Positions 1-64,000 of a stretch of 64,000 nucleotides of DNA are shown in pieces. Numbering within the stretch: position 1 is the first letter of the stretch; every line of letters starts with the position of its first letter. The stretch spans positions 1,984,594 to 2,048,593 of the forward strand of contig CP073749.1 in NCBI GenBank assembly GCA_024398055.1. The letters run 5' to 3'. The notes below the pieces were generated by a model. It saw only the letters and a list, made by a program, of their open reading frames with translations. It was not told where the DNA came from and ran no database searches. Both the position numbers and the translations under genes were made by a program. Source of the DNA: a bacterium SCSIO 12741. GTDB taxonomy: Bacteria > Bacteroidota > Bacteroidia > Flavobacteriales_G > Salibacteraceae.

Positions 1-240
1 TCAAACCTCCGTTACCCACATCAGGAATTGGATTTAGGAGTGGAAGGTACTGCGTTTGTTCAATACGTTGTAAGTCGTAAAGGTCAGGTAGAACAAATCC
101 GAGTAGGAAGTCATTCCGAAGGATTTAAGGCAGAAGCCAAGCGAGTGGTTTCCAATTTACCTTGCATTCGTCCAGCCTATCAAAACGGACATACTGTAGC
201 TGTTCGTTACGTGATTCCGATTCATTTTAAAATACATTAA
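1..240 (+). CDS. TonB energy transducer, C-terminal domain (5' end outside window)
   Basis: This is the C-terminal end of a TonB-family protein, which passes proton-motive-force energy from ExbB/ExbD to outer-membrane receptors. The reading frame is open from base 1, so the gene begins before the window. About 79 residues are visible. They follow the TonB_C pattern: a YP near the start, then GVEGTAFVQYVVSRKG, a central region with EAKRVVSNLP, and an ending VRYVIPIHFKI that matches the family's usual RY-x-x-P-I-x-F strand. An in-frame TTG at 28 is not the start because conserved residues precede it. A strong terminator follows 20 nt after the stop. The N-terminal membrane anchor and any linker cannot be seen. 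Confidence 0.85.
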   Translation, partial: SNLRYPHQELDLGVEGTAFVQYVVSRKGQVEQIRVGSHSEGFKAEAKRVVSNLPCIRPAYQNGHTVAVRYVIPIHFKIH

Positions 241-260
241 GCTTTCCCCAGTTTGATTTC

Positions 261-312
261 ATCCAGCTCCTTTTCGGCTCATCGAAGTCAGGAGCTGGAT
301 TTGATTTTTTTT
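261..312 (+). terminator. Rho-independent terminator of the tonB-like gene
   Basis: A perfect 10-bp inverted repeat (ATCCAGCTCC at 261-270, GGAGCTGGAT at 291-300) encloses a 20-nt loop and is followed by a T-rich run. It sits just after the TonB stop codon. Confidence 0.85.
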
Positions 313-556
313 CTTCCATTATTGATAAAAAAGGTTATTTTTACTTACGCTAATCAACAGGATCAGGATTTAATAAATCTGTTGTAAACCAATTAATAAC
401 CATCAATAGGGCCGATCAAACCTTTACATTTTATATTGTAGCGAAGCAATTGAAATTTGGATCTGCTGAATTCGATTTAAACCAGCGAATTTGGTAATAG
501 GTTGCGTTGGATACCGATGGTACTTAGTATGAGTTTAACTAATCTAATACCACCAC
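313..556. other. Non-coding stretch upstream of the LuxR-type gene
   Basis: This A/T-rich stretch between the TonB terminator and the LuxR-type gene should hold that gene's promoter. I find no perfect TAnnTTTG box at a convincing distance and no long hairpin. A short open frame at 502-705 overlaps the LuxR gene in another frame and has no protein-like features. Confidence 0.4.
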
Positions 557-883
557 ATGCACACTCAATTAACCGAGAAGGAAACCACCGTTCTGCGTTT
601 AATCATTGCTGGGTATTCTACCCGAGACATTGGAGAGAAATTGGGAATTCACCTCAATACGGTGAGCAGTACCAAGAGAAGGATCATGAACAAACTAAAG
701 GTTGAAACCGACATTGGCATGTTGAGAACGGCCCTGCGTGGAGGGCTTGTAAAAATTGAAGAGATTTTGGACAACGAGATGGCCGAAATGGTGGTTCTCG
801 AATCCGGAAGTGAAGCTACTATTTATGTGACCGAGAAAGTAGGAAGCATTAAGGTGTGCATCCATCCTGGAGATCCGACCTAA
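557..883 (+). CDS. Small LuxR-type (GerE) helix-turn-helix protein
   Basis: This 108-residue protein is almost entirely a LuxR/GerE DNA-binding domain. Residues 5-65 begin LTEKETTVLRLIIAGYSTRD, followed by an I-G-E-K-L recognition-helix region and a final RIMNKLKV, as in NarL/LuxR proteins. No receiver, PAS or autoinducer domain precedes it. The last 40 residues are an acidic strand-rich tail that I do not recognise. The gene stands alone between terminators, with lysS convergent. It is probably a transcription factor acting by itself or with a partner kinase encoded elsewhere; target genes cannot be inferred. Confidence 0.8.
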   Translation: MHTQLTEKETTVLRLIIAGYSTRDIGEKLGIHLNTVSSTKRRIMNKLKVETDIGMLRTALRGGLVKIEEILDNEMAEMVVLESGSEATIYVTEKVGSIKVCIHPGDPT

Positions 884-1031
884 CACCTGCTGGCGAATAG
901 TTAGTCATTTTAGACCACATCCCCGTGGCGCTCCTATCTCAGGTGGGACGGCTTTGTTGTGCACACAATTTCACTGCATATTGGAAAATGAGTTAGGGGG
1001 AATCCAGTTAGGCTACAAAACGGGAGTATAA

Positions 1032-1070
1032 AGAACCCAGAATGCCCATATCGACACCTGAGTTCTTCTT
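1032..1070 (+). terminator. Hairpin with T-rich tail between the LuxR-type gene and lysS
   Basis: A 9-bp stem (AGAACCCAG at 1032-1040 with CTGAGTTCT at 1058-1066, one wobble pair) is followed on the plus strand by a T-rich tract. It lies between convergent genes and could serve both. It is about 150 nt past the plus-strand stop, so assignment is tentative. Confidence 0.45.
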
Positions 1071-1094
1071 TTTCAAATAAGTTCTTGAAGTTTT

Positions 1095-2819
1095 TTAGCC
1101 GATGAACTCCACAAACAAGCCATCATCGGTTTTGTCAACCTTGGTCAAGCCTTGTTTGGAAAGTCCTTTCATGCCTTTGTCCCAGCCTTTGTTACTTAAG
1201 CCGGCTTGCTCTTTCAAGGATCCAATCTCAACGCGACCGGCGTCTACAAGCAGATCGTATATGGCCTTTTCATTGGGTGTGAGATCCAATTCTTTCTTCG
1301 GAGCTTCAAATTTTTCCGGACGCATTTGCGGGAAGAAAAGTACATCCTGAATGCTGTCGCTATTGGTTAAGAACATGCACAAACGATCAATACCGATTCC
1401 CATTCCAGAAGTTGGAGGCATACCGTATTCAAGGGCTCGCAAGAAGTCCTGGTCGATGAACATAGCTTCGTCATCTCCTTTTTCCGAAAGCTTCAACTGA
1501 TCCTCGAAGCGCTCCCGTTGATCGATAGGATCGTTCAGCTCGGTATAAGCATTGGCCAGCTCTTTTCCATTGACCATCAATTCAAAGCGTTCAGTTAAGG
1601 AATCGTCGTCGCGGTGTTTTTTACAAAGTGGAGACATTTCTACCGGGTAGTCGGTGATGAATGTCGGTTGGATGTAATGATGCTCACATCTTTCACCAAA
1701 AATCTCGTCAATCAACTTTCCTTTACCCATAGAATCGTCTACCTCGATATCCAGGGATTTGGCCACTTCGCGAATCTCGTCTTCCGATTTTCCGTTTAGA
1801 TCGTGGCCCGTATGTTCCTTAATAGCACTCAAGATTGGTACTCGTGGATAGGGAGCTTTAAAATCAACCTGATTGTCGCCAATTTGGGTTAGGGTTGAGC
1901 CATTCACTTCCTGACTAACCGTTTCGAGCATAGTCTCGGTGAAGTCCATCATCCAATGGTAATCTTTGTAAGCCACATAGATTTCCATAACCGTAAACTC
2001 AGGATTGTGCGTGCGATCCATTCCCTCATTTCTGAAGTCTTTGGCAAATTCATATACGCCATCAAATCCACCTACGATTAACCTTTTCAGGTAAAGCTCA
2101 TTAGCGATTCTCAAATACAGAGGTATGTCAAGAGCATTGTGATGGGTGATAAACGGACGTGCAGCAGCTCCTCCCGGGATAGGTTGTAAGATGGGAGTTT
2201 CCACTTCAAGGTATCCTTTATCGTTGAAGAAGCGACGCATGGAGTTCATGATCTTGGTGCGCTTAACGAAAGTTTCTTTCACTTCATCATTAACCACCAA
2301 ATCCACATACCGCTGGCGGTAGCGCATTTCAGGATCTGAAAAGGCATCATGGACGTTTCCGTCAGCATCTGTTTTTACCACAGGCAAAGGACGCAACGAT
2401 TTGCTCAATACCTTAAGTTCTTTAACGAAAATGGACGTCTCGCCTACTTGGGTTGTAAAAACATGGCCTTTAATTCCGATAAAATCGCCGATGTCCAGAA
2501 GTCTTTTGAAAACCTCATTGTACATGGTTTTATCCTCACCCGGACAGATTTCATCACGAGCAACATAAACCTGGATACGACCGGTTGAGTCCTTCAATTC
2601 TGCAAAGGAAGCTTTACCCATGATCCGTTTCGACATGATACGACCGGCAATCGAAATCTCTTGATAATCAAGTTTTCGCTTTTCGTAATTGGCCAGAATA
2701 TCTCCGGCGCTAACATTCACATCATACTTTTCGGCAGGGTAGGGTTCAACTCCCAGGTCACGCATTTTCTGCAATGACTCCCTTCTAACTATTTCCTGTT
2801 CAGATAATTGCAGGCTCAT
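1095..2819 (-). CDS. lysS: Lysyl-tRNA synthetase, class II
   Basis: It charges tRNA-Lys with lysine in the cytoplasm. The 574-residue protein has the N-terminal OB-fold anticodon-binding domain (about 55-160) and a class II catalytic domain. Motif 2 is visible as FRNEGMDRTHNPEFT near residue 262, and motif 3 as GMGIGIDRLCMFL near 471. After motif 3 comes an extension of roughly 65 residues that looks like a small winged-helix domain (EKAIYDLLVDAGRVEIG onward); similar tails occur in Bacteroidota LysRS. The ATG at 2819 lies about 46 nt downstream of a perfect TAnnTTTG box, with a GC hairpin in the leader. The gene upstream on the same strand is FKBP, but a hairpin with a T tract separates them, so lysS likely has its own promoter. 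Confidence 0.97.
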   Translation of the reverse strand: MSLQLSEQEIVRRESLQKMRDLGVEPYPAEKYDVNVSAGDILANYEKRKLDYQEISIAGRIMSKRIMGKASFAELKDSTGRIQVYVARDEICPGEDKTMYNEVFKRLLDIGDFIGIKGHVFTTQVGETSIFVKELKVLSKSLRPLPVVKTDADGNVHDAFSDPEMRYRQRYVDLVVNDEVKETFVKRTKIMNSMRRFFNDKGYLEVETPILQPIPGGAAARPFITHHNALDIPLYLRIANELYLKRLIVGGFDGVYEFAKDFRNEGMDRTHNPEFTVMEIYVAYKDYHWMMDFTETMLETVSQEVNGSTLTQIGDNQVDFKAPYPRVPILSAIKEHTGHDLNGKSEDEIREVAKSLDIEVDDSMGKGKLIDEIFGERCEHHYIQPTFITDYPVEMSPLCKKHRDDDSLTERFELMVNGKELANAYTELNDPIDQRERFEDQLKLSEKGDDEAMFIDQDFLRALEYGMPPTSGMGIGIDRLCMFLTNSDSIQDVLFFPQMRPEKFEAPKKELDLTPNEKAIYDLLVDAGRVEIGSLKEQAGLSNKGWDKGMKGLSKQGLTKVDKTDDGLFVEFIG

Positions 2820-2840
2820 TTATTCTTGATTTTAAGCGGG

Positions 2841-2855
2841 TTCCCCAGCGGGGAA
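2841..2855 (-). promoter_or_regulatory. GC-rich hairpin in the lysS leader
   Basis: TTCCCC-AGC-GGGGAA forms a perfect 6-bp stem with a 3-nt loop. It lies between the predicted transcription start and the lysS ATG, ending 22 nt from the start codon. It could influence translation, but no function is shown. Confidence 0.4.
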
Positions 2856-2865
2856 AGCAGGTCGG

Positions 2866-2873
2866 CAAAGATA
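2866..2873 (-). promoter_or_regulatory. lysS promoter, -7 box
   Basis: Reading the minus strand, this is TATCTTTG, a perfect match to the Bacteroidota -7 box TAnnTTTG. It would start a leader of about 40 nt. No clear -33 TTG is visible. Confidence 0.55.
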
Positions 2874-2881
2874 GTGGAATG

Positions 2882-2908
2882 AAAAAAAGATGAAAGCCCC
2901 AAAGGCTT
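2882..2908 (-). terminator. Possible terminator after the FKBP gene
   Basis: On the minus strand a short stem (AAGCC/GGCTT, 2894-2908) is followed by a run of T residues (2882-2889), 16 nt after the FKBP stop. The stem is short, so this is a weak to moderate call. Confidence 0.4.
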
Positions 2909-2923
2909 GAAAAATAGGAGGGT

Positions 2924-3346
2924 CTATTTCACCTTAACCACCTGTATTTCAAACCATGTTTTGGCATTGGGTGGCACAACGTATTTGTTGGGGTCATTCT
3001 CGTCTTTGGATCCCCTGGATCCGTAGCCCAATTCGGCAGGTAAAATGAGTAGCGCCGTTTCTCCTTCGCGCATCAATTGAATCCCCTCGTTCCACCCAGG
3101 AATAATGTTGGCTTCACCCACCACAAACTTGATGGGGACTCCCGGGTCTTCAAACACCGACCCATCGGCTAGCATGCCCCGGTAGAAAACCTTGACTTGA
3201 TTACCCGGTTTTATTTCAGGTCCCTTCCCTTCTTGTATGCGGTAATACTTAAGACCACTTGGCGTGGTGATGGTGTCCTGGGCAAAAGTCCAAGTGGATC
3301 CAGCCAGGGAAATAAAGGCAACAAGAGCGAAAATTCTGATGACCAT
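2924..3346 (-). CDS. Exported FKBP-type peptidyl-prolyl cis-trans isomerase
   Basis: This 140-residue protein is a periplasmic or envelope prolyl isomerase that speeds protein folding. Residues 1-22 form a signal peptide ending in TFA. The FKBP domain follows from about residue 45: KPGNQVKVFYRGMLADGSVF, then a central PGWNEGIQLMREGE, LPAELGYGSRG, and the final strand TWFEIQVVKVK. These are the usual core segments, including the Tyr-Gly-Arg-Gly loop variant. It is the last gene of a three-gene minus-strand operon after an unknown secreted protein and a TlpA-like lipoprotein, which suggests a shared role in folding exported proteins. Confidence 0.93.
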   Translation of the reverse strand: MVIRIFALVAFISLAGSTWTFAQDTITTPSGLKYYRIQEGKGPEIKPGNQVKVFYRGMLADGSVFEDPGVPIKFVVGEANIIPGWNEGIQLMREGETALLILPAELGYGSRGSKDENDPNKYVVPPNAKTWFEIQVVKVK

Positions 3347-3383
3347 GTTCCGGTTTTTTTCGAAGATAATTATTCCACTTGGC

Positions 3384-4340
3384 CTAACGTGCAGAAGCTG
3401 CCTTTTGCTCGGCTTTTACCACTTCCTTGGCCAAGTACTTCAGCGTAGTGATGTCAATCTTGATTTTGCCTCGTAGCAGAGCCAGGTATTCTGTTTTGGG
3501 GTCGTAGTTTTTCTTGAGCATGTTTTCCTTATAACCCTGAATCCGGGCATCCATCGAAACCTGATAGTCACCCAAATCGATGAGCATGATGGACCAGCGA
3601 AATCGTGAGTCAGACCAAAGTATGTCTGGGTAAAGAGAGCCCGCCTCACCCTTTAAAATGCGATCGTAAAGCTCTGCCGCCGGAACTACTTCGTAAGGAT
3701 AGGGATAGTAGGTCGCGATTTGATCTTCGGGCACCGACAAACCTTCTTTAGGAATGAGTAGCTTTTGTTCTTTTACTTTGAGGGTTCTGGTGTAGTCTAC
3801 TTTCACCCGTTTCATCTTTTTTCCGGTGTCTTCCACCTTGGCTCTTTCCTCAATGACTTTTTGAAAGCTTTCGCTCAAAAATTTCAATTCGGGTTCTCCT
3901 GTAATGCAGGAAGGAAAGGAAATTTTGGCCACAAAATCGCGCTCAACCACATTGTCATTTCTGCGGTTGGCCCGTTCTCCAGGATACAACACAAAGGCAA
4001 AAACCTGGGCATATTGGTATTTCTTCTGACTGACTTTGACTTCTTCTCGATCGTCAGCGGTGAGAACCATAAATTTATTGGGTTCGTTCACCCTTAAGAT
4101 CTCTGAAATCTCAGAGGCGCTTTTAAACCAGATTTTTTCGTGCAGTTTCCAATATTTGGGGAATACTTCTTCCAGATTAGCGATGCATTCGAAGTCTTCA
4201 GCCTCCACCAGCAATACCCGGTCTTCCATGGCTGCTCTGGCCTTATTGGGTTCGGGTTGATAAAATTGAGCAAACAGGGATGTCGTACTAAGGCTAAGTG
4301 CAAGTGCGCCGATAATTGGGAGTAGAAGTTTCATGATCAT
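3384..4340 (-). CDS. Secreted protein of unknown function
   Basis: I do not recognise this 318-residue protein. It has a clear signal peptide (about residues 1-24, ending SLFAQ) and no obvious membrane segment after it. The mature part is charged, with lysine-rich stretches near 170-200, a YYPYPYEVVPAAELYDRIL segment and a C-terminal helical region rich in Lys and Ala. Its start codon overlaps the stop of the TlpA-like gene by 4 nt (ATGA), so the two are probably translationally coupled; a second ATG 6 nt further in is an alternative start. FKBP follows 37 nt downstream. It was compared by eye with gliding protein GldN and does not match it. Confidence 0.8.
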   Translation of the reverse strand: MIMKLLLPIIGALALSLSTTSLFAQFYQPEPNKARAAMEDRVLLVEAEDFECIANLEEVFPKYWKLHEKIWFKSASEISEILRVNEPNKFMVLTADDREEVKVSQKKYQYAQVFAFVLYPGERANRRNDNVVERDFVAKISFPSCITGEPELKFLSESFQKVIEERAKVEDTGKKMKRVKVDYTRTLKVKEQKLLIPKEGLSVPEDQIATYYPYPYEVVPAAELYDRILKGEAGSLYPDILWSDSRFRWSIMLIDLGDYQVSMDARIQGYKENMLKKNYDPKTEYLALLRGKIKIDITTLKYLAKEVVKAEQKAASAR

Positions 4341-5557
4341 TCGATTAGCAGTTGTTCTATTAATTGGTCAGATTGGTTCACAAAAGAGGTGTATTCTGAA
4401 GTGGCAGGTCCATTGAATCCCGTGTGGATTTTTCTGACATTCATTTCACGGTCTAGGTAAATAAGGGTTGGGTAGGAGAGGAAACGATCGAGCATGGGAA
4501 ATACTTCTGTAGCTTTCTTTTTATTGGCGAATCCAGCATGGAACATCGGATAGGGGACCTCCATTTGCTCCCGATAATCGGAAATTCTTTTTTCGGCCAG
4601 GTCGGTGTCACGGGTCGCTTCAAATGAAAATGCCAGGATGCGCAAACCGCGATTGGCATACCGTTCATTTACTGTTTTGAGATACTCCGTTTCATCTCTG
4701 CAATTAGGGCACCAGGTTCCTAAGATTTGAATGAGTGTAGCTTGATTTTGCAAAAGTGAATCACCATAGGAAAGGGTTCTGCCATTGGGCAGGCGAATTT
4801 CAAAGTCAGCAGCGCTGAAATCGGGAAGAAGGGCGGATAAGCTATCAGGATCGGTGAGTTGGAAGGATGCATTGGGAGTCCCTTGCCACTGGGCTTGATA
4901 GTGGTTGCCTGAATAGAACACGCCATTGGCCAATTGCCCCGAATTGTTCAGCTCCGCTTTAAACAGGAAGGCGTGGGCCCCATCAAAACAGGCCAAAGTC
5001 AATTGCCCATCCTTATGCAGTTGTCCATCCAGGTAACGATAATCGCCCGTTTCCGTGCGAAAGGTACCAAACACTTGATTTTGCTCCTGGCCCAATTCAG
5101 CAATAGCAGGCCATTTATCTTCCTCATCTTCAAACCATACTTCATAACGCTCAGCGAGATCAAAACCGTAGTCTTTCGATTTGGTCAACTCAGGGTCTAC
5201 CGGCGTGGCTTCAAAAGGGATGCGGTAATCTGGGCCCTTGTTGTAATTGTACCAATATCCTTCCAAAGAATTCCCCTTCCACCGAGCCTTAATTTCAGAG
5301 GGATAGGGAGTTAATGTGATAAAAAGACTATCTCCTTTTTGCTTCAGTGGAACCCAAAGCTGTTCCTTCCCATTGACCACGGCAATGGAGTCCATCTGTG
5401 AGCCAGGTTTGAGAAGAAAGGGGAGTCGCTCACCCGACTTAGAATCGACTAAAAGCGTAGCACGCATAGGACCTTCTATTCTATAGTTGAAGGACACGGG
5501 TTCATTTTCACAAGCCAAAAGGCTCATTATCAGGGCAAGGGCCAGAAAATATCTCAT
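4337..5557 (-). CDS. TlpA-like thioredoxin-domain lipoprotein
   Basis: The 406-residue protein begins with a lipoprotein signal peptide (MRYFLALALIMSLLAC), with the lipidated cysteine at residue 16. The N-terminal 260 residues resemble the beta-rich domain found before thioredoxin folds in Bacteroidota TlpA-like lipoproteins. The C-terminal thioredoxin domain carries WCPNC (about 282-286) in the context LGTWCPNCRDETEYLK and the cis-proline segment SYPTLIYLDR. It likely works as an envelope thiol-disulfide reductase. It is the first gene of an operon with an unknown secreted protein and an FKBP isomerase. A TATTTTTG box ends 5 nt before its ATG. Confidence 0.9.
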   Translation of the reverse strand: MRYFLALALIMSLLACENEPVSFNYRIEGPMRATLLVDSKSGERLPFLLKPGSQMDSIAVVNGKEQLWVPLKQKGDSLFITLTPYPSEIKARWKGNSLEGYWYNYNKGPDYRIPFEATPVDPELTKSKDYGFDLAERYEVWFEDEEDKWPAIAELGQEQNQVFGTFRTETGDYRYLDGQLHKDGQLTLACFDGAHAFLFKAELNNSGQLANGVFYSGNHYQAQWQGTPNASFQLTDPDSLSALLPDFSAADFEIRLPNGRTLSYGDSLLQNQATLIQILGTWCPNCRDETEYLKTVNERYANRGLRILAFSFEATRDTDLAEKRISDYREQMEVPYPMFHAGFANKKKATEVFPMLDRFLSYPTLIYLDREMNVRKIHTGFNGPATSEYTSFVNQSDQLIEQLLIE

Positions 5558-5562
5558 CTTTT

Positions 5563-5570
5563 CAAAAATA
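5563..5570 (-). promoter_or_regulatory. Promoter -7 box of the TlpA-like operon
   Basis: TATTTTTG on the minus strand matches TAnnTTTG exactly and ends 5 nt before the ATG at 5557, implying a leaderless or nearly leaderless transcript. The palindrome at 5586-5601 covers the expected -33 region. Confidence 0.55.
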
Positions 5571-5585
5571 ATTCAATGATTCAAT

Positions 5586-5601
5586 TATGATAATTATCAT
5601 A
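5586..5601. promoter_or_regulatory. 16-bp perfect palindrome between divergent genes (candidate operator)
   Basis: TATGATAATTATCATA is a perfect 16-bp palindrome in the 89-nt space between the TlpA-like operon and the tryptophan dioxygenase gene. It lies about where the -33 elements of both divergent promoters should be. Its core GATAATTATC recurs in a palindrome at 10816-10829, so it may be either an operator or part of a short repeat. Confidence 0.45.
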
Positions 5602-5646
5602 GATCATTCCGCATGCTTTCCGCAATTTTGGAAAAATTATTGAACG

Positions 5647-6564
5647 ATGACCCCAAGCGACTGGATTCAAAAACTCGAAGAAAAATATGAATCTCAAGGC
5701 CAAAGCCTTGATACTTACCTCGAAGGCCTTTATCATGCCAAGCCGATAACGTATTGGGATTATATCGAAGTAGATACCCTGTTGAGCCTGCAAAAGCCTC
5801 GTACAGATATGCCCGATGAAATGATTTTCATCCTTTATCATCAGGTGACGGAGTTGCTGCTCAAATTAGTCAATCACGAAATCAAGCAGGTTACCCATTC
5901 TGAGGACCTTACCGGAGCTTTCATGTTTGAAAAGATGAAGCGTGCCAATCGCTACGTGCAGATAGCCGTTCAATCCTTTGACGTGATGCGTGAAGGAATG
6001 GATCCGGAACAGTACAACAAGTATCGAATGACTCTAACTCCAGCGAGTGGGTTCCAGTCTGCTCAGTTCCGCCTTTGTGAGATCTTCTGCACCGATCTTT
6101 GGAACTTGGTAATCAATCCGAGAAAAAAGGATTTGGTTGGGGAAAAGGATATCGAAAAACTCTTCAAGTACATCTATTGGCAAGAAGCCGGAATTGACCG
6201 AGCTACGGGTGAAAAATCGTTGACACTGCGCTTGTTTGAAGAAAAGTACCTGGATGAGTTTAATCAGGCCGCCGAGTATTACCAAACGCGTAATGTTTGG
6301 CAGCGCTACCTGGCCTTGCCAGAGGCTGAGAAAACAGCTGAGTTACAAGATCTATTGAAGAAGTTTGACCGTACTTTCAATGTGTATTGGCCAAAAGTTC
6401 ACCTACGCACTGCCGAAAAATACTTGGAGCACAACCAAGAGGAAGTGAAGGAAGCCACTGGTGGCTCTGATTGGAAAAAGTACCTGCATCCTAAGTTTCA
6501 GCGACGAATTTTCTTCCCAGGCCTTTTGTCGGCCGAAGAGTTGGAGAACTGGGGCGAGGATTAA
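5647..6564 (+). CDS. kynA: Tryptophan 2,3-dioxygenase
   Basis: This haem enzyme oxidises L-tryptophan to N-formylkynurenine, the first step of the kynurenine route. The 305-residue protein shows family signatures in order: YWDYIEVDTLLSLQKPRT near residue 36, then PDEMIFILYHQVTELLLKL, FQSAQFR near 140, ATGGSDWKKYL and HPKFQRRIFFP near the end. The length is close to that of bacterial homologues. The ATG at 5647 follows a near-match -7 box (CAATTTTG at 5623-5630). No other kynurenine-pathway gene is next to it, so whether it feeds NAD synthesis or only catabolism cannot be told here. Confidence 0.93.
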   Translation: MTPSDWIQKLEEKYESQGQSLDTYLEGLYHAKPITYWDYIEVDTLLSLQKPRTDMPDEMIFILYHQVTELLLKLVNHEIKQVTHSEDLTGAFMFEKMKRANRYVQIAVQSFDVMREGMDPEQYNKYRMTLTPASGFQSAQFRLCEIFCTDLWNLVINPRKKDLVGEKDIEKLFKYIYWQEAGIDRATGEKSLTLRLFEEKYLDEFNQAAEYYQTRNVWQRYLALPEAEKTAELQDLLKKFDRTFNVYWPKVHLRTAEKYLEHNQEEVKEATGGSDWKKYLHPKFQRRIFFPGLLSAEELENWGED

Positions 6565-6618
6565 TATCCCCCTACACAGCTGCAGGAGAAATCCTATTTT
6601 AGTCTTTTCTTAACCCCA

Positions 6619-6632
6619 ACCACTTCGGTGGT
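6619..6632 (+). promoter_or_regulatory. UUCG tetraloop hairpin upstream of the subtilase gene
   Basis: ACCAC-TTCG-GTGGT forms a 5-bp stem capped by a C(UUCG)G tetraloop, an unusually stable RNA fold. It ends 15 nt before the ATG at 6648, in a position to affect translation initiation. Confidence 0.4.
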
Positions 6633-6647
6633 GAAAATGCTAGTGCT

Positions 6648-8261
6648 ATGCGGCGTATAAATCTGCCTTTACTGACCCTTTCATTATTTTTTGTTTGCCC
6701 AAGTTTTGCTCATTCCGATAACGGGCCAGTCACCACGGTTGATTCGTTGAATACCGAATGGCTGAATTGGTTTAACCGAGACCCCCTGGATGGAAAAATT
6801 CAAGGAGCCAGCGTCTATCGAGCCTACAGCGAATTACTAACCGACAAAAAGCCGAAAAAGAAAATTGTAGTAGCGATCATTGACAGTGGTGTGGACACCG
6901 CCCATCAAGATTTGCAGGGAAAATTCTGGACCAATCAAGACGAGATTCCGGGCAATGGGAAAGACGATGATAACAACGGTTACATCGACGATATTCATGG
7001 ATGGAATTACCTGGGAAATACGAATGGAGAAAACATCAATGAGGAGAACTTAGAATACACCCGCCTGGTACGTGAGCTCGGAGCGCGATTCGACGATTTG
7101 GAAGCTCAGGAGATGAAGGTGTATCAAGAATGTAAGGATCGCCTCGAAAAGGAGCTCAAAGAGTATGAGGAAATGCACAAAAACATTACTTCGTTTAAAA
7201 CCAACTTTGAGAATACCGATGAGATCATGCGAAACTACTTTGGCAACGATCGCTACACCAAAAGGGATGTGGAATCGATTTCACCTGGAACGTCCAATAT
7301 GGCCAGGGCCAAAGCCTTTCGCCTCTACTGCTTCGAGAAGAATTTAACGCTAACTGAATTGGACGATGTACTCGATCATTACAGCGTTTACCTGGATTAT
7401 TACCTGAATGTGGACTGGAATGCCCGTAAAGTGGTTGGAGATGATCCTAACGATTTGGAAGATCGCAAGTACGGGAACAATGACGTAACTGGTCCCCGAT
7501 CCGATCATGGCACCTCAGTAGCTGGGGTAGTTGCTGCGGTTAGAAACAACGGTGTAGGAATAGATGGAATTGCCGAGTCGGTGGAGATAATGGTGTTGAG
7601 AACCGTTCCTAAAGGTGACGAGTACGACAAGGATGTGGCTTTAGCTATTCGCTACGCAGTAGACAATGGAGCCCAGGTGATCAACATGAGTTTTGGCAAG
7701 GACTATTCCCCTAATCGATCCTTTGTGGATGAGGCTATTCGGTATGCCGAAGAAAACAACGTATTGCTGGTTCATGCGGCTGGCAATAACGGAGAAAACA
7801 TTGATAAGAATAATCACTATCCAGTCAATCATTACCTGGATGGTAGTCCCGCGAAAACGCTGATTACGGTAGGAGCTTCCTCTTCCAAGGCCAAGAAAAA
7901 TTTGCCTGGATCATTCTCCAATTATGGAACTGAGCAAGTGGATCTATTTGCTCCTGGGGTCAACATTGTATCCCTAGCACCCAACAATCGGTATGATGTG
8001 AGCGATGGAACCAGTTTGGCCAGTCCTGTGGTTGCTGGAGTAGCGGCTTTGGTTTGGTCGTATTATCCGGATCTGACGGCTGTTCAGTTAAAAGAGATTC
8101 TGTTACGCTCTGTGCGCTCAGAGTCCAAAAGAAAGGTGATTTGCCCCACAGAAGAGAGCGATAAGAAATCGAAAGTTCGATTTGCTGAATTGTCTCGCAC
8201 AGGTGGTTTAGTGGATGCCTATCAGGCTTTGATCATGGCCGAAGAGTATATGGCCCAATAA
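6648..8261 (+). CDS. Secreted subtilisin-like serine peptidase (S8 family)
   Basis: This 537-residue exported protease has a signal peptide (residues 1-21, ending SFA) and a complete S8 catalytic triad: Asp in AIIDSGVDTAH (about residue 80), His in DHGTSVAG (about 286) and Ser in GTSLASPVVAG (about 455). The oxyanion Asn is in HAAGNNG. A DDDNNGYIDD segment after the Asp is typical of Bacteroidota subtilases and may bind calcium. About 200 residues lie between Asp and His, far more than in subtilisin; this insertion is helical and charged. No C-terminal T9SS domain is present. A hairpin terminator follows the stop directly. Confidence 0.92.
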   Translation: MRRINLPLLTLSLFFVCPSFAHSDNGPVTTVDSLNTEWLNWFNRDPLDGKIQGASVYRAYSELLTDKKPKKKIVVAIIDSGVDTAHQDLQGKFWTNQDEIPGNGKDDDNNGYIDDIHGWNYLGNTNGENINEENLEYTRLVRELGARFDDLEAQEMKVYQECKDRLEKELKEYEEMHKNITSFKTNFENTDEIMRNYFGNDRYTKRDVESISPGTSNMARAKAFRLYCFEKNLTLTELDDVLDHYSVYLDYYLNVDWNARKVVGDDPNDLEDRKYGNNDVTGPRSDHGTSVAGVVAAVRNNGVGIDGIAESVEIMVLRTVPKGDEYDKDVALAIRYAVDNGAQVINMSFGKDYSPNRSFVDEAIRYAEENNVLLVHAAGNNGENIDKNNHYPVNHYLDGSPAKTLITVGASSSKAKKNLPGSFSNYGTEQVDLFAPGVNIVSLAPNNRYDVSDGTSLASPVVAGVAALVWSYYPDLTAVQLKEILLRSVRSESKRKVICPTEESDKKSKVRFAELSRTGGLVDAYQALIMAEEYMAQ

Positions 8262-8264
8262 AAA

Positions 8265-8317
8265 ATCCCCTCACTCATTCCGTTGGACGGAAAAAGGAGG
8301 GGATCCATTCTATTTTT
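8265..8317. terminator. Bidirectional terminator between the subtilase and bacilliredoxin genes
   Basis: ATCCCCTC (8265-8272) pairs with GAGGGGAT (8297-8304), and an inner TTCCG/CGGAA stem extends the hairpin. On the minus strand the stem is followed by TTTTTATT, a good U tract for the convergent bacilliredoxin gene. On the plus strand a T run follows after 9 nt. Confidence 0.75.
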
Positions 8318-8329
8318 TCTGAGTACTGC

Positions 8330-8743
8330 TTAGCAGTATTCGTTGAAAGCTGCAACCAGGTTTTCGGCGATCATTTCAGCCGGCCTTCCTTCGATATGGT
8401 GACGCTCGATAAAATGAACCAAACGACCATCTTTAAACAAAGCGATAGAAGGGGACGACGGAGGGTAAGGCAACATGTGCTTACGTGCCTGATCAGTAGC
8501 TTCGGTATCAACACCGGCAAAAACCGTTGATAATACACCAGGCTTCTTCGCATTTTGCACAGCCATTTTCACAGCTGGGCGGGCATTTGCAGCAGCACAT
8601 CCGCATACCGAATTCACCATCACCAATACGGTTCCCGATTCCTTATTCAAAAGCTCATCAACACTCTCACGAGTGGTCAATTCTTCAAACCCTACTGAGG
8701 TAAGGTCTTCTTTCATTGGAGCAACTAATTCTGGTGGATACAT
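8330..8743 (-). CDS. BrxA/BrxB family bacilliredoxin
   Basis: This 137-residue protein belongs to the YphP/YqiW bacilliredoxin family, thioredoxin-fold proteins that remove bacillithiol (or another low-molecular-weight thiol) from proteins after oxidative stress. The diagnostic Cys-Gly-Cys lies at residues 47-49 in NSVCGCAAANARP. The rest follows the family closely, including the start MYPPELVAPMKEDL and the segment PPSSPSIALFKDGRLVHFIE. A perfect -7 box (TAATTTTG) lies 23 nt upstream of the ATG, and it is transcribed alone. Whether this organism makes bacillithiol is not shown in this window. Confidence 0.93.
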   Translation of the reverse strand: MYPPELVAPMKEDLTSVGFEELTTRESVDELLNKESGTVLVMVNSVCGCAAANARPAVKMAVQNAKKPGVLSTVFAGVDTEATDQARKHMLPYPPSSPSIALFKDGRLVHFIERHHIEGRPAEMIAENLVAAFNEYC

Positions 8744-8766
8744 AGACGTCTCAATTTATTTGAATG

Positions 8767-8774
8767 CAAAATTA
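8767..8774 (-). promoter_or_regulatory. Promoter -7 box of the bacilliredoxin gene
   Basis: TAATTTTG on the minus strand matches TAnnTTTG perfectly, 23 nt before the ATG at 8743. No convincing -33 element is seen. Confidence 0.5.
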
Positions 8775-8913
8775 CGTATTCAGAACGAGAAAGGCACCCG
8801 ATACATCCGGAACCTCATGCAGAATTAAGATCCCTTCACACCTATTCGCCCTCAGGTTAATAGGCAAAACCTAATCTCACACTCTCCCTGAAAAGTTTAT
8901 GGAACCTGCTTCT

Positions 8914-10344
8914 CTACTTGATATGTGATATCCGAAGCATATTCGACATTCCCTTGCGTGCAATGGGCATACTGGCAATGTGAATAATGTAATCTCCAGG
9001 CTGGGTGTATTCTCTTTCCTTTAGAATGGCCTTTACGTCATCGATCGTGTGATCTGTACTCACGAACTTGTTGTAGTAAAATCCTTTTACACCCCAGATC
9101 AAGCTAAGCATTTCCAGGATTTTTGGGTTAGCCGTAAAGACGAATATGTAACCATTTGGGCGGAAGGAAGAGGCTTTAAAAGCCGTATAACCTGAAAAGG
9201 TCATGGTTACAATTCCTTTGGCCTGAGTGGCTTTGGTCAATTCAGCCGCATTCTTACAAATAACATCAGATACAAAACGATCTGGCATGGGCTCTGACTC
9301 AATCGTTGGGTAATAGATCCCATCAAATTTCTCCATCCGGAGAATGATTTTGTACATGGTTCGAATCACCTCTACCGGATATTTTCCAACCGATGTTTCT
9401 CCACTCAGCATTACTGCGTCGGCACCGTCGAGCACGGCATTGGCCACATCGTTAACCTCTGCCCGGGTAGGAGCATAGTTATCTATCATCGACTCCATCA
9501 TCTGCGTGGCAATGATGGCCGGTTTACCCGCATTACGAGCCTTTCTAACAATTTCTTTTTGTACTAGGGGTACATCTTGGAGAGGAATCTCCACGCCGAG
9601 ATCTCCACGGGCAACCATTACTCCGTCTGTTTCGGCGATAATGGCGTCAAGGTTCTCAACCGCTTCGGGCTTCTCGATCTTGGCGATGATGCGGGATGAC
9701 TTGCCACTTTTTTCAATAATCTCCCTTAATTCAATAATGTCCTCAGCTCTTCTAACGAAAGACAACCCAATCCAGGGCACCTCGTGCTTCAAGGCAAATT
9801 CCAGATCCACCTTATCTTTTTCGGTTAGGCAGGGGAGAGACAAAGCTGTGTTTGGCAGATTCACCCCTTTACGAGAAGAAAGAACATCTCCAAAGATCAC
9901 TTTGGCTTTGACTCTTTTTTCACCATCGGTCTCGATGATTTCCAGTTTGATTTTTCCATCATCCAAAAGGATAGTCTCGCCTGGTGTTACGTCTTTCGGA
10001 AAAGCCCCGTAGTTAATCCAAATTTGTTCTTTGGTTCCGATGCATTTTTCGGTCGTGAACTGGAGTGTTTCTCCTGGTTCAAGTGACATACTGCCGCCTT
10101 CAATTTCGCCAATTCGAATTTTAGGGCCTTGAAGGTCGGCTAAGATACCGGCATGGAGGCCGAGCTCATCGTCAATTTCACGAATCAGTTTAATGGATTT
10201 AAGGTGGTCTTCATGAGTACCGTGAGAGAAGTTGATTCTGAAAACATTCAGTCCAGCTTCTACCATTTGTTTCATAGTAGCTCGATTGGCCGTGGAAGGC
10301 CCCATAGTGGCTACAATCTTGGTTTTATTCTTTAAATACTTCAT
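8914..10344 (-). CDS. pyk: Pyruvate kinase
   Basis: It makes pyruvate and ATP from phosphoenolpyruvate and ADP, the last step of glycolysis. The 476-residue protein has the barrel domain with NFSHGTHEDH near residue 38, the B domain, the active-site region MVARGDLGVEIP, and a following segment with QMMESM, PTRAEVNDVANAVLDGADA and LSGETSVGKYP. The C-terminal allosteric domain is present. The start codon overlaps the stop of the upstream IPExxxVDY gene by 4 nt (ATGA), so the pair is translationally coupled. Confidence 0.97.
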   Translation of the reverse strand: MKYLKNKTKIVATMGPSTANRATMKQMVEAGLNVFRINFSHGTHEDHLKSIKLIREIDDELGLHAGILADLQGPKIRIGEIEGGSMSLEPGETLQFTTEKCIGTKEQIWINYGAFPKDVTPGETILLDDGKIKLEIIETDGEKRVKAKVIFGDVLSSRKGVNLPNTALSLPCLTEKDKVDLEFALKHEVPWIGLSFVRRAEDIIELREIIEKSGKSSRIIAKIEKPEAVENLDAIIAETDGVMVARGDLGVEIPLQDVPLVQKEIVRKARNAGKPAIIATQMMESMIDNYAPTRAEVNDVANAVLDGADAVMLSGETSVGKYPVEVIRTMYKIILRMEKFDGIYYPTIESEPMPDRFVSDVICKNAAELTKATQAKGIVTMTFSGYTAFKASSFRPNGYIFVFTANPKILEMLSLIWGVKGFYYNKFVSTDHTIDDVKAILKEREYTQPGDYIIHIASMPIARKGMSNMLRISHIK

Positions 10345-10757
10345 TCCATCAATAGGTTTTGTCGGGAGTTCAAACTCTCCGGGTCAATTTCAACCGCGGT
10401 CAGCACTTCTTTTAATTTGGCAATGCCTTGGGTCAAAATTTCCTTTTTGGACCGTTCAAAGAGGCCCTCAACAATCAAAAAATAATCAACATCTTTTTTT
10501 TCTGGAATAAGCCATCCGTTTTCACCTCGGTTTCCGACCAGGTAGTAATACAGATCCTGACTTTCCACAAAAAAAGTGTAAAGCGGAAAGTACTGGAATT
10601 CTTCCCCGCTTTTCAACTTATAGTCATTATCTTTTTTTAAATCCAATCCCAAGTGTCTGTTAAGCGACCAGGCCAAGCGATAATCGCGGTGATGGCAGTA
10701 GATTCCAATTAAGAAGAAATCGTAGTCGTATTCAAACTCGAGCTTGGATGTAGACAT
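10341..10757 (-). CDS. IPExxxVDY family protein
   Basis: This 138-residue cytoplasmic protein belongs to a Bacteroidota family named after the motif seen here as IPEKKDVDYFLIVEG (about residues 85-100). Its function is unknown. It lies directly upstream of pyk with a 4-nt overlap, a neighbour arrangement that hints at co-regulation with glycolysis. I chose the ATG at 10757, because the TTG at 10769 lies inside a perfect TAnnTTTG box (10767-10774). The chosen ATG is 9 nt from that box. Confidence 0.85.
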   Translation of the reverse strand: MSTSKLEFEYDYDFFLIGIYCHHRDYRLAWSLNRHLGLDLKKDNDYKLKSGEEFQYFPLYTFFVESQDLYYYLVGNRGENGWLIPEKKDVDYFLIVEGLFERSKKEILTQGIAKLKEVLTAVEIDPESLNSRQNLLME

Positions 10758-10766
10758 AGCTGTATG

Positions 10767-10774
10767 CAAAACTA
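10767..10774 (-). promoter_or_regulatory. Promoter -7 box of the IPExxxVDY-pyk operon
   Basis: TAGTTTTG on the minus strand matches TAnnTTTG and lies 9 nt upstream of the chosen ATG at 10757. It also argues against the longer TTG start. Confidence 0.45.
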
Positions 10775-10798
10775 AGTCAAACTTGAGCTTGATTTTTG

Positions 10799-10846
10799 AA
10801 TTCTGAAAGTTGATTCCGATAATTATCGGGCGAAGACTGAAAATTG
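10799..10846. repeat. Intergenic palindrome, copy A
   Basis: The stretch holds GAATTCTGAA followed by the perfect 14-bp palindrome CCGATAATTATCGG (10816-10829). A similar block with the same GAATTCTGAA lead and a related hairpin occurs at 14302-14344. It sits between rnc and the IPExxxVDY gene and may be a short interspersed repeat or an attenuating hairpin. Confidence 0.4.
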
Positions 10847-10849
10847 GAG

Positions 10850-11571
10850 TTAGGCTTCCAGATTTAGCATTTCGAAAGTCGCTTGACTGGCTTTTTGCTC
10901 AGCTATTTTTTTGGATCGGCCCATTCCTTTTCCGAAGGCTATTTCGTCGATCATTACCTGGGCTTCAAAGCGTTCTTCTTCGGGCAGATTTTTGCGATCG
11001 TTTACCACGAAAGAAATTTTCTTTTGCTCCCGTTGCGACCATTCGATCAAGCGGCTTTTGTGGTTGCCTTCCTGGTGAAGGAGTTCCTCAAAGTTGAGGT
11101 GCTTTTGCAGCAGGCCCATTACTACTTGTTTGGCCGTGGTGTAGCCCATGTCCAGGTAGATAGCCCCGATTAAGGCTTCTAGGGCATTTCCCAGAACCGT
11201 TCCTTCGTTGATTCGGTGTACAGCCGCCCTCAGCTCATTTTCCAAGCCGATAGCTGTTCCCAGTTTGTTCAGCGTTTTGCGATTTACAATTCTCGACCGT
11301 ACTTCAGTAAGGGGGCTTCTTTTTTATCCGGAAATTTCTGGAAGAGGTAGTCCGATACGATACTGTCCAAAACGGCATCACCCAAAAACTCCAATCGCTC
11401 ATTGTTATAAGGCACCTGATGCATTTCCGACCAGGAACGATGGGTCAGTGCTTTGAGGTAATAAAAGGGCTTGTTAGGGGCTTTTCCGGTTAGCGATTTT
11501 ACATACCGCATTACCCGGATTTCTTCTTCCGAAAACTGCTTCTTTTTCCCAAAGGAGAAAAAGGAAAACAC
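10850..11571 (-). CDS. rnc: Ribonuclease III, interrupted by a one-base frameshift
   Basis: RNase III cuts double-stranded RNA, for example in rRNA processing. The N-terminal part (11571 down to about 11311) has the signature [14 protein letters not shown]. The C-terminal part (10850-11310, another frame) has [15 protein letters not shown], then [17 protein letters not shown] and a dsRNA-binding domain ending ASQATFEML. The frame changes at the GGGGG run 11311-11315 (C5 on the coding strand). With one more C the protein reads [12 protein letters not shown] and gives a normal 240-residue RNase III. As written, translation stops after 95 residues. It follows fabF by 6 nt in the classical acpP-fabF-rnc order. 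Intact catalytic motifs on both sides favour a sequencing deletion over true decay. Confidence 0.9.
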
Positions 11572-11577
11572 GTTTTG

Positions 11578-12828
11578 TTATGAAAATTTCTTGAAAACGA
11601 CGGATGCGTTGTGTCCGCCAAATCCGAAGGTATTGCTGAGCGCCACGTTTACTTTACGCTCCTGAGCCTGATTAAACGTAAAGTTCAATTTAGGATCAAG
11701 TTCAGGATCATCAGTAAAGTGATTGATCGTTGGGGGAACTGCATCGTGAACAATACTCTGAATACATGCAATGGCTTCAATAGCACCTGCAGCACCCAAA
11801 AGGTGACCCGTCATAGACTTAGTCGAGCTAATGTTCAGATCATAGGCGTTCTCACCAAAAATCTTTTGAATAGCCTTGGATTCAGCAATATCACCCAATG
11901 GAGTAGAAGTTCCGTGAACGTTAATGTAATTGACGTCCTCAGGATTCAAGTGAGCATCCTCCATGGTATTGCGCATCACGTTTAGTGCTCCCAATCCTTC
12001 AGGATGAGGGGCTGTGATGTGGTGAGCATCTGCGGACAGACCTCCACCAATAACCTCGGCATAAATTTTGGCTCCACGAGCTTTGGCGTGCTCGTATTCT
12101 TCCAAAATAACAGCTCCGGCTCCTTCGCCCAGTACAAAACCTTCGCGGTCTTTGTCAAATGGACGAGAGGCAGTTTGTGGAGAGTCATTTCGGGTAGAAA
12201 GGGCTTTCATCGCGTTGAATCCTCCGATGCCCGCTCCAGTAACGGCCGCTTCAGAACCCCCGGCTACGATCACATCCGCTTTACCCAACCGGATGTAGTT
12301 GAAGGAATCGATTAGCGCATGGGTCGAAGAAGCACAGGCGGAAACAGTCGAAAAATTCGGACCGCGAAAGCCGTGTTGTATTGAAATCTGGCCACTGGCA
12401 ATATCCGCAATCATCTTAGGGATGAAGAACGGATTAAATTTATGCTGTGCTGGGCCATCATGATAACCTTTCATCTCCAATTCAAAAGTTCGGATTCCCC
12501 CGATGCCAGAACCCCAGATTACTCCAATCCGGTCAGGATTTTGATCGTTGCTGTTTACTCCAGCATCTGCAATGGCTTCATTGGCGACAACCATAGCGTA
12601 CTGGGTAAATGCGTCCATTTTTCTCGCTTGTTTGCGATCAAAATAGTTACTCGGATCGTAATCCTTTATTTCACAGGCGAATGTCGTCTTGAACTCAGAG
12701 GCGTCAAATCGTGTCACATAGTCTGCTCCGCTTGTACCATTCACAAGACCATTCCAGAATTCGTCTGCGGTATTCCCGATGGGGGTGAGGGCGCCGAGCC
12801 CGGTAACAACGACACGTTTTAACTCCAT
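11578..12828 (-). CDS. fabF: Beta-ketoacyl-ACP synthase II
   Basis: FabF extends fatty acyl chains by condensing malonyl-ACP with acyl-ACP. The 416-residue protein begins KRVVVTGLGALTPIGN and carries the active-site Cys in STVSACASSTHA (about residue 165). The two catalytic histidines are in NVHGTSTPLGD and TGHLLGAAGAIEA, and the protein ends NTFGFGGHNASVVF. It lies between acpP (56 nt upstream) and rnc (6 nt downstream), the standard lipid-synthesis cluster. Confidence 0.97.
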   Translation of the reverse strand: MELKRVVVTGLGALTPIGNTADEFWNGLVNGTSGADYVTRFDASEFKTTFACEIKDYDPSNYFDRKQARKMDAFTQYAMVVANEAIADAGVNSNDQNPDRIGVIWGSGIGGIRTFELEMKGYHDGPAQHKFNPFFIPKMIADIASGQISIQHGFRGPNFSTVSACASSTHALIDSFNYIRLGKADVIVAGGSEAAVTGAGIGGFNAMKALSTRNDSPQTASRPFDKDREGFVLGEGAGAVILEEYEHAKARGAKIYAEVIGGGLSADAHHITAPHPEGLGALNVMRNTMEDAHLNPEDVNYINVHGTSTPLGDIAESKAIQKIFGENAYDLNISSTKSMTGHLLGAAGAIEAIACIQSIVHDAVPPTINHFTDDPELDPKLNFTFNQAQERKVNVALSNTFGFGGHNASVVFKKFS

Positions 12829-12884
12829 ACGATGAGAGGTTTATAAATAAGTTGTGGGTAAAGTAAAATGATTTTGTAAGCGAA

Positions 12885-13121
12885 TTACTTCGCGTTATCA
12901 GTGATATAGTTTACTGCGTCACCTACAGTTGCAATATTTTCAGCGTGATCGTCAGGAATAGCAATGTTGAATTCTTTTTCAAACTCCATGATCAGCTCCA
13001 CAGTGTCAAGCGAGTCTGCACCAAGGTCATTGGTAAAGCTAGCTTCCATAGTCACTTCAGATTCCTCAACTCCAAGCTTGTCTACAATGATGGAGATTAC
13101 GTTGTTCTTGATATCTGACAT
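12885..13121 (-). CDS. acpP: Acyl carrier protein
   Basis: This small acidic protein (78 residues) carries growing acyl chains on a phosphopantetheine arm. The attachment serine is Ser37 in [12 protein letters not shown]. It is the first gene of the acpP-fabF-rnc cluster and is preceded by a good promoter candidate (TTGACA at -33). The length and sequence are fully typical. Confidence 0.97.
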
Positions 13122-13151
13122 TTTAATTCAGTTTTGATTTTAAATTATGTG

Positions 13152-13182
13152 CAAAGAAATAGATTTATTTAAAATATGTCAA
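13152..13182 (-). promoter_or_regulatory. Promoter of the acpP-fabF-rnc cluster
   Basis: On the minus strand TTGACA (13177-13182) is followed, about 20 nt from its TTG, by TTTCTTTG (13152-13159), one mismatch from TAnnTTTG. Spacing suits the Bacteroidota -33/-7 promoter. The leader to the acpP ATG would be about 25 nt. Confidence 0.55.
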
Positions 13183-13220
13183 TGTTTTTTTGAACGGCCT
13201 CAGGCGGCTGGCCCAACGGG

Positions 13221-14252
13221 CTAAAGGGCTCCCTTAAATTGGCGAAGGAAACGGATGTCATTTTCAAAGTACATCCGAAGGTCATTAATTCCATACCGGT
13301 TCATCGCAATCCGTTCAATTCCCATTCCGAAGGCAAATCCGGAATATACACTGCTGTCGATGCCGCAATTTTCCAATACCTGTGGATCGACCATTCCGCA
13401 GCCCAAAATTTCCAACCATCCGGTGCCTTTGGTGATGCGTTTGTCAGCCTCGGTTTCCAATCCCCACCAAACATCCATTTCTGCAGATGGTTCGGTAAAA
13501 GGGAAATAGGAAGGGCGTAAACGAATGCGAGCATCTTCGCCGAAAAACTCCCGAGCGAAATACAGCAAGGTTTGTTTTAGGTCTGCGAAGCTTACTCCTT
13601 TATCTATATATAGGCCTTCAATTTGATGAAAAACACAATGGGCACGAGCTGAAATGGCTTCGTTTCTAAAAACACGTCCTGGCGATATGGTACGAATAGG
13701 TGGTTTCTCATTTTCCATTACCCGCACTTGCACCGAGCTGGTATGTGTACGCAAGGCCAACTCTTCTCCATCCAGTGAGGATACAAAAAAGGTGTCCTGC
13801 ATATCACGGGCAGGGTGCTCTTCAGGAAAGTTTAGTGCGGAGAAATTATGCCAGTCATCTTCCACCTCAGGCCCCTCAGAAAGGTTAAACCCAATGCGAC
13901 TGAAGATGTCTACAATTTCATTTCGAACCAAAGAGATAGGATGACGAGCTCCTAAAGCAAACTCATTGCCAGGCAGAGTCAAGTCCATATCCGCAGCGGC
14001 CGAGGAGGCTTCATCGCCAGCTACCCGATCTTTGAGTTGCTGGATTTTTTCCTGAGCCTGATTCTTAAGTTCGTTCAGTTTTTGCCCAAACTCCTTACGC
14101 TGTTCTGCAGGCACATTTTTAAACTCAGCAAACAACCCTTTAATCAATCCCTTTTGACCCAAGAATTTGATACGTAGGTTTTCCGCTTCTTCAGCAGTGT
14201 TTGCCCTTAGCTCTTTGAGCTCTTCCAAATAATGTTCAACCTTTTCCAGCAT
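13221..14252 (-). CDS. pheS: Phenylalanyl-tRNA synthetase, alpha subunit
   Basis: PheS forms the alpha2beta2 enzyme that charges tRNA-Phe. The 343-residue protein starts with a coiled-coil tRNA-binding arm (residues 1-90) and continues with the class II core: HPISLVRNEIVDIFSRIGF, then ISPGRVFRNEAISARAHCVF (motif 2) and GTGWLEILGCGMVDP. The end has FAFGMGIERIAM (motif 3). An upstream in-frame start at 14285 would overlap a perfect -7 box at 14273-14280, so the ATG at 14252 is preferred. pheT is not in the window, so the two subunits are unlinked, as often in Bacteroidota. Confidence 0.96.
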   Translation of the reverse strand: MLEKVEHYLEELKELRANTAEEAENLRIKFLGQKGLIKGLFAEFKNVPAEQRKEFGQKLNELKNQAQEKIQQLKDRVAGDEASSAAADMDLTLPGNEFALGARHPISLVRNEIVDIFSRIGFNLSEGPEVEDDWHNFSALNFPEEHPARDMQDTFFVSSLDGEELALRTHTSSVQVRVMENEKPPIRTISPGRVFRNEAISARAHCVFHQIEGLYIDKGVSFADLKQTLLYFAREFFGEDARIRLRPSYFPFTEPSAEMDVWWGLETEADKRITKGTGWLEILGCGMVDPQVLENCGIDSSVYSGFAFGMGIERIAMNRYGINDLRMYFENDIRFLRQFKGAL

Positions 14253-14272
14253 AGTTGTCGTAAAAGTGGCGG

Positions 14273-14280
14273 CAAAAATA
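14273..14280 (-). promoter_or_regulatory. pheS promoter, -7 box
   Basis: TATTTTTG on the minus strand matches TAnnTTTG perfectly and lies 20 nt upstream of the ATG at 14252. It supports that start over the longer one. Confidence 0.5.
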
Positions 14281-14301
14281 GGCATAATGGGCGGTCGACC
14301 A

Positions 14302-14344
14302 TGAATTCTGAATCCGATTATTGTCGGATGAATTTTGAATTTTT
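14302..14344. repeat. Intergenic palindrome, copy B
   Basis: GAATTCTGAATCCGATTATT leads into a hairpin (ATCCGA 14312-14317 with TCGGAT 14324-14329) and is followed by AATTTTGAATTTTT. It resembles copy A at 10799-10846 in its GAATTCTGAA lead and hairpin core. Confidence 0.4.
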
Positions 14345-14380
14345 ATGGGCGAGGCTTTATATAATGGATTGGGCCTGGCT

Positions 14381-14409
14381 TTTGGAAAGTTAAAATCGGG
14401 CTACTTTTG
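14381..14409 (+). promoter_or_regulatory. Promoter of the EamA transporter gene
   Basis: TTTG at 14381-14384 and TACTTTTG at 14402-14409 are 17 nt apart, a good match to the Bacteroidota -33/-7 pattern. The TTG start at 14418 lies 8 nt after the -7 box. Confidence 0.55.
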
Positions 14410-14417
14410 CCCCCAAA

Positions 14418-15245
14418 TTGGACAAGGGAATAAGATATATGCTGGTTTCGGTGGCGGGATTCGCCCTGATGCAGTTGTGTGTGAAATACTTAATGCACCT
14501 ACCCACTACGGAGCTGGTGCTGTTTCGCTCCTTTGTTTCCATTGCCATTAGTTTGACCGTAGTTTGGAGGGCAGGGATTTCGCCCTTTGGGGTCAATAAA
14601 AAGTTTCTCTTCCTTCGAGGATTGTTTGGCACGATTGCGCTTACGTTGTATTTCTACACCCTGCAAAATCTGCCCATTGCAACGGCTTCGGTTATCCAAT
14701 ACTTGTCCCCGGTTTTTACCGCCATTTTTGCGATTTGGATTCTTAAAGAACCCATGCGCCCTCAGCGTTGGCTCTTCTTTCTCATTGCATTTATCGGTAT
14801 TGCGCTGATCAAGGGCTTCGACCCCAACTTAAAAACCATTTATCTCGTGGCTGGAGTAGCTTCGGCCATTTTTGCAGGATTGGCCTACAACTGCATTCGC
14901 GTGGTTCGACACACGGACAAGCCGGTGGTCATTGTGCTCTATTTTCCCCTAGTCGCCATTCCTATAATGACCATTCTTTCGCTGTCCAACTGGACCTGGC
15001 CCGATCCCCAAGATTGGATCATTATTATACTGATGGGGATTTTTACCCAAATTGGGCAGGTATACATGACCAAGGCGCTTCATTTTGGAAAGGCCAACGT
15101 GATAACTCCGATGAAGTATACGGGGATTGTCTATGCCCTGGGCTTCGATATCTTTCTCTTTCAGGTAGATCATGGATGGATCACCTTCGTGGGAATCTTT
15201 TTAGTAGTTGGAGGTGTGGTGCTAAACCTTATTAAAAAGGATTAG
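14418..15245 (+). CDS. EamA/DMT-family transporter
   Basis: This 275-residue membrane protein has about ten hydrophobic segments in two EamA repeats, as in drug/metabolite transporters. Typical features are a first helix with LMQLCVKYL, the end of repeat 1 (SVIQYLSPVFTAIFAIWILK followed by EPMRPQRW), and repeat 2 with KYTGIVYALGFDIFLF. The substrate cannot be predicted. I keep the TTG start at 14418, because MDKGIRYML aligns with the usual N-terminus of the family; an ATG at 14439 would cut into the first helix. The stop overlaps that of uvrC on the other strand by 4 nt. Confidence 0.85.
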   Translation: MDKGIRYMLVSVAGFALMQLCVKYLMHLPTTELVLFRSFVSIAISLTVVWRAGISPFGVNKKFLFLRGLFGTIALTLYFYTLQNLPIATASVIQYLSPVFTAIFAIWILKEPMRPQRWLFFLIAFIGIALIKGFDPNLKTIYLVAGVASAIFAGLAYNCIRVVRHTDKPVVIVLYFPLVAIPIMTILSLSNWTWPDPQDWIIIILMGIFTQIGQVYMTKALHFGKANVITPMKYTGIVYALGFDIFLFQVDHGWITFVGIFLVVGGVVLNLIKKD

Positions 15246-17053
15246 TTGGATTGTGACTTTAGGAATTCCTGTAAGGCCTTGTATGCAGGAGCTGTCAAGA
15301 GCGCTTTTAATTCTTCCTCAGGAGCTTCTTTAATCCGTTTGATCGACTTGAATTTACGTAAAAGTTTTTCTTGAGTCTTGGGGCCAATTCCTGGTATATC
15401 GGAAAGGGAAGATTTTATACTGCCCTTCGAGCGCTTATTGCGGTGGTGAGTAATCCCAAAACGGTGCGCTTCGTTTCTTAGTTGCTGAATCAGCTTTAAG
15501 CTTTCAGAACGCTTATCTATATATAAAGGGTATTGATCTCCCGGGAAATAGATTTCTTCTAACCGCTTGGCAATGCCGATGATGGTGACCAATCCAAAAA
15601 TTTCGAGCTTTTGCAAACTTTCCACGGCAGCGCTTAGTTGTCCTTTTCCCCCATCAATAATGATGAGTTGCGGTAGAGGCTGCTCTTCATCAATCAATCG
15701 TTTGTAACGGCGATAGACTACTTCTCGCATCGAAGCAAAGTCGTCTGGCCCCACTACGGTTTTAATGTTGAAATGGCGGTAGTCTTTTTTCGAGGGTTTA
15801 GCGTCTTTAAAAACCACACAGGCGGCTACTGGAAATGCTCCTTGAATGTTGGAGTTGTCAAAACACTCTATGTGTTCGGGCAAGCTCTCCATTTTCAGGT
15901 CGGATTGAAGCTGACCCAAAATGCGGTTTTTTCTTCGATCCGGATCCAGTTTGTCCTGTTGCAAGTGTCGATCTCTCATGAAGTAGCGAACATTGCGTAG
16001 AGAGAGGTCAATCAATTTCTTTTTGTCTCCGCGTTGCGGTTGGTGAATTTGTGCATCCGGAATGGAGAATTCCAGCGGGAGGCTGGTGTAAATTAGTTTG
16101 GATTGGCTATTGAAGCGTTCTCTGAGTTCAGAAATTCCCGTAAGGAGAATGTCTGAATCAGCCTCATTCATCCGCTTTTTCAATTCCAACGTGTGCGACT
16201 GAATAATGGCGCCATTCGAAATTTTCATGAAGTTGACGTAGCCAAATTGATCATCGCTGATTAAGGTGAATACGTCCACATCGTTAATCGAGGTGCTCAC
16301 TACCGTGGATTTCATTTGGTAGTTTTCCAGCAAGTCGATTCGTTCTTTGTGAACCTGGGCCTGCTCAAATTCGAGCAACTCAGCATGTTCCTTCATTTTA
16401 ATCTTCAACTCCTTGATTACTTCGGAGATGTTTCCTTTCAAAATACGGCGAATCTGATCGATGGACTGGTTGTACTCTTCTTCTTTCTGTTTGCCTACAC
16501 AGGGACCCAGGCAATTTTGAATGTGGTATTCCAGGCAAACTCGAAATTTGCCGGCTTCAATGTTTTCTTCGCTTAGGTTGAATTTGCAGGTACGAAGCTT
16601 GTGCAACTTCCGCACAAAATCCAAAATCGCGTGCATGGTCTTTACCGAAGCGTAGGGACCAAAATATTCAGACCCGTCCCGGATGACATTTCGGGTAGAA
16701 AATACCCGGGGAAAGCGCTCTTTTTTAATACAGATCCAAGGGTAGGTTTTATCGTCCCGCAGCTGGATATTGTACCGAGGTTGGTGTTTTTTTATGAGGG
16801 TATTCTCGAGCAAAAGTGCATCATAGGCCGAATCGGTAATGATGTATTTTATATCCCGAATCTTTCTCACCAAAATTCTGGTTTTGTTATTCTCAAAACG
16901 ATTTTTGGTGAAGTAGGAAGACACGCGGTTCTTCAAACTTTTGGCTTTTCCTACGTAAAGAATTTTACCCTCGTCATCAAAGTATTGATACACGCCAGGT
17001 TTATTCGGTAAGTTCCGAACGAGTTCTTTCAGGTATTCAGGAGTCTTTGCCAA
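15242..17053 (-). CDS. uvrC: Excinuclease ABC subunit C
   Basis: UvrC makes the two cuts on either side of a DNA lesion in nucleotide excision repair. The 603-residue protein has the GIY-YIG nuclease domain at the start (PGVYQYFDDEGKILYVGKAK), a cysteine-containing region around CLEYHIQNCLGPC, a UVR helical hairpin near 205-235, the RNase H-like domain with IDGGKGQLSAA, and a C-terminal helix-hairpin-helix (LSDIPGIGPKTQEKLLRKF). The only workable start is the TTG at 17053, as no in-frame ATG lies just upstream. The length is normal. Confidence 0.96.
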   Translation of the reverse strand: MAKTPEYLKELVRNLPNKPGVYQYFDDEGKILYVGKAKSLKNRVSSYFTKNRFENNKTRILVRKIRDIKYIITDSAYDALLLENTLIKKHQPRYNIQLRDDKTYPWICIKKERFPRVFSTRNVIRDGSEYFGPYASVKTMHAILDFVRKLHKLRTCKFNLSEENIEAGKFRVCLEYHIQNCLGPCVGKQKEEEYNQSIDQIRRILKGNISEVIKELKIKMKEHAELLEFEQAQVHKERIDLLENYQMKSTVVSTSINDVDVFTLISDDQFGYVNFMKISNGAIIQSHTLELKKRMNEADSDILLTGISELRERFNSQSKLIYTSLPLEFSIPDAQIHQPQRGDKKKLIDLSLRNVRYFMRDRHLQQDKLDPDRRKNRILGQLQSDLKMESLPEHIECFDNSNIQGAFPVAACVVFKDAKPSKKDYRHFNIKTVVGPDDFASMREVVYRRYKRLIDEEQPLPQLIIIDGGKGQLSAAVESLQKLEIFGLVTIIGIAKRLEEIYFPGDQYPLYIDKRSESLKLIQQLRNEAHRFGITHHRNKRSKGSIKSSLSDIPGIGPKTQEKLLRKFKSIKRIKEAPEEELKALLTAPAYKALQEFLKSQSN

Positions 17054-17118
17054 GTAGTTTTTAAATGAAGGGTAAAATTAGGATTTAGCCGTTAAACCAG
17101 GCTGGGTTTTCCATCCGA

Positions 17119-18225
17119 TTACTCAGCGATCAATTTCGCCAGGTTTGGAAGTTTCACCGTAAAAGTAGTCCCTGAATCCGGAAGTGATTCTACATCAATT
17201 TTTCCACCGAGAAAATCAACGGCTTCGGAAACGATGTAAAGCCCAATCCCAGAGCCGGTGCTTTTGTCCGATGCTCGGTAATAAATATCAAAAATCTTTG
17301 GCAGGGTTTCTTTTTCAATACCAATACCGTTGTCTGATATTTTCAAGGTCAGTTCATTTTCATTCACCTCGCCTACAATCTTCACCTGGTTCTCCTCTTT
17401 CGACAAGTCCTGGTATTTAATAGCATTAGATAACAGGTTGTTTAAGATGAAGCGAAGGCGGGTTCGATCGGTGTAGAAATCTACATCTTGATCAATTTCT
17501 ACCTCATAATTCAGCCGTTGCGCATTTTCGAGAAAAGCGTAGTCCTTGATCGTAGAGTTGACCATTCTCCTTAGGGGAGTTTTGGATACATTAAGTTCAG
17601 TCCTTTTGTTTCGGTGAAAACTTAACACATCCTTAGCCAGAAGTTGCATCTTCTTGGCCATAGAATTGATCAAATCCAGGTACTCATCCGTTCGATCCTT
17701 ATCGATGCGAATTAAATTGACCAAGCCCAAAATATTGGACAGAGGCCCTGTGATATCGTGAGCGGTGCTAAATACCAGACGATCCATTTCATGGAAAGCT
17801 TTTTTAAGCTCTTCATTTTTCTGATCCAGCATGTAGCGGGTGTGGTAGAGTTCTATGGCGTTGTCCAGTGCCTTGGTCAGTTCTTCTTCCGACCAGGGTT
17901 TAACGATAAACCGAAAAATTTCACTTTGGTTAATCGCTTGAACAACCGCTTTTAAGTTGGCATGACCAGTGAGCATCATACGAATAGCAAGCGGATCAAT
18001 CTCCTTTACCATTTGAAGAAATTCAACTCCCGATAGTTCCGGCATCTTGTAGTCGGCTACCACCACCGAAGGCCTTTTTTCTTTGACCAGGGTGAGGGCT
18101 TCGCTCACATCTGTGGACGTATATATTTCATACCGATCACGAAGAAGAGCCCGAAAAGCAGTAAGGTTGTTCGGGTTGTCATCGATGAAAATAACACGTT
18201 TAAATTTCAGGTCAATATCAGGCAT
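17119..18225 (-). CDS. Receiver domain-histidine kinase hybrid (receiver at N-terminus)
   Basis: The 368-residue cytoplasmic protein starts with a receiver domain (phospho-acceptor Asp58 in VVVADYKMPELSG). The domain ends with the RpfG-like segment MMLTGHANLKAV...IVKPW. A coiled coil leads into a histidine kinase: His156 in STAHDITGPLSN, the N box NNLLSNAIKYQ, and the G boxes DNGIGIEKE and GSGIGLYIV. It has no membrane segment, so it probably receives phosphate from, or works beside, the membrane kinase just upstream. The two genes overlap by one base (TAATG), so translation is coupled. The output could be a phosphorelay to a regulator encoded elsewhere. Confidence 0.93.
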   Translation of the reverse strand: MPDIDLKFKRVIFIDDNPNNLTAFRALLRDRYEIYTSTDVSEALTLVKEKRPSVVVADYKMPELSGVEFLQMVKEIDPLAIRMMLTGHANLKAVVQAINQSEIFRFIVKPWSEEELTKALDNAIELYHTRYMLDQKNEELKKAFHEMDRLVFSTAHDITGPLSNILGLVNLIRIDKDRTDEYLDLINSMAKKMQLLAKDVLSFHRNKRTELNVSKTPLRRMVNSTIKDYAFLENAQRLNYEVEIDQDVDFYTDRTRLRFILNNLLSNAIKYQDLSKEENQVKIVGEVNENELTLKISDNGIGIEKETLPKIFDIYYRASDKSTGSGIGLYIVSEAVDFLGGKIDVESLPDSGTTFTVKLPNLAKLIAE

Positions 18226-20357
18226 TAATCACTTGTTAAGGTCTTAGGTAAGGTGATGACGAATTCTGCTCCCTTGTCCCTTTCAGTTCCCAGTTCAATA
18301 GTTCCGTTGTGGGCTTCAATAATGGAAAAAACAATCGATAGTCCAAGTCCAGTTCCTTCACCCACATCTTTGGTTGTGAAAAACGGTTCAAAGATATGCT
18401 CTTTTGCCTCATCAGGGATTCCCGGTCCTGTATCTGCTATGCTAATTCTTATCTTATCGTCCAGGTTTTTCGTTGAAATGATGATTTGCGAATTTTCTTC
18501 GGCCATTTCATTCATGGCTTGAATCGCATTGACCAGGATATTGGAGAACACCTGATTCAACTTTCCAGGGTGGCATTCAATGGGTTCGATGGAAAGATCA
18601 TAGTTTTTCACCAGATCGATGTGTTTTTCCATGATGCTGCTCAAAATGACCAGTGTGGAGTCTAAGCCCTCATGAACATCCGCTACTTTGGATTCCACCT
18701 CGTCTAATCGACTGAAGTTTCGCAAGCTTTTTACGATTTCCGCCGTACGGCTGGCCCCTTCACCAATTCCATTAAGAAGCTGATTGATTTCCTCCACCAC
18801 AAAATCGTAATCGATTTCCTCTTTAAACTCCTTAATCTCTTTGACGAGTTCTTCAACGCTTTCGGCGCCGTCCAATTCGTCGTACTTCTCGATTACTTCC
18901 AGCAAGTCTTCGATGTCGCGTTTCAAAGGTTTTACATTGGAAGAAACGAAGTTGATCGGATTATTGATTTCGTGAGCAATTCCGGCGGTAAGCTGACCCA
19001 GAGAAGCCATCTTTTCCTGATTGACCAATTGTGCTTGAGCGCTTTTCAGATTGTCCATGGCTACTTCCAGGTTTTCATTGGTGCTTTGTAGCTCTTGGGT
19101 TCGCTCGCTTACTTTTTTCTCAAGTACGATATTTTGTTCTCTTATCAGCTTTTCATTTTCCTTGAGCGCAACCAGCTCACGGGCTCTCGATTCCTCTTTT
19201 TCAATTCGGAATTGGTTGATCTTATCGGCCAGAGCAAAGGACAGTAAGGACATTTCTATTGCCGATGCTGCTTGCATGGCATAGTTGGTCAGGGAGTTAT
19301 AAGGAAGTATTCCAAAATCTTTAAGCAAAAACACAATGGATCCCACCAATAGAATGGACCAGGCAACTAAGAAAAAGCGAGCTGAACGCATTCCCGCTTT
19401 GATCGAAAGGAAGGTAGCAATGAAAATCGTGATCGCCGAAAATCCAGTTCCACTTTGCATGAGCTGAAAGCCTACATTGAGATTCCCCATCAGGGTAAAG
19501 CCAAGGCTGAATATGAAGATGGCGATGAGTACAAGAAAGGTGTTGTCTAATATTCGAGAAAACTGACGGGTTCGAAGAAAGTCGCGGGCAAAAATGACTC
19601 CAAACAAGGCTCCAAAATTTCCGAATAGAATCAAACTTCGGGATTGAAATTCCGGGTAGTTGGGCCAGAACACGCCATACAGTTCTCCTTTGATTCCGAG
19701 TTGAGTTAGGCCAACAAATAAAACATAGAGCACATAGAAGATGTAATTCTTATCTCTTACCGAGAAGTAAACGAACAAGTTGTAGAACACCATGATGAGA
19801 ATGATGCCGCTGTAAAGTCCATTAATAGCGGTTTCCCAATTCAAGTCGGTCCACAATAGTTCCTGGGAAGTGACCCTTATGGGCAGAATGATTTGTTCCA
19901 AGCTTTTGACCCGCAAGTAGTAGGTCTTCTCTTGGTTTTTTGGAAGATCGAGCTGAAAGATGAAGTTGGGGCTAACCACTTCTCGCTGTGCAAAGGGTAG
20001 CGATTCGCCTACTTTCTTAACCGTGTATTTTCCGTTAGAATCGGGAGCGTAAAACTCGACTTCATCCAGCATTGGATAAGCCAATAGCAACTTTAAATTC
20101 CGCTCATCGGTTTCGTTACGCAAGGTGAATCGAGTCCAGAATCCGTGGGTAGAAAGGCCCAGGTTAGGAACTTCATTGTCACAGGGAGTCCAGGTTTCCA
20201 CCAGGCTGGCATCTTCAAAAGGAAGACCATGCACGTCCTCCATGTATTCCATGCCAAGTCCTATGGGAACAGAAACTTCCGCAGACTGAATAACTACTTG
20301 AGCTGAAGATTGGAAGGATAGCAGTAGAAGGGTGAAAAAAAGTTGTAGTGACCTCAT
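18225..20357 (-). CDS. 7TMR-DISM membrane sensor histidine kinase
   Basis: The 710-residue protein has a signal peptide (ends SSA, about residue 19), an extracellular 7TMR-DISMED2-like beta domain (about 30-165), seven transmembrane helices (about 175-380), a coiled coil and a histidine kinase. The phospho-His is near residue 457 in MASLGQLTAGIAHEINNPIN; the ATPase boxes include DTGPGIPDE and GTGLGLSIVFSI. DISM extracellular domains are thought to bind carbohydrates or other small ligands. The gene lies in an operon with a methyltransferase upstream (15 nt gap) and a receiver-kinase hybrid downstream (1-nt overlap). Confidence 0.94.
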   Translation of the reverse strand: MRSLQLFFTLLLLSFQSSAQVVIQSAEVSVPIGLGMEYMEDVHGLPFEDASLVETWTPCDNEVPNLGLSTHGFWTRFTLRNETDERNLKLLLAYPMLDEVEFYAPDSNGKYTVKKVGESLPFAQREVVSPNFIFQLDLPKNQEKTYYLRVKSLEQIILPIRVTSQELLWTDLNWETAINGLYSGIILIMVFYNLFVYFSVRDKNYIFYVLYVLFVGLTQLGIKGELYGVFWPNYPEFQSRSLILFGNFGALFGVIFARDFLRTRQFSRILDNTFLVLIAIFIFSLGFTLMGNLNVGFQLMQSGTGFSAITIFIATFLSIKAGMRSARFFLVAWSILLVGSIVFLLKDFGILPYNSLTNYAMQAASAIEMSLLSFALADKINQFRIEKEESRARELVALKENEKLIREQNIVLEKKVSERTQELQSTNENLEVAMDNLKSAQAQLVNQEKMASLGQLTAGIAHEINNPINFVSSNVKPLKRDIEDLLEVIEKYDELDGAESVEELVKEIKEFKEEIDYDFVVEEINQLLNGIGEGASRTAEIVKSLRNFSRLDEVESKVADVHEGLDSTLVILSSIMEKHIDLVKNYDLSIEPIECHPGKLNQVFSNILVNAIQAMNEMAEENSQIIISTKNLDDKIRISIADTGPGIPDEAKEHIFEPFFTTKDVGEGTGLGLSIVFSIIEAHNGTIELGTERDKGAEFVITLPKTLTSD

Positions 20358-20372
20358 TCCTTAAACATCCTT

Positions 20373-21143
20373 TTATTTATCGGCCTGATAGGTAACCATA
20401 CTCATGCTACAGGCAAAAAGATCCTTATTATCAAGTTGTTGACACAACTCAAGGTACCTGGAGCGCTCATCTTCCGTTAGGAAACCCTCATTCGTGGCAC
20501 TCATTAACATTTTGTCGAACATAATGTATTTATTAGCCGCTTCCAATTGGTGTATGACAAAAGGTTTAACAACCCATTGTATATTCCGAAACCCTTGATT
20601 GTGAAGTAGAAGCCCTATTTCACGAGAGGCCAATCCAAAATTCACTTGTTTGTGGGTGAGGAAATCAACAAATTTTCGTTCGGTTTTCAAATCGGAGTTG
20701 TATACGGTTAATCCACTCCAATCGGTTTCAACCAAGACCACTTTTCCGTCTTCTTTTAGCGTTCGGTGAATTTCCTTAAATACCTGAGCCGGATTTGGCA
20801 AATGTTGAATCAGGCGTTCGGCTCGAATACCCTGAAAATGATTCTCCTCAAAGGGCAGGTTTTCCGCAGAGCCTTCCATAAAATCCAAATTCTGAATTCC
20901 CGCTTGAATGGCAGCTTCCCGACCATGGGCGAGCAAACTCGGGTCATGGTCGACTCCGGTCATGTGGTATTGATCTCCTAGAAACTGAGCCAATTGCAAG
21001 GCATCCGAGCCCGTACCACAGCCCAATTCTAAAATGGGACCAGCCTCAAGGTTCTGCAAAAAACCGTAAGAAGCTTTTTTCAAGCCAATCAGCAGTTTTT
21101 CTGTGTCTTCAAGATAGGTGGCATTGTAATGTTTGTCGTCCAT
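20373..21143 (-). CDS. Class I SAM-dependent methyltransferase
   Basis: This 256-residue protein has the SAM-binding motif ILELGCGTGSDALQLA (GCGTG at 41-45), followed by the acidic motif II TGVDHDPS and the segment GSAENLPFEENHFQGIRAER, as in UbiE/Methyltransf_11 enzymes. The substrate is unknown; a small molecule is likelier than rRNA. It lies 15 nt upstream of the 7TM kinase gene and appears to be the first gene of that operon. This suggests either that it modifies a signal or that it is merely co-transcribed. Confidence 0.88.
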   Translation of the reverse strand: MDDKHYNATYLEDTEKLLIGLKKASYGFLQNLEAGPILELGCGTGSDALQLAQFLGDQYHMTGVDHDPSLLAHGREAAIQAGIQNLDFMEGSAENLPFEENHFQGIRAERLIQHLPNPAQVFKEIHRTLKEDGKVVLVETDWSGLTVYNSDLKTERKFVDFLTHKQVNFGLASREIGLLLHNQGFRNIQWVVKPFVIHQLEAANKYIMFDKMLMSATNEGFLTEDERSRYLELCQQLDNKDLFACSMSMVTYQADK

Positions 21144-21453
21144 CTGAACTTTCTTCTTTTAAATGGGTTAGCCGCTTCGCATTCGGCTTCTTTAAATTTT
21201 AGGGTTGATGCGGTATGAGACAAGGAAAACATCCAATCTAAATTTGGACTCCGACTACCCTCAAATCTTGTTGTATTCTCGGGCAGAGGTCCAATAATCG
21301 CCCCCCTTCAAAGGGAGAGGCCATCGATTAGTGTATCGCTCATACAGTTTAGACATGACAGGCCAAATATATTCGGACCGAGTAAATTATGGGCCGAAAA
21401 TTTCCGAATTGACTCATATTTCAAGCAGTGGTGAAGAATTTCTTTTCCGGCGA
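21144..21453. other. 310-nt non-coding stretch between the methyltransferase and GNAT-like genes
   Basis: It should contain the promoter of the methyltransferase operon. I see a small AGCCG/CGGCT hairpin near 21170 and a C6 run near 21301, but no clear TAnnTTTG box at the right distance, no long repeat and no credible small gene. Confidence 0.4.
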
Positions 21454-22200
21454 TTAGGAATCTGACCCGAATCGAAAAACCGATCGATCCACGGTATCAA
21501 TTTTCAATTGGTAGTTGACAGGTATCTTGTATTGTCTATTCTGCTCCATTCTGAATTGGTTCCACTCTTGCCGAAGAGACATAATGGCCTCTTTCTCATC
21601 CTTGTTGGCAAATTCCAGTTTGTCGGAGTCTTCCAGGAGTACAATGGTGGCCAGTAGGTCAATCTTGGGGTAGTAGAAAGTTCCCTTATTGCCTACCTGA
21701 TCATATTTCAAAAAGCTGTAGCGATTGGCAATTCGTGTGGTGTATGGGGAGCATAGGGCCCACAGGGTTTTGAGTCCCAGTTGAGGAAGAATGGCGATGC
21801 TGCAACGGATTAGGTAGATCGCTCCAATGCCCATTCCAGCAACTTCTATAGAGTTCCATAGGCCGCAGAGTTCACCGGTGCCTTGAGGCGCATATTGGTC
21901 CACATGCTTGCGGATGTTGGGTTCCATTTCTTCGGTAGCTCCGATTAAAGGCAGGTCCTGACTTCCGCCCAAGGCATGTACCCGGGCACCGCCAAACACT
22001 TTACCATCTTCCTCAGATTCGCAAATAATTACGTAGGAGGCAGGATTAAACATCCAGTCATTGGTCGAGGAGGTAACTTGCTCCACGCCAACGCTGCTTA
22101 GGATACGGCTGTGGCCATCGATGTATTTTTTACATGCATCAGGATTGTCCACGGCTCTGAAGGCCCGTATCCTTATCGGTGCCTTAATTTGATTTTCCAT
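21454..22200 (-). CDS. GNAT-like acyltransferase (uncharacterised)
   Basis: This 248-residue cytoplasmic protein has a sequence pattern like N-acyl amino acid/autoinducer-type GNAT folds: a beta strand YVIICESEEDGKVFGGARVH, then PLIGA, a GELCGLWNSIEVAGMGIGAI core, and a hydrophobic helix followed by GLKTLWALCSPYTTRIANRY. I cannot assign a substrate; it is likely an acyl- or acetyltransferase. I chose the ATG at 22200 (MENQIKAP) because the longer TTG start at 22248 adds a low-quality N-terminus. It lies close to a kinase operon and a stand-alone receiver gene. Confidence 0.65.
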   Translation of the reverse strand: MENQIKAPIRIRAFRAVDNPDACKKYIDGHSRILSSVGVEQVTSSTNDWMFNPASYVIICESEEDGKVFGGARVHALGGSQDLPLIGATEEMEPNIRKHVDQYAPQGTGELCGLWNSIEVAGMGIGAIYLIRCSIAILPQLGLKTLWALCSPYTTRIANRYSFLKYDQVGNKGTFYYPKIDLLATIVLLEDSDKLEFANKDEKEAIMSLRQEWNQFRMEQNRQYKIPVNYQLKIDTVDRSVFRFGSDS

Positions 22201-22804
22201 ATGAGCGTTATTGCGGAATTGAGTAAAAAGCTGTGACAGACTTCGCAACTGTCCGCTTGATTAGGTTCTCTGTATCCATTATACGACTTCGAATCGCGAT
22301 CCGTTCAACTGTCTATAGGTCAAAACCGCAACGTTCAATTATCCAATTTTTCAGTGCTGGCTACATTGCCAGTACAACCCAAGACTTAGCCTTGGAAAGG
22401 AATCGCTCTTTTCGGAAAATTGCCCCAGGTAACCGCTTCTTTGGGGCGATTTAGAAAGAATGTCAGTTGAGACTGGGTTGATGAGCCTTGGCCATTGCCT
22501 TCTGAAACATCCTTTCGTGTAGCTCCAAATATATACAAGGGCTCCATTTTTTTCGCTAGCCAATCAAAATTTGTTCGAAGTACTTGGTTGTTAACTATCT
22601 AAGGGGAAGGCTTTCAGTTAATTAGTGATCAATAATAATTGAGAAAAGTTTCGATTGTATTGTAACAAAAAGGTCATTACCTCAGTATTTAATGTTAACG
22701 GGACTTCTTAAATATTTACTCTCCCCAACTGTTACCCGCCTATCGTTATAGTGGAATTTTATTTTTAACTTTCGCTTTTGATACGCCTAAAAGAGCTAAG
22801 GAAT
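22201..22804. other. 600-nt divergent non-coding region before the receiver gene
   Basis: It separates the GNAT-like gene (minus) and the receiver gene (plus). I see an imperfect GTGCTGGC/GCCAGTAC hairpin near 22350-22375, A/T-rich sequence near 22620-22760, and no open frame that looks protein-like. TAACTTTC near 22766 is a one-mismatch -7 box for the receiver gene. Confidence 0.4.
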
Positions 22805-23269
22805 ATGGATAAAAAACCGAATGTGCTCTACGTTGACGACGAAGAACATAACTTGATTGCTTTTAAAGCTGCATTGCGTCGAAAATTTAAGGTGTTCACA
22901 GCCATTAGCGCTGCTGAAGGTCTTGAAATTTTGAGAAACGAAGGCCCTTTTGTAGTAGTCGTATCAGATCAACGTATGCCTGAAACAACAGGTATTGAAT
23001 TCTTTCAACAGATAAAAAATGAATTCCCAGAACCTATACGCATATTGCTTACGGGTTATGCGGATATCAATGCAGTAATCGACGCTATTAATAAAGGAGA
23101 AGTTTACCGCTATTTGAGTAAGCCTTGGGATGAAGATCATCTGGTAATAACCTTAAATTCAGCGATCGAATTATTTCAGTTGAGAGAAGAAAACAAGTTG
23201 TTGACCGAGAAGTTGAAACGGGTAAACAAACAGCTGGAATTTCTATTGCGCCAGAACTTAATTTCCTAA
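22805..23269 (+). CDS. Stand-alone response-regulator receiver protein
   Basis: This 154-residue protein is a receiver domain (Asp55 in VVVSDQRMPETTG) with the RpfG-like segment ILLTGYADINAVIDAINKGE and RYLSKPW. It ends with a 35-residue coiled-coil tail (LREENKLLTEKLKRVNKQLE). It has no output domain. The receiver closely resembles that of the hybrid kinase at 17119-18225, suggesting a shared ancestry and perhaps the same kinase. The ATG at 22805 is chosen over the earlier TTG at 22778. The gene is convergent with the PAP2-like gene, with a 1-nt gap. Confidence 0.9.
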   Translation: MDKKPNVLYVDDEEHNLIAFKAALRRKFKVFTAISAAEGLEILRNEGPFVVVVSDQRMPETTGIEFFQQIKNEFPEPIRILLTGYADINAVIDAINKGEVYRYLSKPWDEDHLVITLNSAIELFQLREENKLLTEKLKRVNKQLEFLLRQNLIS

Positions 23270-23270
23270 C

Positions 23271-23894
23271 CTATCCCCAGCCCATCCAAACGGCTAAACC
23301 TACGGTAAAAAAACCGAGTATTGCTCCTCCATATACTTGATAGGGGCGGTGTGCGCCTAAGGTGATTCGAGAGTATCCTACCAAACCCCAGATAAGTCCA
23401 AACAGGATGATCAAGGAGGTCATTGGGACCTGAAACTTTAGATTGATTGCTACTACGGCACCCAGCAATCCGCTAATTCCCGTCATGTGTGCGCTAATCT
23501 TCCATTTGAAGTTGAGCACAAACAGAATAGCCGCAGAAAGCATAGATCCAAATATGAGCGATAAGATGAGTGGGGAAACTCCAAATCGCTTAAAGAGGTA
23601 CCAAGTAAATAGGTATAGAAAAGCGGTAAAAGCATAAGGCGTATGCCGCTCATTTCGATTACTAAGGGTGAGATCCGAAATCATATTCCGAACACGGAGC
23701 AACCAAACCAAAACCACAGGAAATACCAGGGTATTGACAAACACTACCGTACACAGTGTGGTTTTATAGGCTTCACTGATCGAGTATTTCAGGTAAAGAT
23801 CCAGCTCCAGAATGAGGTAGAGGCCCAAAGTTGGTATCACAGCTGGATGCAGGGCAAGAGACACCAGCGAGGCAAATCGGTTTGTTGAGGTCAT
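23271..23894 (-). CDS. PAP2-related integral membrane protein
   Basis: The 207-residue protein has about six membrane segments. Two segments resemble the PAP2 phosphatase motifs: KISAHMTGISG in place of the SGH motif, and SRITLGAHRPYQVYGGAILG in place of SR...GxH...D...G. The general-acid Arg-His elements are therefore recognisable but degenerate, so activity is uncertain. A role in lipid or polyprenol phosphate metabolism is a guess from the fold. I prefer the ATG at 23894, which lies 7 nt after the rpoN stop; a longer start would overlap rpoN. Confidence 0.75.
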   Translation of the reverse strand: MTSTNRFASLVSLALHPAVIPTLGLYLILELDLYLKYSISEAYKTTLCTVVFVNTLVFPVVLVWLLRVRNMISDLTLSNRNERHTPYAFTAFLYLFTWYLFKRFGVSPLILSLIFGSMLSAAILFVLNFKWKISAHMTGISGLLGAVVAINLKFQVPMTSLIILFGLIWGLVGYSRITLGAHRPYQVYGGAILGFFTVGLAVWMGWG

Positions 23895-23901
23895 TTCGAA
23901 A

Positions 23902-25359
23902 TTAGAGTTCTTTTCGAAGGCGAGCAACTGGAATATTGAGTTGTTCCCTGTATTTCGCAATGGTTCTCCGGGCAATGTTATACCCTTTATTGTTGAGCAG
24001 ATCAGAGAGTTTCTGATCGGTCAAAGGCTTTTTCTTGTTTTCGCCAAGCACCGCATCTTCCAAAATCTTTTTGACTTCTCGGGTAGATACTTCTTCACCT
24101 TCGCTATTGGTCAACGATTCAGAGAAAAAGGACTTCAATAAGAAGGTGCCATAAGGAGTTTGGATGTACTTGCTGTTGGCTACTCGAGAAACGGTGGATA
24201 TGTCCATCCCGATTTCCTGAGCGATGTCCTTCAGAATCATGGGGCGCAATTTGGTCTCATCACCGGATAAAAAATAGTCCCGCTGAAAATCAAGAATCGA
24301 ATTCATGGTCATGAGCAAGGTCTGTTGCCGCTGTCGAATGGCATCGATAAACCATTTTGCTGAATCCAACTTTTGCTTGACAAACAAAAGGGCTTCCCGT
24401 TGTTCTCTATTGGGTTTGGATTTGCTGTTTTGGTAGTCCTGAATTAGTCCGGAGTAACGACCGCTCACTTTTAATTCCGGAACATTACGGTTGTTTAGTG
24501 AAAGTCTCAACTCACCATCCTCAACATCGAGGATAAAATCAGGAATAATAACCTGGCTTGCTCGACTATCTGCTGAGGAATTGCCTGGCTTAGGATTCAG
24601 TTTTTTAATTTCCTCATCCGCTTCTTTTAAGGCAATCTCATCAATTTCGAGCCCTTCGAGAATCTTGGTGTAGTGCTTCTTAGTGTAGGCTTCAAAGTAT
24701 TCTTCGAGAATAGCTTCTGCCGTAAGTCCTTCGACCGTACGCTCTGGTTTTCTTCGAATTTGGATAAGTAGGCACTCCTTTAAATCACGGGCACCGATTC
24801 CAGGTGGATCAAAGCCCTGAATCATTTTAAGCAGAGAAAGCACTGATTTTTCATCTGTAAAAATGTTTTGGCTAAAGGCCAGGTCATCCACAATCGAAGC
24901 AATATCTCTACGCAAATAACCGGAATCGTCTAAGCTTCCGATCAGGTGATCCGCAATCAGGTAATCTTGCTCTTCCAAGTCTTGCATATCCAGTTGCTGC
25001 TCCAGCTGCTCTCTGAAAGTGGAGCCTGAAGCGACAGGAATGGCCTTGTTCTCGTCATCCATTCCCTTGTTGCGGATACTGTATTTATAGGAGGGGCCAT
25101 CGTCCAGGTAATCTGAAAAGTCAAATTCCTTTTCTGCCTCAGATACTTCGTTACTTACATCAGAATAGCCGTCCTCGCCATTGTCAAATTCATCACTAAG
25201 GTCATCTCGACCTTCTTCCAAAGCCGGGTTTTTTTCGAGCTCTTCTTTGATGCGCTGCTCAATGGCCACAGTTGGGATCTGCAAAAGTTTCATCAGCTGG
25301 ATTTGCTGAGGGGAAAGCTTTTGCATCAGCTTTTGCTTGAGTTGCTGCTTTAGTGCCAT
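23902..25359 (-). CDS. rpoN: RNA polymerase sigma-54 factor
   Basis: RpoN directs RNA polymerase to -24/-12 promoters that need AAA+ activators. The 485-residue protein has the Gln/Leu-rich region I (LSPQQIQLMKLLQIPTVAIE), an acidic region II (about 50-100), the core-binding region III, and the C-terminal DNA-binding part. The RpoN box is visible as ARRTIAKYREQL near residues 464-475, and the protein ends at NIPVARLRKEL. Minus-strand PAP2-like gene follows closely. Activators are not in this window. Confidence 0.96.
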   Translation of the reverse strand: MALKQQLKQKLMQKLSPQQIQLMKLLQIPTVAIEQRIKEELEKNPALEEGRDDLSDEFDNGEDGYSDVSNEVSEAEKEFDFSDYLDDGPSYKYSIRNKGMDDENKAIPVASGSTFREQLEQQLDMQDLEEQDYLIADHLIGSLDDSGYLRRDIASIVDDLAFSQNIFTDEKSVLSLLKMIQGFDPPGIGARDLKECLLIQIRRKPERTVEGLTAEAILEEYFEAYTKKHYTKILEGLEIDEIALKEADEEIKKLNPKPGNSSADSRASQVIIPDFILDVEDGELRLSLNNRNVPELKVSGRYSGLIQDYQNSKSKPNREQREALLFVKQKLDSAKWFIDAIRQRQQTLLMTMNSILDFQRDYFLSGDETKLRPMILKDIAQEIGMDISTVSRVANSKYIQTPYGTFLLKSFFSESLTNSEGEEVSTREVKKILEDAVLGENKKKPLTDQKLSDLLNNKGYNIARRTIAKYREQLNIPVARLRKEL

Positions 25360-25539
25360 TAAAGGTGTTTAATCGATGTTTAAAATTAGCTATTTTACCT
25401 AAACCGTGCCACGTTTATCTCAAACGGAAAAAACCGAATGATTACGGGCGATAGCCAAGATTGTGATCGACTACAAGAATACATAATCCCGGTTAACCCT
25501 TAAGGGCCATCGGGCGAAAAAAAAGCTAAAAACCCAGGC

Positions 25540-26973
25540 TTAAAATTCGGCGTTTTTCGGAGTACGTGGGAAAGGTATTACGTCACGAATATTGGTCATT
25601 CCGGTAATGAACAACACCATTCGCTCGAAGCCTAAACCAAAGCCACTATGTACACAGGTTCCGTATTTTCGAGTTTCCAGGTACCACCATAGTTCTTCTT
25701 CAGGAATGTTCATTTCATGAATCTTGTTCAACAAGACATCATGACGCTCTTCCCGTTGAGAACCTCCAACGATTTCACCAATTCCTGGGAAAAGGATATC
25801 CATGGCGGCCACCGTTTTGTCATCCTCGTTCATCCGCATGTAGAATGCCTTGATATTCTTAGGGTAATCAAAAAGGATAACCGGCTTCTTGAAATGCTTT
25901 TCCACCAAATAGCGTTCGTGTTCGCTTTGTAGGTCAATGCCCCATTCGTCAACCAGGTATTCGAATTTTTTCTTTTTGTTGGGCTTGGAGTTGCGTAGAA
26001 TCTGAACGGCATCTGTGTACGAGACCCGTTCAAAATCATTTTCAGCCACCATCTTCAGTTTTTCACGAAGTGTCCATGGCTGACGTTCTTCTGCCTTCTT
26101 GCCTTTGTCTTCCTGAATGATTCGGTTTTCCAAAAATTCAAGATCGTCATCGCAATGTTCCATTACATAGCGGATCACAAACTTGAGGAAGTCCTCGGCC
26201 AGGTCCATGTTGTCTTTAAGATCATTAAAGGCAACCTCCGGCTCAATCATCCAAAACTCGGCCAGGTGTCTGGAAGTGTTGGAGTTTTCAGCTCGGAAAG
26301 TAGGGCCAAACGTGTAAACTTTGGAAAGGGCCATGGCGGCCAATTCTGCTTCAAGCTGACCACTTACCGTAAGGTTAGTTTCCTTGCCGAAAAAGTCCTG
26401 GCTAAAATCTACTGCACCTTCTTCTGTTAGAGGTGGGTTTTTAGGATCCAATGCTGAAACGCGGAACATTTCACCGGCTCCTTCCGCATCCGACCCGGTA
26501 ATAATAGGAGTATGGATGTTGTAAAACCCGTTGTTATTAAAGTAGGTGTGAATCGCATAAGTCACTGCATGGCGAATGCGAAATACAGCACTGAAAGTAT
26601 TTGTTCTAAAACGAAGGTGAGCCTTTTCCCGAAGAAATTCCAGGCTGTGCTTTTTGGGCTGAATCGGAAATTCTTCTGCATCAGAATCCCCCAAAACTTC
26701 GAAACCGTCAACGATCATTTCGATTTTTTGACCGCGCCCTTGCGACTCCACAATTTGTCCGGTTAAGGATAAACAGGCACCCGTTGTGATACGCTTCAAT
26801 TGAGACTCGTCCAAATTTTCAAAATCGACTACAGCTTGTAGGTTTTTAATGGTTGAACCATCGTTTAGAGCAATGAATCGATTGCTTCTAAAGGTTTTTA
26901 CCCATCCTTTAATGGTTGTCGTGAAGCCAACTTTTTCGGCTTTTATCAACTCGGCAATGCTGGATTGTGTCAT
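25540..26973 (-). CDS. asnS: Asparaginyl-tRNA synthetase
   Basis: This class II enzyme attaches asparagine to tRNA-Asn. The 477-residue protein has an N-terminal OB fold (about 15-120) and a catalytic core with [36 protein letters not shown] (motif 2) and [19 protein letters not shown] (motif 3), ending [15 protein letters not shown]. The Asn-specific residues typical of the AsnRS rather than AspRS subgroup are present. The promoter at 27000-27032 is one of the clearest in the window. Divergent to the TetR efflux operon. Confidence 0.97.
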
Positions 26974-26999
26974 CGTCTGTCAATCGTTGTTAAGGCCGG

Positions 27000-27032
27000 C
27001 AAAGGTAGGGTTTTGAAGAAATTTTGGGCAAA
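27000..27032 (-). promoter_or_regulatory. asnS promoter
   Basis: On the minus strand TTTG (27029-27032) and TACCTTTG (27000-27007) are 21 nt apart, a textbook match to the Bacteroidota -33 TTTG / -7 TAnnTTTG promoter. The start codon at 26973 lies 26 nt downstream. Confidence 0.7.
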
Positions 27033-27069
27033 AAATGAATCCTGTCCAATAGGAAACTTTAACAGTTTA

Positions 27070-27107
27070 GGAAACGAAAATTGTGAAAAACGTTTCCATC
27101 GTGGAAA
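27070..27107. promoter_or_regulatory. Overlapping inverted repeats, candidate TetR operator
   Basis: GGAAACG (27070-27076) is the inverse of CGTTTCC (27091-27097), and the latter overlaps a second palindrome TTTCCA-TCG-TGGAAA (27093-27107). The sites cover the -33 region and spacer of the tetR promoter and lie 20 nt from its start codon, as expected for autorepression. Confidence 0.55.
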
Positions 27108-27114
27108 TTGTGTC

Positions 27115-27122
27115 TATATTTG
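27115..27122 (+). promoter_or_regulatory. Promoter -7 box of the tetR-efflux operon
   Basis: TATATTTG is a perfect TAnnTTTG box and ends 4 nt before the ATG at 27127, which suggests a leaderless transcript. The candidate operator lies directly upstream. Confidence 0.6.
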
Positions 27123-27126
27123 CGCC

Positions 27127-27750
27127 ATGGAAAAAATGGACGAGAAACTGGTACAACTGCTGAAAGGCGCCATGGATATTTTCATGCGTTATGGAATTCG
27201 CAGTGTAACGATGGATGATTTAGCTCGCCACCTATCCATTTCGAAGAAGACTCTCTATAAATATGTGACAGACAAGAATGACTTGGTTGCTAAGGTTTTT
27301 GAATTGCACCAGGATCTTGAGTGTCAGACTATGGAGGGGATAGTGAAGCGAGGATTAAATGCCATTGATGAGAATTTCGAAATCTCTCAAATGGTGATTA
27401 ATCAGGTGAAGGATATTCACCCATCCATCATGTATGACATTGAGAAGTACTACCCCGAAGCCATGAAACAATTTCACGACTACAAAATGGATGTAGTTAT
27501 GGGATGGGTTAAAGACAACCTGAAGCGTGGAATGGCAGAAGGATACTACCGGGAGGACCTTAACATTGATGTTATCTCCGTGGTTTACATCCAGCGGATG
27601 GACGATTTTTTCCACAGTAATCTATATCCACCACAATTGTCCTTTTTGGATATCTACCTGGAGTTGTTCCGCTATCACATTAGAGGAATTGCTTCTGAAA
27701 AAGGAGTAGAATACCTGAAGGAAAAAGTGGCTAAAGAAAATTCAAAATAA
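27127..27750 (+). CDS. TetR/AcrR family transcriptional regulator
   Basis: The 207-residue protein has an N-terminal TetR helix-turn-helix (about 8-55: AMDIFMRYGIRSVTMDDLAR, then ISKKTLYKYVTDKNDLV). The rest is an all-helical ligand-binding domain. It is the first gene of an operon with TolC, adaptor and RND genes, so it likely represses them until a toxic ligand binds. The ATG at 27127 lies right after the -7 box; earlier in-frame sequence is out of the promoter's reach. Overlapping palindromes upstream are candidate binding sites. Confidence 0.93.
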   Translation: MEKMDEKLVQLLKGAMDIFMRYGIRSVTMDDLARHLSISKKTLYKYVTDKNDLVAKVFELHQDLECQTMEGIVKRGLNAIDENFEISQMVINQVKDIHPSIMYDIEKYYPEAMKQFHDYKMDVVMGWVKDNLKRGMAEGYYREDLNIDVISVVYIQRMDDFFHSNLYPPQLSFLDIYLELFRYHIRGIASEKGVEYLKEKVAKENSK

Positions 27751-27769
27751 CACTAATTAATAACAAGCA

Positions 27770-29128
27770 ATGAAACGCTATTTATCACTGGCTCTTGGGC
27801 TGGCCCTCTCGGTTACCGGATGGTCTCAGGCCGAAAAGGAGACGAAGTCTTCTTTTAGTCTGAAAGAGGCTCAGGATTTTGCAGTGGAAAACTCTTACTT
27901 CACACGAAGTGCCCGGATGGACGTGACAAAATCCGAACAACGGGTAAAGGAAATTACCGGAATCGGCTTGCCCCAGGTTAACGGTAAAGTGGATTACAAC
28001 TATTTTATTGAGATCCCTACAAGTGTGGTTCCGGCCAATTCATTTGACCCTACCGCACCTGCAGACCAGTTCGTAGAGCTGGAATTTGGGACCAAACAAA
28101 ACATGACAGCTGGTGTCTCTGTAAACCAGATTATTTTCGATGGTTCTTACTTAGTTGGCTTAAAAGCTTCCAAAACCTACAGGGAATTGGCCTATGCCAG
28201 TAAGGACAAAACCGATGTAGAAATTCAACGTGATGTAACTAAGGCCTACGGGTTCGTACTGATCGCTGAAGAAAACTATAAGTTGGTTCAAGAAAACGCC
28301 AAGAAGCTGGAGCAGTTGGTAGAAGAAAATACGGCTATGTATGAAGCCGGATTTATGGAGGAGAAGGATTTAGATCAAATCAAAATTCTTTTACTCCAGA
28401 ACGAGAACATCCTTATCCAGACGGACAATCAACGCAAAGTTGCTTTAGACATGCTCAAATTTGCTATGGGTAAGCCCATCGCAGAACCGCTGGAGTTGAC
28501 TGATAATCTGGATGATATCAAAGAGCCTTTTTTGGACAAGGAAGCCAATTTGCAATCCAAGTTTATGATGGAGAAGCATGTGGATTTTCGCAGAGCATTG
28601 GTAAATCTGGAGGCCTCTGAGCTAACCTTGAGTAATGAAAAGGTGGCCAACTATCCTACTCTTTATGGTTTCTTGAATTACGATTATCAAGCCTTTGGAT
28701 CAGATTTTAACTTCTTTTCCGGCGGTAAATGGTATCCATCTTCCATTGTTGGTTTGCAATTGAAAGTACCGATCTTTTCAGGAGGTCAGCGTCACATGAA
28801 AATTCAACAGGCCAAAGTAGGGCTGGAGCAAGCTAACTTGCAAATGGAACAGACCGAGGAGAACTTGAAATTGGACGTGGCCAATAAGCGAAACAGTTAT
28901 GAGGCAGCCATGAACAAGTTGGAAAACGCTTCTAAAAATTTGGACCTGGCTCGCAAAATTCAGGACCAAACCCGGGTTAAGTATTCCGAAGGGATTTCTT
29001 CCAGTGTAGAACTAACCCAAACAGAAAATCAGTTTTTACAAAGTCAAATGAACTACGTGGGAGTGGTTTACGAGGTAATTGAAGCAAAAGCAGACCTCGA
29101 CTACGCTCTCGGGAATTACAATAAATAA
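27770..29128 (+). CDS. TolC-family outer membrane efflux protein
   Basis: The 452-residue protein has a signal peptide (ends GWSQA, about residue 20) and the two-fold repeated long helices of the TolC/OEP family: first a segment with VKEITGIGLPQVNGKVDYNY and later VANYPTLYGFLNYDYQAF and LQLKVPIFSGGQR. Such proteins form the outer-membrane channel of tripartite pumps. It lies between the tetR gene (19 nt gap) and the adaptor gene (36 nt gap). Confidence 0.94.
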   Translation: MKRYLSLALGLALSVTGWSQAEKETKSSFSLKEAQDFAVENSYFTRSARMDVTKSEQRVKEITGIGLPQVNGKVDYNYFIEIPTSVVPANSFDPTAPADQFVELEFGTKQNMTAGVSVNQIIFDGSYLVGLKASKTYRELAYASKDKTDVEIQRDVTKAYGFVLIAEENYKLVQENAKKLEQLVEENTAMYEAGFMEEKDLDQIKILLLQNENILIQTDNQRKVALDMLKFAMGKPIAEPLELTDNLDDIKEPFLDKEANLQSKFMMEKHVDFRRALVNLEASELTLSNEKVANYPTLYGFLNYDYQAFGSDFNFFSGGKWYPSSIVGLQLKVPIFSGGQRHMKIQQAKVGLEQANLQMEQTEENLKLDVANKRNSYEAAMNKLENASKNLDLARKIQDQTRVKYSEGISSSVELTQTENQFLQSQMNYVGVVYEVIEAKADLDYALGNYNK

Positions 29129-29164
29129 GCATCACAAAACACCCAAACAATAGAACGATTAAAA

Positions 29165-30298
29165 ATGAAAAATTTAGTATGGACAGCCGTAATGGCCGTT
29201 TTAATCGCCAGTTGCGCACCTCAAGCGGGAGAAGGAGAACTTTCCCAGTTGCAACATGAAAGGGATTCGCTGAAAAAAGTGAAAGGAGAAATTGCCGATC
29301 GTTTGGCGGTAATTGAAGGTGAAATTGCAGAATTGGATAGTACAAAGAAGCTTACCCTGGTAACAGCAGAAAAGCCTGCTATTCAAAATTTCCGTCACTA
29401 CTTCAAAGTATATGGTGAGGTAGAAACGGATCAAAACACTCAGATTTTTCCAGAAATCGGTGGAACCATTTTGGCCATTATGGTTAAAGAAGGTGACCGC
29501 GTAAACAAAGGTCAGGCCTTGTTGCGTATCGATACCGAAATTTTGGATGAGCAAATCAAAGAGGTAGAAACTCGCTTGGAGTTGGCCGAAACTACCTACC
29601 AAAAGCAAAAGAAGCTTTGGGACAAAAACATCGGATCTGAAATGCAGTTTTTGCAAGCCAAAAACAACCGCGATGCATTGGCAACCAATTTGGAGGCCTT
29701 GAAAGCCCAAAAAGGAAAAGCCATTGTACAGGCGCCGTTTTCAGGAGTTATTGACGAGATTGTTCCTAAAGTTGGAGAGTCAGCAATGCCTGGTGCACCC
29801 TTGATGCGAATCATCAATTTGAGCAACATGTACGTTACAGCTGATATCTCTGAAAGCTACATCGGAAAAGTGAAGCAAGGTGACCATGTGATGGTTGAGT
29901 TTACCAATTACGGAGTGGAGCACGAATCTACTATCGCTCGTACCGGTGAGTACATCAATCCAAATAACCGCACCTTCCAGATTAAGGTGAATTTGGATAA
30001 CAGCGATGGTTTGTACAAGCCCAATATGGTAGCTCGTATCAATGTAATGGACTACTCTAAGGACTCTGTAGTTGTTCTTCCTACCCGATTGATTTTGGAA
30101 GGATCCGGAGGTCGTCGTTATGTATTTGCCCTGGAAAAAGGAAGCGAAGGTGTGACCGCTGTCAAAAGACAGGTTGAAGTGGCTAAGAGCTACCGTGGAA
30201 TGGCCGAAATTTCTAAAGGATTGACCGGTGACGAGTGGATTGTATCCAAAGGAGCTCGTGCCATTCGTGATGGTCAGTTCGTGGAATGGCAACAATAA
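29165..30298 (+). CDS. RND efflux periplasmic adaptor (membrane fusion protein)
   Basis: This 377-residue protein links the inner-membrane RND pump to TolC. It is a lipoprotein: the signal peptide ends in LIASC. A coiled-coil stretch (about 25-60) precedes the lipoyl/beta-barrel domains, with typical segments VKEGDRVNKGQALLRIDTE and KAIVQAPFSGVIDEIVPKVG, then LMRIINLSNMYVTADISESY. Its position between tolC and the permease completes a tripartite pump. Confidence 0.95.
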   Translation: MKNLVWTAVMAVLIASCAPQAGEGELSQLQHERDSLKKVKGEIADRLAVIEGEIAELDSTKKLTLVTAEKPAIQNFRHYFKVYGEVETDQNTQIFPEIGGTILAIMVKEGDRVNKGQALLRIDTEILDEQIKEVETRLELAETTYQKQKKLWDKNIGSEMQFLQAKNNRDALATNLEALKAQKGKAIVQAPFSGVIDEIVPKVGESAMPGAPLMRIINLSNMYVTADISESYIGKVKQGDHVMVEFTNYGVEHESTIARTGEYINPNNRTFQIKVNLDNSDGLYKPNMVARINVMDYSKDSVVVLPTRLILEGSGGRRYVFALEKGSEGVTAVKRQVEVAKSYRGMAEISKGLTGDEWIVSKGARAIRDGQFVEWQQ

Positions 30299-30326
30299 TA
30301 ATTGGCACACTTAAATCAGACAAAAC

Positions 30327-33300
30327 ATGTCAGAGAATAACAAAGACAAGGGTGTGTTGAAGTCGTTTGGCTTGTCAACACTCTCTCTGAAAAACAGAAC
30401 AACGATTTTTGTTCTGACCGCGATTATCGCAATCGCCGGGGTCGTTTCTTACCGGGCTATGCCCCGGGAGGCATTCCCTGAGGTGGTTATCCCTCAGATT
30501 TATGTGGGAACGCCATACCCTGGAAACTCCGCTGCGGATATTGAGAAGTTGATTACTCGTCCGTTGGAGAAAGAGATCAAGTCCATCTCGGGAATCGATA
30601 AATTGACCTCTACTTCTGTTCAAGGTTACTCTACCGTATTCATTGAATTTGACTTTAGCGTTACCCCAGAAGAAGCCTTGAGAAAGGTGAAGGATAAGGT
30701 GGATATCGCTAAGGGGGATCCCGATTTTCCACAGGACTTACCTGCAGAGCCGAACATTTTCGAAATGAACATGTCGGAAATGATGCCGATTATGAACCTG
30801 AACCTTTCAGGAGATTATTCGGTAGAGCAACTGAAAGAATACGCTGAATACCTTGAGGACGAGATTGAAGTTCTTCCTGAAATTACGGAAGTTGACATTC
30901 GCGGTGTAAACGAAAAAGAGGTAAAAATTAACGTAGATCTGGCCAAAATGGAGGCCATGAGCATCAGCTTCAATGATATTGCCAATGCTATTCGCTCAGA
31001 AAACGTAACCATTTCAGGGGGGATATCCTCGCTGACGATATGCGTCGTACAGTACGTGTAATTGGTGAGTTTGAAGATGTAGAAGAAGTTGAGGATGTAA
31101 CCATCAAGCAAGAGAAGTTTGATATTGTTTACCTCCGCGACATTGCTACAGTAGTGTTCGAAGAGGCTGAAAAAACAAGCTACGCCCGGGAATATGAAAA
31201 GCCCGTGGTAATGGTGGATGTGAAGAAGCGTGCCGGTGAGAACCTGATCAACGCGTCGGAATCCATCAACGCCATTTTGGATAAAGCTCGTAAGAATGTT
31301 ATACCGGAGGATGTAACCATCACTATTACAAATGACCAGAGTGACCAGACACGTACCATGGTAAGTGAGCTGGAAAACAGTATCATTTTTGGTATGCTCC
31401 TGGTAATTGGAGTGCTATTGTTTTTCCTTGGTATTCGTAACGCTCTATTCGTAGGGGTGGCGATTCCACTTTCTATGTTTATGGCCTTCTTTATTCTGGG
31501 TGCCATGGGAGTTACGCTAAACATGATGGTGCTTTTCTCCTTGATTCTTGCCCTCGGTATGCTCGTGGATAACGGAATTGTGGTAGTGGAGAACATCTAT
31601 CGACTCATGGATGAAGGTATGTCGGCAAGTAAAGCAGCGAAGTATGGGGTAGGCGAGGTAGCCTGGCCGATTATTGCTTCTACTGCAACTACCCTTGCAG
31701 CCTTTATTCCATTGGCTATTTGGCCTGGATTGATGGGTGAATTTATGAAATTCCTGCCCATCACCTTGATGATCGTTCTTGGATCGTCTCTGTTTGTAGC
31801 CTTGGTTATCAACCCTGTGTTTACCTCTGTTTTTATGAAGGTGGAAGAGACGCCAATGAAGGCTCGTACCTTGATCGCAATTGTGGTGGGTATGGTCGTT
31901 TTAGGTTTGATTCTTCGATTGGGTGGATTAAAAATTATTGGAAGCTTGTTGATTATCGGCGGATTTTTGGGATTGGTTAACTACTACATCCTTTCACCTG
32001 CTACACGAGTTTTCCAAAATCAAATTCTTCCTTACCTGGAGCGGATATACAATTCCTTCATCACCTTCGCATTGAGCGGCGCCCGTCCTATTTGGTTCTT
32101 TGTTGGAACCATTGGAATGTTGGTCATGTCTTTGGCTATGTTTGGGGTGTTTCCACCGAAAGTGATCTTCTTCCCAATTAACGAACCGCAGTACCTCAAC
32201 ATCTTTATCGAGGCGCCGATCGGAACGGATATTGACGAAACAGATCGCATTACCCAAGATTTGGAAGGAAAAATTCTGAACTACATCACCAAATTTCAGG
32301 ATACCATTCCTGGTGATGACGGACCAGAGTACAAGAACTTCCTCGTAAAATCGGTGATTGCTCAGGTAGGAGAGGGAACAAGTGATCCATCTCAAGGCCC
32401 ATCCATGGCGAATACACCGCACAAGGCTCGGATCTCGGTATCCTTTGTGGAATACATGTATCGCCGAGGAGTAAATACTGCAGACGTACTCAACGAAGTG
32501 CGTGATGTGGTAAAAGGAGTGCCAGGAATTCAGATCAGCGTGGATAAGAATGAAAGTGGTCCTCCGGTGGGTAAGCCGATTAACATTGAGATTACTGGTG
32601 ATGACTACGATCAGTTGATTGAGCAAGCGGAAGAAATCAAGAGTTTTATCAATCACAAAAACATTCCTGGTATTGAGGAATTGAAACTGGATGTGGAGTT
32701 AGGAAAGCCTGAGATGATCGTAACTGTTGATCGTAAAAAGGCCCGTCGTTTTAACGTCTCCACGAATCAGATCGGTAGCACGCTTCGTACCGCTTTGTTT
32801 GGTCAGGAAGTTTCTACTTACAAGGATGGTGAAGATGACTACGATATCGTTATTCGATTGAATGATGAGTACCGTTACGACCCTGAATTGTTGCTCGATC
32901 AAAAGATTACGTTCAAGGATCAAAACAACGGACAGGTTCGTCAAATTCCTATTTCATCGGTGGCTTCAGCTTCCAAGTCTTCTACTTACAGTTCTGTAAA
33001 GCGGAAGGATATGAAGCGATTGATTACCATTTCATCTAACGTGTTGGTTGATTACAACGAAAATGAGGTGGTAGCTGAAATCAAATCGGCTATGGAAGAA
33101 TATGATTTGCCGGAGCAGAATACCGTAAGCTTTACTGGCCAGCAGGAAGAACAAGCCAAAGAAATGGCCTTCTTGAGCAATGCCTTGTTGATTGCTGTAT
33201 TCTTGATTTTCTTGATCATCGTATCCCAATTTAATTCTACTGGAACTCCTTTTGTAATCGTTGCATCGGTTGTATTCTCCTTAATTGGAGTGTTCCTGGG

Positions 33301-33775
33301 ATTGGTGATCTTCCGGATGGACTTCGTAGTTATCATGACGATGATTGGTATTATCTCACTGGCGGGTATTGTGGTAAACAATGCGATCGTACTGGTGGAT
33401 TATACCAACTTGCTCATCGCTCGCCGTATGGAAGAACTTGGGTTGGATCCTGAGAAGCGGGAGCGCCTTCCTATGGAAGAAGTAGTGAAGTGTCTGGCTG
33501 AAGGGGGTAAAACCCGTCTTCGTCCAGTACTCCTTACTGCGATTACTACAGTAGGAGGTTTGATTCCACTGGCTACCGGATTGAACATCAACTTTGTTTC
33601 CTTACTACGTGACTGGGATCCTCAGATCTTCGTAGGGGGTGACAACGTAATCTTCTGGGGCCCTATGAGTTGGACAATCATCTTCGGATTGAGTTTTGCA
33701 ACATTCCTAACGCTGGTTATTGTACCGGTTATGGTATACCTGCAAACCCGAATTAAATATTCCATCCTGAAATAA
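30327..33775 (+). CDS. RND efflux permease, interrupted by a one-base frameshift
   Basis: This is the inner-membrane proton-driven pump of the operon (AcrB/HAE-1 type). The first part (30327 to about 31016) has TM1 and the porter segment IYVGTPYPGNSAADIEKLIT. The frame then changes at the GGGGGG run 31017-31022; with one more G the text reads TISGGDILADDMRRTVRV, as in homologues. The second part carries GMLVDNGIVVVENIYRL, the C-terminal TM bundle with SLAGIVVNNAIVLVDYTNL and RPVLLTAITTVGGLIPLATG. The restored protein is 1149 residues, somewhat longer than AcrB. A strong terminator follows. Both halves are intact, so the deletion is more likely a homopolymer sequencing error than loss of function. 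Confidence 0.92.
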
Positions 33776-33801
33776 GCGATTCATAACGCTTTCAGATGTC
33801 G

Positions 33802-33865
33802 AACCGTCGCCTGAGAGGAAGTGCCTTCTGCCCTTGGTCCTTGCTCATACAGGTGACGGTTTTTT
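33802..33865 (+). terminator. Terminator of the efflux operon
   Basis: AACCGTCGCCTG (33802-33813) pairs with CAGGTGACGGTT (33850-33861) with one wobble, and a T run follows. The 36-nt loop is long but the 12-bp stem and T tract are strong. Confidence 0.85.
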
Positions 33866-33902
33866 GTTTGTAAGCCCACTGAAAATAAACGAGATTTGAT
33901 CC

Positions 33903-35348
33903 GTGGAACGTAGGATTTGGATAATTGCTATTGTCGTTTATGCGCTTGCTGCCTGGTTTTCGGTGGGTTACTTCCATCCCGACGAGCATCACCAATTGTT
34001 GGAATTTGCAGCTACTCAGTTAGATTTACGTGAAGCGCAAACCTTACCTTGGGAATTTGAGCAGCAAATGCGTCCCACCCTTCAGGTATACATCGTAGTG
34101 GCGGTGTATAAGGTGATGGATGTGATTGGCCTTGGTAATCCCTTTTGGGTGGCTACTTTCCTGCGTTTTATATCTGCTGCGTTGGCCTTATGGGCTGCTG
34201 CCCTCCTGATTAGAAACTACCGTGAAACCTGGAAATGGAGAGGAGCTTTTCCCTTGTTTCTCATTCTCACTCTCCTGCTTTGGTTCAATGTGTTCAATCA
34301 TGTCCGTTTTTCTTCAGAGAACTGGTCCGGAGTCTTTTTTATGTTCGGCTTTGCCTGGGCACTCGGCGATCGGTTCAAACATGTAGGGCATGGCTTGATC
34401 ATTGGCTTTCTCCTGGGCTTATCTTTTCTGTTTCGTTACCAGTCTATTCTTCTTATTGGAGGATTGGCTTTATGGCTATTGGTCATTCTCCGAATGCCTT
34501 TAAAGAAATGGATGAGCATTTTGGCTGGAGGGCTTTTGGCTATTGGCTTAGGTTGGCTGACGGATTATCATTTTTATGGTGAGCCCGTATTTACCTTTTA
34601 CAACTACCTGGAGCAAAATATAGTGGAGGGTAAAGCAGCCGAATTTGGTGTAGAGCCCTGGTGGTATTACATAACTCAGGTGGTTGAAAATGGAGTGCCT
34701 CCCTTTAGTCTGTTTTATGTAGTTGCTGTGTTTTGGGTGTTCATTACTAAGCCTAAAAGCGTGCTCACCTGGACCTTCGTTCCCTTTCTATTGATTCATA
34801 GCCTCACCGCTCATAAAGAGCTGCGCTTTCTTTTTCCCGTTGTGGGTTTTGCCTCCCTTTTTCTGATGGAGTTTTTAGACGGTTTGTTTCAACGTCGATC
34901 AAATTGGGATTCCTCGAAAACTTACAAGTGGATCAAAGGCCTCTTTCTTGGAGTCAATTACCTAATTGTGGCCGTGATTTGTTTTAAACCGGTAGAAATC
35001 AACATTCCGCTCTATCAGTATATCTATAATGAATACCCGGATGGAGCTCAGGTTTTTGCCCATAAAGACCATCCTTATTTGGGTGCCGCCGAGATTCGAT
35101 ATTATGCCCGGCCTTCCTTGGAAGTTTTTGAGGGGAAAGAAGAATCGGAGTTAGATTTTGATTCGACTAAACCCGTTTTGTTGGTTACGGCAGATAAAGA
35201 AATGCAGGCCAAAATGGAAGCTCAATCCCCAGCGGTTTATTCTGCCTTACCCGATTGGATTTTGGCCTTTAACGTGAATGGATGGGTAGACCGCACGACC
35301 TATTACAAAGTTTATGAGTTGCCTCCACCCGAAAAAAGGACCGAGTAA
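33903..35348 (+). CDS. GT22-like mannosyltransferase (Alg9/PIG-B related)
   Basis: The 481-residue integral membrane protein has about ten to twelve hydrophobic segments. The N-terminus carries HPDEHHQLLEF (about residues 24-34), the luminal acidic loop of GT22 dolichol-mannosyltransferases, and HKELRFLFPV (about 300) matches the conserved HKEERF motif. It probably transfers a sugar from a polyprenyl-phosphate donor. The start is the GTG at 33903, since the nearest ATG would remove the first helix. A -7-like GAGATTTG ends 4 nt before it. Confidence 0.8.
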   Translation: MERRIWIIAIVVYALAAWFSVGYFHPDEHHQLLEFAATQLDLREAQTLPWEFEQQMRPTLQVYIVVAVYKVMDVIGLGNPFWVATFLRFISAALALWAAALLIRNYRETWKWRGAFPLFLILTLLLWFNVFNHVRFSSENWSGVFFMFGFAWALGDRFKHVGHGLIIGFLLGLSFLFRYQSILLIGGLALWLLVILRMPLKKWMSILAGGLLAIGLGWLTDYHFYGEPVFTFYNYLEQNIVEGKAAEFGVEPWWYYITQVVENGVPPFSLFYVVAVFWVFITKPKSVLTWTFVPFLLIHSLTAHKELRFLFPVVGFASLFLMEFLDGLFQRRSNWDSSKTYKWIKGLFLGVNYLIVAVICFKPVEINIPLYQYIYNEYPDGAQVFAHKDHPYLGAAEIRYYARPSLEVFEGKEESELDFDSTKPVLLVTADKEMQAKMEAQSPAVYSALPDWILAFNVNGWVDRTTYYKVYELPPPEKRTE

Positions 35349-35401
35349 CTGGCTTCCACAACCGTTGTTCACATAAGAATTCATATTCTACTTGTTCCAT
35401 C

Positions 35402-35409
35402 TACCTTTG
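35402..35409 (+). promoter_or_regulatory. Promoter -7 box of the MacB-like permease gene
   Basis: TACCTTTG matches TAnnTTTG exactly and ends 4 nt before the GTG start at 35414, suggesting a leaderless transcript. Confidence 0.5.
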
Positions 35410-35413
35410 AAAG

Positions 35414-36661
35414 GTGAATTTGAAAATTACCTTTATCAAAGAAGGATTGCGTTTTGCGCTTCAAGCGCTGCGAGCAAATCTGCTACGAACGCTTCTATCT
35501 CTTTTGGGGGTAACCATCGGGGTATTTGCCATTGTTTTTGTGATGACCCTCGTTAGTTCACTCGAAAAAGGAATTCAGGGCAGCATTGAGTCCTTGGGAG
35601 ACAACGTAATTTTCGTTCAAAAATGGCCTTGGACCTTTGGTCAGAATTATCCTTGGTGGAAATACATCAACCGCCCCGTTGTTCAGCCTGACGAATTGGA
35701 ATACATCAACCGAAAGTCTAAAATGGCTCAGGCCACGTGTTACATGGCTTCGGCTCGTGCCAATGCGACTTATAGAGGCAATGCTTTTGAGGATGTTGAT
35801 CTGGTAGCCGCCTCTCATGATTACGATCGGGTAAAGGAATTGAAATTGGCTGCCGGTCGGTATTTTACCTACAGTGAGTCCAAAAGTGGTAAGCCTTTAT
35901 GCATTATTGGTGTAGATGTGGCTGGTGTGTTGTATGGCAATCCCAATGCGGTGGGTAAAACCATTGAAGTAAACAAACGATCCATGCAGGTTATAGGAGT
36001 GCTGGAGCGTGAGGGAGAGAGTTTTTTGGGCAACAGTTCAGATCAGCAGATTTTTGTTCCGCTCAACTATGCACGGTCCTTTCTCGATATTCGCTCAGAG
36101 CAAACCAATCCCATGATTTTGGTAAAGGCCAAACCTAAAGTGGCCAATCAGGAATTGATTGATGAGTTAACCGGAATTATGCGGGCGGTAAGAAGGCAGA
36201 AACCCAAGCAGGACGATAATTTTGCCTTGAATCAAACCAGCATGCTGACCAATACTTTTAGCTCCGTATTTGACGTGATTAACATCGCTGGAATTATCAT
36301 TGGTTTGTTTTCAGTGTTGGTTGGCGGTTTTAGCATTGCCAATATCATGTTTGTTTCGGTGAAAGAGCGAACTAACATCATTGGTATTCAAAAGGCCTTA
36401 GGGGCTCGGCAGTCGTTTATTCTGTTTCAGTTTTTGACCGAATCGGTGGTTCTTTGCCTTTTAGGGGGTACCATCGGTATCCTCATTGTGGGTGGATTGG
36501 CGCTTCTTATGAATGCCTTCGCCGATTTTTCATTAGTACTCACACTGGGCAACCTGGTATTTGGGGTGAGTGTGTCGGTTGGAATTGGATTAGTTTCTGG
36601 AATTCTTCCGGCTTTAGCTGCTGCTCGAATGGATCCTGTAGAGGCCATTCGTTCCAATTAG
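35414..36661 (+). CDS. MacB/FtsX-type ABC transporter permease
   Basis: This 415-residue protein has the layout of MacB-family permeases: TM1 (about 20-45), a large periplasmic MacB_PCD domain (about 50-270) and three C-terminal TM helices, with the conserved ERTNIIGIQKALGARQSFIL and GLVSGILPALAAARMDPVEAI. It needs an ATPase subunit, but no ABC ATPase gene is adjacent, so the partner lies elsewhere. The GTG start at 35414 follows a perfect -7 box. Confidence 0.9.
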   Translation: MNLKITFIKEGLRFALQALRANLLRTLLSLLGVTIGVFAIVFVMTLVSSLEKGIQGSIESLGDNVIFVQKWPWTFGQNYPWWKYINRPVVQPDELEYINRKSKMAQATCYMASARANATYRGNAFEDVDLVAASHDYDRVKELKLAAGRYFTYSESKSGKPLCIIGVDVAGVLYGNPNAVGKTIEVNKRSMQVIGVLEREGESFLGNSSDQQIFVPLNYARSFLDIRSEQTNPMILVKAKPKVANQELIDELTGIMRAVRRQKPKQDDNFALNQTSMLTNTFSSVFDVINIAGIIIGLFSVLVGGFSIANIMFVSVKERTNIIGIQKALGARQSFILFQFLTESVVLCLLGGTIGILIVGGLALLMNAFADFSLVLTLGNLVFGVSVSVGIGLVSGILPALAAARMDPVEAIRSN

Positions 36662-36662
36662 T

Positions 36663-37172
36663 CTAACCCTTCGATTGGATGGCCTGGAATAGGGCCTGGT
36701 AAAGTTCATCTGGTTTTTGAGTGCCTATGATCAGTGGAGTGCCATCTTTAAGGGTAATTCGCACCGCATTCCTACCGTGACAATAGAATTTGATCTTTCC
36801 TTTTCGGTGAAGGTTGTATACCGGGCGATTGAGGTAGAACCGGCTGTAGGGGGCTTTTTTTACCGCAGCCATGTCTTTAATCTTAATCTTTACTCTTCGC
36901 GCCGTCCACAATCCGTCAAGCAGTAATTCATCCTTTTCCAATTTCGTTTCCAAAAAGAGGATAAACATGAGGCCAACACTCAAAGCCAAAATACCTAATC
37001 CCATAAAAAAGAGGAAATCTCCGGAGAGCCACGATTCTTGAGAGAAAAGGTCACCTTCTTGGGTGAAATAGTAGGCAACGAAGCAAAAGAGAGCCAAAAC
37101 CAGTCTCCGGTTCATCGAGTATCGGTTGCTACCCAAAAATTGACGTTCTATAAATGGGGGGTTATCGCTCAT
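36663..37172 (-). CDS. Small membrane protein with PH-like domain
   Basis: This 169-residue protein has two TM helices (about 24-40 and 55-75) followed by a beta-rich domain of about 90 residues that resembles the bacterial PH-like domain (ELLLDGLWTARRVKIKIKDM, then FYLNRP and a KDGTPLIIGTQKPDEL strand pair). Its function is unknown. It overlaps the start of tilS by 11 nt, which suggests translational coupling, and ends 1 nt from the convergent permease gene. Confidence 0.75.
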   Translation of the reverse strand: MSDNPPFIERQFLGSNRYSMNRRLVLALFCFVAYYFTQEGDLFSQESWLSGDFLFFMGLGILALSVGLMFILFLETKLEKDELLLDGLWTARRVKIKIKDMAAVKKAPYSRFYLNRPVYNLHRKGKIKFYCHGRNAVRITLKDGTPLIIGTQKPDELYQALFQAIQSKG

Positions 37173-38490
37173 GCCATTCTACCAAATAAATAGTTTTAGT
37201 CGCCTTCGTCAATCGATAACGATGACTAATTCGATGGCCAACGACCCATACCACGTTTCCACCAGAAAGTAGAACAAAGGTATTTTCTTTTTCGGGCAGC
37301 GACAGTTTCAGGTCCGTTAGAAAATCGCTGATTTTCTTTTTTTGGCCCTTCATGCCCAAAGGCTGGAAGGTGTCGCCGGGTTGCCATTTACGTAGGGTAA
37401 GTGGAAATTTCAACTGATCCAAATCGAGCCAGGCCTGTCGGGTCGATGTTGGAATTGGGTCAGGAGTGGATGTCTCTCGACTAATGGATAGGTAGATCGG
37501 TTGATCAATTTTCGTATCCAGGTCAGAAATGGAAACCTCTTCTACCCGAGACTCCGATTTGGGTTCCACGAGCAAGTATTCCCGATCCCTCACCAGCCGG
37601 TGGGTGGGGCTAAAAAACTGCTTGCCCGATTGACCATGAAGAGTTTCCGCTATAGCCTGGCAGTCGTCATGGTTAAAGCCCATGTCCGAAATGAATTCGT
37701 AGAGATACAGAGCTTGGGCAGGAAGCCTTCTGAGCCCTTGAATTTCAATTCTTGTTTGAGCCTCTTCATTCTCCACCAGATTTTGGCGTTGGCGTTCTAT
37801 TTCCTGTTGGTAGATAGCTTCTGCTTGTCGGATTCGTTGTGCATTTTCTGTGAGAGTTTTCTCGGCCTGAGGATAGATCTTTTTGATTTCTGGAATTACC
37901 TTCAATCGAATAGCGTTTCTTTGGTAGTCGGTGGATTGGTTACTGGAATCCTCTCGATAGGAAATCTTGTTTTTCTCTACATATTGATTGATCTCTTGTC
38001 GAGATAGGGCTAATAGTGGACGTAAGGTTTTATGGCGGACTGATGCAATACCGTGCAAGCCATGTAGACCTGTGCCACGAAATTGATTGAGTAGAATGGT
38101 TTCGGCTTCGTCGCCTTGATGGGTGCCTACTACCAGGTAATCAAGCTCGTGTTGTTCCAGTAAGGAGTAAAACCACGAATAGCGGAGTTCTCTTGCTGCC
38201 ATTTGGGTGGAAATACCTCGTTCCTGAGCGAATCCTTTGGTGTCGAAAGATTGAATGTGAATGGGAATTTGTCGTTGCTTGGCCCATTGGGTGACAAAGA
38301 CCTCATCTTCATCCGACTCTTCCTTTCGTAGTCCGAAATTCACATGAGCTAGTTCGATGTTCAAATTCATCTCCTGGAATAAGTGGGCCAGGCAAATAGA
38401 ATCGCGGCCACCACTCACGGCGATGAGGTACTTTTTGCTCGACCATTCCGGAACCTGATTTTTCAGCCACTGAAGCAATCCTTCTTTCAC
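37162..38490 (-). CDS. tilS: tRNA(Ile)-lysidine synthetase
   Basis: TilS converts the wobble C of the AUA-decoding tRNA-Ile to lysidine, which changes its identity from Met to Ile. The 442-residue protein has the PP-loop SGGRDS (residues 26-31) in YLIAVSGGRDSICLAHLF, the LGTHQGDEAETILLNQFRGTG region, and a C-terminal TilS domain (LTLRKWQPGDTFQPLG, then GQKKKISDFLTDLK). The start is the GTG at 38490. A near-match -7 box (TACCTTTA) ends 4 nt upstream, inside the 33-nt divergent gap to the DUF3109 gene. Confidence 0.95.
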   Translation of the reverse strand: MKEGLLQWLKNQVPEWSSKKYLIAVSGGRDSICLAHLFQEMNLNIELAHVNFGLRKEESDEDEVFVTQWAKQRQIPIHIQSFDTKGFAQERGISTQMAARELRYSWFYSLLEQHELDYLVVGTHQGDEAETILLNQFRGTGLHGLHGIASVRHKTLRPLLALSRQEINQYVEKNKISYREDSSNQSTDYQRNAIRLKVIPEIKKIYPQAEKTLTENAQRIRQAEAIYQQEIERQRQNLVENEEAQTRIEIQGLRRLPAQALYLYEFISDMGFNHDDCQAIAETLHGQSGKQFFSPTHRLVRDREYLLVEPKSESRVEEVSISDLDTKIDQPIYLSISRETSTPDPIPTSTRQAWLDLDQLKFPLTLRKWQPGDTFQPLGMKGQKKKISDFLTDLKLSLPEKENTFVLLSGGNVVWVVGHRISHRYRLTKATKTIYLVEWHER

Positions 38491-38511
38491 CCGGTAAAGG
38501 TAGGGAATGAA

Positions 38512-38519
38512 TAACTTTG
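38512..38519 (+). promoter_or_regulatory. Promoter -7 box of the DUF3109 gene
   Basis: TAACTTTG matches TAnnTTTG exactly and ends 4 nt before the ATG at 38524, again a leaderless arrangement. The -33 region must fall inside the tilS coding region, since the gap is only 33 nt. Confidence 0.55.
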
Positions 38520-38523
38520 CGGC

Positions 38524-39096
38524 ATGTACGAGATTGGTAAGACCCTGGTGTCGGAGGATGTTTTTGCTAAAAAATTTGTGTGTGACCTGGCTGCTTGCAA
38601 AGGTGCTTGTTGCGTAGAAGGTGATGGTGGGGCTCCCCTAACTGACGAAGAAGCCAAAAAGATTGAAGACGATCTTCCTCAGATTAAACCTTACCTGCGT
38701 TCCGAAGGACTTGAAGCCATCGAGAAGGATGGAGTATGGTACGAAGACTCAACAGATGGCGAAAAGCTAACTACCCTGATTAATGGTGGAGAATGCGCCT
38801 TCGTAGCTTTTGATGATGATGGCACAGCTAAATGCGGAATTGAGCAGGCCTGGAAGGAAGGTAAAACCGATTTCAAGAAACCTGTCTCTTGCCACATGTA
38901 CCCTGTTCGAATTCAAGAGTACCGAAACTTCACGGCCGTGAATTACCACCAATGGGACATCTGTAAAGCGGCATGTGATTGTGGCGAGAAATTGCAGGTT
39001 CCTGTATACCGTTTTTTGAAGGAATCACTCATCCGAAAATTTGGAGAAGAATGGTACCAGGAAATGGAGCGGGTAGACGAGCTACGAAATCAATAG
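38524..39096 (+). CDS. DUF3109 family cysteine-rich protein
   Basis: The 190-residue cytoplasmic protein belongs to DUF3109, a family related to zinc/iron-chelating YkgJ-type proteins. Conserved Cys clusters are visible: DLAACKGACC (near residue 22), GGECAF, CGIEQAWKEGK, PVSCHMYPVRI and WDICKAACDCG. The function is not known. It is likely to bind a metal cluster. The gene is divergent from tilS. Confidence 0.9.
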   Translation: MYEIGKTLVSEDVFAKKFVCDLAACKGACCVEGDGGAPLTDEEAKKIEDDLPQIKPYLRSEGLEAIEKDGVWYEDSTDGEKLTTLINGGECAFVAFDDDGTAKCGIEQAWKEGKTDFKKPVSCHMYPVRIQEYRNFTAVNYHQWDICKAACDCGEKLQVPVYRFLKESLIRKFGEEWYQEMERVDELRNQ

Positions 39097-39440
39097 TTTT
39101 TGGTTACAAACATCGATTTTAGGCATCTCGCTAAAAATCAATCACTTAACATTTTCGTAATCTGGAAGTTTCCTAAGCGTAACATCGGAAGTGTCGTCTC
39201 AATGACCTGAGAATATTGAGGTTGCTGAGGTTATTGACAAGTAATTAACAGCCCCTGCCTTTCAAGATAGACAAATTTCAAAGCGGCACAAGAAAATCGT
39301 CTGAAAAAAGATACTAGTTGGACGATGGCAAATATGAACCAAGTAATAGAGCGCTTTTCGAGAAATGCAAGCCGAAATTTCAACAGTTAGGTGTTAATTC
39401 GATATGTTGAAAACTAGCCCCAAATGTGAATTCTTTGCCG
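39097..39440. other. Non-coding stretch before the nrdBA promoter
   Basis: No gene is seen. It contains an imperfect inverted repeat (CAATGACCTGAG at 39200-39211 with CTGAGGTTATTG at 39225-39236, 10 of 12 paired) that could be a regulator site. Nothing else stands out. Confidence 0.4.
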
Positions 39441-39472
39441 TTGACCCCATTCCTTTATTTAGACAAATTTGT
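39441..39472 (+). promoter_or_regulatory. Candidate nrdBA promoter
   Basis: TTGAC at 39441 and CAAATTTG at 39465-39472 (one mismatch from TAnnTTTG) are spaced about 21 nt. The -7 box also forms the palindrome ACAAATTTGT. It gives a leader of about 145 nt for nrdB. Confidence 0.4.
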
Positions 39473-39538
39473 ATCAAGCGGTTCGGAACGGGGTAATTCA
39501 CATCGGCGTTTCGCACAGAACAAAATCTATTAAAATTA

Positions 39539-39577
39539 CGACGATCAGATTGTCCGTCGCTGGTAAAAAGGTACCAG
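39539..39577 (+). promoter_or_regulatory. Two adjacent hairpins in the nrdBA leader
   Basis: CGACG/CGTCG (39539-39559) is directly followed by CTGGTA/TACCAG (39560-39577). They lie between the candidate promoter and the nrdB start, so they could be part of a structured leader. No known riboswitch class was recognised. Confidence 0.4.
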
Positions 39578-39624
39578 GGATGGCTGTTTTGTCGGCTAAA
39601 TGTATAAAAGAGTATAAGGGTATT

Positions 39625-40674
39625 ATGGAAAAGCTGGAAACCAAAATCAAAGAAGTCCTGCCAGAGGACATTAACGAGGTAAAAACCCAGAAAGAACTTG
39701 AGAAAAACGAACCTATTCTAAGAGAAAACCCAAACCGGTTTGTTCTATTCCCTATTGAGCACGACGATATTTGGCAGCTTTACAAAAAATCGGAAGCCAG
39801 CTTTTGGACTGCTGAAGAAATTGACCTGCACCAAGACATTATTGATTGGGCTGATAAACTAAACGAAAACGAGCGCTACTTCATTAAGCACGTATTGGCC
39901 TTCTTTGCTGCTTCTGATGGTATCGTAAACGAAAACCTGGCCGAAAACTTTGTAGCCGAAGTACAATACACGGAGGCTAAATTCTTCTACGGATTCCAGA
40001 TCGCCGTAGAGAATATCCACTCAGAAACTTACTCTTTGTTGATTGATACCTATATCAAAGACAGCGAAGAAAAGAACCGTCTGTTCAACGCTATCGAAAC
40101 CATGGATTGCGTGAAGAAAAAAGCAGACTGGGCTTTGAATTGGATTGATAACGGAACCTTCGCGCAGCGCTTGATTGCATTTGCTGCTGTAGAAGGAATT
40201 TTCTTCTCTGGATCCTTCTGCTCCATTTTCTGGTTGAAGAAACGTGGACTTATGCCAGGATTGTCCTTCTCCAATGAGTTGATCTCAAGAGACGAAGGAA
40301 TGCACTGTGACTTCGCTTGCTTGTTGTACAACAATCACCTGGTAAACAAACTACCTAAGTCGGAGGTGGAAACCATCATCCGTGATGCGGTAGAAATTGA
40401 AAAAGAATTCATCACCGAAGCTTTGCCTGTATCCTTGATCGGAATGAATGCAAAGTTGATGGCTCAATATATCGAATTCGTAGCAGACCGCTTGTTGGCC
40501 GAGCTGGGTAACGATAAAATCTACAACGTGGAGAATCCATTCGACTTCATGGAAATGATTTCCTTACAGGGTAAAACAAACTTCTTTGAGAAGCGCGTTG
40601 GTGAGTACCAAAAAGCCGGTGTGGCTAGCCAGGATAAAGCTGGACAGTCCTTCGACCTTGACGCGGATTTCTAA
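39625..40674 (+). CDS. nrdB: Ribonucleotide reductase class Ia, small subunit
   Basis: NrdB holds the di-iron tyrosyl radical needed for making deoxyribonucleotides. The 349-residue protein carries the metal ligands in FWTAEEIDL, in [20 protein letters not shown], and in DEGMHCDF; the radical Tyr fits [12 protein letters not shown] (E-x-x-H-x-x-x-Y, as in E. coli). The ATG at 39625 is used because the 52 residues in front of it do not resemble NrdB. nrdA follows 46 nt downstream, forming the nrdBA operon. Confidence 0.96.
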
Positions 40675-40720
40675 ACCTGTTATCAAAAATTTTACTGAAT
40701 TAAACATTTAGCGCAGCACT

Positions 40721-43111
40721 ATGTATGTAATTAAACGCGACGGCAGAAAAGAGCTGGTGATGTTCGACAAGATCACCGCCCGTATCAAGAAATTGTGCTA
40801 TGGCCTTTCTGAACACGTCGACCCGGTTAAGATCTCGATGAAGGTGATCGAAGGTCTTTATGATGGAGTAACTACTTCTGAATTGGATAACCTGGCTGCC
40901 GAGCAGGCCGCCTCTATGACGGTTCAGCATCCGGACTATGCTCAGTTGGCATCTCGTATTGCAGTTTCTAACCTGCACAAGAGTACAGATAAGTCATTCT
41001 CTAAAGTGATGACCGATCTATACAACTACGTGGATCCCAAAACAGATGAGCCTGCTCCATTGCTTGCCGATGATGTGTATGAAATCATCCAGGAAAATGC
41101 TGCGCAACTGGATTCTCACATCATTTACGATCGCGACTTCGGCTACGATTTCTTCGGGTTTAAAACCTTGGAAAGATCTTACCTGCTCAAAATGGACGGT
41201 AAGGTTGCTGAGCGTCCTCAGCACATGTTGATGCGTGTGTCTGTAGGTATCCACAAAGGAGATATCGAATCAGCTATCAAAACCTATGATTTGATGTCAG
41301 AGCGTTGGTTTACACACGCCACTCCAACGTTGTTTAATTCAGGTACACCTAAGCCTCAAATGTCGTCTTGCTTCCTGCTTTCCATGCAAGGAGACAGTAT
41401 CGACGGTATTTACGATACCTTGAAGCAATGTGCTCAAATTTCCCAGTCCGCTGGTGGAATTGGCCTTTCTATTCACGATATCCGCGCCACTGGATCCTAC
41501 ATTAAGGGAACCAATGGAACCTCAAACGGTATTGTACCAATGCTTCGCGTATTCAACGACACGGCGCGCTACGTTGACCAGGGTGGAGGAAAACGTAAAG
41601 GATCCTTTGCGATTTACCTCGAGCCATGGCATGCTGACGTGATGGACTTCCTCGACTTGAGAAAGAACCACGGTAAGGAAGAGCAACGTGCACGTGACTT
41701 GTTCTACGCCCTTTGGATTCCAGACTTGTTCATGCAACGAGTAAAGGAAAACGGTGAGTGGACCTTGATGTGTCCAAATGAATGTCCTGGTTTGGGTGAC
41801 ACATGGGGACCAGAATTTGAAAAACTATACAACAAGTACGAGAAAGAAGGTCGTGGAAGAAAGACCATGAAGGCTCAGGATTTGTGGTTCAAGATTCTTG
41901 AATCTCAAATTGAAACAGGTACTCCATATATGCTGTACAAAGACGCTGCAAACGGCAAGTCTAATCAGCAAAACCTGGGTACCATCAAGTCTTCAAACTT
42001 GTGTACTGAGATTATTGAATACACCGCTCCGGATGAGGTTGCTGTATGTAACCTCGCTTCTTTGGCTTTGCCTAAGTTCGTGTCTGACGGTAAGTTCGAT
42101 CACCAAAGACTATTTGACGTAACCTATCAGGCTACGATCAACTTGAACCGTATCATCGACAACAACTTCTACCCTGTTGAAGAGGCACGCAACTCAAACA
42201 TGCGTCACCGTCCAATCGGATTGGGAGTTCAAGGATTGGCTGATGCCTTTATCCTGATGCGTTTCCCATTTGATTCAGATCAGGCTCGTGCGTTGAACCG
42301 TGAGATTTTTGAAACCATTTACTACGCTTCATTAACCGCTTCTAAGGACTTGGCTATTGAAGAAGGACCTTATGAGTCTATCAAAGGTTCACCGGTTTCT
42401 AAAGGTGAGTTCCAATACGATATGTGGGGTGTAACTCCTACCGATCGTTGGGAATGGGATGTATTGAAAGAAGAAGTGAAGAAGCACGGAGTTCGTAACT
42501 CCTTGTTATTGGCTCCAATGCCAACCGCCTCTACCGCTCAGATTTTGGGTAACAACGAGGCCTTCGAACCTTACACGTCAAACATCTATACTCGTAGAAC
42601 ACTTTCTGGAGAGTTTGTAGTAGTGAACAAGCACTTGTTACGTGATTTGGTAAATCTGGGAGTTTGGAGTGATAACTTGAAGAACAAGTTGATTGCTGCT
42701 AACGGATCCGTTCAAAATATTGATGAGATTCCTGAGAACCTAAAAGTACTTTACCGTACCGCTTGGGAATTGAGCCAAAAAGCAATTATCGAAATGGCTG
42801 CCGATCGTGGAGCCTACATCGATCAGTCTCAATCACTGAACATCTTTATGGAGAATGCAAACTTCGCCAAGTTGACGTCGATGCACTTCTACGGATGGGA
42901 AAAAGGGCTGAAAACAGGAATGTATTACCTACGGACCAAGGCGGCAAGAGACGCCATCAAGTTTACCGTAGACAAAGCTCAGTTGGAGCAGCCTGAAGAA
43001 GTAAAAGCTCATCAGGATGGCAAAATGAGCACCGAAGAATACGCCAAATGGTTGGCCGAGCAACGTTCCAAAGTAGAAGAAGGGGACGATTGCGAAATGT
43101 GCTCTGGCTGA
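40721..43111 (+). CDS. nrdA: Ribonucleotide reductase class Ia, large subunit
   Basis: NrdA is the catalytic subunit of ribonucleotide reductase. The 796-residue protein begins with an ATP-cone ([20 protein letters not shown]) that binds the allosteric nucleotide. Catalytic residues are seen in [10 protein letters not shown] and [12 protein letters not shown], followed by CNLASLAL, and in the [19 protein letters not shown] stretch. It ends with the CEMC redox pair used for re-reduction by thioredoxin/glutaredoxin. A strong terminator follows about 100 nt after the stop. Confidence 0.97.
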
Positions 43112-43208
43112 TAAGACGGAGCGCATTCGGTGAAACCACATGTGCTTTGGCTAAAAATGTAAAGGGCTTTTAAAGTCTACTGGAAAATATTCCATTTTTA
43201 TTGAGAAG

Positions 43209-43263
43209 ACCTCACAGGAAAAAGGATCTTAGTTGGTTCTTTGGCTTGTGAGGTTTTTTTGTT
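43209..43263 (+). terminator. Terminator of the nrdBA operon
   Basis: ACCTCACA (43209-43216) pairs with TGTGAGGT (43247-43254) and is followed by a run of seven T. It is well placed after nrdA. Confidence 0.8.
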
Positions 43264-43615
43264 GGCATCAACCACATTGAACGAATGAATCAAACTTTGA
43301 GAACTCATCTCAATGGACTGAACCGAAGAAGTATCTGTTTTTCAAAAAAAGAATTCGATACCTCAAGGCAGTATTAAAAATCTATTTCTGGGCTGATCCG
43401 GAAATGGTTTAGATTTGAGGGAATCAATCGAATTGCAGGCCCAATCTTTATATCAATTTAAGAAGTTACCCCAGAAAATACGTGTAAGTCATTTTCCCAT
43501 TTCCGACCGAAAACTGCCAGATTCGGTGGGAACTATCCTCAATATTCATCCAGATTGGACTGATCAGGTAGGAGTAAAGGGAGACTTCACGGGAAAAAAT
43601 GATAATTTCCATTAA
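43264..43615. other. Gene-poor stretch with a possible promoter
   Basis: The stretch is A/T-rich. It has a perfect TAGATTTG box at 43410-43417 and a 66-codon open frame at 43415-43615 that starts with TTG inside that box and has no recognisable protein features; I do not call it a gene. The small gene at 43616 begins immediately after. Confidence 0.35.
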
Positions 43616-43858
43616 ATGATAGAAACATCCAATTATCTCAAGGCGATTAAAGCCATTCATAATCTTATTCTTGAAGCTCGAAAAATGGCCTACGAGAAAA
43701 AAAATGATCATGTCTTGCCTGAGTTCTTGGACAGCCTTGAATACCTACCTGCTCTGTTGCTTGAAGAGAAAGACCGTTCAGATTTATTCATCGAGTCTTT
43801 GAGGGAGCTTTGTGAACAGTACAATTGCATGTGGATTTTAGATGAGTACCTTCGGTAG
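43616..43858 (+). CDS. Small protein of unknown function
   Basis: This 80-residue acidic, probably all-helical protein is not recognised. It has two helix-like halves, LKAIKAIHNLILEARKMAYE and FIESLRELCEQYNC, and ends MWILDEYLR. Its size, charge and isolation are similar to those of small immunity-type or house-keeping proteins, but that is only a guess. It is in a patch with a second orphan gene 100 nt further on. Confidence 0.5.
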   Translation: MIETSNYLKAIKAIHNLILEARKMAYEKKNDHVLPEFLDSLEYLPALLLEEKDRSDLFIESLRELCEQYNCMWILDEYLR

Positions 43859-43927
43859 TGTATCAAAGACAGAAGATAGTTAAGAGGCCATTAAATTGGA
43901 CTGTTATCAGGGTGCTTAAAAACGGGA

Positions 43928-43935
43928 TATTTTTG
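43928..43935 (+). promoter_or_regulatory. Promoter -7 box of the orphan gene at 43958
   Basis: TATTTTTG matches TAnnTTTG exactly, 22 nt before the ATG at 43958. It supports that gene being real. Confidence 0.45.
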
Positions 43936-43957
43936 ACGATCAGCAGTTTTGAGTTAA

Positions 43958-44464
43958 ATGGTCCTTGAAGCCGCCAAATTTGGAATAATGCCTCAATGTA
44001 TGGTTAAGAAATTTTCAATAATTGGTTTTTTGGGTGAATTAAACCGTCTTTTTGGTCAGGTTGATAGCCACCAACCTTTTCAAAGAACCGAGCAACTCTC
44101 AACGGTTGGAATTTGGACTCAAGCATTAGAATTGGGGCTGTCAGTTGAGATTGAGGAATTAGATTTCTGGCCTGACTGGGAATATGGAAATTTAGAGGTG
44201 AGTGTAGATGATTTTTTGCATTCGACCATTGGTGAACTGAAAGATTCGACAGAACCTATGTTCGTGCTTTTCGACGATTGTTTCAGTTTGGAGTGCGTCT
44301 ATGAAATGACGGCTTCGGAATTTCCAAATTTCTACGATCAATTTACGTCTAATGTGGACTCATGCTCTTTGATCCAACCTTTCGATCATGTTTTTTTATT
44401 CAAAAGCTTAAAACGGTTGATTCTCGTGCACCACGAGGGTAAATTGATAACGGTTTCTTGGTGA
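43958..44464 (+). CDS. Protein of unknown function
   Basis: This 168-residue protein is not recognised. It is acidic, with aromatic-rich segments such as EIEELDFWPDWEYGNLEVSV and a MFVLFDDCFSLECVYEM segment, and no signal peptide or membrane helix. The ATG at 43958 follows a perfect -7 box by 22 nt; a downstream ATG at 43988 is possible. It is an isolated gene next to another unrecognised small gene. Confidence 0.6.
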   Translation: MVLEAAKFGIMPQCMVKKFSIIGFLGELNRLFGQVDSHQPFQRTEQLSTVGIWTQALELGLSVEIEELDFWPDWEYGNLEVSVDDFLHSTIGELKDSTEPMFVLFDDCFSLECVYEMTASEFPNFYDQFTSNVDSCSLIQPFDHVFLFKSLKRLILVHHEGKLITVSW

Positions 44465-44469
44465 ATCAC

Positions 44470-44505
44470 AAAAAAAAGCCCCAATCTCAAAATGAAACCG
44501 GGGCT
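44470..44505 (-). terminator. Terminator of the T9SS cargo gene
   Basis: On the minus strand AGCCCC (paired with GGGGCT, 44477-44505) is followed by eight T. It is 24 nt past the minus-strand stop at 44529. It also forms a hairpin for the plus-strand gene, which ends at 44464. Confidence 0.8.
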
Positions 44506-44528
44506 CTTAAACTGCAATAATATCTTTC

Positions 44529-45683
44529 TTAGTGGACCACCACCCGGTCTTGCCAGAGGAGGTTGTCGCCTGTAATGCGGACCAAATACATACCGGATTG
44601 AACACTTTCTAATCCAATAGTAGTTGTTTGGCCATTGGAGATTTCGCCTAAGTTTTCTTGATAAACCACTTGTCCATTGAGGTCAAACAATTCCAGGTTT
44701 ACGTTTTGGGCATCGCCAGCCGCTTGAAGAAATAGTTGCCCTTCCACTGGATTCGGGTAAAGCGCAAAGTTTACTCCGTATTGCTCCAACTGGTTAATTC
44801 CAACCTCATTTCCACTTCCTCCATTGCCACCGCCATTGTTTGTGGTGTCAGCCTGGTGATCAGGGTGGTGAGGATCCGTCTTGTCATTGGGGTCGTAGCC
44901 GTAGGCCGCGTTCAATACTTCTTTGGTGCCCAGGTGCTGAACAAATACGACCACTTCCAGGTTGTCAAAATCCTCTACTGAGTGCTCTGTTTGGTGATCG
45001 ATAGGATCATTAGCGCTACCCGGTAGGCGATAGTTTCCTTGAAATGAAAAGGAGCCCGTAAAATTGATCGTGGTATCCTTCGGAAGGTCACCGAGAACGA
45101 ACTCACCACCGGAAGGCATCATTTTTTTCAATACCGCTTCAAACTCCGTCTCACCGTTTGATTTCTTGTTGTTGTAAGTGATTTTTTCTGTGATCATTAC
45201 ATACAACTTGTGAACCGGTCCAGCAATATCGCTAAGAGCCTTAAGCTCTACATTGTAATCCAGGGTTTTCCGGTTATCCTTCCACGTGAGGTGTGGAGTG
45301 ATTTGCAGGTAGGAATAACGCTGCAATTCCTGATCCAGCTCCGTAGTTCCCATTTGAGGCGGGAAAAGGTCGTAATCACCGTTAATTTGCAAATTCGGAA
45401 CACCGGTTACGCCATAGAGGCCACGACGGCTTCCCGCTTCTGAGGTGTAGTATGGATCACCCGATCCAGGCCAACTCATTTGGTATTTTACGATGGCAAA
45501 CTTGCCTTTGTAGGCAGCGTTGTTTGCAATGATTTGATTTAAGTTTTCATTTCCACCTTTACACGGTCCGCATGTGGAGCTGGTAAATACTTCAATTAAT
45601 GGAAATCGGGGGATGGAATCCTGAGCCATGGAAATGGAGCCAAAGGCCAGAATAGCAAGCAATGAGGTAGCAATTTTTTTCAT
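44529..45683 (-). CDS. Omp28-like thioredoxin-fold protein with T9SS sorting domain
   Basis: The 384-residue protein has a signal peptide (ends SMAQ, about residue 21) and an Omp28-like domain with a CGPC at residues 38-41 (EVFTSSTCGPCKGG) followed by GVTGVPNLQINGDYD. A Gly/Asn-rich linker leads to a type A T9SS C-terminal sorting domain: FALYPNPVEGQLFLQ, then LFDLNGQVVY and GMYLVRITGD with a final basic-hydrophobic end. It is therefore probably exported and attached to the surface by the type IX system, where it may act on disulfides. Its terminator is at 44470-44505. Confidence 0.93.
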   Translation of the reverse strand: MKKIATSLLAILAFGSISMAQDSIPRFPLIEVFTSSTCGPCKGGNENLNQIIANNAAYKGKFAIVKYQMSWPGSGDPYYTSEAGSRRGLYGVTGVPNLQINGDYDLFPPQMGTTELDQELQRYSYLQITPHLTWKDNRKTLDYNVELKALSDIAGPVHKLYVMITEKITYNNKKSNGETEFEAVLKKMMPSGGEFVLGDLPKDTTINFTGSFSFQGNYRLPGSANDPIDHQTEHSVEDFDNLEVVVFVQHLGTKEVLNAAYGYDPNDKTDPHHPDHQADTTNNGGGNGGSGNEVGINQLEQYGVNFALYPNPVEGQLFLQAAGDAQNVNLELFDLNGQVVYQENLGEISNGQTTTIGLESVQSGMYLVRITGDNLLWQDRVVVH

Positions 45684-45880
45684 CGTAAAAGCGAATTAGT
45701 AGACTAAATTACCGAATTAACACTCATTCAAACAAATAAAAAATCCAAGGGTTAGGTATTTGGCAAGCCACTTGACGAATGTGAAGTACGGATTCAGGGC
45801 AAAGGGATCCTGATTAGTTGGAATCTCTCCATGGCAAGAATGGACTGATTCGGCTTTAGCTCATTCCAAATTACAAGGGC

Positions 45881-47329
45881 TTAAAACACCAATTCCACCA
45901 AATAATAGCCACAAGCCGTCAACCAAAGAATTCCAATAAGATTCAATGCAAATCCCACCTTGGCCATCTGCGGCATTCGAATAAAACCACTGGAATAAAC
46001 CACGGCATTAGGCGGTGTAGAAATAGGCATCATAAAAGCACAGCTGGCCGCCAAAGTAACGGGTACGGTGAGCTGATAGGGATGCAGTCCCATGCTTTCC
46101 GATACGCCAATGATGACAGGAATAAGAACAGTAACGAGTGCGACGTTGCTCATCAATTCGGTCATAAACAGCGTGATGGTGACAAGGGCCAAACACATCC
46201 AAAAAGGATCAGCAGCCACATGGGAGGCGATCCACTCTCCGAGCTCGAGAACCAGGCCGCTTTTATCAAAAGCCTGAGCCAGGCTTAGTCCTCCGCCAAA
46301 GAGTAGCAGAATGCCCCAGGGAAGCTTTTCGGTGCTTTTCCAATCCAGTACATATTCTCCTACTTTCCAGTTAACCGGAGTGATAAACATCAAGACCCCG
46401 CCGGCCATGGCGATGGTAGTATTGCTCAATACATTGCCACCCAAAAGCAAATTGAGTTGGCCTTTAAAAACCCAACAAATGGCCGTCAATGAAAAAATGA
46501 TCAGTACATATTTTTCAGCCCTTCGCATGGGCCCCAGATCCTTTAAGCGCTGTTGGAACAATTCCCTGGAACCCGGAATTTCCTGAAGCCGAATTGGGAT
46601 GAGCACCCGGGTGAGCAGCACATAGGCCAGAGCCAAAAGAACCCCTCCGGCAGGAATCCCAACTAAAAGCCATTGTCCAAAACCAATTTCCTGGTGAAAG
46701 TAATCTTCCGCTATTCCAGCAAACACCATGTTGGGGGGCGTGCCCACAAGCGTGATCATCCCACCAATATTGGCTGAGTAAGCGATGCCCAACATCAAAG
46801 CCAGCCGAAAGCGATTAAACTCCCGGTTACCGCCTTCTTTATGCGGCTGTTCTCGTAGCAATTGGTCCACGGACAAGGCAATGGGAAGCATCATGACCGC
46901 TGTAGCCGTGTTGCTAATCCACATACTGAGGAGAGCCGTGGCCAGCATAAAACCAAGAATGATTCCCTTGGGATCGGTACCGGTAAAGTGAATGAGGTGA
47001 ATCGCTATTCGGTAATGCAACTGCCGTTTTTCCATGGCCAAGGCAATGATGAATCCGCCCAAAAACAAAAAGATAATAGGGTGTGCGTACGGAATGAGTG
47101 CCTCCTTAATGGGAAAGAGTTCCAGAAAAGGAAACAGAATCATGGGTAAGAGGGCGGTGATAAAAATCGGAACCACCTCGGCCATCCACCAGATAATCAT
47201 CCAAAAACAAACGCCTAATATCGCTGCTCTGTCGGGATAGTCGGGTAGGGTAAAAAGGGTGATAAGGACCATCCCCAGCGGTCCGATAAAAAAGGCAATG
47301 CGCTTGTATAAAGGGTAATTCTCCGCCAT
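45881..47329 (-). CDS. DASS-family (SLC13) sodium:anion symporter
   Basis: This 482-residue membrane protein has about twelve TM segments. DASS motifs are visible: MWISNTATAVMMLPIALSVD near residue 130 (SNT signature) and FMMPISTPPNAVVYSS near 445 (the second, STPPNAV). Substrates in the family are dicarboxylates, citrate or sulfate; the sequence alone does not decide. It is last in a minus-strand cluster after the DUF4384-like gene with a 13-nt gap, so it is probably co-transcribed with that gene and the caspase gene. Confidence 0.92.
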   Translation of the reverse strand: MAENYPLYKRIAFFIGPLGMVLITLFTLPDYPDRAAILGVCFWMIIWWMAEVVPIFITALLPMILFPFLELFPIKEALIPYAHPIIFLFLGGFIIALAMEKRQLHYRIAIHLIHFTGTDPKGIILGFMLATALLSMWISNTATAVMMLPIALSVDQLLREQPHKEGGNREFNRFRLALMLGIAYSANIGGMITLVGTPPNMVFAGIAEDYFHQEIGFGQWLLVGIPAGGVLLALAYVLLTRVLIPIRLQEIPGSRELFQQRLKDLGPMRRAEKYVLIIFSLTAICWVFKGQLNLLLGGNVLSNTTIAMAGGVLMFITPVNWKVGEYVLDWKSTEKLPWGILLLFGGGLSLAQAFDKSGLVLELGEWIASHVAADPFWMCLALVTITLFMTELMSNVALVTVLIPVIIGVSESMGLHPYQLTVPVTLAASCAFMMPISTPPNAVVYSSGFIRMPQMAKVGFALNLIGILWLTACGYYLVELVF

Positions 47330-47342
47330 GTTGGACAGCTAC

Positions 47343-48146
47343 CTAATTGGAGGTGTCCGACGAATATACATCAAATGAAAAGGTAGTTACCCGACGCTGA
47401 TCAGGCGGAATCTGAAAGATCCAATTCATGATGTCTTTGTAAGTGACTTTGGCGTTAAAGGGAATGTCCTGCTTGAGCGAAACCACTACCATTCGATGTT
47501 GTTCCTTGTACAAGTCGGTTTCCAGCTGATAATCCAATGAAGGCTTAGGGAAGGTGTACTCCTTTTGAGCTTCAAAAACCTTGTTCTTTTCATATTCATT
47601 GGGATAGAGCTGGTAGGCTTCCTGTTTTTCGGCAAACACGAATATTCGGATGTAGGCCTCTTGATTAGGTTTGAGCGTAAAGGTGAGCAAGTCTTTGTTC
47701 ACATAAACCGGTTTGATGCCGTCCATCCAAAGATCGAAGGAAGGGTCCATGCCTTGCTTAAACTTAATTACCTCAATATTGGCTTTTATATGAACTTCCA
47801 ATAGACCCTGATCGTTGATCTTCTTCTCTTCGGAGAGCAATTCAAGATCGGAAATAACGCCCTGCATGTCGTTGAGGATATTGGTAGAGAAAATCTCCTC
47901 CATGTTTCCGTTTTCCTCTTTGACAAAAAAGTCGCTGTAAGACGAAATCTGCTCGGTAACACCCGCCTTTTGCAAAGCCAGTAGCTTGGCTTCATTCAAG
48001 GCCTTTTGCTTCACCTGAGCAGGAGATTCACTTTCGGAACCCACCGCATAGGCCTCCACATTTTTGATGAGGACTTTTTTCGACACTTTTCCAGCCGAGG
48101 CCAGCAGTGTTGAAAGCAGTAACACAAGCAGTAATCCGTGCTTCAT
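47343..48146 (-). CDS. Exported protein with DUF4384-like domain
   Basis: The 267-residue protein has a signal peptide (ends ASAGK). The N-terminal half resembles the LPP20-like fold (KQKALNEAKLLALQKAGV). The C-terminal half resembles DUF4384, a domain often linked to caspase-like peptidases (EAYIRIFVFAEKQEAYQLYP, then a PNEYEKNKV continuation). It lies 11 nt after the caspase gene on the same strand, so the two are probably one operon with a shared function. No enzymatic residues are apparent. Confidence 0.7.
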   Translation of the reverse strand: MKHGLLLVLLLSTLLASAGKVSKKVLIKNVEAYAVGSESESPAQVKQKALNEAKLLALQKAGVTEQISSYSDFFVKEENGNMEEIFSTNILNDMQGVISDLELLSEEKKINDQGLLEVHIKANIEVIKFKQGMDPSFDLWMDGIKPVYVNKDLLTFTLKPNQEAYIRIFVFAEKQEAYQLYPNEYEKNKVFEAQKEYTFPKPSLDYQLETDLYKEQHRMVVVSLKQDIPFNAKVTYKDIMNWIFQIPPDQRRVTTFSFDVYSSDTSN

Positions 48147-48157
48147 GATTTCGGGTA

Positions 48158-49822
48158 TTAGTACAGGTTCCAGTCCTTCCAGGAATCTCCCAGACCTGGA
48201 CTCGCATTGACATCCGGCGTTTGTTCTTTTTCGTTAACGAATACAGCTTTCAGGCCAATGTTTTCTTTCAAGTATTCGTACAAATCGGCATAACTCACAT
48301 CCCCTGAGGTCTCCTGCATTTTTTTCAGGAGGTAATAGGTAAACAAGCCATGTCCTTCGGTATGAAGAGGCTGAGCTGTTTCACTTCCTGAGCAAGCAGA
48401 AAACACTACAATGTTTCCATTGAGGTAGTCTTCTTTCGGAACTATTTTAACGGCACGGGCAGCCAATAGTCCTTGATTACGAGCACCGCCACTAAAACAA
48501 GCGTCGATAAATACGGTAACCCGTTTACACTCGTGCTCAGTCAGCTTTTTGTACACGTCGCTTAGCTTGAAGCCATAGGTTAAATCACTGGCACTTACGT
48601 CCACTGGCATGATGTAGGGATCACGTGAGTTTTGATCGGGAAAACCGTGGCCCGCATAGTATACAAATACTTCGGCCTTACCATCGGTAAGTTCAATGGC
48701 CTTGGAGATTTTTTGCAAGGCTCGGTTCATTTCTACCACCCGGGCGTTCTGTAAGAAGACCACATTTTCATCAGGTACACCCAGCATTTGGTTGCAGTAA
48801 TTCTTAAAGATTTCCGCATCCCGATTGGCATAGTCTACGTTTGATTCAGACGAAAGTGTAGGCTGAAAGGTCTGGTAGTCCTCATTTCCAATAATTAGGG
48901 CAAAGCGATAAGGAAATTTCTCGCCGCGGTTTGGAATGTTTACATCCACATCGGAGATTACGGGTGGAGCAGAAGCTTGAGGTTGAGGTTTGGGAACGGT
49001 TTTTACAACAGGTCGGGTACGAGGTTGAATCACCGCCTGTGCGGGTGGTTTCATCGGCTCGTAATAGTCTACCGGCCATTTCGAAATACCAGCTTCCAAC
49101 AATCGCTTGTCGGTTTTTTCATCAATCTCAACTAAGCGATCTAAGTCTTCCGTACCTCTCAATTTGTTCAGCAGGCTTTTGCGTTGCTTTTCATTGGTGA
49201 GGTAAATTTTGTCTAAAACAACCTGGCGGAATGCTTCCACCTCCCATCTTTCGAAAATATCGTGAATGGCATTTGCCCAGTAGTTGCGCAATCCCAATCC
49301 GCCGGGTTCTCCTTCCATTTCTTGAATGGTAATAATATCCCGGGTGGCAATGTCAAAGAATACTACATGAATAACCGCCTTACGCTCCAGCTTGTTGAAG
49401 GACTCGGCATAAAGCACCATTCCCAATCCGCTGTTTACAGGAAGATCGTATTGGTTGACCGATTCGAAGATTTTTACCTGATCCAAACGGTAGTCGTGAC
49501 TAACCACCAATTGGTCGTGATCCACTGCCCGATTGATCTTGTCAAAGGTGTGGATGTGGTACATGGCTCGACGCTTGTGGAAGAATTGTTCGACGTTATA
49601 TTTCACTCTTTCCTCAAAAAGAATCTCATTCCATCGTGCAAAATAGGAATCCACGATCCGATCCGACTCCTCAAAACCAAAGGTTCCGATCATCTTGACA
49701 TGGGAAAAGTCAATGCCAAAAAATTTCACTTCCTGCTGATAATAAACGTACTGCGTATTCTGGGCAACGGCCGATGAAATGCCCAAAAACAGTGCGAATA
49801 AAAGCAAGTACACCTTTTTCAT
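48158..49822 (-). CDS. Exported caspase-family (C14) peptidase
   Basis: The 554-residue protein has a signal peptide (ends AVAQ, residue 21), an N-terminal region (about 25-270) with no clear domain, a short proline-rich linker, and a C-terminal caspase/metacaspase fold from about residue 305 (FPYRFALIIGNEDYQ). The catalytic dyad is visible: His in VFVYYAGHGFPDQ (about 391) and Cys in VTVFIDACFSGGARNQ (about 442). Metacaspases cut after Arg/Lys; the specificity here is unknown. It is the first gene of an operon with a DUF4384-like protein and a DASS transporter. It acts in the envelope, since it is exported. Confidence 0.9.
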   Translation of the reverse strand: MKKVYLLLFALFLGISSAVAQNTQYVYYQQEVKFFGIDFSHVKMIGTFGFEESDRIVDSYFARWNEILFEERVKYNVEQFFHKRRAMYHIHTFDKINRAVDHDQLVVSHDYRLDQVKIFESVNQYDLPVNSGLGMVLYAESFNKLERKAVIHVVFFDIATRDIITIQEMEGEPGGLGLRNYWANAIHDIFERWEVEAFRQVVLDKIYLTNEKQRKSLLNKLRGTEDLDRLVEIDEKTDKRLLEAGISKWPVDYYEPMKPPAQAVIQPRTRPVVKTVPKPQPQASAPPVISDVDVNIPNRGEKFPYRFALIIGNEDYQTFQPTLSSESNVDYANRDAEIFKNYCNQMLGVPDENVVFLQNARVVEMNRALQKISKAIELTDGKAEVFVYYAGHGFPDQNSRDPYIMPVDVSASDLTYGFKLSDVYKKLTEHECKRVTVFIDACFSGGARNQGLLAARAVKIVPKEDYLNGNIVVFSACSGSETAQPLHTEGHGLFTYYLLKKMQETSGDVSYADLYEYLKENIGLKAVFVNEKEQTPDVNASPGLGDSWKDWNLY

Positions 49823-49921
49823 GTGCGTTAAAAATTAAGGTATAAAGTTAGCAGATAAATCACTCGAATTATCTAATATTCCATATTCAAAGAAAAGACA
49901 GTTCATACAATTATTGGACCA

Positions 49922-51208
49922 ATGTTAAAAGAGCTTAACACCGTGACAGCCCAAGAGGCTGTAAAGATCATCGAATCAGGAAATCGAGTATATGTACACA
50001 CCGCTGCTGCAACACCGAGACACCTGGTAAATGCGATGACGGAACGATACAATGAGTTGAAGGACGTGGAGGTCGTAAGTATCCACACGGAATGGGATGC
50101 ACCGTATGCGTCGGAAGAATATGAAGGCCATTTTTCGGTAAAGACCTTTTTCGTGGGTGGTAATATTCGTGGATCGGTTAACGGTGGTCGGGCGAGTTAC
50201 ATCCCCATGTTTTTGAGCGAGATTCCTCATTTTTTGAGAAGTGGAGCCATGCCCATTGATGTGGCCTTGATTCAGGTGTCACCACCGGATCGTCATGGAT
50301 ATTGTTCTCTGGGTGTGTCGGTAGACGTGAGTGAAGCGGCTACGGATTCAGCGAGACATGTTATTGCGCAGGTAAACCCTCAAATGCCAAGAACGCATGG
50401 AGATGGAATCATTCATGTATCAGCCATTGATGCCTTTGTGGAATGTGAAGATCCGATTTATGAAGTAGGTTTTAAAGAGCCTTCTAATATTGAAATGGCC
50501 ATAGGTCATCACATCGCCAATTTGGTGGAAGATGGGGCGACCTTGCAAACCGGAATCGGCGGTATACCCAATGCGGCACTCAAGGCTTTGGAAAATCACA
50601 AGGACCTGGGAATGCATACCGAGATGTTTAGCGATGGGATCATTCACCTGATGGAAAAAGGGGTATTGACCGGTATTCACAAACACTCCCACCCTGAAAA
50701 AGTGGTGAGTGGATTTTGTCTGGGAAGCCGAAAACTGTACGACTTCATTGACGACAACCCCGGTGTGATTATGTGTGATGTTGGCTGGGTAAACAATACT
50801 GGAGTAATTCGTAAAAATCCCAAGGTGACGGCGATAAACAGTGCCATTGAGGTAGATCTGTTCGGTCAGGTTTGTGCCGATAGTATTGGTTCTCGTCAAT
50901 ATTCCGGAGTAGGGGGACAGATGGACTTCATTCGCGGAGCCGCACTATCTGAAGGCGGTAAGGCCATTATTGCGCTTCCATCCTCTACACGAAAGGGAAT
51001 AAGCCGAATCGTAAGTCGATTGAATGTTGGAGCCAGTGTAACTACTACCCGGGCTCATGTGCATTACATTATTACGGAACATGGAGTAGCCTACTTGTAC
51101 GGCAAAAGCTTAAAGGAAAGAGCCAAAGCGCTGATTGATATTGCAGATCCGGCTCACCGTGAGGAGCTTTATAAAGAGGCTCGGGAGGTTTTGAAGCTAA
51201 AAATCTAA
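49922..51208 (+). CDS. Acetyl-CoA hydrolase/CoA-transferase family protein
   Basis: The 428-residue protein belongs to the acetyl-CoA hydrolase/4-hydroxybutyrate CoA-transferase family. It shows the N-terminal RVYVHTAAATPRHLVNAM, a middle segment with LQTGIGGIPNAALKALENH, and the catalytic-Glu region MHTEMFSDGIIHLME. It ends with the family tail AYLYGKSLKERAKALI. Substrate specificity cannot be decided from motifs. It is divergent from the caspase operon and followed by the multi-hairpin element at 51223. Confidence 0.93.
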   Translation: MLKELNTVTAQEAVKIIESGNRVYVHTAAATPRHLVNAMTERYNELKDVEVVSIHTEWDAPYASEEYEGHFSVKTFFVGGNIRGSVNGGRASYIPMFLSEIPHFLRSGAMPIDVALIQVSPPDRHGYCSLGVSVDVSEAATDSARHVIAQVNPQMPRTHGDGIIHVSAIDAFVECEDPIYEVGFKEPSNIEMAIGHHIANLVEDGATLQTGIGGIPNAALKALENHKDLGMHTEMFSDGIIHLMEKGVLTGIHKHSHPEKVVSGFCLGSRKLYDFIDDNPGVIMCDVGWVNNTGVIRKNPKVTAINSAIEVDLFGQVCADSIGSRQYSGVGGQMDFIRGAALSEGGKAIIALPSSTRKGISRIVSRLNVGASVTTTRAHVHYIITEHGVAYLYGKSLKERAKALIDIADPAHREELYKEAREVLKLKI

Positions 51209-51222
51209 CTGATTCAACGTTA

Positions 51223-51370
51223 ACTCATTCGGATTTGCAATCCGAATGGAGTGAGCTGCGGATTTGAAACTGAGCTTGCGACCTCATGAACGAAGTGAGT
51301 AATCCGCGACTCTGGCTTTCGGATAACATATCCGAAAGAGTTGAATCCGGATGAGTAGGTTGAGTAGGTT
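51223..51370. repeat. Multi-hairpin intergenic element (REP/MITE-like)
   Basis: It contains three consecutive inverted repeats: CATTCGGATT-TGC-AATCCGAATG (51226-51248, 10 bp), GCGGATT (51258-51264) with AATCCGC (51301-51307), and CTTTCGGATA-ACA-TATCCGAAAG (51316-51338, 10 bp). The outer ends AACTCATTCGGATT and AATCCGGATGAGT (51344-51356) are also roughly complementary. A 9-bp GAGTAGGTT is repeated twice in tandem at 51353-51370, ending just before the nadD stop. It has no coding potential. Confidence 0.6.
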
Positions 51371-51976
51371 TTAACGGTAGAAATTCATTTCATCCACATA
51401 CTTGAACACGGGCTCGCTCAACAGGTACCTTACGTCCTTGCCTTCTTTGATGGCTCGGCGGATGAACGAAGCCGAAACTTTCATAATCGGGGCCTGAATT
51501 ACGTTGACGTTTGGATGCTGATGAATCTCTGGCTTAATGGGAGGTGGAATGGATTCGGTTTTCTCCTGCTCGGTCAATACCCGTGGGTATACAACCAGGC
51601 TATGGTTCTTCAAAATGGTTTCGTAATTCTTCCATTTATGAAGGGTGCGTAAATTGTCTTCACCCATAATCAGAGCAAACTCATAACCCGGATACTTGTC
51701 TTGCAAATAAGCCAGGGTGTGAGCGGTATAGGAGGGCTTTTCGAGCTTGAATTCAATGTCAGAAACCCGAAGTTTATCGTTGTCCTCAATGGCCCTTCTT
51801 ACAATTTCCAACCGGTGGTAGTCCGGAAGTAAACTTTCCTTGTTTTTAAGCGGGTTGCGAGGAGTGACCACCATCCAAACCTGGTCCAAATTGGTGTAGT
51901 TGGCCATGTGGTTGGCGATGATCAAATGACCCACGTGAATGGGGTTGTAGGTACCGAAATACAATCCGACTTTCAT
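51371..51976 (-). CDS. nadD: Nicotinate-nucleotide adenylyltransferase
   Basis: NadD makes nicotinate adenine dinucleotide, a step in NAD synthesis. The 201-residue protein starts with the nucleotidyltransferase motif GLYFGTYNPIHVGHLIIA and ends with the second motif IMKVSASFIRRAIKEGKDVR. It overlaps gmk by 4 nt (ATGA) and ends beside the multi-hairpin element. Confidence 0.95.
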   Translation of the reverse strand: MKVGLYFGTYNPIHVGHLIIANHMANYTNLDQVWMVVTPRNPLKNKESLLPDYHRLEIVRRAIEDNDKLRVSDIEFKLEKPSYTAHTLAYLQDKYPGYEFALIMGEDNLRTLHKWKNYETILKNHSLVVYPRVLTEQEKTESIPPPIKPEIHQHPNVNVIQAPIMKVSASFIRRAIKEGKDVRYLLSEPVFKYVDEMNFYR

Positions 51977-52545
51977 GATTCCAGGAATTTTGATACCCAG
52001 TCGTATGCCTGCTTTTTGGCATCATCCAGGTTGTCGTTTATCAGTAGCTTGTCAAATTGGTTGGCGTAGGCCAATTCTCTCTCCGCCTTGGCCAGGCGCA
52101 TTTGAATTTTTTCTTCCGTTTCGGTTCCGCGACCGCGAAGTCTTTTGCCCAATTCCTCTTTAGATGGAGGCTGTACAAACAAACTTAACGCCTGATCTCC
52201 AAAGTAGCGTTTGAGATTGAGACCACCGATTACGTCCACGTCAAAAATGACCACTTTTTCAGCCAACCAAATCCGATCGATTTCGCTTTTCAGAGTTCCA
52301 TACATCTGATTTGGATATACTTCTTCCCATTCTACAAAATCGCCGTTGGCGGCTTTGGATCTAAACTCGTCCGGACTTAGAAAATGATAGTCTTTCCCAT
52401 TCTGTTCTTCCCCACGGCAAGGCCTGCTGGTTGCAGAAATGGAAAAGGACAAAGGCAAATCTGTATTGTCTAAAAGGTGGTGGACTAAAGTCGTTTTACC
52501 TGAACCAGAAGGGGCTGAAAAAATGATGGCTTTTCCTGAAAGCAT
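51973..52545 (-). CDS. gmk: Guanylate kinase
   Basis: It phosphorylates GMP to GDP. The 190-residue protein has the P-loop SAPSGSGKTTLVHHLL (about residues 10-25), the GMP-binding segment with TSRPCRGEEQNGKDYHFLS, and the lid with LRGRGTETEEKIQMRL. It is followed by nadD with a 4-nt overlap and preceded by the YicC gene (9-nt gap). Confidence 0.96.
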   Translation of the reverse strand: MLSGKAIIFSAPSGSGKTTLVHHLLDNTDLPLSFSISATSRPCRGEEQNGKDYHFLSPDEFRSKAANGDFVEWEEVYPNQMYGTLKSEIDRIWLAEKVVIFDVDVIGGLNLKRYFGDQALSLFVQPPSKEELGKRLRGRGTETEEKIQMRLAKAERELAYANQFDKLLINDNLDDAKKQAYDWVSKFLES

Positions 52546-52554
52546 AAGCGAATC

Positions 52555-53430
52555 TTACAAAACGTTTAAAACCTGCTCTTTGATTTTCTCAAGGGCATCT
52601 TTCATTTGAACCACCAATTGCTGCATCTCGGCGTGATTTGCCTTGGAGCCTATTGTATTGATTTCACGCCCCATTTCCTGAGCAATGAATCCCAATTTTT
52701 TTCCTTGGTTTCCGTTCAAGGCCATGGTCTTGCGGAAGTATTCAATATGTGACCGAAGACGTACTTTTTCTTCGTTAATATCCAGTTTTTCCAGGTAATA
52801 AATCAATTCCTGCTCAAAGCGGTTTTGATCCAATGCATCCAGTTCTTCCTGAACCTCCTGAAAGCGTTGTTGCAATTTTTGGCGCTTGGCTTCAATTCTT
52901 TCCGGGGCCAGTTTGAGTAGCTCTTCCAGTAAAGTTTCAATGGTATCCACACGATTGTTAAGGTCAGCTTCCAGCGCAGCGCCTTCCTTCTGACGGAAAT
53001 CGTAGAGGTTGTTCAAACTTTCGTGAAGCAAGCTTTCAATGCAGCTCCATTCTTCATCTGTTGCTTCAAATGATTCCGTCTCAATCACATTCGGCATACG
53101 CAATACCGATTCAATCGGATTATCCGTGGAAACACCCAACTTACCTTCCAACTCTTTCAGTTGGTCGTGATAGTTCTGCGCCAATTCCTGATTAATTCGC
53201 GAACTCGGTAATGCCTCTACATTTTCAATGGAGATGATCAAATCAATTTTGCCGCGTTCGAGTTTTTTAAGAATCGTCGAACGGATAACTAATTCCCGAT
53301 CGCGGTAAGTCGATGGAATTCGAGTTTTAATGTCACTGGTCTTGGAATTCAGTGACTTAGTTTCCACTGTTATTTTTTTTCCCTCAAAATCTGAGGCCGC
53401 CTTTCCGAAGCCGGTCATGGAAATGATCAT
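52555..53430 (-). CDS. YicC/YloC family endoribonuclease
   Basis: The 291-residue protein belongs to the YicC family, endoribonucleases that act in mRNA turnover. It begins MIISMTGFGKAASDFEGKKI and carries the family segments SLNSKTSDIKTRIP and KLGFIAQEMGREINTIGSKA near the end, where catalytic acidic and His residues lie (HAEMQQLVVQMKDALEKIKE). It is the first gene of the yicC-gmk-nadD cluster. A perfect -7 box (TACCTTTG) lies 20 nt upstream. Confidence 0.93.
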   Translation of the reverse strand: MIISMTGFGKAASDFEGKKITVETKSLNSKTSDIKTRIPSTYRDRELVIRSTILKKLERGKIDLIISIENVEALPSSRINQELAQNYHDQLKELEGKLGVSTDNPIESVLRMPNVIETESFEATDEEWSCIESLLHESLNNLYDFRQKEGAALEADLNNRVDTIETLLEELLKLAPERIEAKRQKLQQRFQEVQEELDALDQNRFEQELIYYLEKLDINEEKVRLRSHIEYFRKTMALNGNQGKKLGFIAQEMGREINTIGSKANHAEMQQLVVQMKDALEKIKEQVLNVL

Positions 53431-53450
53431 ACCAAAGTAAATTTAGGCTG

Positions 53451-53458
53451 CAAAGGTA
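53451..53458 (-). promoter_or_regulatory. Promoter -7 box of the yicC-gmk-nadD cluster
   Basis: TACCTTTG on the minus strand matches TAnnTTTG, 20 nt upstream of the ATG at 53430. Confidence 0.5.
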
Positions 53459-53501
53459 ACATTCGCCACCAGCCGTTCTTCATTTTTGTGGCTCTGAAGA
53501 T

Positions 53502-54383
53502 TTAGCTAAACTTCCGGCTGACCAAAAATACCCCGCTAAAAATGAGTAGAGCAGCTACAATCTTAATCCAGTCGAGGGAATCCTTGCCCAAGGATATGGC
53601 AAACAAAGCGGCCAATATGGGCTGGGAATAGATGTAGACACTAACGGTTGATGGGTTGGTGTTTTTTAAGGCAAAGATGTTGAGCAGGTAGGCAAAGAAG
53701 GTAGTGCAAACAACCACAAAAGCTGTTTCCAGGGCAATTACCCAGGTAAAGGTTTCCCACTCAATCGCAGAAAACTGACCGATGCCGAAGGGAAAAACAA
53801 ACAAAAATCCAAAAGTAAAAACCCACTTGATGACCGTTAACGGCTGGTACTTTTTCATCAGAGGCTGTACGATCACCAGGTAAATCCCATAGGATAGTGA
53901 GTTAAAGAAGACCAATAAATCACCCATCCAGGTATCCGCGCCAAAGGAGCTGTTGCCTTTTAGGGTAATCACCATAACCGCTCCACAAACTCCGAGCCCA
54001 ATTCCAATTAATTTTTGTCGGGTAATGGTATTTCCAAGCAAAATGGCGGATGCCAACAAGACCAGAACTGGATTTGTGGTCATCATAATAGCTGCGTTGA
54101 TTGGACTGGTTAAACTCAATCCCTGGAAGAACATCAATTGATTGGCCGCGACCCCAAAGGCTCCACAGGCGATCAACCGCAGCCAATCACCACGTTCGAT
54201 TTTTTCTCGGGAAATAGTCGCATGCAGTAACCAAAACAGGACAAGGGCACCGATTACACGTAGGAAAATGAACCCAAAAGGTTGGATATAACCCTGCATA
54301 ACATCCCGTGCGATGGTGTAGTTCATCGCGTAAATCAGGTTTGCCCCAATAAGGGCTAAATGTGCTCGAAGGACCAGGTTCAA
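53502..54383 (-). CDS. EamA/DMT-family transporter
   Basis: This is the second EamA protein of the window (293 residues, about ten TM helices). It shows the repeat signatures GANLIYAMNYTIARDVMQGY and NTNPSTVSVYIYSQPILAAL. The substrate is unknown. The longest frame starts with an ATG at 54422, but the shorter TTG start at 54383 (MNLVLRAHLAL) is preferred, because a near -7 box (TTATTTTG at 54392-54399) lies between the two. Confidence 0.83.
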   Translation of the reverse strand: MNLVLRAHLALIGANLIYAMNYTIARDVMQGYIQPFGFIFLRVIGALVLFWLLHATISREKIERGDWLRLIACGAFGVAANQLMFFQGLSLTSPINAAIMMTTNPVLVLLASAILLGNTITRQKLIGIGLGVCGAVMVITLKGNSSFGADTWMGDLLVFFNSLSYGIYLVIVQPLMKKYQPLTVIKWVFTFGFLFVFPFGIGQFSAIEWETFTWVIALETAFVVVCTTFFAYLLNIFALKNTNPSTVSVYIYSQPILAALFAISLGKDSLDWIKIVAALLIFSGVFLVSRKFS

Positions 54384-54442
54384 TTTTTGGGCAAAATAAC
54401 AAGTATTAAAGAGTACATCCAAGATCCGGCCTGGAATAACTC

Positions 54443-54450
54443 TATTTTTG
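54443..54450 (+). promoter_or_regulatory. Promoter -7 box of the HMA protein gene
   Basis: TATTTTTG matches TAnnTTTG exactly, 19 nt before the ATG at 54470. Confidence 0.5.
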
Positions 54451-54469
54451 TCAGCAAATAAGTCGACGA

Positions 54470-54814
54470 ATGAAACAATTGATAGTTCTTGGATTCCTTT
54501 TGATGAGCTTCCAGCTTTGGTCTCAGGAGGATGGAAAATTCTCTACGGCCGAGTTTAAGGTTGAGGGAGTATGCGGAATGTGTGAAGGTAGAATTGAAGA
54601 AGCGGCTAACTATACCAAAGGGGTGAAAATCTCCGATTGGGACAAGGAAACCAAAATGATCAAGGTGACTTACAACGCTAAAAAAGTGAGCCCGGAAGAA
54701 ATCGGAAAATCAATTGCTAAAGCAGGCTACACTAACGATTACGCCAAGGCAGAAAGCAAAGACTACTCTAAATTACCGGGCTGCTGCCGTTACGAAGAAG
54801 TGGAAGATCATTAA
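54470..54814 (+). CDS. Exported heavy-metal-associated (HMA) domain protein
   Basis: The 114-residue protein has a signal peptide (ends LWSQ, about residue 19) and one HMA domain. The metal-binding CxxC is in EGVCGMCEGRIEEAA. The end has two further cysteines (PGCCRYEE), a second potential metal site. It may bind copper or another soft metal in the envelope. The stop overlaps by 4 nt that of the convergent ArsC-like gene. Confidence 0.88.
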   Translation: MKQLIVLGFLLMSFQLWSQEDGKFSTAEFKVEGVCGMCEGRIEEAANYTKGVKISDWDKETKMIKVTYNAKKVSPEEIGKSIAKAGYTNDYAKAESKDYSKLPGCCRYEEVEDH

Positions 54815-55161
54815 AGGGCAGAGGCAATCGCCTCAACCGTTTTCTTGCTGTTTCCTATAAATACCTCATTATTTAGAACAACCACGGGCCTTTTAAGAAA
54901 GGTGTAGTGTTCCAAAATCAGGTTTTTGTAGTCGTTTTCTTCTAAGTTTTTGGAAGCCAGTCCCATGGACTTATAAAGCATGGCCCTTCTGGAAAACAAA
55001 GACTCGTAAGAACCCGAAAGCTCCTTCATTTCATCCAATTGCTCCGGGGTAATTTTGTTAGTTTTGATGTCCTGAAGTTCGAAGCCTTTAGCGGCCAGAT
55101 CCAACTCTTTCAAAATACGGATACAGGTGCTACAGGTAGAGAGGTGATAGACTTTTTTCAT
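54811..55161 (-). CDS. ArsC/Spx-family reductase-like protein
   Basis: The 116-residue protein has the ArsC/Spx thioredoxin-like fold with Cys10 and Cys13 in HLSTCSTCIRILKEL, and the later RRAMLYKSMG and FLKRPVVVLNNEVFIG segments. ArsC proteins reduce arsenate; family members of this type in Bacteroidota are of uncertain substrate. The basic residues of the arsenate site (the RPVV segment) are present. A TATTTTTG box ends 7 nt before the ATG at 55161. Confidence 0.85.
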   Translation of the reverse strand: MKKVYHLSTCSTCIRILKELDLAAKGFELQDIKTNKITPEQLDEMKELSGSYESLFSRRAMLYKSMGLASKNLEENDYKNLILEHYTFLKRPVVVLNNEVFIGNSKKTVEAIASAL

Positions 55162-55168
55162 AACGCGA

Positions 55169-55176
55169 CAAAAATA
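55169..55176 (-). promoter_or_regulatory. Promoter -7 box of the ArsC-like gene
   Basis: TATTTTTG on the minus strand matches TAnnTTTG, 7 nt before the ATG at 55161. Confidence 0.5.
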
Positions 55177-55203
55177 GAAGGAAGCAAGTCCTAAGCGATA
55201 AAA

Positions 55204-56316
55204 ATGGCCACAAAAACAGGCAAAAAGAAAAAGAAGTCGAGTCCGGTTAGGCAGCTCTTAAGTCCTCGCCGGGTGTTTATTCCCATCGCCATTGGACTGG
55301 CCGTTGCTGGCTGGATGCTTTGGCGTGAATTCGATCCTCAGGTTCTTTCCAAAATTCACTGGACCGGTTGGACGGCTATTTGGTTGCTGTTTGCCTTGGT
55401 TATGGTGGCCGTGCGCGATTTGGGTTACATGTACCGAATCCGCATTTTGACTGACAAAGAGATTAAGTGGCGCAATTCCTTTGATGTGATCATGCTCTGG
55501 GAATTTGCCTCGGCCATTTCGCCTTCGGTAGTTGGAGGCTCGGCCATTGCTCTGTTTATCGTTAACCGGGAAGGAATCAGTCTGGGTAGAAGTACCGCGG
55601 TGGTAATGGTTACCGCTTTTCTGGATGAACTGTTCTACATCATCATGGTACCCATTGTACTATTCGTGGTTGGAACGGCCAATTTATTTCCCGCCGAATT
55701 ACAAAAAGAACTTCTTGGATTCAGCCTCGGAGCCAAACAAATCTTCTATGTAGGATATGGCTTTATTGTACTGCTTACAAGTATCATCATCAGTTCCATT
55801 TTCTTCTTTCCACGTGGCTTTAAGCGGTTGATTGTAGGATTTACCTACCTGTCTTTTCTTAAGCGATGGAGAGCTGATGCCATTCAAACAGGAAACGATA
55901 TTATCACCACCTCCAAGGAGTTAAGGGGTAAGCCTTTTTCCTTTTGGGGCAAGGCATTTGGAGCAACGCTTTTTTCCTGGACCGCTCGTTTTTGGGTGGT
56001 CAATTTCTTGATCCTTGCCGTAGGTTCCTTGTCTTTTGGGGAGCACATGATGGTCTATGCCCGTCAATTGGTGATGTGGGTGATTATGCTCATCAGTCCT
56101 ACTCCAGGTGGAACGGGAGTAGCGGAGTTTATGTTTAGCAAATTCCTGGGAGATTACATTGCCACTGGATTCGCTGAGGTAATTGCCCTGATGTGGCGTT
56201 TGCTTACCTACTACCCTTATCTATTTGTGGGAGCAATTGTTCTTCCTGGCTGGGTAAGACGCGTTTATCTAAAGCGTCGCCTCATTACCTTCAAGCGTCC
56301 TGAAAGCGCTAATTAA
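55204..56316 (+). CDS. YbhN-like (LPG_synthase_TM) integral membrane protein
   Basis: The 370-residue protein has a basic N-terminus (TGKKKKKSSPVRQL) and about eight TM helices, with the family segments FASAISPSVVGGSAIALFIV and LISPTPGGTGVAEFMFSKFL. These belong to the UPF0104/YbhN family, related to the lysylphosphatidylglycerol synthase TM part. Members are proposed lipid flippases or synthases. No catalytic C-terminal aminoacyl-transfer domain is present. Confidence 0.88.
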   Translation: MATKTGKKKKKSSPVRQLLSPRRVFIPIAIGLAVAGWMLWREFDPQVLSKIHWTGWTAIWLLFALVMVAVRDLGYMYRIRILTDKEIKWRNSFDVIMLWEFASAISPSVVGGSAIALFIVNREGISLGRSTAVVMVTAFLDELFYIIMVPIVLFVVGTANLFPAELQKELLGFSLGAKQIFYVGYGFIVLLTSIIISSIFFFPRGFKRLIVGFTYLSFLKRWRADAIQTGNDIITTSKELRGKPFSFWGKAFGATLFSWTARFWVVNFLILAVGSLSFGEHMMVYARQLVMWVIMLISPTPGGTGVAEFMFSKFLGDYIATGFAEVIALMWRLLTYYPYLFVGAIVLPGWVRRVYLKRRLITFKRPESAN

Positions 56317-56391
56317 TGGTTTCAAAATCTTTCAGGGTATTGGCTTTCAAGAGCCAAAGGGGAGATCTGAATATTTCCAATCCTGTCCTGC

Positions 56392-56754
56392 CTAAAAATT
56401 CTTGGAGGTCGGTTTTATAAAGGCCAACCACTCCACCAACAATTCTTTCATGTCTGTTATGGGAAGACTTAATGTGTCGTTGATAATGACGTCCGGTGAT
56501 TGAAGAAAGACCTTGTCCGCTTCTGTACCGTCTGTAATAAATTGGTCATCATAGGGTCGATCACTTAGGGCGTCATCAAGAAGTTGAATGAAATCCTCCA
56601 CCTCTACAAGAGACAAATGATCAATGAAACATAAGTTGAAATTTACATGGGGCGCCGGTAATGTGCCGTTCGAAACACATCGGTATGAGGTCAAATCATA
56701 TTCTTCTGAATAACTCTTGACAAATTGCAACCCATAACGTTCCCGCAAGGTCAT
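56392..56754 (-). CDS. Protein of unknown function
   Basis: I do not recognise this 120-residue acidic protein. It contains APHVNFNLCFIDHLSLVEVE and IINDTLSLPITDMKELLVEW, with no signal peptide or membrane helix. The charge pattern and isolated position resemble small orphan genes of this window. The ATG at 56754 is the natural start. It lies between a membrane protein gene and the SPOR-like gene. Confidence 0.55.
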   Translation of the reverse strand: MTLRERYGLQFVKSYSEEYDLTSYRCVSNGTLPAPHVNFNLCFIDHLSLVEVEDFIQLLDDALSDRPYDDQFITDGTEADKVFLQSPDVIINDTLSLPITDMKELLVEWLAFIKPTSKNF

Positions 56755-56820
56755 GATCGATTGAATTAGTTAGCCGAATTAGGCTCGTTACAAGGACTAC
56801 TTAATTCTGTGCCGGGTAAA

Positions 56821-58362
56821 CTACTGATTGGAGTTTAAAAATTCCACCGCCTTTTGGTACTCAATTCTTTCTCCATCAGCAATACCCACAAGGAAGGCAT
56901 CTGGAATTCCTGAAAGCTTGATCACATTGAGTAAGCTCTCGGCATCCTTGGGATTGGTGAATTCACCGGTGTAGTAGCGAATCGGACTGCCACGCAATAC
57001 TTTTACTTCACGCTGAATAATGTTTTCGTACTTCACGATTTCCAAAATCGGATCTACCTGGGTCACATTGGCACCCAGTTGAACGGATACGAATACATTG
57101 CTTTTCTTCTTAAGTTTCACGTCTTTGTAGGGACTGGAAGTAGGTGTTGTAGAAGTGGTATTGGCTGTTGACGTCCCCGCCGATTTAGATCGGGCTTCAG
57201 CTACAGAAACTTTTTGACCATCTGCATAGGCCACAATAAAAGCGTCAGTTAATCCTTTTTCGAAAAGCTCATTTTTAACGGCGACCACCTGATTAAAATC
57301 TGGGTATTTACCGATACGGTATTTATACAAACCACCTTCGGGTACTACATATACTTCATGCCCCAAATCGGCATAGCGCTGACTTTCTTTGTCAGATCCG
57401 GAGGCCGCAATTTGCAGGGCAAAATACACGGGAGGCTCGGGCCCGGTTTGAACTTGTACTGGAGGAGCAGGAGGAGTTTCTTTGATGGGAGTAGGTGCCG
57501 GTTCAGGCTCAACGGTTTCAGGTTCAGGCTCTTCTTCCTCTGCTAATTGGGGTTCTGAAGCGGCTTCTTCCGTTTCTTCATTTTCATTCTCGCTGGCACC
57601 GGCTACCACCGCACCTGCTGCCAATACCGTACCACCGGCCACTGCTGGGGTGCTAATGTTCGATCCTTCGGACGATGATGGCTCAGGTTCTTCCTCCTCA
57701 ACCAATTCTGGCCCAGAGTTTTCGGGCTCTTCTTCTTGCACTAATTCAGGGCCGGGTTGGGAGGCTGTGTCCGGTTCGTCAATGACCAATTCGGGTCCTG
57801 GAGGGGGAGTAGGAGTGGTATCAGCAGCGACAACCACAGGCTCTGGCTCCGTTGTAGTATCCACTGGTGCAGCCTCTTCGATAGGACTTGAGCAAGGGTC
57901 TAAAAGATAAACTTGAAGATCGGATGCCTTGTCCAAGGCCACTTGAGCATTTGCGGTTCTGCTTTCGTAGGCGCTTTGTTTCTTTTTCTTGAGATCCACA
58001 TTCATGGCCTTCTTGATGTGAAACCTAATTTCAATCAGTCCATTCTCGATTTTCGAAAAATCAAAATTGGCACAGGCACATTCCTTATGAAGTTTCAATT
58101 GATTGATCGAATTAGCCGCCAAATCAGCGTGTTTTCTGGCTTCGGTTAATACCCGGGTGACCTTTTCGTTTAGTGCTTCACTTTTTTCGTTCTGTGATCG
58201 TTTGGCCAGTTCCAAGGCATCATAGCTGCTCTTGTAGAGGCTTTTAACCTGATCGTTAAAGACCTCCAATTCTGCTTCGTAGAGGTCGCAGGTAGGCCTT
58301 TCTACCGATGCATTTAAGGCCAGGAAACTGAATAATAATAAAGAAAGTAGGCCTGTTCTCAT
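56821..58362 (-). CDS. Exported protein with two SPOR-like domains and Pro/Glu-rich linker
   Basis: The 513-residue protein has a signal peptide (MRTGLLSLLLFSFLALNA), a helical N-terminal part with a CxC (CACANF near 95), a long Pro/Glu/Ser-rich acidic linker (about 165-325) with repeated PELVEEEEPE-like units, and two C-terminal SPOR-like repeats, PPVYFALQIAASGSDKESQR... and NVFVSVQLGANVTQVDPI. SPOR domains bind septal peptidoglycan. The ATG at 58362 is used because a perfect -7 box at 58388-58395 rules out the upstream TTG at 58386. Confidence 0.82.
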   Translation of the reverse strand: MRTGLLSLLLFSFLALNASVERPTCDLYEAELEVFNDQVKSLYKSSYDALELAKRSQNEKSEALNEKVTRVLTEARKHADLAANSINQLKLHKECACANFDFSKIENGLIEIRFHIKKAMNVDLKKKKQSAYESRTANAQVALDKASDLQVYLLDPCSSPIEEAAPVDTTTEPEPVVVAADTTPTPPPGPELVIDEPDTASQPGPELVQEEEPENSGPELVEEEEPEPSSSEGSNISTPAVAGGTVLAAGAVVAGASENENEETEEAASEPQLAEEEEPEPETVEPEPAPTPIKETPPAPPVQVQTGPEPPVYFALQIAASGSDKESQRYADLGHEVYVVPEGGLYKYRIGKYPDFNQVVAVKNELFEKGLTDAFIVAYADGQKVSVAEARSKSAGTSTANTTSTTPTSSPYKDVKLKKKSNVFVSVQLGANVTQVDPILEIVKYENIIQREVKVLRGSPIRYYTGEFTNPKDAESLLNVIKLSGIPDAFLVGIADGERIEYQKAVEFLNSNQ

Positions 58363-58387
58363 AGTTTGATTTTTGTGCCAATACAAC

Positions 58388-58395
58388 CAAATATA
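58388..58395 (-). promoter_or_regulatory. Promoter -7 box of the SPOR-like gene
   Basis: TATATTTG on the minus strand matches TAnnTTTG, 25 nt upstream of the ATG at 58362. Confidence 0.55.
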
Positions 58396-58595
58396 AACAT
58401 CTTGATTAAAGCGATTCAGCTGGTACTGCGGAGTTAGGAACGTTCTATTCTGGAAAACCCGACAGCGCGATGCAGGTTGGGCTTACTTAATGGAGCATGC
58501 AGGCTTAATTGATTAACAAAGCGCCCTGAAAAACTTCAAATCAATTTGATCTCCACCTGAAACAGAAATCCTACTTTGGCCCAAAATTATCACGC

Positions 58596-59024
58596 ATGAG
58601 AGGTTTAGTATCATTCACTTTTTTACTGAGTTTTTTCCTGATTTCTGGTTCATTGAGCGCCCAAGACTGCTACGAAAAATACCGTAGAGCTTTTAACGAA
58701 CGCGGTGCCGAAGAGGTTGTTGACAGTACTTATGACAACATTATTATCAGTATTCGTGATGGTCAAACGACCAATTGCTACCTGGGAAAAGTGACCGTGA
58801 AAAACGGAAAGGTATTGCTGGATAATTTCTTCATCAAGCTAGAAGATGATACCTACGAAAATGTAGCTCCTCAATTCAAAACCTATGCTCCGGTAGAGAT
58901 CAAAAATGGAATTTCTCAAATCATTTTGGATCGCCACGATGCACTTTACAACGTGGTTTTTATCGGCAACATAAAGCCTAAGAAAAAGGGGTATATGAAG
59001 GCCCCAGACTTCAAACTGGATTAG
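58596..59024 (+). CDS. Secreted protein of unknown function
   Basis: The 142-residue protein has a signal peptide (ends SLSAQ, about residue 22) and then a beta-rich mature region with FNERGAEEVVDSTYDNIIIS, a CYLGKVTVKNGKVLLDNFFI strand pair and a KKKGYMKAPDFKLD end. I recognise no family. Its stop overlaps by 4 nt that of the M1 aminopeptidase gene on the other strand. Confidence 0.7.
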   Translation: MRGLVSFTFLLSFFLISGSLSAQDCYEKYRRAFNERGAEEVVDSTYDNIIISIRDGQTTNCYLGKVTVKNGKVLLDNFFIKLEDDTYENVAPQFKTYAPVEIKNGISQIILDRHDALYNVVFIGNIKPKKKGYMKAPDFKLD

Positions 59025-61660
59025 TCCTGCGGTAGCAGATTCAATACCTGTGGATCGGATTGAGCTTTGCGAATTCGTTCCACTACGGCATTGGTAAAGT
59101 CCAATTCTTTTTGCCATTTTTCGCGTTCAGTACGCAGTTCGTTGAGGCGGGTAGCATTGTCTTCCAGGTCTTCAATCTGTTGATCAATCACGGTAATTTC
59201 ACCGGCTGTTTTTTCGTAGATTTTCGTTACGCTTGCTGTGGCTGCCATTTTTACCCAAACCATATTGGCGTCCTTCGAAATGCCTTCTGCTGTGGTGAGG
59301 AAATTTCGGGTAATTTCAGGTTGCCAGAGGCGTGTTACAAATCCTTGGTAAGACCTTAAATATCCAGATTTGCTGTAGCCCGAGAGGCGAGGATTTAAGG
59401 ATTCGAACCAGTTGGCCTTTTCAGCATTTCCTAAGCGACTGTAAATGTCTGTGACCGCCATCCACACCTGAGCGCTGTTTTCATTTTCCAGTTTTTCGGC
59501 CATCACGAGTGCAGCATTGGTGTCCATAGTACTGCTAAGGGTCAATGAGCTAATCAAAACGTGGTAGGAGCTATCAGCCATGGATTTGGCGATGAGTTCC
59601 CATTTATTTTCGGGTTCAAAGTCCCGGATGTAGCGGCTCAATGCTGCTGCTCTAACCTTGGGATGTGGATCGGCGAAGGCCATTTCCAAAAGGCGTTTTT
59701 CAGCAACTTGCTCATCTACCCGTTCCAGGTTATCTGAGGTGTTAACTGCCATCAATCGGATGTAGTAGTACGGATCGTCCAACGCTTCGATCAATACTTC
59801 GTTTCCGATGTAGCTAATCGAATCCAGATGAGCAATGGCCCGAATAGCTTCCAGTCGAGCTACAAAAGGTTTACAATGACGGTATTGCCAGGTCCATTCG
59901 GCTTCGCTTTTTTCTTCCACTTTTTCAGCGAGTAGGTATCGCTCGGAGTCGAAATCCACAAAATCGGGTTGTTGCTCTATGCGGATGTTGTATTCGTTCA
60001 CTTCGTCCTTTACCCAAAGCTCATACCGTCTTTTTTCATCGCCCAGGTGAAGCTCCACGCTAAAGGGTAGCTGATACAAAGGGGTAGTTTCCAGGTCCTG
60101 AGTTTGAGTCACAACCAATTTCAAATCCTGATTCACGGAGTCGTAAACCGAGGTGATTTCCAATTTGGGGTGCCCTTTGCTAAAGGCCCATTGATCGAAG
60201 AACCAGTTGTAATCCTCGCCAGTTACCTCTTCCACAATCAATCGAAGCTGGTGCATTTCAGCGCTTCCACCCTCATAGCGGATCAAGTAGCGGTTCAGTG
60301 CTTCGAAGAAAGCTTCATCGCCCATGTATGTACGAAGCATGTGAAGAATTCTCGCCCCTTTGGAGTAGGAGTGGTTATCAAACATGTGATCCTTTTCTTC
60401 ATAGTTGAAGCGTACCCAATCTACCTGCTTGTATCGTGACTCGGCCAGGTAGCTGTTTAGGTTATTATACAGATGATGATCCGCTGCATCCTTGCCGTAT
60501 TTATGCTCTTTCCACAAGTATTCTCCATAAGTAGCGAAGGCTTCGTTCAAAGGCAAATTGGCCCAGCTTTCGCAAGATACCAGGTCTCCAAACCATTGGT
60601 GAAAAAGTTCATGGGCAATGATGTCGTCTTGGGGATGATCAATCAATTCACGGCGATGTAACTGAACAAATTCTCCATGGATGGTTGCTGAGGTATTTTC
60701 CATCGCACCCGAAACAAAATCCCGAACGATTACCTGACTGTACTTATCCCAGGGAAAATCTACCCCGAGAATGTTGGAATAGAATTCAATCATTTCAGGA
60801 GTATTGCCAAATATGGCTTGGGCATCAGCCTTGTATTCCTGCTCTACGTAATAGCTTACTTCTTTGTCTCTCCAGGTATCTTGAACAACCGCAAAATCGC
60901 CAACCGCAAGCATAGCCAAATAAGGAGAGTGTGGCAGGCTTTGTTCCCAATAATCCGTACGAGTGCCATCTCCATTTAAGGTGGAAAATACGCGCTGGCC
61001 ATTTGACAAACTGACCATATTTTCCGGAACCCGAATAGCAATTTCCTGGGTTGTTTTTTGATTGGGCTCATCCAGAGTCGGGAACCAGCACGAAGAAAAA
61101 TCGGTTTCACCCTGGGTCCAAACTTGGGTCGGTTTGTTTTCTATAGTTCCATCAGGATCAATAAAGTACATGCCTTGAGATGCCTGAATGGCTTTTCCAC
61201 TTTTGGACTTTACCTCCGTTGGATGTGCCGTATACATAATGTGGAGCTCAAGCGTATCCTTGGAGGTGTATTCGCGGTGCAAATCCATTTCTATTCGTCT
61301 ACCGTCATAGTCAAACGGCAGTTCTAATAGGGAATCGTTGTCTTGTACTTCTATTTTTTCAATGGTAAATGCCTTGGCATCCAGTCCCACATGTTGCTGT
61401 TTGTAGAAATAAGGGTGAAGGGTTAAAATGGCCGTTCCGCTAACTTCTTGTCGAGGTATAGCCAGGCCAAGGTCCAGGCGGGTGTGAACCAGCTTCCAAA
61501 TAAGGGGAGGTGTTTTTTGATAAGGGGGTTGAATGCTTAGTGATTTGGTTTCAATCGTATCCCGGTGTACGGTGGCTTCAGGATTGGTAGTAATTGGTTT
61601 GTTCAACGTACAAGACCAGGAAACGAATAGTAGAAGACCGGGTAGCAATTTCTTAATCAT
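59021..61660 (-). CDS. Exported M1-family metallo-aminopeptidase
   Basis: The 879-residue enzyme has a signal peptide-like N-terminus (IKKLLPGLLLFVSWSC, weak lipobox) and the full M1 architecture. The GAMEN motif is intact (VSGAMENTSATIHGEF) and the zinc site is HELFHQWFGDLVS (about residues 349-361) with the third ligand Glu in NEAFATYGEYLW. The C-terminal half (about 560-820) is an all-helical HEAT-like region. It probably degrades peptides outside the inner membrane. The ATG at 61660 is preferred over a GTG at 61666 because a perfect TAATTTTG box ends at 61666, 5 nt from the ATG. Confidence 0.94.
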   Translation of the reverse strand: MIKKLLPGLLLFVSWSCTLNKPITTNPEATVHRDTIETKSLSIQPPYQKTPPLIWKLVHTRLDLGLAIPRQEVSGTAILTLHPYFYKQQHVGLDAKAFTIEKIEVQDNDSLLELPFDYDGRRIEMDLHREYTSKDTLELHIMYTAHPTEVKSKSGKAIQASQGMYFIDPDGTIENKPTQVWTQGETDFSSCWFPTLDEPNQKTTQEIAIRVPENMVSLSNGQRVFSTLNGDGTRTDYWEQSLPHSPYLAMLAVGDFAVVQDTWRDKEVSYYVEQEYKADAQAIFGNTPEMIEFYSNILGVDFPWDKYSQVIVRDFVSGAMENTSATIHGEFVQLHRRELIDHPQDDIIAHELFHQWFGDLVSCESWANLPLNEAFATYGEYLWKEHKYGKDAADHHLYNNLNSYLAESRYKQVDWVRFNYEEKDHMFDNHSYSKGARILHMLRTYMGDEAFFEALNRYLIRYEGGSAEMHQLRLIVEEVTGEDYNWFFDQWAFSKGHPKLEITSVYDSVNQDLKLVVTQTQDLETTPLYQLPFSVELHLGDEKRRYELWVKDEVNEYNIRIEQQPDFVDFDSERYLLAEKVEEKSEAEWTWQYRHCKPFVARLEAIRAIAHLDSISYIGNEVLIEALDDPYYYIRLMAVNTSDNLERVDEQVAEKRLLEMAFADPHPKVRAAALSRYIRDFEPENKWELIAKSMADSSYHVLISSLTLSSTMDTNAALVMAEKLENENSAQVWMAVTDIYSRLGNAEKANWFESLNPRLSGYSKSGYLRSYQGFVTRLWQPEITRNFLTTAEGISKDANMVWVKMAATASVTKIYEKTAGEITVIDQQIEDLEDNATRLNELRTEREKWQKELDFTNAVVERIRKAQSDPQVLNLLPQD

Positions 61661-61665
61661 AAGCA

Positions 61666-61673
61666 CAAAATTA
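61666..61673 (-). promoter_or_regulatory. Promoter -7 box of the M1 aminopeptidase gene
   Basis: TAATTTTG on the minus strand matches TAnnTTTG and ends 5 nt before the ATG at 61660, a leaderless arrangement. Confidence 0.5.
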
Positions 61674-61864
61674 GAATTTGATGCGAGTATTTTTTAAAAC
61701 TGAGCAACAAGCTTTCAGCGGCTTGGTTAAGAGGTGGTTGATCGTGGAATTGACAAAAGGAAAATCGGGAATTGATAAGCTGGAACTACTCATCCGCCGT
61801 CAGGAAAAGCATTGGAGCCGAATGTTCAGCTTAATTCAATAGTTTTACGGCATAGAAGAAATCC

Positions 61865-61872
61865 TATTTTTG
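61865..61872 (+). promoter_or_regulatory. Promoter -7 box of the biotinyl-carrier gene
   Basis: TATTTTTG matches TAnnTTTG and lies 23 nt before the ATG at 61896. It argues against an upstream ATG at 61812. Confidence 0.5.
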
Positions 61873-61895
61873 CTCTCCTATTTATTCGAACAGCA

Positions 61896-62396
61896 ATGAT
61901 CAAAGTCATCGGAAAAGATACCACCTACGAGGTAGAGAAAGTGGAAGAAAAGTGGATGTTAAACGGTGAGCCATTTTCGGCAGATCTAATTCACCCTTCC
62001 GGAAATCAGTACCACGTTATTCACAACAACAAAGGATATACCCTCGAAGTGGTGAAGGCGGATTACAAAAACCGGGAATTTGAGGTTTTGGTAAATGGAA
62101 ACCATTATGCCTTTACCGCTCAGGACAAATTCGATGATCTTCTTCATCAACTTGGAATGGATGCTCAATTATCTTCCGCTGTAGAAGATGTGAAAGCGCC
62201 AATGCCAGGTCTGGTTCTGGATATCAAAGTTGCCGTTGGCGACACCGTTGCCAAAGGAGATCCTGTACTCGTCTTGGAAGCCATGAAAATGGAAAACATT
62301 ATCAAGTCCGCTTCAGACGGAGTAGTTGCTGCCATCGAAGTTCAATCCGGGCAGGCCGTAGAAAAAAATCAGGTACTGGTTTCGTTCGAAGGGTAA
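61896..62396 (+). CDS. Biotin/lipoyl-attachment domain protein (biotin carboxyl carrier-like)
   Basis: The 166-residue protein ends with a biotinyl domain: APMPGLVLDIKVAVGDTVAK, then VLEAMKMENIIKS with the biotin-accepting Lys near residue 131, and a GQAVEKNQVLVSFEG end. The N-terminal 80 residues form a beta-rich domain often seen in Bacteroidota acyl-CoA carboxylase carrier subunits. It should work with a biotin carboxylase and a carboxyltransferase, which are not in the window. The ATG at 61896 is chosen from a well-placed -7 box. Confidence 0.9.
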   Translation: MIKVIGKDTTYEVEKVEEKWMLNGEPFSADLIHPSGNQYHVIHNNKGYTLEVVKADYKNREFEVLVNGNHYAFTAQDKFDDLLHQLGMDAQLSSAVEDVKAPMPGLVLDIKVAVGDTVAKGDPVLVLEAMKMENIIKSASDGVVAAIEVQSGQAVEKNQVLVSFEG

Positions 62397-62400
62397 TCCC

Positions 62401-63096
62401 TTACTTCACCAAAAGCTTAAATCCTTTACCGTGAACGTTGACGATTTCAATGTTCTCGTCCCCTTTCAGGTACTTACGCAGCTTGGTGATGTACACATCC
62501 ATACTTCTTGAGTTGAAGTAAGAGTCATCGCCCCAAATCTGGTTCAATGCGTTGGATCGATCCGTCACCTCATTTAGGTTCAGCGCTAACAAACGAAGCA
62601 ATTCATTTTCCTTCGATGTCAATTTTTGGGTTTCGCCGTTAATGGTCAATTCCTGAAGCTTGGAGTTAAATGAGAAGTTCCCAATTTCAAACTCTTCTTG
62701 CTTTTGGTGATCACGTTCCTTTTTGGTTCGTCTCAAAATGGCTTGAACACGCATCAAAAGCTCTTCCATAGAAAAGGGCTTGGTGAGGTAGTCGTCTGCA
62801 CCAATTTTGAAGCCTTCAATTTTATCTTCCTTCAGCGACTTGGCTGTTAGAAAAATGATCGGAATTTCAGGATTGATTTTGCGAACATCTTTGGCCAGGG
62901 TAAAGCCATCCTTCTCAGGCATCATCACGTCGAAAATACACAGGTCATAGGTGCCGGTTCTAAAAGCATTAAGGGCTTCTTTTCCGTTTCTATGCAATTC
63001 ACTGTCAAATCCTTTGGCTTGCAAATACTCGTTCAACAAATCGCCTAAATTGTGGTCGTCTTCAGCTACGAGTAATTTGATAATTTCCTTCTCCAT
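62401..63096 (-). CDS. OmpR/PhoB-family response regulator
   Basis: The 231-residue protein has a receiver domain (Asp56 in DLCIFDVMMPEKDGF; Lys in DDYLTKPFSM) and a C-terminal winged-helix DNA-binding domain (SKENELLRLLALNLNEVTDR, then DSYFNSRSMDVYITKLRKYL). It lies 6 nt downstream of the histidine kinase gene on the same strand, so the two form a two-component system. The signal is unknown. Confidence 0.96.
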   Translation of the reverse strand: MEKEIIKLLVAEDDHNLGDLLNEYLQAKGFDSELHRNGKEALNAFRTGTYDLCIFDVMMPEKDGFTLAKDVRKINPEIPIIFLTAKSLKEDKIEGFKIGADDYLTKPFSMEELLMRVQAILRRTKKERDHQKQEEFEIGNFSFNSKLQELTINGETQKLTSKENELLRLLALNLNEVTDRSNALNQIWGDDSYFNSRSMDVYITKLRKYLKGDENIEIVNVHGKGFKLLVK

Positions 63097-63102
63097 GATG
63101 TC

Positions 63103-64000
63103 TTAATTATTAACGATATTGTTCATTGGCAAAGTGACAGTAAAAGTACTACCTTTATTTAACCTACTAGTCACTTTGATCGAGCCGTCATGCCGTTCTA
63201 CAACGGTTTTAACATAGTTTAGCCCTAGTCCAAATCCCTTTACGTCGTGTTGATTTCCGGTAGGTACCCGGTACAATTTATCAAAAATTTTCTTCTGGTT
63301 TTCTTTACTGATTCCAATTCCGTTATCCTGAACCGAGAATAGGAAGTTATCTTTCTCATTATAGGTGCGAATCAGAATTTGCGGATCTTCCTTCGAATAC
63401 TTAATAGCATTATCGATAAGGTTGTAAACGGCATTGGCCACATGAATCTGATCCCCTTCCAATATACTGGACTTGGCATCATGCTGCACCTGAATATTTC
63501 CGGACTTTTCACGCAATTGCATTTGAAATTTGGAAATAGCCGAGTCAATGATTTGCTGCATATCGATGCGCTCTTTATTCATTTTAAAGGCCTTACTTCC
63601 CCAAATGGCGCTCTTGAGCACGTTTTCTACCTGCACGCCTAAGCGCTTATTCTCCTCACCAATAATGCCAATATAGCGGGTGAGTAGGGCAGGGGTAGTT
63701 TGAATGTCTTTGTCACCCAGCGCCTCGCAAGCCAAAGAAATGGTTGAGATTGGCGTCTTGAGCTCGTGAGTCATATTATTGATGAAGTCATTTTTGATTT
63801 CAGAAAGTTTCTTCTGCCTCAAAATCATTTTTACGCTGTAGAAAAAAGCTGCTGAGATGAGGATGACCAGCACAATGGAGCTAAGCAGCAACCAGGAAAT
63901 AGATCCTACGATATAAGAAATGCGGTGCGGGAAAAATACCTTGAGTGAGCTATCATGCCGAATTAAATCTTCGGGAAAAAGAGTCACTTCGTAAATTCCT
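63103..64000 (-). CDS. Sensor histidine kinase (N-terminus outside window)
   Basis: The frame is open to the window edge, so the N-terminal sensor part is missing. What remains is a TM helix (SISWLLLSSIVLVILISAAF), the HisKA box NNMTHELKTPISTISL and the ATPase boxes NAVYNLIDNAIKYSKED, DNGIGISKEN and GFGLGLNYVKTV. An internal GTG at 63987 is not the start. It is the partner of the OmpR-type regulator downstream (6-nt gap). Confidence 0.94.
   Translation of the reverse strand, partial: GIYEVTLFPEDLIRHDSSLKVFFPHRISYIVGSISWLLLSSIVLVILISAAFFYSVKMILRQKKLSEIKNDFINNMTHELKTPISTISLACEALGDKDIQTTPALLTRYIGIIGEENKRLGVQVENVLKSAIWGSKAFKMNKERIDMQQIIDSAISKFQMQLREKSGNIQVQHDAKSSILEGDQIHVANAVYNLIDNAIKYSKEDPQILIRTYNEKDNFLFSVQDNGIGISKENQKKIFDKLYRVPTGNQHDVKGFGLGLNYVKTVVERHDGSIKVTSRLNKGSTFTVTLPMNNIVNN

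Follow-up and report, generated by a model that had tools for sequence, protein, structure and literature searches.

An apparently exported orthocaspase and a DUF4384 domain protein are encoded side by side on the minus strand of the window (the whole stretch of 64,000 nucleotides that was analysed), and the same two genes are linked in most of the genomes in which this caspase subfamily was found. We consider it probable that they represent an envelope-located, Arg/Lys-specific orthocaspase and its DUF4384 partner, aimed by a swappable N-terminal domain, with the anion transporter encoded next to them standing outside this machine. Bacterial caspases are discussed mostly as cell-death or defence proteases; if our reading is true, the conservation of such an exported pair, with its interchangeable N-terminal domains, would point to caspase-type proteolysis in the envelope, and would offer a concrete handle on envelope caspase function consisting of one protease, one partner and one variable module. 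Among the literature matches listed for caspase, CsgG, periplasm and Bacteroidetes, the titles and opening parts of the abstracts contained nothing on this system.

Architecture of the putatively exported orthocaspase

The minus-strand order is caspase, DUF4384 protein and DASS transporter, and the coordinates of the three ORFs bear out the first-pass annotation's description of three genes on one strand with gaps of 11 and 13 nt. The caspase of 554 aa (48158..49822, minus strand) comprises a signal peptide, a CsgG-like N-terminal domain, a basic proline-rich linker and the caspase core. In a profile search, the caspase (Peptidase_C14) family PF00656 matched residues 306-540 (48203..48907, minus strand) with 78.6 bits against a cut-off of 21.4. 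The His/Cys dyad, previously described as intact, is indeed complete, with the catalytic His392 (48647-48649, minus strand) in the motif YYAGHG (residues 388-393) and the catalytic Cys442 (48497-48499, minus strand) in DACF (residues 440-443). These two residues, along with Asp335 and Asp440, are unchanged in all 12 aligned cores. Asp335 and Asp440 are the presumed S1 pocket residues, assigned by motif matching alone to Asp95 and Asp211 of TbMC2, which are named as the S1 pocket residues in the available extract of PMC6426788. Given two acidic residues, Arg or Lys would be expected at P1. The core is preceded by a S-x-VD-x-NIP segment (residues 290-297; 48932..48955, minus strand), which is conserved in the aligned sequences. 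A search of the caspase sequence against the PDB found no match at E-values up to 0.01, and the cut-off of the EACC1-associated caspase family (NF047832) was not reached (59.8 bits against 140).

The first-pass annotation gave the dyad and the signal peptide of this protein and left out both the N-terminal domain and the pre-core motif. The domain (about residues 21-210; 49193..49762, minus strand), for which a Pfam search returned nothing above cut-off, belongs to an unnamed family that is usually found as a stand-alone exported protein. Fold searches initiated using its model (pLDDT 93.9) yielded a best VIA-align Z of 6.9, TM-scores of about 0.2-0.4 and a single Foldseek match with E below 0.001. 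The envelope proteins CsgG, PelC, FlgT and TolB-N top both lists, albeit with weak scores, and unrelated folds, namely ITPase, actin-capping protein, ribosome hibernation factor and endonuclease V, rank closely behind. The N-terminal modules of the caspases are swapped among genomes, with WD40, MORN and CARDB modules elsewhere and the CsgG-like one here.

The N-termini of the caspase (about residues 1-20; 49763..49822, minus strand; a helix at residues 2-14 in the model) and of the DUF4384 protein could both be read directly as classical signal peptides, and both proteins pass a loose and crude signal-peptide rule, which also flags an internal helix of the DASS protein. Under a tighter rule, run on the relatives and not on the window proteins, a signal peptide is called for 30 of 33 caspases of the subfamily, for 18 of 28 relatives of the DUF4384 protein and for 191 of the 509 other ORFs that reach 200 aa. 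Export appears well supported for the caspases and, by this rule, less so for the DUF4384 partners. Several of the DUF4384 relatives failing the rule still have signal peptides by eye, with Trp/Gly-rich cores. The reading of the N-terminus and the result for the subfamily support the earlier proposal that the caspase acts outside the cytoplasm. The accompanying remark, that most prokaryotic metacaspases differ in this respect, is less sure, as the accessible part of a published survey gives 529 of 671 sequences as without location information and the remainder as 98 membrane, 30 extracellular, 7 both and 7 intracellular (PMC3501461).

Linkage of the caspase with a DUF4384 protein

The partner protein (267 aa; 47343..48146, minus strand) is a genuine DUF4384 match, with PF14326 found over residues 152-210 (47517-47693, minus strand) at 48.2 bits against a cut-off of 27. 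Its AlphaFold model, built from two sequences, has a mean pLDDT of 56.7, and Foldseek with this model gave no match with E below 0.001; likewise, its sequence found no match in the PDB at E-values up to 1. Profile comparison showed no relation of the DUF4384 family to the family of the caspase N-terminal domain (probability 12.8, aligned over the signal peptide only) or to six small exported neighbours (probability 16.4).

Among 395 genomes of the class, 38 match the caspase at E of 1e-40 or below and 31 at 250 bits or more; the latter, plus a genome from a related genus (G002), make up the 32 genomes of the caspase subfamily. A DUF4384 gene is linked to the caspase in 24 of these 32 genomes and 11 of 14 families, on the caspase strand in 24 of 24 cases, and may lie on either side of the caspase, upstream or downstream, depending on the genome. 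As 11 of the 32 genomes come from one genus (g60, family f45), the family counts are the fairer figure. Some of the overlaps scored as tight stem from ORF starts placed too far upstream. In the remaining eight genomes no DUF4384 gene was recognised at a distance of up to 6 kb from the caspase, which in one of them (G154) lies at a contig end. The seven weaker matches lie outside these counts; three of them were followed up (G042, G273 and G355), and in each a DUF4384 relative likewise shares the strand of the caspase, the other four being G337, G339, G394 and G410. In the reverse test, of 13 genomes that have a DUF4384 relative, 12 carry a caspase ORF in the same orientation within the fetched stretch, the sole exception being a 3.4-kb contig.

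In a census of the 310 ORFs located up to 6 kb from the subfamily caspases, the DUF4384 family is the most recurrent, followed by families seen in 10 genomes (4 families) and 6 genomes (3 families), although the comparison favours DUF4384, which was gathered by profile while the others were gathered by BLAST only; one runner-up gathered by its own profile reached 9 genomes and 6 families. Chance adjacency of the caspase and the DUF4384 gene was rejected on the basis of this census, and the linkage supports the DUF4384 protein as the natural partner that it had been taken for. The available extracts of two studies describe caspase homologs that carry DUF4384 as a domain of their own (PMC6426788, PMC7475262), which supports a contact between the caspase and the DUF4384 protein. 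DUF4384 is, however, not caspase-specific, as it is often found with kinase domains (the same extract of PMC6426788). Further exported companions are often present, either a protein of about 210 aa from an unnamed family, of which one member was scanned with no Pfam match, or an Ig-like protein whose tails vary.

The distribution and surroundings of the subfamily also bear on what the protease is for. Proteases of the caspase type take part in bacterial defence and death, and this caspase could be an effector that responds to phage or damage by killing the cell from its place in the envelope. Consistent with this, the subfamily is patchily distributed, a putative phage contig (L222) carries one of its members near a DNA methyltransferase gene, and a PADLOC scan of the three proteins gave a partial caspase match (42.1 bits, E 1.6e-11), with no match for the DUF4384 and DASS proteins. 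The genes around the locus, however, include those of the nrdA, nadD and gmk types (the latter two named from their sequences), the caspase reads as exported, and the same genome has a separate caspase that shows no signal peptide by reading and is clustered with SMODS and SAVED proteins, which makes a defence role improbable for the present one. A nutritional or housekeeping envelope protease, which degrades proteins that have been imported or have misfolded, aided by the DUF4384 protein as a chaperone, would agree with export and the presumed Arg/Lys pocket, and the accessible part of PMC4933709 suggests that Bacteroidetes may use metacaspases in breaking down phytoplankton polymers. We regard it as rather unlikely, since the scattered presence of the subfamily (31 of the 395 genomes of the class at the 250-bit threshold) and its swapped N-termini are better explained by a specialised role.

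The DASS transporter as a probable lineage-specific neighbour

The third gene (482 aa; 45881..47329, minus strand) encodes a DASS (SLC13/INDY) sodium-coupled anion symporter, which matches PF00939 with 248.8 bits (cut-off 27) and TIGR00785 with 308.2 bits (cut-off 198.6). Its SNT and SNV motifs, which we take to be those of sodium and substrate binding, could be aligned to human NaCT, and among solved SLC13 carriers the citrate and dicarboxylate carriers rank above the sulfate carrier. The protein itself shows nothing unusual, and only the position of its gene does. The related-genus genome G002 keeps all three genes in this order, again with short gaps, and since the proteins there are 55, 63 and 61% identical, the arrangement is more than chance. 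A conserved three-gene operon would have all three genes linked in the majority of genomes that carry the caspase subfamily; the DASS gene is linked to the pair in 2 of 32, viz., this one and G002, and the 11 other DASS neighbourhoods fetched for the family contain no caspase or DUF4384 match. In two further relatives (G017 and G025) the DASS orthologue adjoins nadD without the pair. The gene linkage proposed earlier holds for the caspase and DUF4384 genes (24 of 32 genomes) and fails for DASS as a conserved member, which was set aside as a core part.

It has to be considered whether the three genes nonetheless form one functional unit, in which the caspase and its DUF4384 partner regulate, or react to, the transporter's uptake of di/tricarboxylate or sulfate. 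The tight spacing kept in G002 and the ranking of solved carriers would favour such a unit, as would a link between metacaspase and sulfur genes remarked for Bacteroidetes contigs in the available extract of PMC4933709. The occurrences of DASS without the pair and its rarity beside it make this distinctly improbable, and the survival of the three-gene order to 55-63% identity in G002 counts in favour of some role of DASS. The transporter gene was probably at the site before the pair arrived and perhaps shares a transcript with it without being part of the machine. Upstream of the caspase, a divergent intergenic region of 99 nt (49823..49921), the presumed promoter region, separates it from an acetyl-CoA hydrolase/CoA-transferase gene (49922..51208, plus strand), which also adjoins the pair in G002 and, in the absence of the pair, is kept in G005. 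A Bacteroidota-type promoter pattern has two matches in the window against a chance mean of 2.78, neither of them near the genes and none in the 99-nt region.

A putative envelope protease module and its relatives

We propose that the core of the system is a two-protein envelope protease module. The orthocaspase would be exported via its signal peptide, and its periplasmic N-terminal domain, judging from the fold, could anchor it to an envelope assembly, for instance at the inner face of the outer membrane, or bring about its oligomerisation there. The C-terminal core with its His/Cys dyad would then select Arg or Lys at P1, while the basic proline-rich linker and the S-x-VD-x-NIP segment plausibly serve as a hinge or activation segment. 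The DUF4384 protein, a dedicated partner by its linkage, may activate or inhibit the protease, act as its scaffold or be its substrate. Across the class the N-terminal module varies beside a constant core and partner, hence this module most likely sets the location of the protease or what it senses. More tentatively, and with considerable doubt, the pair may be an unnamed and widespread periplasmic surveillance protease of Bacteroidota, in which a caspase-DUF4384 core with interchangeable envelope sensor modules (CsgG-like, WD40, MORN, CARDB), often with exported companions, cleaves envelope targets on damage, as an extracytoplasmic analogue of sensor-caspase systems.

The predicted resemblance of the N-terminal domain to CsgG, PelC, FlgT, TolB-N and LpoB extends over residues about 24-207, with modest scores and an identity of 4-12% across the six top VIA-align rows; the domain here has no lipobox by reading and is fused to a protease. 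Prokaryotic orthocaspases, or bacterial metacaspases, share the PF00656 catalytic domain, the His/Cys dyad, the presumed acidic pocket residues and a variety of accessory domains such as WD40. The present caspase differs from them in its apparent export, in an N-terminal domain without a Pfam or NCBIfam name, in the conserved S-x-VD-x-NIP segment and in having its DUF4384 part as a separate protein. A further parallel is offered by orthocaspases with a C-terminal DUF4384, found in an alphaproteobacterial QC-dyad group and in some cyanobacteria, which likewise pair a caspase with DUF4384. In these the two share one protein, which in the QC-dyad group also has a trypsin-like domain, according to the extract of PMC6426788, whereas in the system described here the pairing is divided between two genes and the catalytic dyad is intact.

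Linkage of the caspase and DUF4384 genes

The three genes lie on the minus strand in the order caspase (48158-49822, 554 aa), DUF4384 protein (47343-48146, 267 aa) and DASS symporter (45881-47329, 482 aa), with the gaps of 11 and 13 nt described in the first-pass annotation, and the caspase retains both residues, His392 and Cys442, of the dyad that was reported there as intact. The genome is a single contig of 5.1 Mb, and the caspase domain, DUF4384 domain and DASS symporter all score above the curated cut-offs of Pfam and NCBIfam. A caspase-core profile search of 395 genomes of the class retrieved 38 at E <= 1e-40, of which 31 reached at least 250 bits; these 31 and the relative G002 were used for a neighbour census, in which 310 ORFs within 6 kb of the caspase were grouped. 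DUF4384 proteins are the dominant neighbour family (24/32 genomes, 11/14 families), though the grouping favoured them because their members were gathered by an iterated profile and those of other families by BLAST only. All 24 linked DUF4384 genes are on the caspase strand, downstream of the caspase in some genomes, including that of the window, and upstream in others, and in 18 of 31 genomes (counting G002 and not the window) the two ORFs overlap or are separated by 15 nt or less. No DUF4384 gene was found within 6 kb of the caspase in the remaining eight of the 32 genomes (G154, G195, G213, G242, G258, G267, G322 and G376). Conversely, of 13 genomes holding a DUF4384 relative, 12 have a same-strand caspase ORF in the fetched stretch. 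The pair is real and is conserved in most genomes carrying this caspase subfamily.

The second commonest neighbour is an exported protein of ~210 aa (10 genomes, 4 families), of which the one member scanned has no Pfam match. It is followed by an exported Ig-like protein, found in 6 genomes of 3 families by BLAST and in 9/32 genomes by its own profile, and by a lipoprotein-like family (3 genomes), whose scanned member matches LPP20 below the cut-off. The recurrent Ig-like domain carries a TGDxG...I.W.VL pattern with variable tails and starts at L036:6750, L082:9794, L084:10490, L083:4997, L085:10113, L121:7397, L120:9030, L080:3485 and 4436, L086:9870, L135:7825 and L222:7999 of the fetched loci. 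Its profile matches among the ORFs searched all fall in caspase loci (12/12, eight being seeds of the profile), and the protein is possibly a third component of the caspase system. On a putative phage contig from IMG/VR (L222:7999-10795), a subfamily caspase lies beside an exported Ig-like protein and near a DNA methyltransferase gene and a tail gene.

The DASS gene and the history of the locus

Among 120 relatives, only G002 has a full-length match to the caspase, the remaining matches covering its N-terminal or C-terminal part only, and relatives of the DUF4384 protein occur in three genomes besides that of the window. G002 has the identical order of caspase, DUF4384 and DASS, with a 12-nt gap ahead of DASS, and the divergent CoA-transferase-like gene (49922-51208, plus strand, in the window) is also beside them. 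DASS relatives are present in 31/41 genomes, and 11 additional family loci fetched around DASS hold no caspase or DUF4384 match. The DASS orthologues of G017 and G025 adjoin nadD-gmk-yicC without a caspase or DUF4384 gene, that of G025 visibly flanked by nrdA and nadD; in G010 and G022 DASS is sited elsewhere. In a tree built from the nadD, gmk and yicC sequences of 28 genomes of the family, the window's genome groups with G005 (support 99) and G002 joins these two (71), next to a group made up of G010, G017, G022 and G025 (100). G005 retains the CoA-transferase gene, but searches for DASS, the caspase and the DUF4384 protein gave no match in it.

In the simplest scenario, DASS already resided beside nadD, the pair then arrived next to it in the common ancestor of the window's genome, G002 and G005, and it was later lost in G005; alternative histories, such as independent gains, may also apply. 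Of the three-gene operon proposed earlier, the linkage of the pair is conserved and that of DASS is not: DASS is linked to a subfamily caspase in 2/32 genomes, and its tie to the pair is mostly positional. Between nrdA and DASS, an ORF at 44529-45683 encodes a protein with a T9SS sorting tail, whose matches of Omp28 and thioredoxin type are weak and do not reach the cut-off. At L121:5230-11649 (family f52) a subfamily caspase likewise converges on nrdA-like and nrdB-like genes, an arrangement shared with the window, perhaps by coincidence.

Variable N-terminal modules

An S-x-VD-x-NIP motif ahead of the core is common to the subfamily; 11 of 16 sequences hold its VD-x-NIP part (as VD or ID), and the other five have altered versions of it. 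The module preceding it varies: WD40 repeats in G083 and G087, MORN with a marginal CARDB in G144, and CARDB in G068. The caspases of the window and G002 have instead a domain of ~190 residues (residues ~21-210 in the window), which in other settings mostly forms an exported protein of its own (~180-270 aa). Such stand-alone proteins form a large unnamed exported family (~200 aa, GxDxS ... GFGxRNYWA) across Bacteroidota, and in five scanned members neither Pfam nor NCBIfam gave a match above cut-off. Of 201 confirmed occurrences in named genomes, the best 80 (L142 to L221) include Dyadobacter, Bacteroides (L197), Fluviicola, Fulvivirga and Saprospiraceae, and among them a caspase-profile ORF occurs only in L142, that of G002.

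An AlphaFold2 model of the domain (55 sequences; pLDDT 93.9, pTM 0.85) has CT253 of Chlamydia as its top Foldseek match (E 5.8e-4); next come a flagellar ring entry, an HpaA-like protein, LpoB, CsgG and FlgT, and endonuclease V ranks shortly after them. VIA-align ranks Cj1090c (Z 6.9), HpaA (6.6), CsgG (6.5) and PelC (6.2) highest and also lists PqiC, FlgT, TolB, LpoB and LptE-type entries; from row 23 on, with Z of 5.3 or less, the list also holds ITPase, actin-capping protein and ribosome hibernation factor. The modelled fold is likely of the CsgG/PelC/FlgT/TolB-N type, which suggests an envelope-type function.

Predicted function and comparison with known caspases

Under a tighter signal-peptide rule, 30/33 subfamily caspases and 18/28 DUF4384 relatives pass, as do 191/509 other ORFs. 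Asp335 and Asp440 are invariant across 12 aligned cores and correspond by motif matching to the two pocket aspartates described in PMC6426788 for TbMC2 and orthocaspases, which points to a predicted Arg/Lys specificity. The linker ahead of the core is basic and proline-rich and is a plausible self-cleavage site, judging from its sequence. Most probably, the system acts as an envelope protease that has a dedicated DUF4384 partner and an exchangeable N-terminal module.

Excerpts of papers naming DUF4384 yielded no description of a separate partner gene, and none of the matches listed, by title and abstract start, has the exported caspase-DUF4384 arrangement, which may nonetheless have been published before. 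In such excerpts DUF4384 is a domain within some caspase homologs (PMC6426788, PMC7475262), and frequently accompanies kinase domains (PMC6426788). Full-text matches to the domain name also include PMC11229311, PMC6886795 and PMC8283722. A survey of prokaryotic metacaspases, as excerpted, gives a location for a minority, with 98 of 671 classed as membrane proteins, in most of which the N-terminal helices may represent signal peptides, and predicts 217 metacaspase operons of mixed content (PMC3501461). At ~4.02 Mb of the window's own genome (L141:1547-6379), a second caspase of 327 aa has a SAVED protein and a pair of SMODS proteins encoded beside it; this caspase of a CBASS-like cluster contrasts with the exported caspase of the window.
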